A DNA stretch of 36,708 nucleotides from a virus. Positions 1-36,708 of the stretch are shown piece after piece. Each line of letters begins with the position of its first letter. Position 1 is the stretch's first letter. A model generated the notes under the pieces. The model saw only the letters and a program-made list of their open reading frames with translations. It searched no databases and was not told the DNA's origin. Both the position numbers and the translations under genes were made by a program. The stretch covers positions 1 through 36,708 of IMG/VR virus record IMGVR_UViG_3300050821_003280; one strand, 5' to 3'.

Positions 1-243
1 GAAAGCTCAATTTGGCCGGCGCTGACGCTGCTCAGTTTGCTGCCCGGCTGCGCGCTGCAGAAGCCCGACTCACCGCAGCCAATAGCGGTACCGTGCCAAA
101 GGGTGGTGCTGGATCAGAACCTACGGGTGCCGGCCAGGCGGGTAGCGCTGACCAACTTGGACAACTGGTTACTCTCGTTACCGACCTTAGGACCGAGTGC
201 AAAGCCAACGACGACGAGCTCGACGCCCTCGTCGCCCAATTGA
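1..243 (+). CDS. Rz1: Rz1-like outer-membrane spanin lipoprotein (5' end missing)
   Basis: The reading frame enters from the left edge as ESSIWPALTLLSLLPGC, the hydrophobic end of a signal peptide finishing in a lipobox (L-P-G-C, Cys encoded at 49-51). It continues as a Pro/Ser/Thr-rich chain rich in prolines, typical of o-spanins. It lies wholly inside the Rz frame in a different register, the classic nested Rz/Rz1 arrangement, and stops 14 nt before Rz. In this family the mature lipoprotein is anchored in the outer membrane and binds Rz across the periplasm to fuse the membranes at lysis. The start codon is probably just outside the window, since about 17 signal-peptide residues are visible. 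The assignment rests on the lipobox, composition and nesting. Confidence 0.75.
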   Translation, partial: ESSIWPALTLLSLLPGCALQKPDSPQPIAVPCQRVVLDQNLRVPARRVALTNLDNWLLSLPTLGPSAKPTTTSSTPSSPN

Positions 244-257
244 ATCGCCAGCTATGA
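1..257 (+). CDS. Rz: Rz-like inner-membrane spanin (5' end missing)
   Basis: The open frame enters from the left edge (first full codon at 3) and ends in TGA at 255-257. About 84 residues of periplasmic domain are visible: an Ala-rich amphipathic helix (AAQFAARLRAAEARLTAA), a Gly-rich linker, then a second helix containing a Cys (LRTECKANDDELDALVAQL). This helix-linker-helix pattern with a C-terminal Cys fits i-spanins, which dimerise and pair with Rz1 through their C-termini. The transmembrane segment expected at the N-terminus would lie outside the window. Rz1 is nested in the alternative frame. The next gene starts inside its stop codon (ATGA), so the two are probably translationally coupled. 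Confidence 0.7.
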   Translation, partial: KLNLAGADAAQFAARLRAAEARLTAANSGTVPKGGAGSEPTGAGQAGSADQLGQLVTLVTDLRTECKANDDELDALVAQLNRQL

Positions 258-565
258 GAATCGACCGCATACTCGGCGAGATCTTGATCCACATCGCTCG
301 CCAGCAGGAGCGCATCATCCACAACCAGGAGAATATTTTGACACAGCTCGATGATCTGACTCAGGCGCTTACCGACGCCACGGCCGCCACCACGAAGACC
401 TTGGCCGACATCGCGACCGAGGTGGCGAATTTAAACGCAGCCCTGGCCGCTGCATTGGCCGCCAATCCGGCGGTGGACTTGACCGCGGCCATTGCCTCGG
501 CCAAAGCCATCACGGCCCTGGTGACCGCTGCGGACCCCACACCGGCCACCCCGCCAGTACCCTAG
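254..565 (+). CDS. Coiled-coil protein downstream of the spanins, function unknown
   Basis: This 103-residue protein starts at the ATG overlapping the Rz stop (ATGA), the usual coupling in this genome. Residues 1-70 are strongly helical with heptad-like spacing (ILIHIARQQERIIHNQENIL, then LDDLTQAL and ATEVANLNAAL), so an oligomeric coiled coil is likely. An Ala-rich stretch and a Pro/Thr tail (TPATPPVP) follow. There is no signal peptide or membrane segment. It is the last gene of the rightward lysis unit. Its TAG stop at 563-565 shares the CTAG palindrome with the stop of the opposing gene. I do not recognise a family; a small structural or regulatory coiled coil is the most one can say. Confidence 0.6.
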   Translation: MRIDRILGEILIHIARQQERIIHNQENILTQLDDLTQALTDATAATTKTLADIATEVANLNAALAAALAANPAVDLTAAIASAKAITALVTAADPTPATPPVP

Positions 566-879
566 ACCGTGCAGGGAAGAGGATGAGAATCCGCAGGGAC
601 TGCCACCTGCGGATTTTCTTTGGTGAGCTCGCGCCAATCCCAGTCGACGAGCTGCCGACCATCGGGGTCGATCTTCTTGAGCACGACCTCGAGCGCGCAC
701 ACCCCTACTGCGAGCACATAGAAGGGGATCGACGTCATTCCGCGAAAGGCGCACCTGCAGCTACACTCCCGCACGACGGTGCTCATGGTTCCAGGCAGGC
801 AAGCCTCGGGGTATCGGATGCCAGGCACCGCGATCACGATCACTGCATCGCCCGGCTTGAAAGTCACGGCCGCAGCCAT
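562..879 (-). CDS. Small Cys-containing phage protein, last gene of the leftward operon
   Basis: This is a 105-residue protein with an ATG start overlapping the end of the J-domain gene by 16 nt. It opens with a beta-rich segment (FKPGDAVIVIAVPG), then a Cys cluster (ECSCRC, with another Cys near residue 61), and ends with a polar tail (DWDWRELTKENP). The pattern of PGD-V-V-I-A-V-P-G, central cysteines and a late DWREL motif resembles small uncharacterised proteins seen in related phages, possibly a compact beta-barrel. It has no membrane segment. Its final codons carry the terminator of the convergent unit, and its stop interlocks with the opposing stop. Function unknown. Confidence 0.7.
   Translation of the reverse strand: MAAAVTFKPGDAVIVIAVPGIRYPEACLPGTMSTVVRECSCRCAFRGMTSIPFYVLAVGVCALEVVLKKIDPDGRQLVDWDWRELTKENPQVAVPADSHPLPCTV
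588..621 (+). terminator. Intrinsic terminator of the rightward lysis unit
   Basis: A perfect 10-bp stem, AATCCGCAGG (588-597) with CCTGCGGATT (606-615), encloses an 8-nt loop. The stem end and following bases form the T-rich tract ATTTTCTTT. It sits 23 nt after the stop at 563-565 and lies inside the 3' end of the opposing gene, so that gene's last codons also encode the hairpin. Read leftward the hairpin has no T tract, so it looks one-directional. Confidence 0.8.
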
Positions 880-1454
880 CCGATCATCTGCGCCCGCAGG
901 TAATCCTCGAAACGGTAGGACTCGAGGAGCTCGCGCGCACGCTTGGCCGCATCGTTCAATTTTTCGCAGGCCTTCAACGCACTCTCTGCCTCCTCGATAC
1001 GCCGCACGAACACCGGACGCAGGAAGTCCTCCGCGCTGGCGCTCGTCACGAAGGAGCGGCTGCGGGCCTTTAAGGTCTTAATGCGATCGACGTGGTTCGC
1101 GTACGCGGTGATACTGGTCGCTTGGATGGCATCAATGGCCGCGCGCAAAGCCATGATTGGATCACCCCATGGCTCACCGTCGACGATCTTCGAGAGCTCG
1201 GAGGCAAGGAGTCCCTTGGCGATATCGGTGAGATCCCCCTCCTTGCCCGTCTCGCCCGTCTCATCGTACAAGCGCCGGCGAACATCATTCGATAGCAGCG
1301 CATAGGCATCGTTGACCTCCTGCATCTGGCGGGCATCCCCGTCCTGGCGGTCAGGGTGCGCCTCGCTCGATCGCCGGCGGTAGGCCTTCTTGATCTGCTC
1401 CGCGGTGGCGTCCTTCGCCACCCCTAGCACCTCGTAGGGCGTTCTATCGGCCAT
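864..1454 (-). CDS. J-domain (DnaJ-like) co-chaperone
   Basis: This 196-residue protein has a clear N-terminal J domain at residues 5-65: YEVLGVAKDATAEQIKKAYR, the catalytic HPD motif at 33-35 (EAHPDR), and the closing NDAYALLSNDVRRRLYD helix. J domains stimulate the ATPase of Hsp70/DnaK. The rest (70-196) is mostly helical, lacks the Gly/Phe linker and the CxxCxGxG zinc repeats of full DnaJ, and is likely a client- or partner-specific module. No DnaK homologue is visible here, so it would act on the host chaperone, by analogy with polyomavirus T antigen. It overlaps the upstream 28-residue membrane ORF by 11 nt and the downstream gene by 16 nt. The J-domain call is firm; its phage role is inference. 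Confidence 0.85.
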   Translation of the reverse strand: MADRTPYEVLGVAKDATAEQIKKAYRRRSSEAHPDRQDGDARQMQEVNDAYALLSNDVRRRLYDETGETGKEGDLTDIAKGLLASELSKIVDGEPWGDPIMALRAAIDAIQATSITAYANHVDRIKTLKARSRSFVTSASAEDFLRPVFVRRIEEAESALKACEKLNDAAKRARELLESYRFEDYLRAQMIGWLRP

Positions 1455-1530
1455 GGAAGAGGCTCGCGAGATAGGCGATGAAGAGCCACACGCAGGGGAA
1501 GACCACGAAGCACCAGCAGAGCAGCTGCAT
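1444..1530 (-). CDS. 28-residue single-pass membrane micropeptide
   Basis: An ATG at 1530-1528 opens MQLLCWCFVVFPCVWLFIAY, almost entirely a transmembrane helix, followed by LASLFHGR and TAG. It fills the only gap between two leftward genes and overlaps the J-domain start by 11 nt, matching the overlap style of the operon. AGGAGG directly abuts this ATG, which is too close for good initiation. An in-frame GTG 15 nt upstream or ATG 30 nt upstream could be used instead, giving 33 or 38 residues. The three cysteines in the helix are unusual. It could be a holin-like or signalling peptide, or spurious; the case rests on position and hydrophobicity. Confidence 0.5.
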   Translation of the reverse strand: MQLLCWCFVVFPCVWLFIAYLASLFHGR

Positions 1531-1541
1531 CCTCCTATCCC

Positions 1542-1829
1542 TCACGTCTCTTTCTCCCATTTTTGGCATGCCGGCGAGCGCACGAGGATGTCGCTCCCGG
1601 GCCCTCCAGTCCAGCGCGCTCGATTAAGGGCGCACTTGTGGTACACCTTGGCGGTGCGGTTTGGATTGTGAGCATGGTGCTGGCAGCTACCGCACGTCTC
1701 GCCTGCCGGCCCAGTGCCTGGGATACCGGCGTAACCTTTGCGCACCCCTTTCATCTTCCCGGCACCCATCGCGGTTTGCGCTGGCACCGGCCCGAAGAGG
1801 TCGACCTCAGCCACGTTCAGCGCTGGCAT
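1542..1829 (-). CDS. Small four-cysteine (zinc-binding-like) phage protein
   Basis: This 95-residue protein has a conserved-looking core KGYAGIPGTGPAGETCGSCQHH followed by KVYHKC and SPACQKWE. Cysteines fall at about 46, 49, 66 and 88, a CxxC plus two spaced cysteines, consistent with one zinc site or a small disulfide fold. The GTGPAGETCGSC signature recurs in small proteins of many tailed phages of Gram-negative bacteria whose function is unknown. The start at 1829 overlaps the upstream gene by 23 nt. An alternative ATG at 1769 keeps all the cysteines and cannot be excluded. Confidence 0.7.
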   Translation of the reverse strand: MPALNVAEVDLFGPVPAQTAMGAGKMKGVRKGYAGIPGTGPAGETCGSCQHHAHNPNRTAKVYHKCALNRARWTGGPGSDILVRSPACQKWEKET

Positions 1830-2067
1830 CAGATTGTGGCGAAATGGTTATGCCGGGTTTGGCCGGTTCGCCGATGAAGCTGTCAGGAACGAACGCAACC
1901 AGCGCCTTCATTTGCGGCAATGTGCCGTGCGGCTGCTCGCCGAATAGTTCCACGTAACCGGCCCATGCGGCCTGCAGCGCCATCGCAAGTCGATCTTTCG
2001 GCGTAATGATGTCCTTGGATAGCATCAGAGTCTCGATTCGCTTCGTGATCATCATTCGTTTAGCCAT
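1807..2067 (-). CDS. Hypothetical protein, 86 residues
   Basis: The start was set at the ATG at 2067, which overlaps the stop of the upstream gene (ATGGCTAA) and gives MAKRMMITKRIETLMLSKD. A helical segment (DRLAMALQAAWAGYVELFGE) and a Pro-rich, acidic C-terminus follow. The frame extends further upstream, but that extension lies over the end of the neighbour and reads as non-native sequence. No membrane segment, cysteine motif or known domain is visible. The product is unrecognised and known only as a member of the coupled leftward operon. Confidence 0.6.
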   Translation of the reverse strand: MAKRMMITKRIETLMLSKDIITPKDRLAMALQAAWAGYVELFGEQPHGTLPQMKALVAFVPDSFIGEPAKPGITISPQSDASAERG

Positions 2068-2428
2068 CGACAGCGCCTCCGCTGGCAGGAGAGCCACTAG
2101 CCATCTGCGGCGGGGGATCATCAAGCAGCCGCAGTACTAGGTCTCGGGCGAAATGAACGTCGCGGCGCACGCCAGTTGTACTTGTCGGCAGCGCCAAGCC
2201 GGACAGGTATTCCAGCCACATCAAGTGGTCCTCAGCCGCGCCGAGCGACATGGCAATCCTGTGTAGGTCGCCAAGCTTGATCTGTATTGGCCTCGAATAG
2301 CGCTCGTTGTATTGCGGGCGACCCAGGCAAGCCTCTTTGAACAGACGCAGTCCTTCGGCCTGGTCTTTGAATGGCACTCCGTCGCGGGTAACGACCAAAT
2401 CGCTTTCCGGCTTACTTGCTGCGGTCAT
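2060..2428 (-). CDS. Hypothetical soluble protein, 122 residues
   Basis: The ATG at 2428 is preceded by GGAGGAG at good spacing, so it was preferred to longer in-frame starts reaching 2521. The product begins MTAASKPESDLVVTRDGVPF and continues as a mainly helical, charged protein (DQAEGLRLFKEACLGRPQYN, LGDLHRIAMSLGAAEDHLMW). A central region contains ARDLVLRLLDDPPP, and the C-terminus is Gly/Ser/Pro-rich. It overlaps the P-loop gene by 17 nt and the following gene by 8 nt. No catalytic motif was recognised. Confidence 0.6.
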   Translation of the reverse strand: MTAASKPESDLVVTRDGVPFKDQAEGLRLFKEACLGRPQYNERYSRPIQIKLGDLHRIAMSLGAAEDHLMWLEYLSGLALPTSTTGVRRDVHFARDLVLRLLDDPPPQMASGSPASGGAVDG

Positions 2429-2747
2429 GTTCCACTCCTCCATCGGACTGTGACCTAACGCGAATCTTGGCTGCGTGCCAGCGATCCCACTGTGCATCGG
2501 TGAACCTCGTATCTGGGTCACGTATCAGCCCGGTCATATCTAGTCCTGCCCATCGGTGATCCTCGATCCACTCGGGGCTGACAATCTTCAAATCCTCCCG
2601 GCCAAGATGTCGCGCGAGGGCTTTGGGGTAATCGAGGTGATGATTGACCCAGACGAATACCGCGCCCTTGGGAGCCGCCTGCATGGCCCGCGTTGTCTTG
2701 CCAGAGCCCCTGTCTGGACCCCCCAGCCCGACAATTTTAATTCCCAT
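2412..2747 (-). CDS. Small P-loop NTPase-like protein
   Basis: This 111-residue protein begins with a beta strand and a Walker A loop: IKIVGLGGPDRGSGKTTRAM, with the GxxxxGKT core at residues 10-18. The following strand AVFVWVNHHLDYPKALAR has the spacing expected of a compact P-loop fold. No convincing Walker B with consecutive acidic residues is visible; SPEWIEDHRWAGLDMTGL is the nearest candidate. Small stand-alone P-loop proteins of this type are common in phage early regions, with no agreed role. The start is supported by a GGGGGAG ribosome binding site 3 nt before the ATG. It overlaps its neighbours by 11 and 17 nt. Confidence 0.7.
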   Translation of the reverse strand: MGIKIVGLGGPDRGSGKTTRAMQAAPKGAVFVWVNHHLDYPKALARHLGREDLKIVSPEWIEDHRWAGLDMTGLIRDPDTRFTDAQWDRWHAAKIRVRSQSDGGVEHDRSK

Positions 2748-2964
2748 GTTCTCCCCCTGTATTACGTTCTGTCAGAATATCCAGATCAGCCACCCAAGTT
2801 TTGCGACCTTCCGCAACGGCAAAAGGTCTCTCGCGTAACAACAGCGCCTCTAGCGCGTCGATGTGGCACATCCAGCAACGTATGCCAGCTTTTGTCAGCC
2901 GATCAAACTTGGCGAAATATTCCAATGAGGTCTGCCCGGTTGGATGCACGTGAACGCAACTCAT
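2737..2964 (-). CDS. Hypothetical protein with CxxC motif, 75 residues
   Basis: The ATG at 2964 overlaps the TGA of the preceding gene (ATGA). The product is MSCVHVHPTGQTSLEYFAKF followed by DRLTKAGIRCWMCHIDALEA, so one Cys sits near the N-terminus and a CWMC pair near residues 30-33 next to His residues. One metal site is possible but incomplete. A mixed alpha/beta remainder (VAEGRKTWVADLDILTERN) ends the protein. It overlaps the P-loop gene by 11 nt. No family recognised. Confidence 0.55.
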   Translation of the reverse strand: MSCVHVHPTGQTSLEYFAKFDRLTKAGIRCWMCHIDALEALLLRERPFAVAEGRKTWVADLDILTERNTGGEHGN

Positions 2965-3242
2965 TTTTCATTCGCCTCTGGATTGGCTTGTGACGGTAGC
3001 GGCGCTATGACTATCACCTGGCCATTAAGCGTCTGGTAGGTGTGCGTGATCTGCATCTGGTAGTCCAAGCCCGGATAACGCATCAGGATCGCGCTAACGG
3101 TGAACTTGGAGCGGCGCATCTCTTCCATGGTGATCCTCATGCGCTCGACTCGCTGAAGCATGTCCTGACGCCACTGCTCAAGCTCAAAGACCTCTCGCTT
3201 GAGGGCTTGGATCTGATCGACTGCACCGCCTGGTACGCTCAT
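2961..3242 (-). CDS. Coiled-coil hypothetical protein, 93 residues
   Basis: The start was placed at the ATG at 3242, which overlaps the upstream stop as ATGA. The open frame continues 63 nt upstream but only across the neighbour. After MSVPGGAVDQ a long helix (IQALKREVFELEQWRQDMLQ onward to about residue 50) has clear heptad spacing. The C-terminal third is beta-rich (YQMQITHTYQTLNGQVIVIA) and Pro-ended. It overlaps the next gene by 4 nt. It may be an oligomeric regulator or inhibitor, but nothing in the sequence decides this. Confidence 0.6.
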   Translation of the reverse strand: MSVPGGAVDQIQALKREVFELEQWRQDMLQRVERMRITMEEMRRSKFTVSAILMRYPGLDYQMQITHTYQTLNGQVIVIAPLPSQANPEANEK

Positions 3243-3520
3243 TCGCCACCTTTGGATTGAGGAGATGTCAAAGCATCGAACTGCTCTTCGCCGCACTGCG
3301 TACACCTAGCAATAGGGCGCCGCGAGACAAGTGAGCGGTTGAGTTCTACCGCGTAATAAATTGGCAGCCAAACGTGGCCGCATCGCTTTGCAATGCTACC
3401 CAAATACCGCTGTATGGGTGCCGCTTCGTACTTGACCGTATTGAGGGCGTCTACTTTGCGCTTGTCGTAGGTCTCGAACAGAGCTTCCCCGGTCGCCTTA
3501 TTGCGGACAACCCAGCTCAT
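3239..3520 (-). CDS. Conserved-type phage protein with C-terminal CxxC knuckle
   Basis: This 93-residue protein opens MSWVVRNKATGEALFETYDK, a beta-hairpin-like start that I recognise as recurring in small phage proteins of unknown function. A helix (KVDALNTVKYEAAPIQRYL) follows, then a Cys at 47 and an RCTQCGEE knuckle at 73-76. With H49 this could form a single zinc site. It couples to both neighbours by ATGA overlaps. The N-terminal part resembles the usual short form of the family; the zinc-ribbon-like tail looks like an added piece. Function unknown. Confidence 0.65.
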   Translation of the reverse strand: MSWVVRNKATGEALFETYDKRKVDALNTVKYEAAPIQRYLGSIAKRCGHVWLPIYYAVELNRSLVSRRPIARCTQCGEEQFDALTSPQSKGGE

Positions 3521-3672
3521 TCAGACTTTCCTGTTGAAGTAGGAGGAGGCACTTTGCGCCAAACATCCGGCCCGATCCACACTAGATCATGCTGGTGAGG
3601 TTTCCACTTCCCCTCGGACGCTGGCGGCGGATCGAGCAGCAACCGCCAGTGCTCCTTTTTCATCGTCTTCAT
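3517..3672 (-). CDS. 51-residue hypothetical protein
   Basis: A short gene with a strong ribosome binding site (CGGAGGGGAAA) before the ATG at 3672 and an ATGA overlap into the next gene. The product, MKTMKKEHWRLLLDPPPASE then GKWKPHQHDLVWIGPDVWRK and a Pro/Thr tail, is rich in Trp, Pro and Lys and has no hydrophobic segment. Its start lies in the stop of the preceding 49-residue gene. Coupling and the ribosome binding site make it convincing despite its size. No family recognised. Confidence 0.65.
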   Translation of the reverse strand: MKTMKKEHWRLLLDPPPASEGKWKPHQHDLVWIGPDVWRKVPPPTSTGKSE

Positions 3673-3818
3673 TTTCCCCTCCGCAGCGGCAGCTGCATCT
3701 GCCGCAAGTTATGGTTGACGATAAAGCGCAGCAGGCAGGCGGCCGAGCACCATCCTACCGACAGATCAGCAAACGCTGCCGGCAACCACCGGCCGCAGCC
3801 GCGACAGTGTTGCTTCAA
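3669..3818 (-). CDS. 49-residue CxxC...CxxxC zinc-ribbon-like protein with TTG start
   Basis: Initiation is inferred at TTG 3818-3816, which overlaps the upstream stop as TTGA; the stop overlaps the next ATG as ATGA. This exactly fills the space between two genes. The product begins MKQHCRGCGRWLPAAFADLS and continues to GWCSAACLLRF, placing cysteines at 5, 8, 24 and 28, a compact CxxC-x15-CxxxC zinc-ribbon or treble-clef pattern. A basic tail (LRQMQLPLRRGK) may bind nucleic acid. It is short and lacks a conventional start, but its position and Cys spacing support it. Confidence 0.6.
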   Translation of the reverse strand: MKQHCRGCGRWLPAAFADLSVGWCSAACLLRFIVNHNLRQMQLPLRRGK

Positions 3819-4072
3819 TGACTCGTCCCCTTCATCTCGCGCACCACCTCGAGGTTGTCCGCGTCCTCAAGATCATCGCCCCCGCAATTCGGACAGAACA
3901 CCTCGATGAGCACGAGCTCATCCTCGAAGGTGGGATCGACGAGGGCACGCGCCTGGTCGAACGTGGTCACGCGCGACATCGCTTCGGCGAGGGAATCGGC
4001 GCCATCGAACGGCTCAGCGTCCTGCTCGTCAAATTCGTGCTCGCAGTCAAGGCAAATGAGTCTGCGGATCAT
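3815..4072 (-). CDS. Acidic zinc-ribbon protein, 85 residues
   Basis: The ATG at 4072 overlaps the upstream stop (ATGA) and follows a GGGGTGG ribosome binding site. Two CxxC knuckles, at residues 7-10 (ICLDCE) and 60-63 (FCPNCGG), flank a very acidic helical middle (DEQDAEPFDGADSLAEAMSR). This is a two-knuckle zinc ribbon split by an insert. The high acidity argues against direct DNA binding and suggests a protein partner or DNA mimicry, which is inference. It couples to the next gene through the TTGA overlap. Confidence 0.7.
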   Translation of the reverse strand: MIRRLICLDCEHEFDEQDAEPFDGADSLAEAMSRVTTFDQARALVDPTFEDELVLIEVFCPNCGGDDLEDADNLEVVREMKGTSH

Positions 4073-4311
4073 ATCCACCCCTGCCCATAAGGCACTTTGA
4101 ACCAACGCGTTTTAGCGCGCAGTGCTGCTTGGCGCTGGCGCTCGAGAGCCCGCAGAAATTGCCTAGCCGCGAGCCGGCGCTCGGCAATCCCCGCATCGAA
4201 GAGGCGGCGCAAGATCGGTGGCCAGGGATCTAAGCAATCCTCCTCGCAGGACTCCCATTTCGCCCGCCACGCGATTAGGAGCGCGGCGTTGCGCGCCTCG
4301 ATCTCACGCAC
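4069..4311 (-). CDS. Basic helical hypothetical protein, about 80 residues
   Basis: The start is GTG 4311-4309, overlapping the preceding stop as GTGCGTGA; a TTG one codon earlier is the alternative. The product is mostly helix: REIEARNAALLIAWRAKWES, CEEDCLDPWPPILRRLFDAG, then the Arg/Gln/Ala-rich AARQFLRALERQRQAALRAK and a short aromatic tail (WFKVPYGQGW). Net charge is basic in the C-terminal half. It overlaps the zinc-ribbon gene as ATGA. Not recognised. Confidence 0.55.
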   Translation of the reverse strand: MREIEARNAALLIAWRAKWESCEEDCLDPWPPILRRLFDAGIAERRLAARQFLRALERQRQAALRAKTRWFKVPYGQGWI

Positions 4312-4411
4312 CAATCACCAAGCGGTAGGCGCTCGTGAAATCGACGCACGACACCAGCGGCTGCTCACCGGCGAACACGGTCCAGTAGCCGGCGAGCCAG
4401 CGGATGCTCAC
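4304..4411 (-). CDS. 35-residue hypothetical protein, GTG start
   Basis: The frame is open back to 4495, but the likely start is GTG 4411-4409, which overlaps the upstream stop as GTGA. The longer version would lie almost entirely over the neighbour and lacks a ribosome binding site. The resulting peptide, MSIRWLAGYWTVFAGEQPLV then SCVDFTSAYRLVIGA, is aromatic-rich with beta-strand propensity. It overlaps the following gene by 8 nt. The short form is favoured by coupling only. Confidence 0.5.
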   Translation of the reverse strand: MSIRWLAGYWTVFAGEQPLVSCVDFTSAYRLVIGA

Positions 4412-4608
4412 GAGCGGCGCGCCGTCTTCTTGGCCGATTGCCAGTCGCGGATGCTCATGCCGTACGGCGCCCGCCAGCTTGAATACCAGCCCCACTTCGA
4501 GGGTGTGAGCGCGTCACCTCCAGCGCGAGCGCGACCGCTGAAACCGCGGCGGATGTTCATCGACTTTGCGCGCCGGCGAGCCCGAGCTTGACGTTTTGCT
4601 AACTGCAT
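4408..4608 (-). CDS. Basic 66-residue hypothetical protein
   Basis: The ATG at 4608 has one of the best ribosome binding sites in the operon (CAGGAGGACCAA). The product is highly basic: MQLAKRQARARRRAKSMNIR, a Gly-rich middle, an aromatic segment (WGWYSSWRAPYGMSIRDW) and a Lys/Arg tail, suggesting nucleic-acid contact. Its first 95 nt overlap the 3' part of the upstream 65-residue gene, much longer than the usual 4-nt overlaps. The stop couples to the next GTG as GTGA. No family recognised. Confidence 0.6.
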   Translation of the reverse strand: MQLAKRQARARRRAKSMNIRRGFSGRARAGGDALTPSKWGWYSSWRAPYGMSIRDWQSAKKTARRS

Positions 4609-4711
4609 TTGGTCCTCCTGGGTAGATCACATAACTGTCGTTCAAACGGCGCGCGAGCCAAGCCTGCCGCATCCGGCGCTTACTGCTTGGCTCGCGACGC
4701 AGATAACTCAT
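4514..4711 (-). CDS. Basic 65-residue hypothetical protein overlapping the next gene by 95 nt
   Basis: The ATG at 4711 overlaps the upstream stop as ATGA. The first half, MSYLRREPSSKRRMRQAWLA followed by RRLNDSYVIYPGG, reads as a native basic helix and strand. The second half (SKTSSSGSPARKVDEHPPRF) is low-complexity and is encoded by DNA that also encodes the next gene in another frame. Either both frames are used, or this gene was extended by loss of an earlier stop. Function unknown. Confidence 0.5.
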   Translation of the reverse strand: MSYLRREPSSKRRMRQAWLARRLNDSYVIYPGGPNAVSKTSSSGSPARKVDEHPPRFQRSRSRWR

Positions 4712-5205
4712 AGCTGGGTCTTCTCTTTGATCAGGATGCCCTCGTTATCGAAGTCCCAATCCCGAATGGCCTTCGCCTCACGGGTCGGCAGGAAGCGCCA
4801 CTCAACCCCTTGCGCGTGACCAGAGGCGAGCAGTTGCAGATGGCCCGGTACCGCAGCGCGATCGTATTCGGTGAGCGTGATCGAGTCGCCCTTGCCGAGT
4901 TTCTTCAAGCGCGCGAAGTGCCAGGCGGTCACGATGGCGATCTTCATCCAGCGACCCTGCAGCTCTGAAACCGTGGCGCGGTGCTGGCCGAGCTCCGGCG
5001 CGCTTAATCGCTTCGCGAGCGCCACGCTGATGAACTGCAGCGTGATCTTCTCCGAATCCCGATACTCGCGTAAGACCCGATCGGTCGGGAGCGTGGCCAT
5101 ATCCTCAGGGAAGATCACGAAGCCATTGGGTGCGAGCTTCCAGATCATCGTGACGGCAATCTCGGGCCAGCCCCAAGAGAGCTCGGGTTTTTTCGCTTTA
5201 GCCAT
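4708..5205 (-). CDS. Hypothetical soluble protein, 165 residues
   Basis: The ATG at 5205 was chosen because it overlaps the upstream stop by 8 nt (ATGGCTAA) and gives a native-looking start, MAKAKKPELSWGWPEIAVTM. The frame is open to 5547, but that extension is Arg/Ser-rich and lies over another gene. The body is alpha/beta with charged helices (VLREYRDSEKITLQFISVAL, MKIAIVTAWHFARLKKLGKG) and an acidic C-terminus (WDFDNEGILIKEKTQL). It is one of the larger proteins of the operon and has no motif I can name. Confidence 0.65.
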   Translation of the reverse strand: MAKAKKPELSWGWPEIAVTMIWKLAPNGFVIFPEDMATLPTDRVLREYRDSEKITLQFISVALAKRLSAPELGQHRATVSELQGRWMKIAIVTAWHFARLKKLGKGDSITLTEYDRAAVPGHLQLLASGHAQGVEWRFLPTREAKAIRDWDFDNEGILIKEKTQL

Positions 5206-5476
5206 CGAGTGGGCGCCCCCGTTGATTGTCTTTGATGCGCTCGATCTGCATAGGCAGCGCAATGCGCACCATAGCGACGTGGTTCGCGAGCAGCTGCTCC
5301 ATGATCTCCTCGCCGCCCTGGTAGTGCCCGGCGATCCATTGGCCCAAGCAATCCAAGAGCGCCGCGCCTTGGGCAGCGCGCGGGTGACCCGCGAGGAGTT
5401 CCCCCATCTTGCGCGCGAGCTCCATCGAGTCCTCGACCATCTTCGCGATGGCCGCATCGAAACGTTGATCATCCAT
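5198..5476 (-). CDS. Helical hypothetical protein, 92 residues
   Basis: The product starts MDDQRFDAAIAKMVEDSMEL and is helical nearly throughout, with amphipathic segments (ARKMGELLAGHPRAAQGAAL, GGEEIMEQLLANHVAMVRIA) and one Cys near residue 43. No membrane segment or signal is visible. It overlaps the preceding membrane-protein gene and the following gene by 8 nt each. The pattern suits a small helical-bundle protein of the kind common in phage early regions. Not recognised. Confidence 0.65.
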   Translation of the reverse strand: MDDQRFDAAIAKMVEDSMELARKMGELLAGHPRAAQGAALLDCLGQWIAGHYQGGEEIMEQLLANHVAMVRIALPMQIERIKDNQRGRPLDG

Positions 5477-5648
5477 ACCGGAACCTCCGCGGCAGCAGCC
5501 GAGACATCACCCACCCGAGGGCCCAGCACGGCCAGAGAAGCAGCCACGCGATGGCGAAGGTTACCAACCCGCCGGCCACCAGTGCGAGGACCAACATGAA
5601 CACGCCGACCAGCAGCGCGACCGGGAACAAAAGGATTTCTATGATCAT
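5469..5648 (-). CDS. Two-helix membrane protein, 59 residues
   Basis: The ATG at 5648 overlaps the upstream stop as ATGA, so the longer open frame back to 5735 was trimmed. The product is nearly all hydrophobic: IIEILLFPVALLVGVFMLVL and FAIAWLLLWPCWALGWVM form two transmembrane helices joined by AGG, and a basic tail (SRLLPRRFRYG) would stay in the cytoplasm. Size and topology resemble small holin or superinfection-exclusion proteins. The location in the leftward operon, far from the spanins, favours an early membrane-modifying role over a holin. This is inference. Confidence 0.65.
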   Translation of the reverse strand: MIIEILLFPVALLVGVFMLVLALVAGGLVTFAIAWLLLWPCWALGWVMSRLLPRRFRYG

Positions 5649-5908
5649 CGCGAGAGCCTCCGGGCCTGCTTGCGGTCCCGATCGTAGTTGGCCCGCGCTC
5701 GCTCCGGCGGTGTCATCACCCCCGCGATCGTGCAAAGCCAGGACAGCTGCTTCTGCGAGAGGTAGGTCCCAAGCCCGTGCGCGGTGGCCTTCTCATGCAT
5801 GGATTTCACGAAGCCGGTCGCTGCATCGGTGCGCGCCTTGTCCGTCGCCTCATCGAGCAGCGCCCGAAAGAGCTCGATGGTCTCGAACCAATTGGCCGCG
5901 GTGCTCAT
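5645..5908 (-). CDS. Helical hypothetical protein, 87 residues
   Basis: The start at ATG 5908 overlaps the preceding stop as ATGA. The product MSTAANWFETIELFRALLDE continues with KARTDAATGFVKSMHEKATA and the motif YLSQKQLSWLCTIAG, then a basic tail (RARANYDRDRKQARRLSR). The LSQKQLSWL segment resembles short motifs in small phage proteins of unknown role. It is soluble and probably a helical bundle. It couples by ATGA to the two-helix membrane protein. Confidence 0.65.
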   Translation of the reverse strand: MSTAANWFETIELFRALLDEATDKARTDAATGFVKSMHEKATAHGLGTYLSQKQLSWLCTIAGVMTPPERARANYDRDRKQARRLSR

Positions 5909-6036
5909 GGGAAATCGCAGTAGGCGGTGAAGCTCGCGCCGTGCCACTCGTAGCGCACGATGCAGCCGTAGATCGAGCAGAAGCGGGTGAGCTGCACGAG
6001 ATTCATGCGCGGGAAGAAAATCACCTTATTGGTCAC
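5905..6036 (-). CDS. 43-residue hypothetical protein, GTG start
   Basis: GTG 6036-6034 overlaps the stop of the preceding micro-gene (GTGA) and was chosen over the internal ATG at 6006 and over the long Arg/Pro-rich upstream extension. The product MTNKVIFFPRMNLVQLTRFC then SIYGCIVRYEWHGASFTAY has alternating hydrophobic residues typical of a small beta sheet and three cysteines. It couples onward by ATGA. Function unknown. Confidence 0.5.
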   Translation of the reverse strand: MTNKVIFFPRMNLVQLTRFCSIYGCIVRYEWHGASFTAYCDFP

Positions 6037-6122
6037 GGGAAGAGCACCGTGAAGATTTGCACGCCGACCTCGAGCACGCCGATGGCGATGCAAAGGCGGA
6101 AGAGCCGATCGTGCGTGCTCAC
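6033..6122 (-). CDS. 29-residue membrane micropeptide, GTG start
   Basis: GTG 6122-6120 overlaps the lipoprotein stop as GTGA, and the TGA at 6035-6033 overlaps the next GTG as GTGA, so it slots exactly between two genes. The product, MSTHDRLFRLCIAIGVLEVG then VQIFTVLFP, is a single hydrophobic helix with a short basic/polar N-terminus. No family is recognisable at this length. Its credibility comes from precise double coupling. Confidence 0.5.
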   Translation of the reverse strand: MSTHDRLFRLCIAIGVLEVGVQIFTVLFP

Positions 6123-6313
6123 TGCGTGCGACATCCGCAGAAATGCGGGTCGACCGTGGCGGCGCGCCGATCACCACGATTTGCCTCGATGGTCGCGGCG
6201 ACAGTCCCGACGATGATGGCACCCCCGAAGGCGGTGAGCCGCGGGTGGCTGGCGAGCGTCTCGCAGCCGCTTAAAAGCAGCAGCGCGATCAGGAACGAGA
6301 GGCGGATGATCAT
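6119..6313 (-). CDS. Small lipoprotein, first gene of the leftward operon
   Basis: The ATG at 6313 is preceded by AAGGAGAG. MIIRLSFLIALLLLSGCETL is a textbook lipoprotein signal, with positive charge, hydrophobic core and LSGC lipobox (Cys 17). The 48-residue mature part contains a second hydrophobic stretch (LTAFGGAIIVGTVAATI) and then a polar Cys-containing tail (DPHFCGC). E-T after the Cys lacks the Asp+2 inner-membrane retention signal, so outer-membrane sorting is possible. As the first product of a strong, repressor-controlled promoter it may alter the host envelope early, for example in superinfection exclusion. That role is inference. Confidence 0.75.
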   Translation of the reverse strand: MIIRLSFLIALLLLSGCETLASHPRLTAFGGAIIVGTVAATIEANRGDRRAATVDPHFCGCRTQ

Positions 6314-6338
6314 GGGACTCTCCTTGTAACTATTACCG

Positions 6339-6366
6339 AGTATACCCCACGGGTATCTCAAGTCAA
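6339..6366 (-). promoter_or_regulatory. Sigma70-type promoter of the leftward operon
   Basis: On the minus strand, TTGACT (complement of 6361-6366) and TATACT (complement of 6339-6344) are separated by 16 nt. Both hexamers are one base from consensus. The predicted start lies about 25 nt upstream of the lipoprotein ATG, leaving room for its AAGGAG site. The spacer contains the operator palindrome. Confidence 0.75.
6342..6356. promoter_or_regulatory. Operator palindrome in the leftward promoter spacer
   Basis: ATACCC-CAC-GGGTAT is a perfect 6+3+6 inverted repeat, placed between the -35 and -10 of the leftward promoter and overlapping the -10. A repressor bound here would exclude RNA polymerase. 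The divergently transcribed Cro/CI-like protein at 6419 is the obvious candidate ligand. No second full copy was seen in the intergenic region. Confidence 0.65.
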
Positions 6367-6380
6367 CAACAAGGTGACCA

Positions 6381-6410
6381 TTGCGGTACAGCGTCACATT
6401 AAGGTAAGAT
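6381..6410 (+). promoter_or_regulatory. Promoter of the repressor gene
   Basis: TTGCGG (6381-6386) and TAAGAT (6405-6410) are 18 nt apart. The -35 is a partial match and the -10 differs at one position, so strength is likely modest. A start about 7 nt after the -10 falls at or within a few bases of the ATG at 6419, implying a leaderless or near-leaderless mRNA. Confidence 0.55.
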
Positions 6411-6418
6411 TTACATCT

Positions 6419-6634
6419 ATGAAAATCGAGACAGTCCGGCGGGTTTTAAACGCGCGCTGCAAGGGCCGCGTGGTGCGTGATGTGGCGGCCGAGATCGGCG
6501 TATCGCGTGGCTTTATCTTCCACGTGCTCGCCGGGCGCAAGCAGCCGGGCCCTAAGGTGCTCGACTACCTCGGGCTCGAACGCTACGAGGCGTATCGGCG
6601 CAAGGCTCCCTTCGCGCGTGCCAAGACGCCGTAG
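6419..6634 (+). CDS. Cro/CI-like helix-turn-helix regulator
   Basis: A 71-residue single-domain DNA-binding protein. The helix-turn-helix spans about residues 19-40: VVRDVAAEIGVSRGFIFHVL, with the Ala-x3-Gly-Val-Ser turn of the XRE/Cro family, followed by AGRKQPGPKVLDYLGLER, a typical dimer-side helix. There is no C-terminal LexA-type cleavage domain, so it is Cro-like in size and not RecA-cleavable. The ATG at 6419 was preferred to an upstream GTG (6374) because the promoter -10 ends at 6410 and lies inside that longer frame. It probably binds the 6342-6356 palindrome and represses the leftward operon. Whether it maintains lysogeny or just times transcription cannot be told. Confidence 0.8.
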   Translation: MKIETVRRVLNARCKGRVVRDVAAEIGVSRGFIFHVLAGRKQPGPKVLDYLGLERYEAYRRKAPFARAKTP

Positions 6635-6642
6635 CAGCGCCC

Positions 6643-7056
6643 TTGGCCGGGCCTTGGATCAAGCTCGAGAAGGCGCTCTATGAGGACCCGCGCATCTGGG
6701 CGATGGCGCGCGTGCTCGCCGAGCGTGACAAGGCCGCGGGGTTCGCCCCGCAGCCTCATTCACGCTTGGTGGTAACCTGTGTGGGAGCTGTGGGTAAGTT
6801 GTGGAAAACTGCCGACGAGCATGTCGACGACGCGGACATCTTGCCCCTTGGACCCGCAGACATAGACGAGCTCACCGGCATCGAGGGCTTCTACCAACTC
6901 CTCCCGAGTGAGTGGCTTCAAGTCCTCGACACGCACCGCGTAAAACTTCCGGGTTATCATACACATAACGGCACCGAAGCTAAGAAAAGGGCGAACGGCG
7001 CAGCGCGCCAACAGAAGTATCGTAACACACATACGTCACCAAGGCGTCACCGATAG
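6643..7056 (+). CDS. Phage replication initiator-like protein (gpO/DnaD-type N-domain), short form
   Basis: This 137-residue protein starts at TTG 6643, giving MAGPWIKLEKALYEDPRIWA, the usual opening of phage replisome-organiser N-terminal winged-helix domains (WIKLEKA...P.I..MAR.L). Later hallmarks are VGAVGKLWKTADEHVDDADI, DIDELTGIEGFYQLL and KLPGYHTHNGTEAKKRANGA. Proteins with this domain load host helicase at the phage origin. It lacks the long C-terminal half of lambda O-like proteins and ends just after the basic ARQQKYRN helix. A small frameshift may have shortened it. It overlaps the start of the repeat cluster proposed as origin, as lambda O contains its own origin. No ribosome binding site is obvious, so it may be translated by reinitiation after the regulator stop 9 nt upstream. 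Confidence 0.65.
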   Translation: MAGPWIKLEKALYEDPRIWAMARVLAERDKAAGFAPQPHSRLVVTCVGAVGKLWKTADEHVDDADILPLGPADIDELTGIEGFYQLLPSEWLQVLDTHRVKLPGYHTHNGTEAKKRANGAARQQKYRNTHTSPRRHR

Positions 7057-7120
7057 CGTTACGGCAGCGTCACGCGAGGCGTTACCTAGACCTTAGACCT
7101 TAAGAATTAAGATTATGAAG
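7021..7120. other. Candidate replication origin: phased GTNAC repeats plus AT-rich tract
   Basis: Six copies of CGT(A/C/T)AC start at 7021, 7034, 7045, 7057, 7068 and 7080, spaced 11-13 bp, about one helical turn, so all would face one side of the DNA. They are followed at about 7087-7120 by an AT-rich stretch containing a tandem TAGACCT and TTAAGAATTAAGATTATGAA. Iterons next to an AT-rich unwinding tract, overlapping the initiator gene's 3' end, is the lambda-type origin layout. The region 7057-7131 is otherwise gene-free. Confidence 0.5.
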
Positions 7121-7131
7121 GGGCCACCAAA

Positions 7132-7587
7132 ATGAAGGGATCGGAGCGAGAGGCATGGGCGGCGCGCGTCGAGGAGCTGCGCCTCAAGCCCAAGCAGGGA
7201 ATCCGATCCGGCAGTCAGGGAGATGCACCGAGAGCGCCGGCGCCGAAAAAGAACCGCCTGCAAAACGCAGCTCGCGCGACCTACGTCGATGGGATCAGGT
7301 TCGCCTCCAAGCTCGAGGCTGATCGGTATCGCGAATTGAAATTATTGCAATTAGCTGGCGATGTGCTGTATACGTTGCGGCAGGTTCCGTTTGTTGTAGC
7401 TACCGGCAAGGTCTACCGCTTAGATTTTATGATTTTCTGGAATCGAAGCGGCACACCGGCGGAGGTCGTGACGTACGAGGACACCAAGGGGCGACTCACT
7501 GAGGTGAGCGCGCTCAAGATCGCAGCGGTGCAGGACCGCTACGGAATCACAATAAAGCTCCTGCGCCGGAAGGACGTGAGCCGATGA
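7132..7587 (+). CDS. DUF1064-family nuclease-like protein
   Basis: A 151-residue protein. After a basic, Pro-rich lead, the core reads YVDGIRFASKLEADRYRELK, then LRQVPFVV, YRLDFMIFW, VVTYEDTKGRLTEVSALKI and YGITIKLLRRK. The order E-x2-R-Y-x2-L, D in a strand, and E-D-x-K-G matches DUF1064 proteins, which have a PD-(D/E)XK restriction-like fold and are thought to be Holliday-junction or branch-resolving nucleases of phages. The catalytic set (Glu of the first helix, Asp of RLDF, Asp and Lys of YEDTKG) appears intact. It lies directly downstream of the replication initiator and candidate origin, consistent with processing replication intermediates. The next gene overlaps its stop as ATGA. Confidence 0.8.
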   Translation: MKGSEREAWAARVEELRLKPKQGIRSGSQGDAPRAPAPKKNRLQNAARATYVDGIRFASKLEADRYRELKLLQLAGDVLYTLRQVPFVVATGKVYRLDFMIFWNRSGTPAEVVTYEDTKGRLTEVSALKIAAVQDRYGITIKLLRRKDVSR

Positions 7588-7754
7588 CGAGCGAACAGAT
7601 CGACGACGAGGACGAGAACGGCACGCCACCACGCGCTCTGCACCTGCCGCGCATTCACTGGACGGCGCGCATAAGCTGCGCGGGAAAATTTTGGCTAGGC
7701 TACTTCGCGCTCATTGCCGCGATCATCTTCGTGGCGAAGCGGTGGCTGCATTGA
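7584..7754 (+). CDS. Single-pass membrane protein, 56 residues
   Basis: The ATG at 7584 overlaps the DUF1064 stop (ATGA). The N-terminus is acidic (MTSEQIDDEDENGTP), then LPRIHWTARISCAGKFW leads into one transmembrane helix (LGYFALIAAIIFVAKRWLH) close to the C-terminus, giving a likely N-in tail-anchored topology. The stop overlaps the next start as TTGA. Function unknown. Double coupling and a clean membrane helix support it. Confidence 0.6.
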   Translation: MTSEQIDDEDENGTPPRALHLPRIHWTARISCAGKFWLGYFALIAAIIFVAKRWLH

Positions 7755-7945
7755 ACTCAAAGCTCGACGCGGAAGGCCGGGCGAATCGCGCCAAGGAAAT
7801 GCTGCGCCAGTACAACAGCGGCATGACCACCGAGAGGATCGGCGAGCTCTGGAGCTTAACGCCCGGGCGCGTTGTACAAATCTTAAACAGTCGCGGGGTG
7901 CAATTTCGCTCCCGAAAAATCGACCCAACCGCGGTGGAGCTATGA
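7751..7945 (+). CDS. Small helix-turn-helix protein, TTG start
   Basis: TTG 7751 overlaps the preceding stop (TTGA), giving a 64-residue protein: MNSKLDAEGRANRAKEMLRQ, YNSGMTTERIGELWSLTPGR, VVQILNSRGVQFRSRK. The segment from MTTERIGELW to VVQILNSRG has the spacing of a helix-turn-helix, like sigma region 4 or resolvase C-terminal domains (recognition helix TPGRVVQIL). Basic residues follow. It could be a transcription regulator of the rightward genes; no target is visible. The frame extends to 7691, but that part overlaps the membrane protein. Confidence 0.6.
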   Translation: MNSKLDAEGRANRAKEMLRQYNSGMTTERIGELWSLTPGRVVQILNSRGVQFRSRKIDPTAVEL

Positions 7946-8190
7946 GCGAGAAACCGGTCTGCGGCAACTGCGCGCACTCACGTAAGCACGAGCAGATGGG
8001 AGGCTTAGGCCTTTTCTGCCACGGCAAAACACCCGACCTGCACCTGCTGCCGCAGGGCAGCCAGGTCATTCGCGGCAAACAGATGCCGATGGGTCTCCAG
8101 TTGGTTGGATTGTGGCCGCCGGTCGATGCGGAGTCTGGCTGGTGCTGCCACCACACCCCAGCAACAATCCCCGGCGAGGTCATGCAGTGA
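7942..8190 (+). CDS. Cys-rich zinc-binding-like phage protein, 82 residues
   Basis: It starts at an ATGA overlap and has Cys at 7, 10, 26, 68 and 69: KPVCGNCAHSRKH, LGLFCHGKTPDL and SGWCCHHTP, with several His near them. This matches a widespread class of small phage proteins whose CxxC...C...C residues probably hold one metal. There is no membrane or signal segment. It sits in the run of coupled genes upstream of the terminase, and its stop overlaps the next start as GTGA. Function unknown. Confidence 0.65.
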   Translation: MSEKPVCGNCAHSRKHEQMGGLGLFCHGKTPDLHLLPQGSQVIRGKQMPMGLQLVGLWPPVDAESGWCCHHTPATIPGEVMQ

Positions 8191-8516
8191 TCAAACAAGC
8201 GGCGCTTTTTCGCGAGCGGATTGTGATCGGCGAGGTGCGCCGGATGTTGAAGTTGATGGAGCTGCACACGAGCGCAGGCTTCCCCGCCGAGACCGATGTG
8301 CTGAATGCGCTCGCCAAGCGCGGCACGGAGGATCTTGAGCTGCCGCTCGTGTCCTTCGTGATGGAGCTCTTGGGCGCGCCACCCTCACGCCCGAGCGAGC
8401 CGCGCTTCGATAAAACCAAGCGCGCACTCGCGAAGAAAACCCCGAAGGGTCCTCGCGGCGTTTCCAAAAAGGAAGCCGCGGCAGCACTCAACGGCGATGC
8501 GGCGGTGAACGCGTGA
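8187..8516 (+). CDS. Hypothetical protein, 109 residues
   Basis: GTG 8187 overlaps the preceding stop (GTGA). The N-terminal two thirds are helical: IKQAALFRERIVIGEVRRML, KLMELHTSAGFPAETDVLNA and LELPLVSFVMELLG. The C-terminal third is basic and flexible (FDKTKRALAKKTPKGPRGVS), suggesting nucleic-acid contact. The next gene begins inside its stop. No motif recognised. Confidence 0.6.
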   Translation: MIKQAALFRERIVIGEVRRMLKLMELHTSAGFPAETDVLNALAKRGTEDLELPLVSFVMELLGAPPSRPSEPRFDKTKRALAKKTPKGPRGVSKKEAAAALNGDAAVNA

Positions 8517-9016
8517 AGAAACCAAACCGATATGGTCCTGCGCCGACGCCGGCCGCTGCAAAGCGTATTACTAGCGCGCCTTCAATATCCCCCGAGGGTG
8601 CGAGCAATGCAACGGCGGCGCCGGCGAAGGTTGGCAAGGGCAAGAAGGTCAAACCCGGCAAGGTGAAGCCTAAGCTGCCACCGCTCGATCCCAACGATGC
8701 GCGCATCTGGCAGGAGACCGCGCAGCACGCCCAAGAGGGAAACGTCAAACTCATGCGCGCGTGTGACATCCTGCGCGAGGGCCTGCAGATGCTGGTGTTC
8801 GCGGAATTCGATCACTCGACCAAGCCACCGACGCCGATGACCTCGAGCATGTTCCGCACCGCAGCGGCCGAGATCTTGGACGCCTATGCGAGCGAGACCG
8901 GGCAGAACTGGCGAAACCCGAAGAACCAGGTGGTGAAGACCCGCGCCGGCAAAGCCGAGGGCCCCAACAACCGCAGCCGCAACATCGGCAACGATGGGAA
9001 AGATTATGCCGACTGA
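8513..9016 (+). CDS. Hypothetical protein with basic disordered N-terminus, 167 residues
   Basis: GTG 8513 overlaps the previous stop (GTGA). Residues 1-55 are Ala/Pro/Lys-rich and probably disordered (KVGKGKKVKPGKVKPKLPPL). Residues 60-125 form helices (DARIWQETAQHAQEGNVKLM, ACDILREGLQMLVFAEFD, TAAAEILDAYASETGQ). The tail is Asn/Arg-rich. The basic tail plus helical core, and a position four genes before the small terminase, would allow a DNA-packaging accessory or nucleoid-type role, but nothing in the sequence proves it. Confidence 0.6.
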   Translation: MKKPNRYGPAPTPAAAKRITSAPSISPEGASNATAAPAKVGKGKKVKPGKVKPKLPPLDPNDARIWQETAQHAQEGNVKLMRACDILREGLQMLVFAEFDHSTKPPTPMTSSMFRTAAAEILDAYASETGQNWRNPKNQVVKTRAGKAEGPNNRSRNIGNDGKDYAD

Positions 9017-9179
9017 GATACCGCCAGAGGCTGGCAAAATCGTCGGCATCGAGCTCACCCGTCCGGGGCTGATCATCGTCGCGTGTGAGCGCGGTATTTA
9101 CGAACTGACCGAAGCAGCGCATCCTGAGCCGCGAAAGATTCGCGAGATTTTGGTTTTATCGAAACCTAACCAGGAGTGA
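9006..9179 (+). CDS. 57-residue hypothetical protein
   Basis: ATG 9006 follows GGGAAAG and overlaps the preceding stop by 11 nt; an ATG at 8994 is possible but lacks a ribosome binding site. The product MPTEIPPEAGKIVGIELTRP then GLIIVACERGIYELTEAAHP is beta-rich, with a helix at the end (RKIREILVL). It may be a small beta sandwich. Not recognised. Confidence 0.5.
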   Translation: MPTEIPPEAGKIVGIELTRPGLIIVACERGIYELTEAAHPEPRKIREILVLSKPNQE

Positions 9180-9184
9180 AGTCC

Positions 9185-9460
9185 ATGACCTCGAAAGCAA
9201 TCGACGGTGTCTCGGCGCTCGCAAGCGCTAAGGCGAAGATGATCTCGGCCGCGGCTGCGCTGCACGCAGTCACTCGGTCCTGCGCGAAGTGTGGCGGCAT
9301 GAAGTTCTCGAAGAAGCCGGCGCCCAATTCCATCGCGCCACCGATGCCAGCAGGTGCTCTGCGCTGCGAGGGCTGCCAAACGGTGTGGCACGCGGAGGAT
9401 CTGACCGGTGCGCGCCGGGAGTTCCTCGCGAAGGAAGCAGGCCAGGCGGAGCGGGTCTGA
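9185..9460 (+). CDS. Zinc-ribbon protein, 91 residues
   Basis: AGGAG 8 nt upstream favours ATG 9185 over the GTG that overlaps the previous stop. An Ala-rich helix (ASAKAKMISAAAALHAV) precedes two CxxC knuckles, SCAKCGG at 33-36 and RCEGCQT at 61-64, a standard zinc ribbon with a Pro-rich loop between them. A charged helix follows (GARREFLAKEAGQAE). The helix-plus-ribbon layout is common in small phage transcription- or DNA-associated proteins. Function not assignable. Confidence 0.65.
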   Translation: MTSKAIDGVSALASAKAKMISAAAALHAVTRSCAKCGGMKFSKKPAPNSIAPPMPAGALRCEGCQTVWHAEDLTGARREFLAKEAGQAERV

Positions 9461-9633
9461 TGGACTCAATGAAACCCGGCGGCGGTGGCCGCTTCAAGGC
9501 GCTCGAGGGGAAACTCGAGCACAAGAAAGGCGTGAGCAATCCCGGGGCGCTCGCCGCCTACATCGGTCGGCGCAAGTACGGCGCGGCGAAGATGGCGAAG
9601 TTCTCGGCCGCTGGTCGCGCTCGCGCTGGCTGA
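9460..9633 (+). CDS. Conserved small basic phage protein, 57 residues
   Basis: ATG 9460 shares one base with the preceding stop (TGATG). The product, MDSMKPGGGGRFKALEGKLE then HKKGVSNPGALAAYIGRRKY and GAAKMAKFSAAGRARAG, carries the FKALE-KL...KGV-NPGALAAYIGR-KYG pattern that recurs in small proteins next to terminase genes of many phages of Gram-negative bacteria. It is strongly basic and compact. The conserved role is unknown; neighbourhood suggests a link to DNA packaging or late gene expression. Confidence 0.65.
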   Translation: MDSMKPGGGGRFKALEGKLEHKKGVSNPGALAAYIGRRKYGAAKMAKFSAAGRARAG

Positions 9634-9634
9634 T

Positions 9635-9739
9635 GTGTTCAGCGGATACCTGCAATGGTGGGATGCGCATCCATGGGCTGCGGTGGTGGTAATCGTGCTC
9701 TGCGGCGGTTCGGTTTGGTGGCTGTGTCGAGGGCGATGA
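9635..9739 (+). CDS. 34-residue membrane micropeptide, GTG start
   Basis: The gap before the small terminase encodes MFSGYLQWWDAHPWAAVVVI then VLCGGSVWWLCRGR from GTG 9635, two bases after the previous stop. It is a single transmembrane helix with five Trp and a basic C-terminus, and it ends one base before the terminase start. No strong ribosome binding site precedes it, so reinitiation is assumed. Hydrophobicity and fit to the gap support it; length makes it uncertain. Confidence 0.4.
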   Translation: MFSGYLQWWDAHPWAAVVVIVLCGGSVWWLCRGR

Positions 9740-9740
9740 C

Positions 9741-10316
9741 TTGTCAAAGAAGCAAACCAAACGGCCCCTTGAAGACCGGCGAGCCCGCTTCGCCCAGGAA
9801 TACGCCAAGGATCTCAACGCCACGCAGGCGGCGATCCGATCGGGCTACGCCGCGGCGAGCGCGCACGTAACAGGCTCCCGTCTGCTAAGTGATGCTAAGG
9901 TTCAAGAAATGGTGCGCTCGCATCACAACGCTCGAACGGCTGCCGCCGGCATCACCATCGAGCGCACGATTAAGGAAATAGCGCGCAACGCCTATTTCGA
10001 CTCCCGCAAGCTCTGGCACACCGATGGGCGCATGAAGTCCCCGAACGAGTGGGACGATGACACGGCCGCGGCCGTCGCCTCGATCGAAGCGGTGGAGACC
10101 ACGCTGTTTAAGGACGAGGGCGGACCAGAGACCGCGGACATGTTCGCGGCCGAGAACGGGTATCACGAGAAAACGATGACCCGCAAAATCAAGACCTGGA
10201 ACAAGATCAGCGCGCTGCAGCAGTGCATCGAGATCTTAGGTATGGGCAAGTCGATCAATCCCGCCGAAGCAGGCGGGCTATCCATCACGATCATTCCGCA
10301 CGGCACGGTGCGCTAG
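9741..10316 (+). CDS. terS: Terminase small subunit
   Basis: This 191-residue protein starts at TTG 9741 after GAGGG. Residues 12-60 hold the Terminase_2-type helix-turn-helix: RRARFAQEYAKDLNATQAAI, RSGYAAASAHVTGSRLLSD, KVQEMVRSHH, the signature of phage small terminases. The middle is helical with acidic stretches (SPNEWDDDTAAAVASIEAVE), and a C-terminal region (ILGMGKSINPAEAGG) probably contacts TerL. Small terminase binds viral DNA at the packaging site and feeds it to the large subunit, encoded 1.9 kb downstream. The separation of terS and terL by five genes is unusual. The TTG start gives the expected family length. Confidence 0.85.
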   Translation: MSKKQTKRPLEDRRARFAQEYAKDLNATQAAIRSGYAAASAHVTGSRLLSDAKVQEMVRSHHNARTAAAGITIERTIKEIARNAYFDSRKLWHTDGRMKSPNEWDDDTAAAVASIEAVETTLFKDEGGPETADMFAAENGYHEKTMTRKIKTWNKISALQQCIEILGMGKSINPAEAGGLSITIIPHGTVR

Positions 10317-10317
10317 G

Positions 10318-10593
10318 GTGAAGGCTACCGGCAAGGCGGGATCGCTCACCCTCTCGCTCAAGATTAAACCGCCGAAGAAAGGCGGCATGGCCTACCTCTT
10401 GATCGAGGATGCCATCAGCGTCAAGGAGCCGAAGCTCGACAAGTCCGATACGGTCTTCTTCCCGATCGCGGACAACGGGCTATCGCGCCAGGACCCCTCA
10501 CAGTCCGAGCTTCCGTTCGGCCGGCAACGCACCACCGTCGACGGTGCAACGGGTGAGATCTTGAGAAACGAAGAGGGGAGAGATGTCGTATGA
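10318..10593 (+). CDS. Conserved phage protein preceding DUF2303, 91 residues
   Basis: GTG 10318 gives MKATGKAGSLTLSLKIKPPK, then GGMAYLLIEDAISVKEPKLD, SDTVFFPIADNGLSRQDPSQ and a tail rich in charged residues. The beta-rich start (GSLTLSLKIKP...) and the NGLSRQDP motif are shared by a family of small phage proteins that habitually precede DUF2303 genes, as here with a 4-nt overlap. The pairing suggests joint function, but the role is unknown. Confidence 0.65.
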   Translation: MKATGKAGSLTLSLKIKPPKKGGMAYLLIEDAISVKEPKLDKSDTVFFPIADNGLSRQDPSQSELPFGRQRTTVDGATGEILRNEEGRDVV

Positions 10594-11426
10594 GCGAAGA
10601 AATTCAGAAAGTGCAATTAAGCGCCCAGGCGCAAGAGATCGCGAAGCCCACGGTGATGACCTTGGGCGAGTCCGAGAAAGCCTTCGCGGTGCTGCCGCCG
10701 GAGAACACCCTGCACGATGTGACGGCCTACATGCCGAAACCGAGGCGCCCGCAGCAGGCGGTGCAGATGTTCTCGGTGCAGTCGCTGGTTGAGTACGTGA
10801 ATCGTTTCTCGACCGCCTCCACCACGGTGTTCGCCGATGAGCGCAAGGGCAGCTACGAGGCGGTGATCGACTACCACCACGGCGATGAGGCGGACGATGA
10901 GCCGAATCCACGCGGCACCTTAGAGCACCGGGCGAGCTACGCCTGCCCACACTCCGAGCAGTGGGTGCTGTGGAATAGCTCCGATAAGAAATGGTTTGGG
11001 CAGGAGGAGTTTGCGAACTTCATCGAGTGCAACCTGATGGACATCGTCGAGCCAGCGGGGGCGACCTTGATGCAGGTCGCGCTCGAGCTGCAGGTGCACA
11101 AGGGTGCGCAGTTCTCAAGCGAGATGCGCCTTGAGAACGGGCAGCGGCGCTTTCGCTACGATGAGACGGTGCGCGGCACCACGCGCGCCGGGGACATCGA
11201 AGTGCCGAGCGCCTTTGCCATCGGCATCCCGGTCTTCATCGACGGCAAGAAGTTCCACGTCGATGCGCGCTTCCGCTATCGGATGGTCGAGGGCGATTTG
11301 GGCATCGGCTACGAGCTCATTCGACCGCTCGATGTGTTCCGCGCGGCGGTGAAGCAGGTAACGGCCGAGATCCAGGGCGGCCTCAAGGAAGGCTTTGGTT
11401 CGGTCTACGCGGGCGTGCGCCCGTGA
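10590..11426 (+). CDS. DUF2303 family protein, 278 residues
   Basis: The product matches the size and order of DUF2303 proteins: an N-terminal region with RPQQAVQMFSVQSLVEYVNR, the stretch STTVFADERKGSYEAVIDYH ending in acidic HHGDEADDEPNPRG, then HRASYACPHSEQWVLWNSSD, and a C-terminal half with AQFSSEMRLENGQRRFRYDE and IGIPVFIDGKKFHVDARFRY. The family is common in tailed phages and prophages of Gram-negative bacteria and has no established function. Here it lies between the two terminase subunits and overlaps both neighbours by 4 nt. Confidence 0.8.
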   Translation: MSEEIQKVQLSAQAQEIAKPTVMTLGESEKAFAVLPPENTLHDVTAYMPKPRRPQQAVQMFSVQSLVEYVNRFSTASTTVFADERKGSYEAVIDYHHGDEADDEPNPRGTLEHRASYACPHSEQWVLWNSSDKKWFGQEEFANFIECNLMDIVEPAGATLMQVALELQVHKGAQFSSEMRLENGQRRFRYDETVRGTTRAGDIEVPSAFAIGIPVFIDGKKFHVDARFRYRMVEGDLGIGYELIRPLDVFRAAVKQVTAEIQGGLKEGFGSVYAGVRP

Positions 11427-11752
11427 CCGTGGTCACGCTCGCCGAGCTCGTGGCGAACATCCCCAAGGCGGCCGGCGATTGCGTCGGCCTCTTGGACTAC
11501 AAGGGCCGCCTCTTCGTCGCCTGCCAATGGATGATGTTCGAGTTCTTCCCCAGCCCAACCCATAACGCCAAGGGCAGGCTACTCCCGATCGAGCTCGACA
11601 ACCTCGCCGATCCGCCAGGGATCATCATCATGCGCAATGCGCTGCAGTTCATCTTGAAGTTCGACACCGGCGAGCAGGAGGCTGGCAAGCTGCTCAAGGC
11701 CTTCGCGCGCGAGGCGCTCGAGGAGGCGGGCTACCCGCTCGAGGCGTCGTGA
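11423..11752 (+). CDS. Hypothetical protein, 109 residues
   Basis: GTG 11423 overlaps the DUF2303 stop (GTGA). The product has a beta-rich core, GDCVGLLDYKGRLFVACQWM followed by MFEFFPSPTHNAKG, and a C-terminal helix (GKLLKAFAREALEEAGY). It is soluble, with no recognisable motif. The stop overlaps the next GTG. Confidence 0.6.
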   Translation: MTVVTLAELVANIPKAAGDCVGLLDYKGRLFVACQWMMFEFFPSPTHNAKGRLLPIELDNLADPPGIIIMRNALQFILKFDTGEQEAGKLLKAFAREALEEAGYPLEAS

Positions 11753-11994
11753 GTCGCGGCACGGGCATGAACATCGACATCGCAGCGGCGCTGGTGAAGC
11801 GCGTGCAGAATTCGATCTGCCTCTCAGGCCAGGAGGAGCTGCTCGAGCACGTGGCGCTTGCGCTGACCGAGCAGGAGTTCGATGAGCTCTGTGCGGACTA
11901 CCAGTACAGCCGCGAGCAGAAGCACGCGGTGCTCACCCCACGTGGCTTGATGCTGATCCTCGGGATGCCGGTGCTGATTCGGACCATGAAGTGA
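11749..11994 (+). CDS. Helical hypothetical protein, 81 residues
   Basis: GTG 11749 overlaps the previous stop (GTGA); ATG 11767 is an alternative. The product is helical (IDIAAALVKRVQNSICLSGQ, EELLEHVALALTEQEFDELC), then YQYSREQKHAVLTPRGLMLI and a hydrophobic end. Two cysteines are present. Not recognised. Confidence 0.55.
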   Translation: MSRGTGMNIDIAAALVKRVQNSICLSGQEELLEHVALALTEQEFDELCADYQYSREQKHAVLTPRGLMLILGMPVLIRTMK

Positions 11995-12188
11995 ACTTAG
12001 AGCCACCCGACAGCGATGATCAGATCGCAGCCGCTCGAGCGCTTCGCTGGCGCGAGGCCAAAGATCCCCGCGAGGTCGAGAAGTACCTTCGGCACTGCGA
12101 GCGCGTGGTGATTGAGCATATGCGAGCGAACGGCTGGCCGGTCGATGACTACATCATCCGCTTCGAGGTGGCGCCCCGTGTCCCATAG
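11991..12188 (+). CDS. Helical hypothetical protein upstream of terL, 65 residues
   Basis: GTG 11991 overlaps the previous stop (GTGA). MNLEPPDSDDQIAAARALRW, then EAKDPREVEKYLRHCERVVI and a C-terminus with HMRANGWPVDDYIIRFEVAP. It is highly charged and predominantly helical. Its final 11 nt overlap the start of the large terminase, whose GAGGTG ribosome binding site lies within it. Confidence 0.55.
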   Translation: MNLEPPDSDDQIAAARALRWREAKDPREVEKYLRHCERVVIEHMRANGWPVDDYIIRFEVAPRVP

Positions 12189-13674
12189 CTACGAGTACCA
12201 TTCGCCCGGGCCCATGGTCGACCGGTTCCTGTTCTCCGACTCTTTCGTGGTGGGACTGCGCGGCCCTTTGGGCTCCGGGAAGACGAGCGCCGGGTGTATC
12301 TCAGTGCTGCACAATGCCCAGCAGCAGCAGCCGCAGCTGGATGGGCGACGCTATTCGCGTTACGCGATCATCCGCAACACCTATCCTGAGCTCACGACGA
12401 CGACGATCAAATCGTGGCACCACTGGGTGCCGGAGAGTTTAGGTCATTGGAAAGCGCAAGGCCCACCGACGCACCACATCATCGACTCAGAGATGAACAT
12501 GGAGGTGATCTTCGTCTCGCTCGATCGGCCGAAGGATCTGCGCAAGGTGCTCGGCATGGAGTTGACCGGCGCGCTCATCGAGGAGGCGCGCGAGGTCGAC
12601 AAGACTTTGATCGACGGATTGACGGGCCGCGTCGGGCGCTTCCAGCCCCCGAAGACGGTGATGCGCAAGGACTACGAATGCGTAAAGCCGCAGATTCGCA
12701 TGACCACCAACAGCCCGGAGCAGGATCATTGGTGGTACGTGCTCGCCGAAAGCGACACCACGACGGCGCGCAACGAGGAGCTCGTGAAATCGGTGCTCGC
12801 CGCCGAGCGGGAGATGCGCCAGACCATCGTCAACGGCAAGCCCTTGCTGGGTCCTAAGCAGCGGCTCTTCGAGTTCCTCGCGCAGCCCGATGCGAATTCT
12901 CCAGATGCGGAGAACCTGCCAAACCTGCCGCCTGGCTATTACCAGCGCCTGGCCGCCGGCAAGAGCGAGGAGTGGATCAAGGTCTATGTGCGCGGTGAGT
13001 ACGGCTTCGTGCAGGATGGGCGCCCCGTCTATCCTGAGTATCGAGAGCACCAGCACGCGAAGATCTTCGAGCTAAATCCCAAGCTCCCGATCACCATCGG
13101 CATCGACTTCGGCAACACGCCGGCGGCCGTAATTGGGCAGCGCTCCTTTACCGGCATCCAGCGCGCTCGCTGGGAGGTGGTCTCCGAGCACATGGGTGCG
13201 AAGGAGTTCGCCATCGTGCTGCGCGGCTTCTTAAATGCGACCTGCCCAAACTTCGACATCGACTCAATCACGGGCGATCCTGCTGGCACCGGCGAGGTCG
13301 GCACCGATCTTGTGACCCCTTTCCAGATCATGAAGGCGAACGGCATCGAGGCGAGGCCTGCTAATACGAACGATCCCACGGTGCGCCGTGAGGCGGTGGC
13401 GAACAAGATGACGCAGCTGATCGACGGCGAGGCGGCCTGGCAGGTACATCCGCAAGGCTGCCCCACGCTGCGCGCCGGCATGGCTGGCAAGTACCGCTAC
13501 AAGAGGGTGCAGATCGCAGGCTCTGAGCAATACCACCAGAAGCCCGATAAAAACATGCACAGCCACGTGTGCGAGGCTGAGCAGTATCGGCTGCTCGGCA
13601 TGGGCGAGGGTAAGGTGGTGTTGCGCGGGACCATCGGCAAGGGGCGTATCCGCCCGGCGTACTCGATCACGTGA
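12178..13674 (+). CDS. terL: Terminase large subunit
   Basis: This 498-residue protein starts at GTG 12178, 7 nt after GAGGTG. The longer frame from 12112 is rejected because its lead lies wholly over the previous gene. An N-terminal ATPase has a Walker A loop GPLGSGKT (29-36), an adenine-side motif around YSRYAIIRNTYPELTTTTI, and Walker B with catalytic Glu in ALIEEA (about 131-136). The C-terminal RNase H-like nuclease shows ITIGIDFG (Asp about 310) and SITGDPAG (Asp about 366). Large terminase drives DNA into the prohead through the portal and cuts it. The motifs look intact and the length is normal. The family resembles that of podoviruses of the BPP-1/Bcep22 kind. Confidence 0.92.
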   Translation: MSHSYEYHSPGPMVDRFLFSDSFVVGLRGPLGSGKTSAGCISVLHNAQQQQPQLDGRRYSRYAIIRNTYPELTTTTIKSWHHWVPESLGHWKAQGPPTHHIIDSEMNMEVIFVSLDRPKDLRKVLGMELTGALIEEAREVDKTLIDGLTGRVGRFQPPKTVMRKDYECVKPQIRMTTNSPEQDHWWYVLAESDTTTARNEELVKSVLAAEREMRQTIVNGKPLLGPKQRLFEFLAQPDANSPDAENLPNLPPGYYQRLAAGKSEEWIKVYVRGEYGFVQDGRPVYPEYREHQHAKIFELNPKLPITIGIDFGNTPAAVIGQRSFTGIQRARWEVVSEHMGAKEFAIVLRGFLNATCPNFDIDSITGDPAGTGEVGTDLVTPFQIMKANGIEARPANTNDPTVRREAVANKMTQLIDGEAAWQVHPQGCPTLRAGMAGKYRYKRVQIAGSEQYHQKPDKNMHSHVCEAEQYRLLGMGEGKVVLRGTIGKGRIRPAYSIT

Positions 13675-13928
13675 GCGCGCCTACGAAATGGGTCGAGTTG
13701 GTCCTGGTGGAATTTCCAGACGCGAAGGATGAGCGCGACCGCAAGGCCTGGTTTGTGCGGATCGTCTGCACGGTAGGCGTGCTGCAGTCGGTCGCTTTCT
13801 TCACCACCACAATGTGCAACTATTGGCCGAAGACCTTCGATGAGATGGTAGAGCAAGAGGCGAGACAAGCGGCCGAGGGGACTGCCAAAAAACTCGGCAT
13901 CCCGCTCATGATGCTGGTCGACTCGTGA
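13671..13928 (+). CDS. Hypothetical protein, 85 residues
   Basis: GTG 13671 overlaps the terL stop (GTGA). MSAPTKWVELVLVEFPDAKD leads into VRIVCTVGVLQSVAFFTTTM, which is hydrophobic enough for a buried helix but not clearly membrane-spanning, then a charged helix (FDEMVEQEARQAAEGTAKKL). No motif recognised. Confidence 0.55.
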   Translation: MSAPTKWVELVLVEFPDAKDERDRKAWFVRIVCTVGVLQSVAFFTTTMCNYWPKTFDEMVEQEARQAAEGTAKKLGIPLMMLVDS

Positions 13929-14149
13929 GCCAGCACACCTGCCACTGGCCAGGGTGTCCGAAGGTCGTGCCCCCGAAAATGTGGGGCTGCAAGCCGCACT
14001 GGTTTAAGCTGCCGTGGAGGATCAGGGATGCGATCTGGCGAAATTATCTTCCTGGCCAGGAAACTGACAAGAGCCCAAGCGCTGGCTATCTGGCCGCGGC
14101 CCTCGAGGCGCAGCGCTGGATCACCGAGCAGGGAGCGAAACGTGAGTGA
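13925..14149 (+). CDS. Conserved small zinc-binding-type phage protein, 74 residues
   Basis: GTG 13925 overlaps the previous stop (GTGA). MSQHTCHWPGCPKVVPPKMW then GCKPHWFKLPWRIRDAIWRN, YLPGQETDKSPSAGYLAAAL. The pattern CHWPGC-x10-C-x2-HW followed by a YxPGQE motif is a recognisable family of small phage proteins, with three Cys and one His placed for one zinc. Its function is unknown. The next gene overlaps it by 8 nt. Confidence 0.7.
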   Translation: MSQHTCHWPGCPKVVPPKMWGCKPHWFKLPWRIRDAIWRNYLPGQETDKSPSAGYLAAALEAQRWITEQGAKRE

Positions 14150-14396
14150 ACCCTACGAGGACATCGGACACACCGAAGCCTGGAAACCGGCGCCGGCGAA
14201 GGCGATGGAACCGAATGCGCTGCGACGGCACAAGTGGAAGTTCCTGCATCACTTCGACAAGGCCACCAAGCACCACTGCGTTCGCTGCGGGGTCACGCGC
14301 GTGGTGATCTCACACGCCGATCGGTTCCCATCGACCCGCTACACCACGCTCGCCGGCGCGGTGAACGAAGGCAAGGCTCCGCCATGCAACCCGTAA
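14142..14396 (+). CDS. Hypothetical CxxC protein, 84 residues
   Basis: GTG 14142 overlaps the previous gene by 8 nt. The product contains LRRHKWKFLHHFDKATKHHC then VRCGVTRVVISHADRFPSTR, a His-rich segment next to CVRC (46-49), plus a Cys near the C-terminus (PPCNP). A single metal site with mixed His/Cys ligands is plausible. Its frame is open further upstream, but that part lies over the neighbour. Function unknown. Confidence 0.6.
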   Translation: MSEPYEDIGHTEAWKPAPAKAMEPNALRRHKWKFLHHFDKATKHHCVRCGVTRVVISHADRFPSTRYTTLAGAVNEGKAPPCNP

Positions 14397-14605
14397 GACG
14401 CCCCTCCAGGATCACGGACACCTGGCTAATCGCCTTCATCGAGGACCCCGAGGGGTGTCTGTGGCCCGAGGTCCGTTCGATGGCCCGCGAGCTCCTGGAG
14501 CGCCGGCGGGCGGCATACGCCGATGCGGTCAAGGTCCGCTCGAGCTGGGAGCGCCTCGAGGCCGACATCGACCGGCTGCCGAGGATGAACCCGCCCCTCA
14601 CTTGA
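14384..14605 (+). CDS. Helical hypothetical protein, 73 residues
   Basis: ATG 14384 overlaps the preceding gene by 13 nt. MQPVRRPSRITDTWLIAFIE is followed by the long helix VRSMARELLERRRAAYADAV and SWERLEADIDRLPRM. The protein is Arg-rich and amphipathic. No family recognised. Confidence 0.5.
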   Translation: MQPVRRPSRITDTWLIAFIEDPEGCLWPEVRSMARELLERRRAAYADAVKVRSSWERLEADIDRLPRMNPPLT

Positions 14606-14607
14606 TT

Positions 14608-14642
14608 GTGCCCGGAGCTTGCTCCAAAGTCCGCCGGGCATG
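14608..14642 (+). repeat. Intergenic GTGCCCGG element, copy 1
   Basis: This 35-nt stretch begins GTGCCCGG, continues with CTTGC and AAGTCCG, and ends at the ATG of the next gene. It is about three quarters identical to 21822-21855, which also ends at a start codon. GGAG-CTTG-CTCC could form a small hairpin. No promoter boxes are evident. Confidence 0.45.
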
Positions 14643-14903
14643 TCATTCCTGCACACCGTCCATAAGATCCTCGACCCCTTTCCGAGGAAGACCTTTCTAG
14701 GGCAGCAGGACATCGCGGGCGACCTGCTCGACAAGCAGAAGACCCCACCGCCAACACCGGGCGTCCCAAACCCGAACGATGCGGCCAATGCCGCGCAAAC
14801 CCAAACCGATTCGATGCGAATGCGCCGCGGTCTGATGGCCAACATCTACGCCGGCGCCTCCAACAGCCAACCCGTGTCGGGTAAGGTGCAGCTCGGCACA
14901 TGA
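14640..14903 (+). CDS. Conserved pre-portal phage protein, 87 residues
   Basis: ATG 14640 gives MSFLHTVHKILDPFPRKTFL, a Pro-rich middle (PPPTPGVPNPNDAANAAQTQ) and a C-terminus MRMRRGLMANIYAGASNSQP then VSGKVQLGT. The closing pattern RRG-hydrophobic-ANIYAG...GK-LG is shared by small proteins encoded just upstream of portal genes in several podo- and siphoviruses. It may be a minor structural or portal-associated protein. The next gene overlaps its stop (ATGA). Confidence 0.6.
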   Translation: MSFLHTVHKILDPFPRKTFLGQQDIAGDLLDKQKTPPPTPGVPNPNDAANAAQTQTDSMRMRRGLMANIYAGASNSQPVSGKVQLGT

Positions 14904-15163
14904 ACATCGCGGCGATCGAGAAGGCGCAGTCCCTCTACAAGTTCGCCAACTCGAGCGGCTTCCCGCTGCAGACCTTCGCCCTCGTGCTCTCCGATGTGGA
15001 GGCGATGGAGCTCCTCGAGTGGTACGCCGAGCAGTACCAGGGCAACGAGCCATTCGATCTGGATGTGGATATCGCGCGGCGCACGAAGAACCCCTGGCCG
15101 GTGCTTGAGCACTTCAATTGCTGCGGCCTCGAAATCGCCAAGGCCAACCTGGTGCTCAATTGA
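14900..15163 (+). CDS. Hypothetical protein upstream of portal, 87 residues
   Basis: ATG 14900 overlaps the previous stop (ATGA). MNIAAIEKAQSLYKFANSSG, then ALVLSDVEAMELLEWYAEQY, an acidic DLDVDIARRTKNPWPVLEHF and a final CCGLEIAKANLVLN. It is a small alpha/beta protein, with a CC pair but no CxxC. The stop overlaps the portal start as TTGA. Not recognised. Confidence 0.6.
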   Translation: MNIAAIEKAQSLYKFANSSGFPLQTFALVLSDVEAMELLEWYAEQYQGNEPFDLDVDIARRTKNPWPVLEHFNCCGLEIAKANLVLN

Positions 15164-16824
15164 GCGATGATGCAAATTCGCTGATCCAGCACTACTCGAG
15201 TCTGTGGCAGCAGCAGGCGAATTTTCGCGCGCTGTGGAATGTCGCGGCGCAGTTCTGTATGCCGGCGTGGGATAACTTCATCGGCGAATTCGCCGAAGGG
15301 GTTAACCGCAACACCCGCATCTTCGACTCGACCGCGGTCACCGCGAATGAGCGCTTTGCCGCAGCGATGGAGTCGATGCTGACGCCGCGCTCGCAGATCT
15401 GGCACGAGATCAAGTCAGACGATGAGGCCCTCACCGACAACAACACGGTGCAGCGGTACCTGGACCAGGTCAACAAGACGCTATTTTCGGCTCGCTATCA
15501 CCCCAAGGCGAACTTTGCGAGCCAGACCGACGAGTGCTACATGTCCTTGGGCGCCTTTGGCAACAACGCGCTCTTCATCGACGAGGTGATCGGGCACTGC
15601 TTGCGCTACCGATCTTTCCCCTTGAGCGAGATCGTTTGGGCGTTAAATCACCAGGGGATGGTTGACACGGTCTTCCGCAAGTTTCGCTACTCAGCGAAGC
15701 AGGCCTGCGATCACTGGGGCAAGGGCAACGTGCCGCCCGAACTCATGCGCGTGATGCAGACCGACCCCTACAAGGAGTTTGACTTCCTGCAGTGCATCCG
15801 GCCCAACACCGACTATTCGCCATTCATGTATGGGGATAAGGGGAAGGAATTTGAAAGCTGGTACGTCTACCTCGGCAACCGCTCGGTGCTCTCCCGCGGA
15901 GGCTACCGCACGTTCCCGTGCGCGATTGGCCGCTATCGAGTCGCTCCCCGTGAACATTACGGCCGAGGCCCAGCAACGACTTGCCTCCCTGATGTGCGAA
16001 CCGCTAACGAGATGGTCAAGACAGGTCTTCGCGCCGGGCAAAAAGCCGTTGACCCGCCCATCCTCCTCGCGGAGGACTCAGTACTTAACAATTTCAATCA
16101 GCGTTCAGGTGCAAATAACTACGGAATGATGACGGCGGAGGGCCGCCCGCTGGCGATGCCATTCGAGAGCAAAGCCAACTGGCAACTCGGCGAGAAGATG
16201 CTCGGCGAGACCCGCGCCGTCATCAAGGACACCTTCCTTAACACCCTCTTCCAGATACTGGTTGAGAACCCGAACATGACCGCTACCGAGGCGCTGCTTC
16301 GAGCGCAGGAGAAGGGTGAGCTGATCGCCCCGGCGATGGGACGCCAGCAATCAGAGTTTTTAGGTCCGCTCGTGCACCGCGAGATCGACATCCTCTCGGA
16401 AGCCGGCCAACTGCCGCCACCACCGCAGGAGCTCGTGCGCTCCAAGCGCGGCACGCGCCTCGAGTACACCTCTCCGTGGGCCCGGGCGCTGCGTGCGCAA
16501 GAGGGCACCGCGATCATGAACACCACTGCGGATGTGGCGACGATCGCGAACATCGACCCCACGGTGAAATACGTTTATGACTGGCACGATGTGGCGCGCG
16601 AGATGGGCAAGATCCGCGGAATGCCGGCGAAGCTCGCTCGCTCCGAGGAGCAGGTGCAGGCCCTCCTCGAGCAGGCGGCGCAGCAACAAACCCAGCAGGC
16701 GCAAGCCGCGCAGGCCCCAGCGGTCGCCACGGGGATCAAGAGCCTGGCGCAAGCCGCGCAGGCTGCCGGAGCTTCCGGCATGGGCGGCAGTCCTGGCGCT
16801 CCCAGCGTGCCGCAGGCTGCGTAA
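15160..16824 (+). CDS. Portal (head-to-tail connector) protein
   Basis: TTG 15160 overlaps the preceding stop (TTGA), yielding 554 residues. The N-terminus HYSSLWQQQANFRALWNVAA then AQFCMPAWDNFIG, NRNTRIFDSTAVTANERFAA and AMESMLTPRSQIWHEIKSDD are the hallmarks of the head-to-tail connecting protein family (Pfam Head-tail_con) of T7-like and BPP-1-like podoviruses. The central part has LPDVRTANEMVKTGLRAGQK and PPILLAED. The C-terminal 60 residues are Gln/Ala-rich (LLEQAAQQQTQQAQAAQAPA), as usual for the barrel or crown tail. Twelve copies form the channel for DNA entry and exit and the docking site for TerL and the tail. Confidence 0.9.
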   Translation: MSDDANSLIQHYSSLWQQQANFRALWNVAAQFCMPAWDNFIGEFAEGVNRNTRIFDSTAVTANERFAAAMESMLTPRSQIWHEIKSDDEALTDNNTVQRYLDQVNKTLFSARYHPKANFASQTDECYMSLGAFGNNALFIDEVIGHCLRYRSFPLSEIVWALNHQGMVDTVFRKFRYSAKQACDHWGKGNVPPELMRVMQTDPYKEFDFLQCIRPNTDYSPFMYGDKGKEFESWYVYLGNRSVLSRGGYRTFPCAIGRYRVAPREHYGRGPATTCLPDVRTANEMVKTGLRAGQKAVDPPILLAEDSVLNNFNQRSGANNYGMMTAEGRPLAMPFESKANWQLGEKMLGETRAVIKDTFLNTLFQILVENPNMTATEALLRAQEKGELIAPAMGRQQSEFLGPLVHREIDILSEAGQLPPPPQELVRSKRGTRLEYTSPWARALRAQEGTAIMNTTADVATIANIDPTVKYVYDWHDVAREMGKIRGMPAKLARSEEQVQALLEQAAQQQTQQAQAAQAPAVATGIKSLAQAAQAAGASGMGGSPGAPSVPQAA

Positions 16825-17241
16825 ATGGCCGGCACCCAAAGCTGCGGCCGGATCGACGCCTACGATCTTGGCAATGGCTCGGTGAAACTCGCCTGGCCAC
16901 CCTTCCCCGGTGTCGCCCCCGATAGCTACAACGTGTACGTGAACGGTGTGCTCAATCAAAACGTCGCGACGCGCTTGGCCACCGTTTCAGGTTTGACCAT
17001 CACAACCTACTCGAGCGGCGCGGTAGCTCCCACGCCACCGAATGGCCCACGGCCGCAGAACATGCCACCAAACGGCGTGGTGAGCCCATCGGGCACCTAT
17101 GACTTTAAAATCGTGGCGGTCAAGGCGGGCGTCGAGGTGGCCGCTTCGATGGATATGGTCTTCACCGTGGCGCCGCAGAGCATTATGCTGAAAACCCCGA
17201 TGAAGCGGCTATGGCCATTCCCAAACACAGGACTCGATTGA
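16825..17241 (+). CDS. Single-domain FN3-like virion-associated protein
   Basis: The ATG follows the portal stop immediately. The 138-residue product has the strand order of a fibronectin type III domain: GSVKLAWPPFPGVAPDSYNV, YVNGVLNQN, then YDFKIVAVKAGVEVAASMDM. A Pro-rich loop (PTPPNGPRPQNMPPNGVVSP) sits between strands. FN3/Ig-like domains in phages usually decorate virions and bind glycans or host surfaces weakly. Here it is a separate small protein between portal and scaffold. The function is inferred from fold only. Confidence 0.6.
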   Translation: MAGTQSCGRIDAYDLGNGSVKLAWPPFPGVAPDSYNVYVNGVLNQNVATRLATVSGLTITTYSSGAVAPTPPNGPRPQNMPPNGVVSPSGTYDFKIVAVKAGVEVAASMDMVFTVAPQSIMLKTPMKRLWPFPNTGLD

Positions 17242-17441
17242 TGATCCCCAACAACCCGATCCCGCAAGGCAAACCGCCGCAAGGTCCTGCTACCCCAGTC
17301 GATGAGGAGGCGCACTTTCGCCTCGATGATCACCAGCGCCAGATTGATGAAATCAAGCAGGGCGACATGAAGGCCCTGGTGCGCGCGATCGGCGAGCTCG
17401 TCGCGACCATCCGCGAACTTATTGCTACCGGGAAGGTATAG
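17241..17441 (+). CDS. 66-residue helical hypothetical protein
   Basis: ATG 17241 shares a base with the previous stop (TGATG). After a Pro/Gly-rich start (MIPNNPIPQGKPPQGPATPV) comes one amphipathic helix (LDDHQRQIDEIKQGDMKALV, RAIGELVATIRELIATGKV), probably a coiled-coil oligomer. No family recognised. Confidence 0.6.
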   Translation: MIPNNPIPQGKPPQGPATPVDEEAHFRLDDHQRQIDEIKQGDMKALVRAIGELVATIRELIATGKV

Positions 17442-17478
17442 CGGTACTCTTCCGGGCTCATAACCCCGGAGGTGAGCG

Positions 17479-17826
17479 ATGTCCACGGTCGAGCAAGAAA
17501 TCAACGCCAAGGGCTTGAACGCCCCGCGCATCGGTCCGCGGGACCTCGAGGCGGAAATCTCAGAGGAGTACTACTTCACCGCAGCCTCGGCATTGAAGGG
17601 CACGCCAGGCGAGTCATCGCCATCCTGCAAGCTACTGACGATATGCGTACTGGTGTTGCGCAACGGCTTCACCGTCACGGGTGAATCGGCCTGCGCATCT
17701 GCGGCAAATTTCGATGCGGACCTAGGCCGCAGAATCGCACGGCAGCACGCTGTCGAGAAAATGTGGCCGTTGCTCGGGTATCACTTGAAGCAGACACTGC
17801 ACGACGCTGTCGGCCACGGTGGCTGA
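17479..17826 (+). CDS. Phage N4 gp49 / Sf6 gp66 family protein
   Basis: GGAGG 8 nt upstream supports ATG 17479. The 115-residue product shows EISEEYYFTAASALKGTPGE, then LLTICVLVLRNGFTVTGESA, CASAANFDADLGRRIARQHA and KMWPLLGYHLKQTL. The TICVLVLRNGFTVTGESAC and GYxL signatures define the N4 gp49/Sf6 gp66 family. It is frequent in phage genomes and of unknown function. It lies in the head-gene cluster. Confidence 0.85.
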   Translation: MSTVEQEINAKGLNAPRIGPRDLEAEISEEYYFTAASALKGTPGESSPSCKLLTICVLVLRNGFTVTGESACASAANFDADLGRRIARQHAVEKMWPLLGYHLKQTLHDAVGHGG

Positions 17827-18133
17827 TCGCTTCTTAACCGTCGAGGAAGAGAACGAGCTCGCGAAGGCGAAGAAGCTCGCCGAGCTCCGTGATCGGGCTC
17901 GACTCTTCCGCGACGCATTCGGCACCGCTCGAGGCGGTCTTGTGCTAGATGCGATCCGCAAAGCGTTCCAATACGGCGAGGGCATTCCGCCAAATGTCGT
18001 CGGCGATGATGGACACACAGATCCCTTGCAGACCCACCGCAAGCTCGGGACCTACTCCGTGATACGGTGGATCGAAATACAACTTGAATGGAAGGAGTCA
18101 GACTATGGCAACCCCAGCGGCAGCAGCACTTAG
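17819..18133 (+). CDS. Bbp19-like phage protein
   Basis: GTG 17819 overlaps the gp49-family gene by 8 nt. The 104-residue product has a helical start (LTVEEENELAKAKKLAELRD), then RARLFRDAFGTARGGLVLDA, the FGT-x2-G-x2-VLD-hydrophobic motif, and LQTHRKLGTYSVIRWIEIQL, an Arg-Lys-Leu-Gly ... Ile-Arg-Trp-Ile stretch. This resembles the Bbp19 family named from Bordetella phage BPP-1 and found in head-gene clusters of related podoviruses. The 3' end overlaps the scaffold start by 29 nt. Function unknown. Confidence 0.65.
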   Translation: MADRFLTVEEENELAKAKKLAELRDRARLFRDAFGTARGGLVLDAIRKAFQYGEGIPPNVVGDDGHTDPLQTHRKLGTYSVIRWIEIQLEWKESDYGNPSGSST

Positions 18134-19082
18134 TGGAGCCGGAGCTGGCGGAGCTGGTGCTCCAGCGGCTCCTGCGCCGGGTGGAGCGCCAGCTGCACCA
18201 AGCCCTGGAGGCGCACCTGCAGGTGCTCCGGCATCTGGAGGCGCTGCGTTCTATGACGCGTGGCTCCCGGCGAACGATCCGGCCGTCAAAGAATCGCGCG
18301 AGTGGCTCGGCGCCAAAGGCTTTAAAGATCCGGCGGCGATAGTCACCTCATACCGCGAGACCGAGCGCATGGCGAATGATCTTCGTCAGGCGGCGAACTT
18401 GAAGGGCTACCCGACTGCGGTCAAAGATCCGGCAACTGGCGAGGTGAAACTTCCCGATGCGAATGCGCTTAAAGCCTGGGATACCGCCATGGGCGTGCCG
18501 GCGAAGCCGACCGAGTACGACTTCGGCGATTTGTCCAAGGTGCCAGGCGTCGACCCGCATTTCACGCAGGTGCTCGCCGACGAGCTCCACGGCGTGCACA
18601 CCCCGGCGGCGCTCGCCACCGCGCAGGCTGCAGCGTACGAGCGTGCGGTCACCAAGCACGTCGCGCATCTGATGCAGCAGGAGAATGATCGCTCCGCTGC
18701 GGCATTGAAGGACCTCGAGGTAACCTGGGGCGCGAACTATCAGGAGCGCGTCGCGCTCGGCAAACGCGCGCAGGCTTTCTTGGGCAAAGAAATCGGCGGC
18801 ATCACCGACGAGCAATGGCGCGGCTTAGAGAACATGTTCGGCACCGCGAAGATGATGGCCTTCTTCTGGAAGATCGGCGCCGGCAACATCGAGGCGAAAT
18901 TCCCCGGCGGCGATGGCGGTGGCGCGCCGGCATTCTCGGGCGGCGGCGCTGAGTTGCAAGCCCAGTACGATCAGCTCCAGGCCGATCGCGCCGCTGGCAA
19001 GATCTCAACCGATGAGTACCGCAAGCGCGAGAAGGATCTCTCGGAGCGCATCGCGCAAGGTTTCGCGGCGCCGGCGCAGTGA
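18105..19082 (+). CDS. Scaffolding protein
   Basis: AAGGAG supports ATG 18105, giving 325 residues. Residues 1-50 are an Ala/Gly/Pro repeat region (GAGAGGAGAPAAPAPGGAP, then similar units), probably disordered. The body follows known podoviral scaffolds: SREWLGAKGFKDPAAIVTSY, RQAANLKGYPTAVKD and PAKPTEYDFGDL, then helices (LKDLEVTWGANYQERVALGK, ITDEQWRGLENMFGTAKMMA), a Gly-rich hinge (GGDGGGAPAFSGGGAELQAQ) and a charged coiled-coil tail (DEYRKREKDLSERIA). The KGF-DPAA and P.KP..Y.F motifs are typical. Scaffold directs prohead assembly and is lost before or during packaging. It precedes the capsid gene, as expected. Confidence 0.85.
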   Translation: MATPAAAALSGAGAGGAGAPAAPAPGGAPAAPSPGGAPAGAPASGGAAFYDAWLPANDPAVKESREWLGAKGFKDPAAIVTSYRETERMANDLRQAANLKGYPTAVKDPATGEVKLPDANALKAWDTAMGVPAKPTEYDFGDLSKVPGVDPHFTQVLADELHGVHTPAALATAQAAAYERAVTKHVAHLMQQENDRSAAALKDLEVTWGANYQERVALGKRAQAFLGKEIGGITDEQWRGLENMFGTAKMMAFFWKIGAGNIEAKFPGGDGGGAPAFSGGGAELQAQYDQLQADRAAGKISTDEYRKREKDLSERIAQGFAAPAQ

Positions 19083-19276
19083 GCGAGGCGACGGACACCG
19101 CGGGGCGTGCGACCGACGATTGCGCCGGTGTAGATGGCCTTATCTGTATCGACGGGTGGCTCTACAGTGGGATCAACATGATGATCTTCCCCACGAATCG
19201 GCGCTGCCCGCGGCACCCTGTAAAAGTGCGTTCCGTGATCCTCGAGACCGGCTCCTCCCCGCTCGAGGGTGGATGA
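19079..19276 (+). CDS. Hypothetical protein between scaffold and capsid, 65 residues
   Basis: GTG 19079 overlaps the scaffold stop (GTGA). MSEATDTAGRATDDCAGVDG, then LICIDGWLYSGINMMIFPTN, RRCPRHPVKVRSVILETGSS. Codon choice is like that of the neighbours (mostly G/C in third position). The 3' end includes a 7-bp inverted repeat (19240-19246 with 19262-19268). Three cysteines are present, and there is no known motif. It could be a real small gene or the open start of the leader region. Confidence 0.5.
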   Translation: MSEATDTAGRATDDCAGVDGLICIDGWLYSGINMMIFPTNRRCPRHPVKVRSVILETGSSPLEGG

Positions 19277-19279
19277 AAC

Positions 19280-19305
19280 GTCCGGGCACTTGCATGTGCC
19301 CGGAC
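19280..19305 (+). terminator. Strong hairpin after the scaffold unit, possible terminator or attenuator
   Basis: A perfect 10-bp stem, GTCCGGGCAC (19280-19289) with GTGCCCGGAC (19296-19305), has a 6-nt loop TTGCAT. Only TTCCT follows rather than a full T tract, so termination would be partial. Partial termination, or transcript processing, here would set capsid against scaffold levels. Confidence 0.55.
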
Positions 19306-19332
19306 TTCCTGAAACAGTAGCGCCCACGAACG

Positions 19333-19426
19333 CGGACTAGGGCAGGACCTGCTCCCCGCTGACGGTGGCAAAGCCACGCTGATCCTGGAGCCCTCCAGGC
19401 AGAAGCGCCCCCTTCACCGGACTAGG
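19333..19426 (+). promoter_or_regulatory. Structured non-coding leader of the capsid gene
   Basis: The 200-nt gene-free stretch 19277-19476 is the longest in the window. Within it, two identical CGGACTAGG copies (19333-19341, 19418-19426) flank three successive stem-loops: GGGCAG/CTGCTC (19340-19354), GTGGC-AAA-GCCAC (19365-19377) and CCTGGA-GCCC-TCCAGG (19384-19399). CGCTGA occurs on both sides of the middle hairpin. No convincing sigma70 promoter or ORF was found. An RNA element controlling capsid mRNA stability or translation is inferred. Confidence 0.45.
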
Positions 19427-19476
19427 CCTTCGAGAAGTTTGGAAAAATTCATTTCCCCTTTTCGGAGTGCCGCGCC

Positions 19477-20394
19477 GTGTCAACCAACATCGTTACGTTC
19501 TACGTCCAGCAATTCGCCAAACAGCTGAACGAGCTCGTACAACAGAAGACCTCTCGCCTGCGCAAGTGGGCCACCGAAGACAAGTACGTCGGCCAGGCCG
19601 CAAGCCCCGTCGAGCAGGTGGGTCCGGTCGCGATGCAGCCCATCACGCAGCGCTATGGCCCGATGCAGCGCGTCGATGCGCCCACGGCGCGGCGCTGGGT
19701 ATTCCCCAGCGACTACGATCTGCCGCAGCTGTTCGATAACTTCGACAAGCTGCGCCTGCAGATCGACCCCAAGGGCAAATTCACGAACAACGCGAAGAAT
19801 GCTGCGAATCGTCAATATGACGACTTGCTCATTGCCGCGTTGGGTGGCGTCGCTCAGACCGGCGTCGCCGGCGCAACCGCCACGGTCCTCCCGGCCGCGA
19901 ACATCATCTCGGTCAACCAGGGTGCAACCGCGCCGACCGGGCTCACCGTGGCGAAGCTGCGCCAGGCGAAGATGCTCGCGATGCAGAACGAGGCCTATTC
20001 GGATGAGGAAGGCGATGCGGGCGATCCGAACAATGACTTGGTGTGCGTCGCCGGCGCTCGCCAGCTCGACAACTTGATGGCAGAAGCGCAGGTCATCAGC
20101 CGCGACTTCAACGATCAGCCGGTGCTCGAGGAAGGGCGCATCAAGCGCTTCTTGGGCGTCACGTTTGTCCGCAGCGAGCGCTTGCTCACGGGTACGGACG
20201 ATCAGGCCGGTACCTCGGTCAAGGTGCACTTGTGGCAGCGCGATGGCCTGCACTTGGGTATCTGGAACGACATCACCACGAACATCTCGCAGCGTCACGA
20301 TCTGCAGAGCGAGCCGTGGCAGTGCTACGTTTTCATGACCGGCGGCGGGACTCGTTTGGAAGAGAACCGCGTCTATCAGATTTGGGCCCGATAA
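19477..20394 (+). CDS. Major capsid protein
   Basis: This 305-residue protein starts at GTG 19477 after CGGAG. It has the features of the Phage_capsid_2-type (HK97-fold) capsids of BPP-1-like podoviruses: an N-terminal helix (TFYVQQFAKQLNELVQQKTS) followed by RLRKWATEDKYVGQ, VGPVAMQPITQRYGPMQRVD, RRWVFPSDYDLPQLFDNFDK, then the loop NNAKNAANRQYDDLLIAALG, AKLRQAKMLAMQNEAYSDEE and LVCVAGARQLDNLMAEAQVI, and a beta-rich end (VKVHLWQRDGLHLGIWNDIT, YQIWAR). It follows scaffold and precedes the decoration protein. No N-terminal prodomain or protease is encoded nearby, consistent with scaffold-dependent assembly without a maturation protease. Confidence 0.88.
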   Translation: MSTNIVTFYVQQFAKQLNELVQQKTSRLRKWATEDKYVGQAASPVEQVGPVAMQPITQRYGPMQRVDAPTARRWVFPSDYDLPQLFDNFDKLRLQIDPKGKFTNNAKNAANRQYDDLLIAALGGVAQTGVAGATATVLPAANIISVNQGATAPTGLTVAKLRQAKMLAMQNEAYSDEEGDAGDPNNDLVCVAGARQLDNLMAEAQVISRDFNDQPVLEEGRIKRFLGVTFVRSERLLTGTDDQAGTSVKVHLWQRDGLHLGIWNDITTNISQRHDLQSEPWQCYVFMTGGGTRLEENRVYQIWAR

Positions 20395-20445
20395 ACCGCT
20401 TTGGCTAGGGCGCAGGTTCCCAGCTAAGCAACAGGAGTTTGAACA

Positions 20446-21138
20446 ATGGCAGTCGTCAATACCAAAGGCACCCTGGTCGCGAACTACGACGCGACTCCGC
20501 GCGTGCTCTCTAGCGGATACCAGGCGGGCGCAAATGACACGGTAGGCGTCGCGACGGTAGCGGCTGTCTCCACCGACTCAATCGGTTCCACCTATCGCTT
20601 CGGCTTCATCTCTTCGGGCGTGCGCATCGAAGATATGCAGATGATGAACGATGCCACCACGGCGGGCGTGTGGCAGCTCGGCATCTACCTAAACACGCAG
20701 CAGTCCCTGAATATGGCAGGCCCGTCGGCCTCCGTGCAGGGATGGAGCTCAACCGTAGCCTATGTCCCGGGCAACGTCGTGCAGTTCAACGGTGTCATCT
20801 ACTATTGCACCACGGGCAACACCAACAGCCAGCCGCCTTCCGGCAACTGGACCACGGGCGGCTCGGTGGTCGCGGCGCCTGGCGCGGTTGCCATCCCAAA
20901 CAACAACCTGATTTTCGGGCAGGCGATTTCCACCGCGGCGGCAAAGAGTGTTTGGACCAGCGTGTACACCCCGCAGATCGGCGCGGTGGCCTTCACGGCT
21001 TCCAATGTCGGGCTTCGCGTGTGGGAGCTCGCAGGCTTCAGCGTTGATCCCGAGTACATGTTCCATCTGGTGCTCACGGCGACGACGGCGCCAACGGCGA
21101 ATGGCAACATCTCGCTGCAGTACACCTTCGTCCGGTAA
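20446..21138 (+). CDS. Capsid decoration (cement) protein with inserted carbohydrate-binding-like module
   Basis: ATG 20446 has ACAGGAG upstream. The 230-residue product follows capsid directly and looks like a jelly-roll cement protein: TLVANYDATPRVLSSGYQAG, STYRFGFISSGVRIEDMQMM and GVWQLGIYLN, resuming at PNNNLIFGQAISTAAAKSVW, RVWELAGFSVDPEYMFHLVL. Between about residues 96 and 139 lies WSSTVAYVPGNVVQFNGVIY then YCTTGNTNSQPPSGNWTTGG, with the W...Y-x2-G-x-V...G-x2-Y-Y...PP...W pattern of family 5/12 carbohydrate-binding modules. The insert sits in a surface loop position. Fold and glycan binding are inferred from pattern. Confidence 0.7.
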   Translation: MAVVNTKGTLVANYDATPRVLSSGYQAGANDTVGVATVAAVSTDSIGSTYRFGFISSGVRIEDMQMMNDATTAGVWQLGIYLNTQQSLNMAGPSASVQGWSSTVAYVPGNVVQFNGVIYYCTTGNTNSQPPSGNWTTGGSVVAAPGAVAIPNNNLIFGQAISTAAAKSVWTSVYTPQIGAVAFTASNVGLRVWELAGFSVDPEYMFHLVLTATTAPTANGNISLQYTFVR

Positions 21139-21150
21139 GGCTTGAAGCCA

Positions 21151-21166
21151 GGGGCAAGGATGCCCC
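21151..21166 (+). other. Small intergenic hairpin downstream of decoration gene
   Basis: GGGGCA-AGGA-TGCCCC is a perfect 6-bp stem with a 4-nt loop and no T tract. It lies between two virion genes, where it could stabilise or limit read-through of the transcript. Role uncertain. Confidence 0.4.
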
Positions 21167-21186
21167 ACACGGCTTTGGAGTGGTAA

Positions 21187-21420
21187 ATGGCAACGGTTCG
21201 CTTTTCAATCAACCCGCAGGACCCGATCGAATCCATCGTGATCGCAGTCGGTGCGGCCACGGTCACCAAGTCGATCGAGCTCACCGTGGACCAAGCGGCC
21301 CTCGTCACTGACTCCTCGAACCCGACGAACCCGCGCGCGATCAAGCGGGTCGAGGTGGTCATTGCGCTGCAAAACATCATTGCCGCCCTACAGCGCGACA
21401 ACACCACGTTGAACGAATAG
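21187..21420 (+). CDS. Small virion-region protein, 77 residues
   Basis: ATG 21187 after GGAGTGG. MATVRFSINPQDPIESIVIA then VGAATVTKSIELTVDQAALV form a beta-rich N-terminal half, and IKRVEVVIALQNIIAALQRD a C-terminal helix. It lies between the decoration protein and tail genes, and proteins of this size are common there in podoviruses. Probably structural; role unknown. Confidence 0.65.
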   Translation: MATVRFSINPQDPIESIVIAVGAATVTKSIELTVDQAALVTDSSNPTNPRAIKRVEVVIALQNIIAALQRDNTTLNE

Positions 21421-21426
21421 CGCCAG

Positions 21427-21810
21427 ATGGCCGGCTACGTCACCGCATCGCCCGTCCATCCGGTCCGCCTCGTCGGCACCGGCGCCGTGCAGTGCAAGGC
21501 CGGCATCTTGGGCGGCACGGTCGCCGGCGTTGCGCTCGATACCGAGCTCTATGGCGTCTATATCCAGTTGAACGCGGTGACCGCTGGCACCGTGACGATC
21601 GCCGGCATGGCTGACTCCTCCGGCACCGCGCAGAACATTCTGCTATCGGGTCAAATTGCGACCGATACCGCGATCCTCTTCCCGGTGCCGTGGCTCAACT
21701 ACGCCGGCGGCTTTGTCTTCACCGCCTCCATCGCGAATATCGTCTGGGTGCTCACTCGACCCTACATCGGCCAGGAAGCCCCGAACGCCGGCGGCTTCGA
21801 GTTGCGGTAA
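21427..21810 (+). CDS. Probable minor virion protein, 127 residues
   Basis: The product is beta-rich and Gly/Ala-rich: MAGYVTASPVHPVRLVGTGA, VQCKAGILGGTVAGVALDTE, LYGVYIQLNAVTAGTVTIAG, ending WVLTRPYIGQEAPNAGGFEL. It has no signal or membrane helix. Composition and place between decoration and tail tubular genes suggest an exposed head or neck protein. No family recognised. Confidence 0.6.
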   Translation: MAGYVTASPVHPVRLVGTGAVQCKAGILGGTVAGVALDTELYGVYIQLNAVTAGTVTIAGMADSSGTAQNILLSGQIATDTAILFPVPWLNYAGGFVFTASIANIVWVLTRPYIGQEAPNAGGFELR

Positions 21811-21821
21811 GGCTCTTTCAT

Positions 21822-21855
21822 GTGCCCGGCCTTTGCGCCATAGTCCGGCGCCATG
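21822..21855 (+). repeat. Intergenic GTGCCCGG element, copy 2
   Basis: It begins GTGCCCGGCCTTTGC, continues with ATAGTCCGGCGCC and ends at the ATG of tail tubular protein A. It is similar to 14608-14642, and its first part (CATGTGCCCGG-x-CTT) also matches the descending arm of the hairpin at 19280-19305. It fills the 42-nt gap between two genes and lacks clear promoter boxes. Confidence 0.45.
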
Positions 21856-22464
21856 GCCTCACAAGTCGATATCGCCAATAACGCGCTGATCATTCTCGGC
21901 AAGCCCACCATCGCGAGCTTCGGGGATAACTCAAACGCAGCTCGTGCGATGTCGGTGCTATACGATCCGTATCGCCGGGCGCTCCTCGAGGGGCCCGGCA
22001 TCTGGCGCTTCTCGGTCAAGCGCGCATCGCTCCCCTCTCTCGTGCAGGTACCAGTCTCCGGGCCCTTCACCACGATGTTCGCGATGCCGACCGACTGCAT
22101 TCGCCCGCTGCAGGTTGGGGACATGTATGCGGGTCTCGATCTCTCCGACTACCGGCAGGGGCCCACCGATGCGGATTATTCGATCGAGGGGCGCAACATC
22201 CTTTGCGATTACGGCGCACCGCTCTCGCTCTCCTACATCTTCGATGCGACCGACACCACGCAATTCAACCCGCACTTTGTGCTCACATTGGGCGGCTTCA
22301 TCGCGTGGAAAGGCTGCGAGCGGCTAACCGGGTCTGATGCCAAAAAGAAAGACGCCAAGGAAGCCTTCGAGGACGCGCGGCGCGATGGCCTTGCAGCATC
22401 GGCGCTCGTGAACCCGCCAAACTTCCCGGGTGATGAGACCTGGGTCTTGGCGCGGATGCAGTAG
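21853..22464 (+). CDS. Tail tubular protein A (T7 gp11-like)
   Basis: The 203-residue product begins MASQVDIANNALIILGKPTI, the standard opening of tail tubular protein A, followed by ARAMSVLYDPYRRALLEGPG, IWRFSVKRASL, SYIFDATDTTQFNPHFVLTL and KKKDAKEAFEDARRDGLAAS. The NxAL--LG, YDPYR and W-F-xKRA motifs match the T7 gp11 family. Twelve copies form the upper ring linking the portal to the tail nozzle. The length is normal. It is followed immediately by tail tubular protein B. Confidence 0.88.
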   Translation: MASQVDIANNALIILGKPTIASFGDNSNAARAMSVLYDPYRRALLEGPGIWRFSVKRASLPSLVQVPVSGPFTTMFAMPTDCIRPLQVGDMYAGLDLSDYRQGPTDADYSIEGRNILCDYGAPLSLSYIFDATDTTQFNPHFVLTLGGFIAWKGCERLTGSDAKKKDAKEAFEDARRDGLAASALVNPPNFPGDETWVLARMQ

Positions 22465-25452
22465 GTGGCACGCGCATCCCCGGCGATAGCGGCTTTTAAC
22501 GCCGGCGAATTCTCACCGCAAATGGAGGGGCGTGTCGATACTGAAAAGTATCCGATCGCGACCCACATTCAGCAAAACTTCATCGCGCTAAAACAAGGCT
22601 GCTCGACCTACCGGCCTGGGACCGCGTACGTGCAGCCGGTCAAAGTCTCGGCGCAGCGCGCCTGGCTGGTGCGCTTCGAGTTCTCCTTCACGCAGGCCTT
22701 CGTGCTCGAGTTCGGCGGCGGCTATGTGCGCTTCTACACGAATCACGGGCCGCTGCTCAGTCAAGGCAATGCTGCGTACAACGGCGCGACCGCCTATGTG
22801 ATCGCCAACCAGGTGGTTCAGGGCGGAATCACCTACTACTGCATCGCGCCGACCACGGGCAACGCTCCACCCAATGCCACCTTCTGGTATCCGATGACGA
22901 CCTACACGGGGCCGGGCGGTGGCGCGATCTACGAGATCCCGAGCCCGTACGCTTCCGCTGATCTGACCAATGCAGCGGGCTTCTTCAACTTGGACATTGT
23001 GCAGCAAGGCGATGTGCTCTATGTCATGGGCGGCAGCGCCACCGGCGGCCCTGCGGGAATTGGCTACCCACCGTACACGCTGACTCGCTTCGCGAACGCT
23101 CCGCCCAATTGGCAGTTCTCGCAGTACTCACCCGTCGATGGACCCTATGCGGATTTCTCGCCGCTCACACCCGGCGCCGAAATTGCGCTCGCGGTCTCAG
23201 CGGTCATGGGCAACGCCATCACCATCACCGCCTACGGTGGCCCCGTGTTCGCTGCGACCGACGTCGGACGCCTCGTGCGCATCGGCAGCCAGTACTTCAA
23301 CAACACCCCATGGGCGACCGCCACCGCGGTCGCTGCGGGCGCGACGTTCGTCAATAACGGCAACAACTACCTTGCGCTCAATGCTGCCACCACAGGCGGC
23401 TCGCCTCCGGTTCACACTTCTGGCGCGGCTTTGGATGGGCCTACCGGCGTGCGCTGGCTCTACACCGATTCGGCCTATGGCGTCGCGCAGATCACTGCCT
23501 TTGTCTCTGCGACCCAAGTCACGGCCAAGGTGCTCTCGCGCTTCCCGGCGAACTGTGTCGGTACCACCGCGGCGATCACCAACATCACACAGGCGAATCC
23601 AGCAGTAGTCACCGCGGCAAATGCCTTCACCGCAGGCGAGGCGGTCTTCATCACGGGCGTCAATGGCATGACGCAGATCAACGGCAACCCCTACACGAAT
23701 CAAACCGCGGCCGGCGCCACCGTCACTTTAGCCGGCATCGACTCAACGGGGTACAGCGCGTACATCTCCGGCGGCACCATCATCGGCAATGCTAGCATCG
23801 AGTGGCAGCTAGGCGCATGGAGCAACACAACCGAGTGGCCGCGGGCGGGCGCTTTCTTCAAGGAGCGCTTCTTCCTTGCCGGCAAGCTAAAAGTGTGGGG
23901 CTCGGTGCCTGGCCTCTACACGAGCCACGCGCCAGACTTCTTCGGCCAGCAGACCCCGGACTCTGCGACCAACAACATCGTCTCGGGGGCGGATGCTTCC
24001 AATATCTGCTGGATGTCGGCCAACATCATTTTGATTATCGGCACCGAGGGCGGGGAGTACGGGCTTGATGCTGCGAATATATCGAGCCCATTGGGCCCGC
24101 AGAACATCGAGATACTGCCGCAATCGCAGTGGCGCGTGCGCGATGTGCATCCGGTAAAGATCGGCACCTCGCTCCTCTACCTGCAGCGCGCGGGGCGAAA
24201 GGTTTTCGCCGCTGATTACAATTTCTATTTGAACCGCTACGACTCGACCGATCAAAACAAGTTCGCCTATCACATTACGATCGGGGCGATCCAAGGCATG
24301 ACCTACCAGGCCGAGCCTTGGAGTCTCTTATGGTCCTGGCGCGCCGATGGCACCTTCCTCTCGTATACCTTCAACCGCGAAGACAACGTGACCGCCTGGT
24401 GCCGGCACAACATGGGCAACGGCGGCAACGTCGAATCCATGGCGATCATCCCCTCACCTGACGGGGTGCGCGATGAATTTTGGGCTATCGTCAATCGCAC
24501 CATAAATGGCGTGGTGATCCGCACCGTCGAGTATTCGGTGAAGCCATTCGAGGGCCCGCAGGCCGGCAATCCCGGCGATGCGCAAGCCTCGGCGTGGTAT
24601 GTAGATTGTGGGGTGCAGGCAATCATTCCACCGGGCTTCCCGATCACCAATGTCACTAGCGCCGGCAACATCCACGGTGGCAACACAACCTATTCGTGTG
24701 TGAATAACTTCACCGCCGGGCAGGCGGTCTTTGTCAGCGGGGTGCAGTACTCTGGCTCCGGCACCTTTAACCCAAACGTGCAGGGAGCGATCATCACGGC
24801 GGCTAGTCCGACGAGTTTCCAGATCGCCGCCTTCGCCTTCGGGCAGACCTTCCAATATCTCTCGGGCGGTGCCGCCTCCGTCGGCGGTAGCTCCTCTCAG
24901 ACCATCTCAGGTCTTCCGCCCGTGATGTGGAACCAGACCGTCTCCATCCTCGCCGATGGCGGCGTGCAGCCGCAGCAGGTGGTCAGCAACACCGGCAGCA
25001 TCACGTTGGCCTCGACCTTCAACGTCGTCACGATCGGCTTCCCCTACCAAGGTAACCTGGTGCCGATGCGCCCGGAGGGTGGCGCGGATGTTGGCACCGC
25101 GCAGGGCAAGATCAAGCAGGGCGATAATCTAGTGATTCGCCTGATCGACTCGAGCGGCGGTGTCATCGGGCAACTCTCGACCATAAACGCGACCACGCAG
25201 CTGTATCAAAATCCCTTAGGGCTATTGACGCAGGCGCCGCAGAACATGGAAGCGATTCGCTACAACGATACGAGCACCCCGCTCGATTCCCCACCGCCGA
25301 TTCAATCGGGCGACTACGCCATCAGCTTCCCGCTCGCGCAAGTCTCCGAGCAGGATCAGAGTGACCTCTACATCCTGGTGCAGCAGAACGATCCGCTACC
25401 ATTCACGTGCGCCGGTCTCTTCCCATCGTACAAGGTGGAGGAGTTTCAATAA
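22465..25452 (+). CDS. Tail tubular protein B (nozzle), with added carbohydrate-binding-like modules
   Basis: GTG 22465 directly follows the previous stop. The 995-residue product opens ASPAIAAFNAGEFSPQMEGR, then DTEKYPIATHIQQNFIALKQ and GCSTYRPGTAYVQPVK, the typical start of podoviral nozzle proteins. The central propeller-like core has WPRAGAFFKERFFLAGKLKV, GSVPGLYTSHAPDFF and GTSLLYLQRAGRKVFAADYN. Inserted segments are YNGATAYVIANQVVQGGITY followed by YC...PP...W (about 103-144) and a second module ending in HTSGAALDGPTGVRWLYTDS (about 282-335), both with aromatic spacing of small carbohydrate-binding modules. The hexameric nozzle forms the distal tail and carries the tailspikes. Confidence 0.85.
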   Translation: MARASPAIAAFNAGEFSPQMEGRVDTEKYPIATHIQQNFIALKQGCSTYRPGTAYVQPVKVSAQRAWLVRFEFSFTQAFVLEFGGGYVRFYTNHGPLLSQGNAAYNGATAYVIANQVVQGGITYYCIAPTTGNAPPNATFWYPMTTYTGPGGGAIYEIPSPYASADLTNAAGFFNLDIVQQGDVLYVMGGSATGGPAGIGYPPYTLTRFANAPPNWQFSQYSPVDGPYADFSPLTPGAEIALAVSAVMGNAITITAYGGPVFAATDVGRLVRIGSQYFNNTPWATATAVAAGATFVNNGNNYLALNAATTGGSPPVHTSGAALDGPTGVRWLYTDSAYGVAQITAFVSATQVTAKVLSRFPANCVGTTAAITNITQANPAVVTAANAFTAGEAVFITGVNGMTQINGNPYTNQTAAGATVTLAGIDSTGYSAYISGGTIIGNASIEWQLGAWSNTTEWPRAGAFFKERFFLAGKLKVWGSVPGLYTSHAPDFFGQQTPDSATNNIVSGADASNICWMSANIILIIGTEGGEYGLDAANISSPLGPQNIEILPQSQWRVRDVHPVKIGTSLLYLQRAGRKVFAADYNFYLNRYDSTDQNKFAYHITIGAIQGMTYQAEPWSLLWSWRADGTFLSYTFNREDNVTAWCRHNMGNGGNVESMAIIPSPDGVRDEFWAIVNRTINGVVIRTVEYSVKPFEGPQAGNPGDAQASAWYVDCGVQAIIPPGFPITNVTSAGNIHGGNTTYSCVNNFTAGQAVFVSGVQYSGSGTFNPNVQGAIITAASPTSFQIAAFAFGQTFQYLSGGAASVGGSSSQTISGLPPVMWNQTVSILADGGVQPQQVVSNTGSITLASTFNVVTIGFPYQGNLVPMRPEGGADVGTAQGKIKQGDNLVIRLIDSSGGVIGQLSTINATTQLYQNPLGLLTQAPQNMEAIRYNDTSTPLDSPPPIQSGDYAISFPLAQVSEQDQSDLYILVQQNDPLPFTCAGLFPSYKVEEFQ

Positions 25453-25790
25453 TGGCCGGCGAGCCGATCACCATGGTGCGCCACGAGGATGATCGCGGCA
25501 TGTTCTCCAAGTGGGTACCCGGGGATTTCTCCTGGGGAGCTCCGCAAACCGATCAAAGCGGCACATACCGCTATTGCTCGATGAAGCTGCCGAGCCGCGT
25601 GGGGAGCATCTGCATGTTGCCGGTGCGCGAGGGTGCGCGCATGGATAAATTTTGGTGGTGGAATGGGGACCTCGATAAGCCGACCTTTCGCGAGTCGATC
25701 CATCACGATCCACACAATCCCTTGAGCGACCACAATTGGCACGGCTTCGTGACGAAGGGCGTCATGCGCTTGGACAATCGCGATGATTGA
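25452..25790 (+). CDS. Phage protein with WNGD...KPTF motif (possibly DUF6527-like), 112 residues
   Basis: ATG 25452 overlaps the preceding stop (TAATG). The product includes FSKWVPGDFSWGAPQTDQSG, SRVGSICMLPVREGAR, DKFWWWNGDLDKPTFRESIH and HNWHGFVTKGVMRLDN. The W-x-NGD-x2-KPTF-x2-S-I-H ... WHGF-x3-G pattern recurs in small phage proteins, some classed as DUF6527. His/Asp residues (HHDPHN) could bind metal. The role in the tail/ejection cluster is unknown. Confidence 0.6.
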   Translation: MAGEPITMVRHEDDRGMFSKWVPGDFSWGAPQTDQSGTYRYCSMKLPSRVGSICMLPVREGARMDKFWWWNGDLDKPTFRESIHHDPHNPLSDHNWHGFVTKGVMRLDNRDD

Positions 25791-26190
25791 AGTGCGCCCC
25801 TTCAAGGAATATCACCTCGAGCTTTTGCGCGTGCAGGGCGTGCAAGCGGCGCAGCGTGGCTCACTCTCCTACGTTCCTGGCGGCGCCGGTGTCAGCGCGT
25901 TCGCCGGCGATTCGATACTACTCTGCGGTGGGATCGCACCGATGCGTCCGAAGGTGGGCGTGTGTTGGGCGCTCCTGAGTGAGCGCGCGGCGAAGCACAT
26001 GACATGGCTGCACTACGCCACCTTGCGCTACATCACGATGCAGCACTGGCAGCGCCTCGAGGCGGTGGTCGAGCAAGGCTTCGGGCCCGGGTGCCGCTGG
26101 GTCGAGCTCTTGGGGTTTCACAACGAGGGGCCCATGCCGAACTTCGGCGAATCGGGCGAAACGTATCTGCGCTATGGGAGGTATGGATAA
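25783..26190 (+). CDS. T7 gp13-like internal virion protein A (acetyltransferase-like fold)
   Basis: ATG 25783 overlaps the previous gene by 8 nt. The 135-residue product has IEVRPFKEYHLELLRVQGVQ, a GNAT-like start, then DSILLCGGIAPMRPKVGVCW, ALLSERAAKHMTWLHYATLR, LEAVVEQGFGPGCRWVELLG and FHNEGPMPNFGESGETYLRY. The end motif LGF--EG-M--FG--G--Y resembles the T7 gp13/DUF2833 family, related in fold to acetyltransferases. In T7, gp13 is needed for incorporation of ejection proteins. It lies just before the gp14-, gp15- and gp16-like genes, which supports this. Confidence 0.7.
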   Translation: MIEVRPFKEYHLELLRVQGVQAAQRGSLSYVPGGAGVSAFAGDSILLCGGIAPMRPKVGVCWALLSERAAKHMTWLHYATLRYITMQHWQRLEAVVEQGFGPGCRWVELLGFHNEGPMPNFGESGETYLRYGRYG

Positions 26191-26658
26191 ATGGCTTTCC
26201 TGGCAGCAGCAGCACCCTACATTGCAGCCGCGGGCAGCGTGTACCAAAACGTACAGCAGTCCCAAGCGGAGACCTACAACGCGAAGGTGTCGCAGAACGA
26301 GGCTAACCTCTCGGTCAATCAAGCCAATGCGCAGGAGGGACTCGTGCGCAAGGCCTCCCGTCAAGAGATGGGCAAGCAGATTGCAGCCTTCGGCGCTTCG
26401 GGTGTGGGCTATGGCGGTTCGACCGCGACCGCGCTCGATCAATCCGCGGTCAACTCCGAGCTCGACGCACTCGACACACGCTATAAGGGCTCGATCACCG
26501 CCTACGGCTACAAGACTCAGTCCGGCATCGACAAGGGCCTGGCGAATGAGTACGGCGTCACGGCGGGCGCGGCGCTCTTGAAGGGCATCGGCTCAAACTA
26601 CGCCTATGCGCCGAAGCAGCCGGGACTGCAGCAGAATAATCCGGGGCTCGCCGGATAA
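26191..26658 (+). CDS. Internal virion protein B (T7 gp14-like)
   Basis: The 155-residue product begins with an Ala-rich hydrophobic helix (FLAAAAPYIAAAGSVYQNVQ), then the long polar helix AETYNAKVSQNEANLSVNQA, KASRQEMGKQIAAFGASGVG, and a Gly-rich end. This is the usual form of gp14-like ejection proteins, which enter the outer membrane of the host and form the first part of the DNA channel. It starts right after the gp13-like stop, and the next gene overlaps its stop (TAATG). Confidence 0.75.
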   Translation: MAFLAAAAPYIAAAGSVYQNVQQSQAETYNAKVSQNEANLSVNQANAQEGLVRKASRQEMGKQIAAFGASGVGYGGSTATALDQSAVNSELDALDTRYKGSITAYGYKTQSGIDKGLANEYGVTAGAALLKGIGSNYAYAPKQPGLQQNNPGLAG

Positions 26659-28967
26659 TGGCGCGCGGCATCCAAGGCGAGGAGAGCTATACCCCGCAGG
26701 TGCAGCCTGAGGATCTGCCGCGCAAGATCATCCCGCGCATGGAGGCTGGCCCCATCGGGCCCGCGATAGCGCAGGCGGCGGAAGCTGCTGGGCAGAAGAT
26801 GCAATCGGATTCCGCGACCTGGGCAGGGGATCAGCTCGCCGCGTTTCGCACCAAGGCGGTCAATGATCTGACCACGATGAAGGAAGCGGCTCCGGCCGGA
26901 GATCCCGGGGACTTCACGCCGAAGTATCTCGCTCAATTCGACAAGAGCGCGCAGGCCGTGACCAACGTGCCCTTCACGCAAACCAACCCCATCGCTCGAG
27001 CGATGATCGAGCGCGGTGTGGGGCAGCTGCGAGACACGCTCGCGCAGCACACGATGGAGTGGGAGGCGACGCAACGTAAGGCCTACCAGCTCGACTCCGT
27101 GCAGCAGAACTTGGATGGCCAGCTCCCGCTCGTGCGCTCGCACCCCGAGCTCACCGATCAGATCGGTTCGACCCTGAATGATCAAATTCAATCGCTCCAT
27201 GCCGAGCCTGCTGACAAGCTAAAGATGCTGCGCTCGATGGACATCAAACTCACCCGCGAGGCTGCACTCGGCAAGGTCGACCAAAACCCTGGCGGTGTGT
27301 ACCAGCAGCTGCAGATGGACAAGCCGACCGATCCGATCCTCTCGCGATTGCAGGACCCGGCGACGCGCCAGGAGGTGCTCGAGGCGGCAAGCCACGGACT
27401 CGTCAAGCAGATCGCCGGCGGTGCTCTCGATCAGTACCGAAACGCTGGACCCGATGCCGGCCGCGCCGCCTACGCTGCGGTCGATAATCTCACCGTCGAT
27501 AAGGACCCGGTCAAAAACGATGCCTTCAAGGATCAGGTGCGCGCGACGATCCAGAAAGAGCGCGGCGAGCTGATCGCGCAGAATCAGCAAAAGTATGCCC
27601 CGCAGGTCATGGCGCTCGAGGAGTCATTGAAGGGCGGCCAACCGGACGCGAATCGGCGCGGCATGATTTGGGGCGGCTACCGCCAGAACTGGCTGACCCC
27701 GGAGCAAGCGGGCTCGATGTTGGGCGAGGATGATCGCATCAACTTAAAAGGCGCCGAGGACGGTGCAGGGCGCCAGTTGGTCCAAGACGCCTATGACGGC
27801 AAGTACTTCCTCGATCCAAAAAACAAAGACCAAAAAATCGACGCTAACAATTGGTTTCTCGACAAAGTGAATCAGTCGCAAGTGCCGACCGGCTCCGATG
27901 CCTACATCAATCTCGGTGCCGAATTCGCGCACCGCACCGGCATGGTGCCGGAGCCAGTCATGGATTGGTCGCGCGCCGTGATGGTCGCATCGAAGGACCC
28001 GCAGCAAGTCTATCAAGCCGCGGTCGCGGTCGATCGGATGCGGGCCGCCAGTCCACGCGGCTTTGAATACGCGGACGATGATCACAAGCTCGCGAGTATC
28101 TCAGACGGCGTGCTGCGCCTGACCAAGGCCGGCATGGCAGTGCCGGAGGCGGTCGCCACGGCGCGGGAGAATTACGCACGGGGCGAGGATCAGCGCAAGC
28201 TCATGGATGAGCAATGGAAAACGCAGCGCCCCTTCGGCAAGGATGATACGAACCTCGACGGGGTGCTCTCGAAGCAGGTGGCCGATGATCCGGCGCTCAC
28301 CAAGGCCGGATGGTTGTGGGGTCGCAATCCCCTGCCGCATCCCCCGGCGATGCAGGCGGACTATGAGGAGCTCACGCGCTCGAAGTTCAATCACAACGGT
28401 GGCAACTTACCTCAAGCCGAAGCGGACGCAGCGCGGGACATCGGCACCAAGTGGGGCATCACGCAAATGAACGGGCAGCCCGAGCTCGTGAAATATCCGC
28501 CCGAGCGGATGTTCCGCGCTCCCGATGGCGGCCCTGGCTTGACCGCGCAAGATATCCGCACCGACATCGAGCAACACGCGGCGTCCGGGGACTTCAAGGA
28601 TTCCTTCGTGCACTGGAATAACGAGACGCACAAAATGGAGCCCTTCAAACCCGACGCGACCAACATCAAATTGGTCTCAGTGCCGGGCGTCACCGATAAC
28701 TCTGGCGGCAAGCGCTGGGGCGTGATGTACCAGGATGCGGACCTGCAGGCCCCCGAAGCGCTCTACGATAAAAACCATAATCCTCTGATGTACGAGTTGC
28801 CGGTCAAACAGCAGGACTATGTGAAGATGAAGACGCAGGCCTTGAGCGATGCGAAGTCTCGCGCCTTGAAGGAGCTCACCGATCGCAACGCGAGCGAGGA
28901 AGCGGCGCGCAAGGCGCTCGCGCAGGATCAGAGCTTTGGCATCCCGACCTACCAGGCGGACCGCTAA
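26658..28967 (+). CDS. Internal virion protein C (T7 gp15-like)
   Basis: ATG 26658 overlaps the previous stop (TAATG). The 769-residue protein is mostly helical and Gln/Ala/Asp-rich, starting MARGIQGEESYTPQVQPEDL, with helices such as SATWAGDQLAAFRTKAVNDL and RGVGQLRDTLAQHTMEWEAT. Size, composition and order between gp14-like and gp16-like genes identify it as the periplasmic-tunnel ejection protein. No lysozyme or transglycosylase domain is visible. The ATG of the next gene overlaps its stop (TAATG). Confidence 0.75.
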   Translation: MARGIQGEESYTPQVQPEDLPRKIIPRMEAGPIGPAIAQAAEAAGQKMQSDSATWAGDQLAAFRTKAVNDLTTMKEAAPAGDPGDFTPKYLAQFDKSAQAVTNVPFTQTNPIARAMIERGVGQLRDTLAQHTMEWEATQRKAYQLDSVQQNLDGQLPLVRSHPELTDQIGSTLNDQIQSLHAEPADKLKMLRSMDIKLTREAALGKVDQNPGGVYQQLQMDKPTDPILSRLQDPATRQEVLEAASHGLVKQIAGGALDQYRNAGPDAGRAAYAAVDNLTVDKDPVKNDAFKDQVRATIQKERGELIAQNQQKYAPQVMALEESLKGGQPDANRRGMIWGGYRQNWLTPEQAGSMLGEDDRINLKGAEDGAGRQLVQDAYDGKYFLDPKNKDQKIDANNWFLDKVNQSQVPTGSDAYINLGAEFAHRTGMVPEPVMDWSRAVMVASKDPQQVYQAAVAVDRMRAASPRGFEYADDDHKLASISDGVLRLTKAGMAVPEAVATARENYARGEDQRKLMDEQWKTQRPFGKDDTNLDGVLSKQVADDPALTKAGWLWGRNPLPHPPAMQADYEELTRSKFNHNGGNLPQAEADAARDIGTKWGITQMNGQPELVKYPPERMFRAPDGGPGLTAQDIRTDIEQHAASGDFKDSFVHWNNETHKMEPFKPDATNIKLVSVPGVTDNSGGKRWGVMYQDADLQAPEALYDKNHNPLMYELPVKQQDYVKMKTQALSDAKSRALKELTDRNASEEAARKALAQDQSFGIPTYQADR

Positions 28968-31900
28968 TGCCGTTCGTGCAATCCCCTGATCCCACCAAAC
29001 TCGACACGAGCGAGCTCGAGCAAGGTGCGCCACCGCAATCCCTGCCGGCGTATCAGGACGATACGGGTACGGGCGCCAATGGCCCGAAGTACACCACGGG
29101 CGAATTCTGGTCAGGCGTCGCGCGGCGAACGATCCCGGGCCAAGCGATCACGGATATCCGCGCAGCGAGGGCCGCAGGCTACAACCCCTTGACCGCCGGC
29201 GAATCGGTCGAGGACCCGGCAACCGCGATCCCCGAGGATATGAAGCCCTTCGCCGATAAGTACGTCGGGCTCTACACCAAGGAGCAGATCGCATACCGCA
29301 CCTTTCAGCTGCGCCAATCGCATTGGGACGAGCTGCACGGCGGCCAATCGAAGTGGTCGATCCCGGCGAACCTAGCCGCGGGCCTGGTTGACCCGATCGG
29401 GGTGGGCTCGATGTTCATCCCGGTGGCGGGCGAGACCCGCCTCGCCAATGCGATCCGCATGGCAGCGGTCGGCGCCGGCGTATCCGCCACCGATGAGGCG
29501 GTGATGTCGCAGTTGGATCCCAATTGGACCTTTGCAAATTCCATGGTGGATGTCGGCGCAGGCACCTTGGTGTCAGGTATCTTAGGGGCGATCATTCGCC
29601 CCCACGCGAGCAGCTCGGAATTGGGCAAGCTGCGCGCCATGCTCCAGGAGGACCTCCATGCCGCACCGCCCGAGCCTCCAAGAGCTCAAAGCGGCGATTC
29701 TGCGGCGAACATCGCGGCCGATCTTCGAGCGGCGGTGGAATCTCATGGTCAAGGCCTTGAGCGCGCTGCCGAAGAGGCTCGGACGGCCAGCGCCAGCATC
29801 GACCCGGCTGCTGCAGCGCAGCGACTCCAAACCGCACAGGAAGCCTTAAGCGCGGTTCCACGTGAAGCAGCCCCGGAAGCCCAAGAAGCCGCTCTTAAGG
29901 CCAAGGCCGAGGAGCTAGGCACTGGCGAGGGCGTTCCTGAGCGATTGGCCAAAGCGTACGGGGACAAGGTTCCTGAGGTGCTCCAAGGGCGTGCGGCAAG
30001 CCTGGTAGCGGCCCAGAAGGCCTCCCGCGAGGCGATTGAGCGGGAGGTGTCCTCCGCGCAGGAGGACCTAAACCGCCTCGAGCAGGCCCGCAGCGCACAA
30101 GAATCCCTGCAGGCGTTTCACGAGACAGAGAAGCCACCGGCGGAGTATACTGGGCCCCATGGCGCTGAACCCCTACCATCCGGGATTCGACCCGGCGGTG
30201 AGCCGGGCGTACGACCCGAACTATCAGCCGAGCAAGGCCCTCTCGGAGCTGGTGGCGGACAACCCGGCGAATCAATTCCTCGCAGACCGACTGGCCGAGG
30301 AGCACGCGGCGGTGAAGACCGAGGCAGCGGAGCAAGCCAACGCGAGCCCGGGAAGAAAGGCGCAGCCGACGCCTTAGGCCGATCGCGCCAGAACATGGCG
30401 CACACGAAAGAGTTTCGCGCCATTGAGCGCGAAGGCATCGCCGCCATGCGAAGCCAAACCGAACGCGCCGAAGCGGTGCGCGCCGGCATCCAGACCGTTG
30501 AAGCACACGTAGCATCCCAGCTCGAGGCAAGCGGCCGTCTTGAGCCTAAGCAAATCGGCGCGAACTCCAAACTCATCGGCGCCTTCTACGGCACTCAGGC
30601 GCAGCGGCTAGGGCTGACCGCGGATGAGCTCTTTGCGCGTCACCCGCTGAAAGTCACGGGCGAGGCGAAGCGCGGAGGCTTCCTGCAGCGCATCGAGGAG
30701 CCCGGCATCGAGGTGGGCGAGCGTGGCATGACCCCGGAGGAGGAGAAACTCTTCGCGGGCCTGCGGGCGAGCACGCCTGGCAAGGAGCCGCTCACCGTGT
30801 ACCGCGGCGGGCGCTCGTCCGGGCCATTGACTGCCGAGCACTTCAAGCCCGAGAGCTTCGGCAAGGCGACCAATCGCCCGAGCGCAGGCCTCGGTGTCTT
30901 CTTCACCAATCGTCCCGCAGAAGCGGGACGCTACGGCAAGGTGTCGACGCACCACCTCGACATGAAGCAGCCGCTGCACATTCGCAGTGAAGACCTACCA
31001 GGATTCGACTCGACCGAAGCGGCAACCGCCTGGGCGCGGGCGCAAGAAGCGAAAGGCTACGATGGCCTCATCATCGACGCGAGCCACGTCGGCGGTCAGA
31101 CCTGGTATGTGCCGTTCAAACTAGAACAGGTGAAGCACGCTGGCGCCGGTGTCGTGAAGACCGAACCGGGCCGCTTCGCGCAAGAGAATCGCGGCAGCTA
31201 CGATCCGGCGAGTCACACCATCGCATTGACCGACTCGGCGAACGCTTCGACCTTCCTGCACGAGTCCGGGCATCACTTCCTCGATCTGATGACGCAGCTC
31301 GCGGAGCACCCCGACGCGCCCCTCTCTATGCGCGAGGATGTGCAGAGCCTGATGGATTGGTTCAAGGTGAAGGACTTAAACGAGTGGAAGGACATGGGCC
31401 TCGAGGGGCAGCGCGACCTTCACGAGAAATTCGCGCAAGGATTCGAGCAGTACCTGCGCGATGGGGTGGCGCCGAGCTCACGCCTGCAGGGGCTCTTCGA
31501 TCAGTTCCGGCAGTGGCTCTCTCAGGTCTATAAATCCGTCGTGAATCAGTTCGGTGATCGCTTGCCGCAGGATGTTCGTAGTGTGATGGACCGTCTGCTC
31601 GCAACCGACGAGGAAGCAACGCAGGCAACCGCCGAGCGCGTCGCCGCGGCGCCCAACCCCACCTTCGCGCGAATCGCCGGCGATGCACCCTTACGCGATG
31701 AGCTTCGCCACATGGCGGCCAATGAGCTCGGCTGGGACACCGTGGGCGGGAAGATGATCCGTAAGGAAGTACTCGCAGGCGGTCGCGGCAATGAATTCGA
31801 CATATCTCGCACCGCCTGGATACCGCGCGCCGAGTGGTGGCCCGGGCGCCCGGGCGGGTATAGTGCCGAGGAGTCGGCGCGTATCGTGGATAAGGCACTC

Positions 31901-34900
31901 GCCGGCGAGAAGTTAGGACCGAAGCAGCAGCAGCTGCTCGAGTACATGACCGAGGTTGCCGATCAGCGTGTATCGAGTGAGCCGTTCCTGCCGCACGCGG
32001 ATGAACTGAGCGCGCACGAGCTCGAGCACTCACCGGCAAATGCGTTTGAATCGGCGATGGTTGCGCGCCTCTCGATGATTGATGAGGAGGCGGTCGAGAA
32101 TCTCGCTCGACATTTTGAGGACGATGACGCTGGCTTCATGGCCAAGGTCAAGGAGCTGCTCGATGCCCATGACGAAGACGCAAAACTTGCTCGCGGTGTC
32201 GCGCAAGATCAAGAGCCGCTTGGGCTCGCTCCCGACCGGGGAGCCGCCGGAGGATCTGCTGAATCGGCAAGTGCTCGAGGGGAAACCCCCGGCCGAGCCG
32301 CAGCAGCCGAAGGCGAACGCCCCGCCACCCGTTCCGCCCCTGCCACCGACCTCTTCGGCGAGCGCCCCACCGGAGCCCAAGCCCTCGCGGATGAGCAGCG
32401 CCGGCGCGACCTAAAGCGCAACAGCGGCCAGGAATCGGCCGAAACCGGCAACCCCGGCGATCTATTCAGCCAGGCGCGCCAGCAGGCGGATCTTACCGAC
32501 ATGCTCGCGAAGCTGCCGCCCGAAGCCAGGGCACCCTTCGAGGCGCGCATCGAGGCGCTCGAGGAGCCAGGGCACGCCCCGATCTATGCCGCGCCGGAGG
32601 GTGGGCAGAGCATGGGAGCTGCGGAAACTGGCAGGACGCGCGAGCAGCAGCTTAAGGACTACTCACTCGCTCGAGGTGGGCGGGTCTTGGGCAAAGCGCT
32701 CGGCTGGTTCGCCCCCGGGAGTCGCGCACTCTCAAGTCCCGCGCTCGCCATGCGCAAGACCATGGCGCGCTTGATCGAAACCCCGGAGATGCTGAACATG
32801 AACGTGCCGAGCCCCGAGCGGCCCTTTGGGCTGCCGACCCCGATCGCGGTGCAGACGATCTTGAAGAAGTGGGAGGGCAACTGGGCCAAGGCATTCGCCG
32901 CGCGTGATCAGATCTTTAGGGATTACCGCGCCCGGCCGCAGGCGGAGGTCGAGGGCCCAAAGCTCGGCAAGCACGAGTTCAACGAACAGGTCTCGATGGC
33001 CATGCGTCGCAATGACACCTGGTACATCAAGGAAGTCGAGGATGCGGCGAAGGCAACGCGCGCCATCGTGTTCGACCCATTGAAGGAGGAAGCGAAGAAA
33101 CTGGGCTTATTGCCGCAGGAAGACCCCACGCTCGGCGGTACCGCTGAGAGCTATCTGATGCGCCAATACGATCGGGCGAAGATCCAGAAGGATCAAGTCG
33201 GCTGGCATCAAACGCTCGTGGACGGATTCGTTAAGCAAGGCGTGGAGGCAACCGAGGCCTCGGAGATTGCGCACGCGGTGACGCGCAACATCTTAGGCAC
33301 CGAGTTAGGGCTGCTCGATACGAACAAGAGCGCGTTCCACAACGTGCCTCAGTCCGGGCGCTTGAAGGAGCGCACGCTGAAACTCCCGGACTTAGACCTA
33401 GAGAAATACCTGACCAATGATATCGACACCCTCTCGCACAGCTACCTAAAGAGCTTGGCGCCGCAGGTGGAGATGATGAAGATGTTCCGGGACGATTTAC
33501 GAAACGACGGGCTCGATGAGAAGGCTCAAGGCTTTCGCGTCTTCACTCCTGACCCGCAGGCCGAGGGCAATTCTCTGAGCGGCCGGCGCAACCTCACCGG
33601 TCCCGCGAAGGACATCACCGACGAATATTCGATTCTCAAGCAGCGAGCTCTGGCCGCGGGCGATAACGCGCAGGCCAATGCTCTCGACAAGCGATTAAAA
33701 TCGGACCTGCGGGATCTGGCGGCCGTGCGCGATAGGCTCTATGGCATCTACGGAGCTCCGGGCGATTCCTCGAGCTGGCTGCAGCGCGCCGGCCGCGTCA
33801 TCCGTTCGGTGAATGCGCTGCGCTTGTTAGGTACCGCAACCTGGTCGCACGTACCGGATCTTGCCAACATCGTGATGAAACGCGGGCTCCCGCAGACCAT
33901 GGCGGTCGCCGCCAAACTTTCGAGCTCGCTCGAGGCATTGAATCTAAACCGCGAGCAGATGCACCGCATCGGCACCGTGATGGACATGATCCACAACACT
34001 ACGGCCGCGGCCTTAGGCGAGTTCGGTGTCGAGTCAAGCTATGCGCTGCAGAAGACGCTAAACCGCGCGACCCGAGCCTTTACGATCGCAACCTTAGAGA
34101 CCCCTTGGATCGCGACCTGCAAGGCGCTCGCCGGCGCAGCCGCGCACGATGAGGTGCTCGAAGCGGCCGGGCGCGCCTCGCGCTTTGCGAAGCGCGTGGG
34201 CCCGGACCTCTCCACGAATGAGCGCATTCGCTTCAATCAGATGGGCTTAGATCAGGGGATGCTCGAGCGCATCGCCGAGCAATACGGCGAGTACGGCAAA
34301 TCAGTGAACGGTGTGCGCTTCGGACTCTCGGACACATGGCACGATCAAGGCGCGGCGCAAGCGATCGACGCGGTCACAACCAACGCCGCGGAGGGCTCGA
34401 CCCTCTCTCCAGGCGCCGGCGACACACCCCTGTGGACCTCGAACGAAGTTGGCAAGGCCATCTTCCAGTTCAAGACCTTCGGCGCGGTGGCCATCCGGCG
34501 CGTGACGATCCCGCTCGCGCAGGGACTTGCGCACGCGGACCTGCGAAGTGCCCAAGGCTTGGCGACGCTGATCGCCGCCGGCGCCGTGACCTACACGATG
34601 AAGCAGCTGCTCTCAGGGCAACCGATGGAGAAAGATCCCGGCCGCTACGCCCTCGAGGTCCTCGACAAATCGAACCTGCTGGGCTGGACGGGTGAGTACT
34701 TCTATCCGAGCCTCTGGCAGTTTGGCATGGGCAACTTCTCCCGCTGGGGCGATCGGCAGACCTGGGAGACTTTGGGCGGGCCGGTGGCCGGTACCGCGGT
34801 CGATGCGTGGGACCTTCGGCTCCCGGCGAAATTGATCGGCACAGCTCGAGGGCAAGGTCCGCAATTAAAGCGCTCGGATATACACCGCATCAGACGCATG

Positions 34901-35011
34901 TTGCCTGGCAATCAAGTCTGGTACCTTCGCCGCGCGGTAAATGCCCTTGAGGGCCACGTTGGGGATGCTATGGGACTGCCGCCGGCAGATGTCCCGGGGA
35001 GTACAGAATGA
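28967..35011 (+). CDS. Giant ejection / polyvalent protein with ART-like and HEXXH peptidase domains (T7 gp16 position)
   Basis: 2014 residues, placed as gp16 of T7. Domains in order: about 1-220, with two hydrophobic segments (ANLAAGLVDPIGVGSMFIPV, MVDVGAGTLVSGILGAII); 240-390 Ala/Glu coiled coil; 390-475 Gly/Pro linker; helical 477-570; an ADP-ribosyltransferase-like domain 609-725 (LTVYRGG, SAGLGVFFTNRP, GYDGLIIDASH); a metallopeptidase with HESGH at 765-769 and a possible third ligand in HEKFAQGFEQYL (819-830); a domain to about 1060; linker with DLFGE (1128); then a long helical C-terminus (RRMLPGNQVWYLRRAV near the end) resembling polyvalent-associated domain LPD38. Ejected with the DNA, such proteins are thought to act on host targets. 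Three out-of-frame ORFs overlie its linker regions. Confidence 0.82.
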   Translation: MPFVQSPDPTKLDTSELEQGAPPQSLPAYQDDTGTGANGPKYTTGEFWSGVARRTIPGQAITDIRAARAAGYNPLTAGESVEDPATAIPEDMKPFADKYVGLYTKEQIAYRTFQLRQSHWDELHGGQSKWSIPANLAAGLVDPIGVGSMFIPVAGETRLANAIRMAAVGAGVSATDEAVMSQLDPNWTFANSMVDVGAGTLVSGILGAIIRPHASSSELGKLRAMLQEDLHAAPPEPPRAQSGDSAANIAADLRAAVESHGQGLERAAEEARTASASIDPAAAAQRLQTAQEALSAVPREAAPEAQEAALKAKAEELGTGEGVPERLAKAYGDKVPEVLQGRAASLVAAQKASREAIEREVSSAQEDLNRLEQARSAQESLQAFHETEKPPAEYTGPHGAEPLPSGIRPGGEPGVRPELSAEQGPLGAGGGQPGESIPRRPTGRGARGGEDRGSGASQREPGKKGAADALGRSRQNMAHTKEFRAIEREGIAAMRSQTERAEAVRAGIQTVEAHVASQLEASGRLEPKQIGANSKLIGAFYGTQAQRLGLTADELFARHPLKVTGEAKRGGFLQRIEEPGIEVGERGMTPEEEKLFAGLRASTPGKEPLTVYRGGRSSGPLTAEHFKPESFGKATNRPSAGLGVFFTNRPAEAGRYGKVSTHHLDMKQPLHIRSEDLPGFDSTEAATAWARAQEAKGYDGLIIDASHVGGQTWYVPFKLEQVKHAGAGVVKTEPGRFAQENRGSYDPASHTIALTDSANASTFLHESGHHFLDLMTQLAEHPDAPLSMREDVQSLMDWFKVKDLNEWKDMGLEGQRDLHEKFAQGFEQYLRDGVAPSSRLQGLFDQFRQWLSQVYKSVVNQFGDRLPQDVRSVMDRLLATDEEATQATAERVAAAPNPTFARIAGDAPLRDELRHMAANELGWDTVGGKMIRKEVLAGGRGNEFDISRTAWIPRAEWWPGRPGGYSAEESARIVDKALAGEKLGPKQQQLLEYMTEVADQRVSSEPFLPHADELSAHELEHSPANAFESAMVARLSMIDEEAVENLARHFEDDDAGFMAKVKELLDAHDEDAKLARGVAQDQEPLGLAPDRGAAGGSAESASARGETPGRAAAAEGERPATRSAPATDLFGERPTGAQALADEQRRRDLKRNSGQESAETGNPGDLFSQARQQADLTDMLAKLPPEARAPFEARIEALEEPGHAPIYAAPEGGQSMGAAETGRTREQQLKDYSLARGGRVLGKALGWFAPGSRALSSPALAMRKTMARLIETPEMLNMNVPSPERPFGLPTPIAVQTILKKWEGNWAKAFAARDQIFRDYRARPQAEVEGPKLGKHEFNEQVSMAMRRNDTWYIKEVEDAAKATRAIVFDPLKEEAKKLGLLPQEDPTLGGTAESYLMRQYDRAKIQKDQVGWHQTLVDGFVKQGVEATEASEIAHAVTRNILGTELGLLDTNKSAFHNVPQSGRLKERTLKLPDLDLEKYLTNDIDTLSHSYLKSLAPQVEMMKMFRDDLRNDGLDEKAQGFRVFTPDPQAEGNSLSGRRNLTGPAKDITDEYSILKQRALAAGDNAQANALDKRLKSDLRDLAAVRDRLYGIYGAPGDSSSWLQRAGRVIRSVNALRLLGTATWSHVPDLANIVMKRGLPQTMAVAAKLSSSLEALNLNREQMHRIGTVMDMIHNTTAAALGEFGVESSYALQKTLNRATRAFTIATLETPWIATCKALAGAAAHDEVLEAAGRASRFAKRVGPDLSTNERIRFNQMGLDQGMLERIAEQYGEYGKSVNGVRFGLSDTWHDQGAAQAIDAVTTNAAEGSTLSPGAGDTPLWTSNEVGKAIFQFKTFGAVAIRRVTIPLAQGLAHADLRSAQGLATLIAAGAVTYTMKQLLSGQPMEKDPGRYALEVLDKSNLLGWTGEYFYPSLWQFGMGNFSRWGDRQTWETLGGPVAGTAVDAWDLRLPAKLIGTARGQGPQLKRSDIHRIRRMLPGNQVWYLRRAVNALEGHVGDAMGLPPADVPGSTE
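29658..29849 (+). CDS. Nested +1-frame ORF 1 in the giant ejection gene (candidate)
   Basis: A 63-residue ORF starts at ATG 29658 with AGGAGG (29646-29651) 6 nt upstream. The product is very basic: MPHRPSLQELKAAILRRTSR, then PIFERRWNLMVKALSALPKR and LGRPAPASTRLLQRSDSK. Third-position GC by eye count is about 81% here against about 56% for the giant frame over the same DNA. It could be a basic nucleic-acid-binding or toxin-like peptide. Chance is not excluded. Confidence 0.35.
   Translation: MPHRPSLQELKAAILRRTSRPIFERRWNLMVKALSALPKRLGRPAPASTRLLQRSDSKPHRKP
30159..30377 (+). CDS. Nested +1-frame ORF 2 in the giant ejection gene (candidate)
   Basis: A 72-residue ORF starts at ATG 30159: MALNPYHPGFDPAVSRAYDP, then NYQPSKALSELVADNPANQF and LADRLAEEHAAVKTEAAEQA. 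It reads as a well-mixed native protein with a C-terminal helix. The giant frame over the same DNA is a Gly/Pro/Arg-rich linker with rare codons (third-position GC about 49% against 83% for the nested frame). A CGGAG lies 16 nt upstream, too far to be a good ribosome binding site, so initiation is the weak point. Confidence 0.4.
   Translation: MALNPYHPGFDPAVSRAYDPNYQPSKALSELVADNPANQFLADRLAEEHAAVKTEAAEQANASPGRKAQPTP
32163..32414 (+). CDS. Nested +1-frame ORF 3 in the giant ejection gene (candidate)
   Basis: An 83-residue ORF at ATG 32163 (or ATG 32169) with AAGGAG 7 nt upstream. The N-terminal half is a basic helix and loop (MTKTQNLLAVSRKIKSRLGS, LPTGEPPEDLLNRQVLEG); the second half is Pro-rich (KANAPPPVPPLPPTSSASAP). 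Third-position GC is about 88% against about 58% for the giant frame on the same DNA. It has the best combination of start signal and codon choice among the three. Confidence 0.45.
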   Translation: MPMTKTQNLLAVSRKIKSRLGSLPTGEPPEDLLNRQVLEGKPPAEPQQPKANAPPPVPPLPPTSSASAPPEPKPSRMSSAGAT

Positions 35012-36708
35012 CCATTGGTACAAATGTCGCGCGCGTGAGCTTTAACTGCGATGGCATCACCACGCTCTTCCCGGTACCGATCCAGGCCTATAGCGCCAGT
35101 GACTTTCTGGTGATTGTCACCAACAAGGCAACCGGCACCTCGACGGTACTGAACAATCTCAGCGACTACACCCTTGCGGTGAATAGCACCGATGCGCCGC
35201 CAAAGTGGGCGCTCACCACCCAGACCGGGCAGCTGATCTCTCCATACCCAGCCGGCACCGTGCTCCAGGTGATCTTAAACCCGGCCGAGGTGCATCAATC
35301 GCAGTACGTGCAGGGGCAGGCCTTCCCATCGCTCACCGTACAGACGGACTTTGATCGCATCACGCAAATGGTGATCAGGCTGCAGGATCAAATGAACCGG
35401 GCACTGCGCGCACCGGACGGGGATACCTCGGCGTGGAATCCGCTGCCCCCAGCCATAGCTCGCGCGAATCTGATCCAGGCGTATGACGCCAACGGCTTGC
35501 CCACCGTGGTCCCATTGGTCGCCGGCGCTCTGACGCAGGCGGCATTCAATATCTTCTTTGGTGGTGCTCCGAGCTTCGCGCCGAGCGCGGCCGAGATAGC
35601 CGCCGGCGTGACCATCGTCAATCCGGGCATCCTACCCGGCGATGTGCGCCGCTATGGCGTGGTGCCCAATGTCGCAGGGGCGGCGGCTGCGAATACCGCA
35701 GCGCTGCAGGCGCTGTTTAACCCGGCGATCGCCAACGGGCCCGCGGGGAATTTCTATTTCACCAACATCACCGGGCAAGACACCTATTTTCTCAACGGCG
35801 CGATCCCGATCCGCAACGGCTGCCACATTGATCTGTGCGAGTCGACGATCAGTTACACCGGCGTGGGCCAGGCCAACGATAGCAACTCCGGCATCTTCTT
35901 CGCGATCTTTGACTTTGAGCTCAAGAATGGCGCCATCGTCTCGAACTTCGCCACCGGACCTGCGACTAGCGCAGGGTACCCGGTTTGCTTGGGTGCTCGA
36001 GGAACAGACTCTCCACACTGGCCGGTCGCGGTGTTTGATTCGGTGACCCCACAGGGGCAGATCAAACTCTCAAACTTACGCCTGACCATCATCGCCACGG
36101 GCGTGAATGCCAACAGCTGCGGCTGCATTCAGGCAACTGGCGGCCTCAACAATGTAGTGATGGAGAACGTCACGCTCGTCGGCTCCGGCAACGGCGGGGC
36201 GCAGCAGCCGATCAGCTATGAGTTCGGTTGGGCGACCGCGGGCACCGGCTCGGTGACGAGCACCCGCCAGTCAAGCCATGCTCACAACTGGCACTTAAAG
36301 AACATCGATATCTCCAATTTCGATAATGTCGCGGCCGGATCGGGCTGCTATTTCACCGGCGCCTACAACGTGATCATCGACGGTTTCAAGGCAACCGGCA
36401 TCTCGACCCCGATCAATCTGATCACTGGCGAGGCGACCTTCTTCCGCCCCTGGGTGGGCGTCGATGATGTCGGCGCCAAGCGTAACTTCACCGTGCGCAA
36501 CTTTGTGGTGCAGAATTTCTCAAACGTCGGCTTCCAGTGCGACGGCACGAATGGCACGCCGGGCGGCACCACCATTGGCACGGGCTACCTACACCTTGCA
36601 TGGGTGGCGGGCGCGACCTACGTGGTGAATCAGACCGCGGCCAACATGACATTGGGTTCCCTGGTCGGCGGCGCGGCGTACACCAATGGCACCTACAACA
36701 ACGTGCCA
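35008..36708 (+). CDS. Tailspike / tail fibre with T7-like head and beta-helix body (3' end missing)
   Basis: ATG 35008 overlaps the preceding stop (ATGA); the frame is open to the window end (567 codons). Residues 1-130 match the T7 tail-fibre N-terminal adaptor: TNVARVSFNCDGITTLFPVP, then VIVTNKATGTSTVLNNLSDY, GTVLQVILNPAEVHQSQYVQ and QTDFDRITQMVIRLQDQMNR. From about 210 a right-handed beta-helix begins as in pectate-lyase-type tailspikes (GDVRRYGVVPNVAGAAAANT, AALQALF). At the end, VGGAAYTNGTYNNVP resembles a Gly-Tyr-Thr-rich module of tail proteins. It probably binds, and may degrade, surface polysaccharide. Catalytic residues cannot be assigned. Confidence 0.8.
   Translation, partial: MTIGTNVARVSFNCDGITTLFPVPIQAYSASDFLVIVTNKATGTSTVLNNLSDYTLAVNSTDAPPKWALTTQTGQLISPYPAGTVLQVILNPAEVHQSQYVQGQAFPSLTVQTDFDRITQMVIRLQDQMNRALRAPDGDTSAWNPLPPAIARANLIQAYDANGLPTVVPLVAGALTQAAFNIFFGGAPSFAPSAAEIAAGVTIVNPGILPGDVRRYGVVPNVAGAAAANTAALQALFNPAIANGPAGNFYFTNITGQDTYFLNGAIPIRNGCHIDLCESTISYTGVGQANDSNSGIFFAIFDFELKNGAIVSNFATGPATSAGYPVCLGARGTDSPHWPVAVFDSVTPQGQIKLSNLRLTIIATGVNANSCGCIQATGGLNNVVMENVTLVGSGNGGAQQPISYEFGWATAGTGSVTSTRQSSHAHNWHLKNIDISNFDNVAAGSGCYFTGAYNVIIDGFKATGISTPINLITGEATFFRPWVGVDDVGAKRNFTVRNFVVQNFSNVGFQCDGTNGTPGGTTIGTGYLHLAWVAGATYVVNQTAANMTLGSLVGGAAYTNGTYNNVP

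Follow-up and report, generated by a model that had tools for sequence, protein, structure and literature searches.

Most of the known glycan-binding domains of phage heads have an Ig-like fold. In mycobacteriophage Douge, Ig-like domains of the major capsid protein bind glycans according to the available text of PMC13033339, and the available parts of PMC7602432 and PMC13320782 propose the same for other phages. Here we describe a domain of another kind, a fold familiar from chitinases and built into the cement protein of a phage head. It resembles the Ig-like capsid domains of T4 Hoc and Douge in its proposed working, namely as many weak glycan-binding domains on the head (compare the available text of PMC13033339 and PMC7602432). 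However, the fold is unrelated, and the binding measured there is a proposal here.

The fold in question is CBM5/12 (PF02839), represented by Streptomyces griseus chitinase C (ChiC; 1wvv/2d49) and chitinase A1 (1ed7). The accessible text of PMC8449059 ascribes chitin binding by CBM5 domains to two adjacent aromatics (Y-W or W-W) plus one more aromatic residue. In CjCBM5, these are the pair Y282-W283 and Y296; Y265 and W299 are aromatics that are conserved as well but lie in the hydrophobic core. As the same text gives a Kd near 2 mM for the binding of soluble chitohexaose by classical CBM5s, any binding by a capsid would need multivalency. CBM5/12-like modules are also present on virion tail proteins, such as the solved tail fibres of A-1(L) (8kec), Milano (8fqc), and phage 7-7-1 (9rkv), and the nozzle proteins described below. 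These share the fold of the cement domain but differ in their tail position, and the cement version has a shorter end (PSGNW) and its own invariant residues S128, S132, and N134. Among the open-access papers searched, none named a capsid decoration protein with a CBM5/12 domain.

The closest described cement proteins are those of the cyanophage Pam1, the Ralstonia phage GP4, and the Helicobacter phages KHP30/40. According to the available text of the GP4 paper (PMC9698820), the GP4 cement is trimeric and occupies the quasi-three-fold axes, and the termini of related cement proteins lie at the bottom of the trimer.

Genome Setting of the Cement Gene

The window, i.e., the whole stretch of DNA analysed, comprises 36,708 bases of the record IMGVR_UViG_3300050821_003280 and carries the gene set of a T7-like podovirus. 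Judged by these genes, its source phage is a short-tailed T7-like podovirus related to HTVC010P. The capsid protein matched 38 phage records, each at less than 60% identity, and 22 of them were pelagiphages of the HTVC010P kind. The features used below are as follows:

Within the window, terminase (family match)
Within the window, head-tail connector (PF12236, E 1.8e-106)
19477..20394, + strand, major capsid protein of the HTVC010P type, 305 aa (PF19821 Phage_capsid_2, E 3.4e-61; PHROG major head protein, E 9.3e-63)
20446..21138, + strand, capsid cement (decoration) protein, 230 aa, ATG start, predicted beta-sandwich core with an inserted domain
20731..20871, + strand, inserted domain, residues 96-142 of the cement protein, predicted CBM5/12 fold (1wvv_B match), between core strands 75-82 and 158-162
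20743..20850, + strand, conserved module proper, W100 to W135 (PF02839 match at 20743-20856; invariant residues)
After the cement gene, tail protein (PHROG 394)
22465..25452, + strand, tail nozzle of the T7 gp12 (tail tubular B) type, 995 aa (phmmer 8ck1_A "Tail Nozzle", E 4.4e-45; PHROG tail protein, E 4.5e-136)
22777..22887, + strand, second copy of the module, nozzle residues 105-141 (weak PF02839 match at 22774-22869, 10.1 bits; translation; model)
Listed after the tail nozzle, internal virion proteins (family matches)

A cement or decoration gene usually, though not obligatorily, lies beside the major capsid gene. The gene studied here adjoins it, starting 51 bases past the major capsid stop codon, and in HTVC010P and MW202898 a gene for a protein of approximately 165 residues occupies the same site directly after the capsid gene. 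In the relatives L010 and L013, the cement gene sits one gene further downstream, past an extra gene for a 157-residue protein (L010 3759-4232, L013 2238-2711), which may be a second decoration protein. In the window, proteins of 77 and 127 aa (21187-21420 and 21427-21810) are encoded between the cement and tail genes and gave no convincing family match. The window also encodes a DnaJ-domain protein (864-1454, - strand, E 2e-18) and a 2014-residue protein (28967-35011), the residues 607-725 of which match ART-PolyVal (ADP-ribosyltransferase of polyvalent proteins) with an E of 1.4e-6, just below the cut-off.

A Cement Core with a Separate CBM5/12-Fold Domain

The 230-aa cement protein was modelled with AlphaFold2 from 50 sequences (mean pLDDT 89.5), and the model contained eight core strands and three strands of the insert. 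Comparison of this model with solved structures confirmed the original prediction of a jelly-roll-like cement protein, as the core beta-sandwich aligned with the Pam1 cement 7eel_H (Z 11.9, 2.5 A over 113 residues), the GP4 cement 8h89_J (Z 10.6), and the KHP40 cement 7dou_4 (Z 9.1). Foldseek likewise placed the Pam1 cement first (E 6.8e-4). The solved Pam1, GP4, and KHP chains differ in having 124-155 residues and no counterpart of the module within the alignment ranges. By analogy with the GP4 cement, we infer that the cement protein of the window is trimeric. At the level of sequence, neither the cement protein (E <= 0.01) nor the insert (E <= 10) had any match among 50,697 phage records. 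The searches of the PDB with whole-protein alignments gave xylanase noise only (alignment A1) and a weak match to the Pam1 cement with an E of 2.5 (alignment A2).

The residues 96-142 formed a domain of their own in the model, apart from the core sandwich, with strands at 111-114, 117-121, and 135-140. This segment alone had the small three-stranded CBM5 fold and aligned with the CBM5 of S. griseus chitinase C (1wvv_B) with a Z of 8.2, 1.2 A over 47 residues, and 30% identity. Alignments with Serratia ChiB and Vibrio deacetylases took in neighbouring residues as well. Confidence in the model was lowest in the linker block 91-100 (pLDDT 74). Since the linker before the module is also variable in length, it fits a tethered domain.

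The Pfam profile CBM_5_12 (PF02839) matched residues 100-129 of the window protein with an E of 6.3e-5, its 23.4 bits lying below the curated cut-off of 26.2. In the genome-frame search, the same site scored 25.7 bits, or 26.3 bits together with its neighbours, which is barely above the cut-off. Some homologues exceeded it, e.g., with 30.8 bits in the L004 record. Among the 25 homologues scanned, 16 had a PF02839 match with an E <= 0.1, the best being 4.7e-7; this figure equals the number of insert-bearing rows, the members being given as a count without names. The best PDB sequence match of the insert profile was the chitinase A1 domain 1ed7 (E 0.0016). As the Pfam matches and the independent structure comparison agree, the resemblance to the CBM5/12 fold is not due to chance.

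Presence and Absence of the Insert among Relatives

A search with the major capsid protein gave 32 loci, 28 of which had a readable cement gene, while L002, L016, L027, and L031 end before it. The insert was present in 16 of the 28 relatives and absent from 12, which kept the whole core. The insert-bearing homologues have 227-235 aa and the close insert-free ones mostly 186 aa, the core being continuous on both sides of one gap. Thus, a segment of about 44 residues does interrupt an otherwise continuous cement protein. It neither folds into the core in the model nor occurs in all homologues, and its aromatics are conserved where it occurs, so neither observation that would have spoken against the original prediction was made.

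Beyond the 28 loci, L109 has the insert and L049 lacks it. The wider searches for related loci by short peptide patterns gave at least 80 loci plus six, 49 of which were translated; given this way of searching, the counts of insert-bearing and insert-free relatives are not a census. The more distant translated relatives (130-175 residues, a few of them cut by a contig end or being repeats) all lack the insert. The two members are nearly or fully the same in each of the pairs L005/L006, L022/L023, and L029/L033. Of these, L006 was kept outside the trees and the counts of 17 rows, and L023 and L033 were kept outside the trees.

The capsid proteins of L009 and L013 are 88% and 85% identical to that of the window, yet their cement proteins have no insert, which argues that the insert is not in contact with the capsid protein. 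Taken as a whole, the computations show a dispensable, conserved domain that is predicted to fold independently.

The mean pN/pS was 0.32 for the insert and 0.36 and 0.43 for the core (136 pairs, with high synonymous differences). By this measure, the insert is under purifying selection as strong as that on the core. The G+C and third-position G+C contents in the window are 0.62/0.85 for the insert and 0.60/0.78 and 0.62/0.82 for the core; being alike, they rule out a recent import of the insert from foreign DNA.

Probable Exchange of the Cement Gene between Phages

For the tree of the cement core, the insert columns were removed. The insert-bearing proteins formed one clade with a support of 95/91 in 25 rows, or 79/84 in 28 rows with the distant ones kept. 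In the tree of the capsid proteins, the insert-bearing phages were interleaved with the insert-free ones, with five changes. The capsid-protein tree rejected a single insert-bearing clade (AU p 0.020 in 25 rows; 0.037 in 22 rows without the three distant ones), and the cement data rejected a nine-member clade of the capsid tree (AU p 0.021). The support of many inner branches was low. Because the insert marks one clade of the cement tree yet is scattered over the capsid tree, the simplest account is that the insert arose once and that phages have since exchanged the cement gene.

The Same Module in the Tail Nozzle

A second sequence, found in the nozzle, is plainly the same module as the cement insert when the two translations are compared. 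The model of the N-terminal region of the nozzle had a mean pLDDT of 74.7, with 93-96 over the model residues 101-140. Around the module it aligned with 8ck1_A (Z 10.2), and the module itself aligned with the CBM5 of chitinase C, 1wvv_B (Z 7.4, 1.7 A over 48 residues). The slot is bordered by a strand ending in FYTNHGP and by the motif IYEIPSPY that follows. It holds the module in all 14 insert-bearing phages with a readable nozzle and in seven of nine insert-free phages (L012, L021, L023, L026, L030, L049, and L052; absent from L013 and L029). In other relatives, the slot is empty or holds an E1_FCCH-like domain, as in HTVC010P (E 7.2e-13). Some nozzles have a second PF02839 match further along.

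The cement modules are 77% identical to one another and 44% identical to the nozzle modules. The identity between cement and nozzle modules was 0.43 within a phage and 0.44 between phages (the second module of L130 being outside this comparison), which rules out recent copying between nozzle and cement inside one phage. The tree of 37 module columns resolves little; in it, the nozzle module of L130 groups with the cement modules. As the use of the module in nozzles is wider, the cement protein probably acquired it from this pool of phage modules.

Aromatic Residues and the Chitin-Binding Face

Thirteen residues were invariant in all 17 inserts, i.e., W100, Y106, G109, V111, V112, Y119, T126, S128, P130, P131, S132, N134, and W135. 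The original prediction took the aromatic spacing as the mark of a carbohydrate-binding module. The spacing is indeed conserved, since W100, Y106, Y119, and W135 are kept in 17/17 inserts, and aromatics otherwise occur in the span from W100 to W135 just at 114 (F, Y, or L) and as Y120 (15/17). The part of the claim that pointed to binding did not hold in the same way. Y106 and W135 correspond in all 17 inserts to the core aromatics Y265 and W299 of CjCBM5, as these are given in the available text of PMC8449059, this correspondence resting on residue order and on position in the profile rather than on a superposition of coordinates. The surface aromatics Y282-W283 and Y296 described there have no counterpart in any of the 17, and no F, W, or Y was present at residues 121-134, the region where CBM5s carry their binding aromatics according to the same text. 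The chitinase domain 2rts, as aligned by phmmer, has its Y-W pair opposite a two-residue gap and its third Y opposite a serine. The four conserved aromatics are thus mainly a signature of the fold, not of a binding face.

The nozzle modules gave a similar picture, as 23 of 24 had no aromatic in the columns equivalent to the CBM5 binding positions. Because the surface aromatics are missing from all 17 cement inserts, we class the insert as a domain of the CBM5/12 fold rather than a chitin-binding CBM5. It is like the CBM5/12 domains of enzymes in its fold (1.2 A over 47 residues), Pfam profile, and core-aromatic positions, but differs from them in sitting inside a viral capsid protein and in having neither the tandem Y/W-W pair nor the third binding aromatic described in the available text of PMC8449059. 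With positions 121-134 free of F, W, and Y in all 17 inserts, canonical chitin binding is unlikely.

Proposed Adhesion and Its Alternatives

We lean towards the reading that the insert is a virion-display cassette of the CBM5/12 fold which gives the capsid a weak, multivalent adhesion, with a polysaccharide as the putative ligand. This reading draws on the predicted folds of core and insert, the presence and absence of the insert among relatives, the two trees, the selection on the insert, and the related modules in nozzles and solved tail fibres. The original prediction also named mucus as a possible target, but nothing in the sequence speaks for or against mucin binding. A loop of the cement protein carries the small self-contained domain and would show it on the head, one per cement subunit; assuming a T=7 capsid whose three-fold and quasi-three-fold positions are all occupied by trimers, this would make approximately 420 copies. 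Acting together, the many weak sites would tether the virion reversibly to a polysaccharide of the host cell or its surroundings. Crystalline chitin is probably not the ligand, since chitin-binding CBM5s rely on an aromatic platform that the insert lacks. With the cement allele moving between phages by recombination, a phage could acquire or lose the trait while its capsid stays almost the same. The domain likely faces outwards, as both alleles work with closely related capsid proteins. Against outward display, simple strand counting puts the insert loop and both termini at one end of the sandwich, and in related cement proteins the termini are described at the trimer bottom (available text of PMC9698820). 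The slow evolution of the module, equal to that of the core, is unlike that of a receptor-binding domain in an arms race and counts against adhesion.

The main rival to the adhesion reading is a structural role, in which the module is a spacer or stabiliser of the CBM5/12 fold that acts as a lid on the trimer or a link between adjacent trimers, without any glycan binding. We consider this possible, though less likely. It would agree with the lack of canonical binding aromatics in 17/17 cement inserts and 23/24 nozzle modules and with a conservation of the module equal to that of the core; polar residues and prolines account for many of the invariant positions (T126, S128, PPS at 130-132, N134) and could serve protein contacts. 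However, insert-free alleles serve closely related capsid proteins, so the insert is dispensable for assembly. In addition, a nozzle slot that may be empty or hold the unrelated E1_FCCH-like domain fits an accessory surface role better. The module might otherwise be a docking site for another virion protein, such as a head fibre or an internal partner, and its presence in both the cement and the nozzle of one phage looks as if both bound one partner. Yet cement and nozzle modules resemble each other no more within a phage than between phages and give no sign of co-evolution with a shared partner, which leaves docking very unlikely.

A classical chitin-binding module would let virions stick to chitin, i.e., to fungal walls or arthropod debris, and await chitin-degrading hosts there. 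The nearest structures are indeed the CBM5/CBM12 domains of chitinases and chito-oligosaccharide deacetylases, and 1ed7 from chitinase A1 is the best PDB sequence match of the insert profile; but the tandem pair and the third aromatic of CBM5s, as given in the available text of PMC8449059, are missing, their positions in 2rts meeting a gap and a serine. We therefore hold this explanation to be very unlikely. It is hardly credible that the segment is no separate domain but an extended core loop, even though its C-terminal strand 135-140 continues towards the core. The insert-free homologues retain the whole core, the model matches the Pam1 and GP4 cements around the insert, and residues 96-142 match CBM5 independently; these homologues and the separate structure alignments rule out the insert as a part of the core.

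Returning to the adhesion reading, we tentatively extend it to an exchangeable cassette of the CBM5/12 fold common to the nozzle slot and the cement protein. In this possible scheme, allele swaps would switch an adhesive coat of the whole head on or off over a near-constant capsid, and a new sugar-binding surface would replace the chitin platform. Close relatives with the same gene minus the domain provide a natural control, and the two natural alleles make the long-standing idea of adhesion domains on phage heads directly testable. The nozzle slot, vacant in some relatives and filled in others by either of two different domains, shows how virion surfaces get re-equipped.

The nozzle of the window (22465-25452) is a mosaic, having the module at residues 105-141, a cyanophage tailspike-like region at 279-364 (7eea, E 2.7e-5), and an E1_FCCH-like region at approximately 378-439. 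In L130, the nozzle protein encoded at 2692-3456 has two tandem CBM5/12-like modules (39.4 bits over two stretches).
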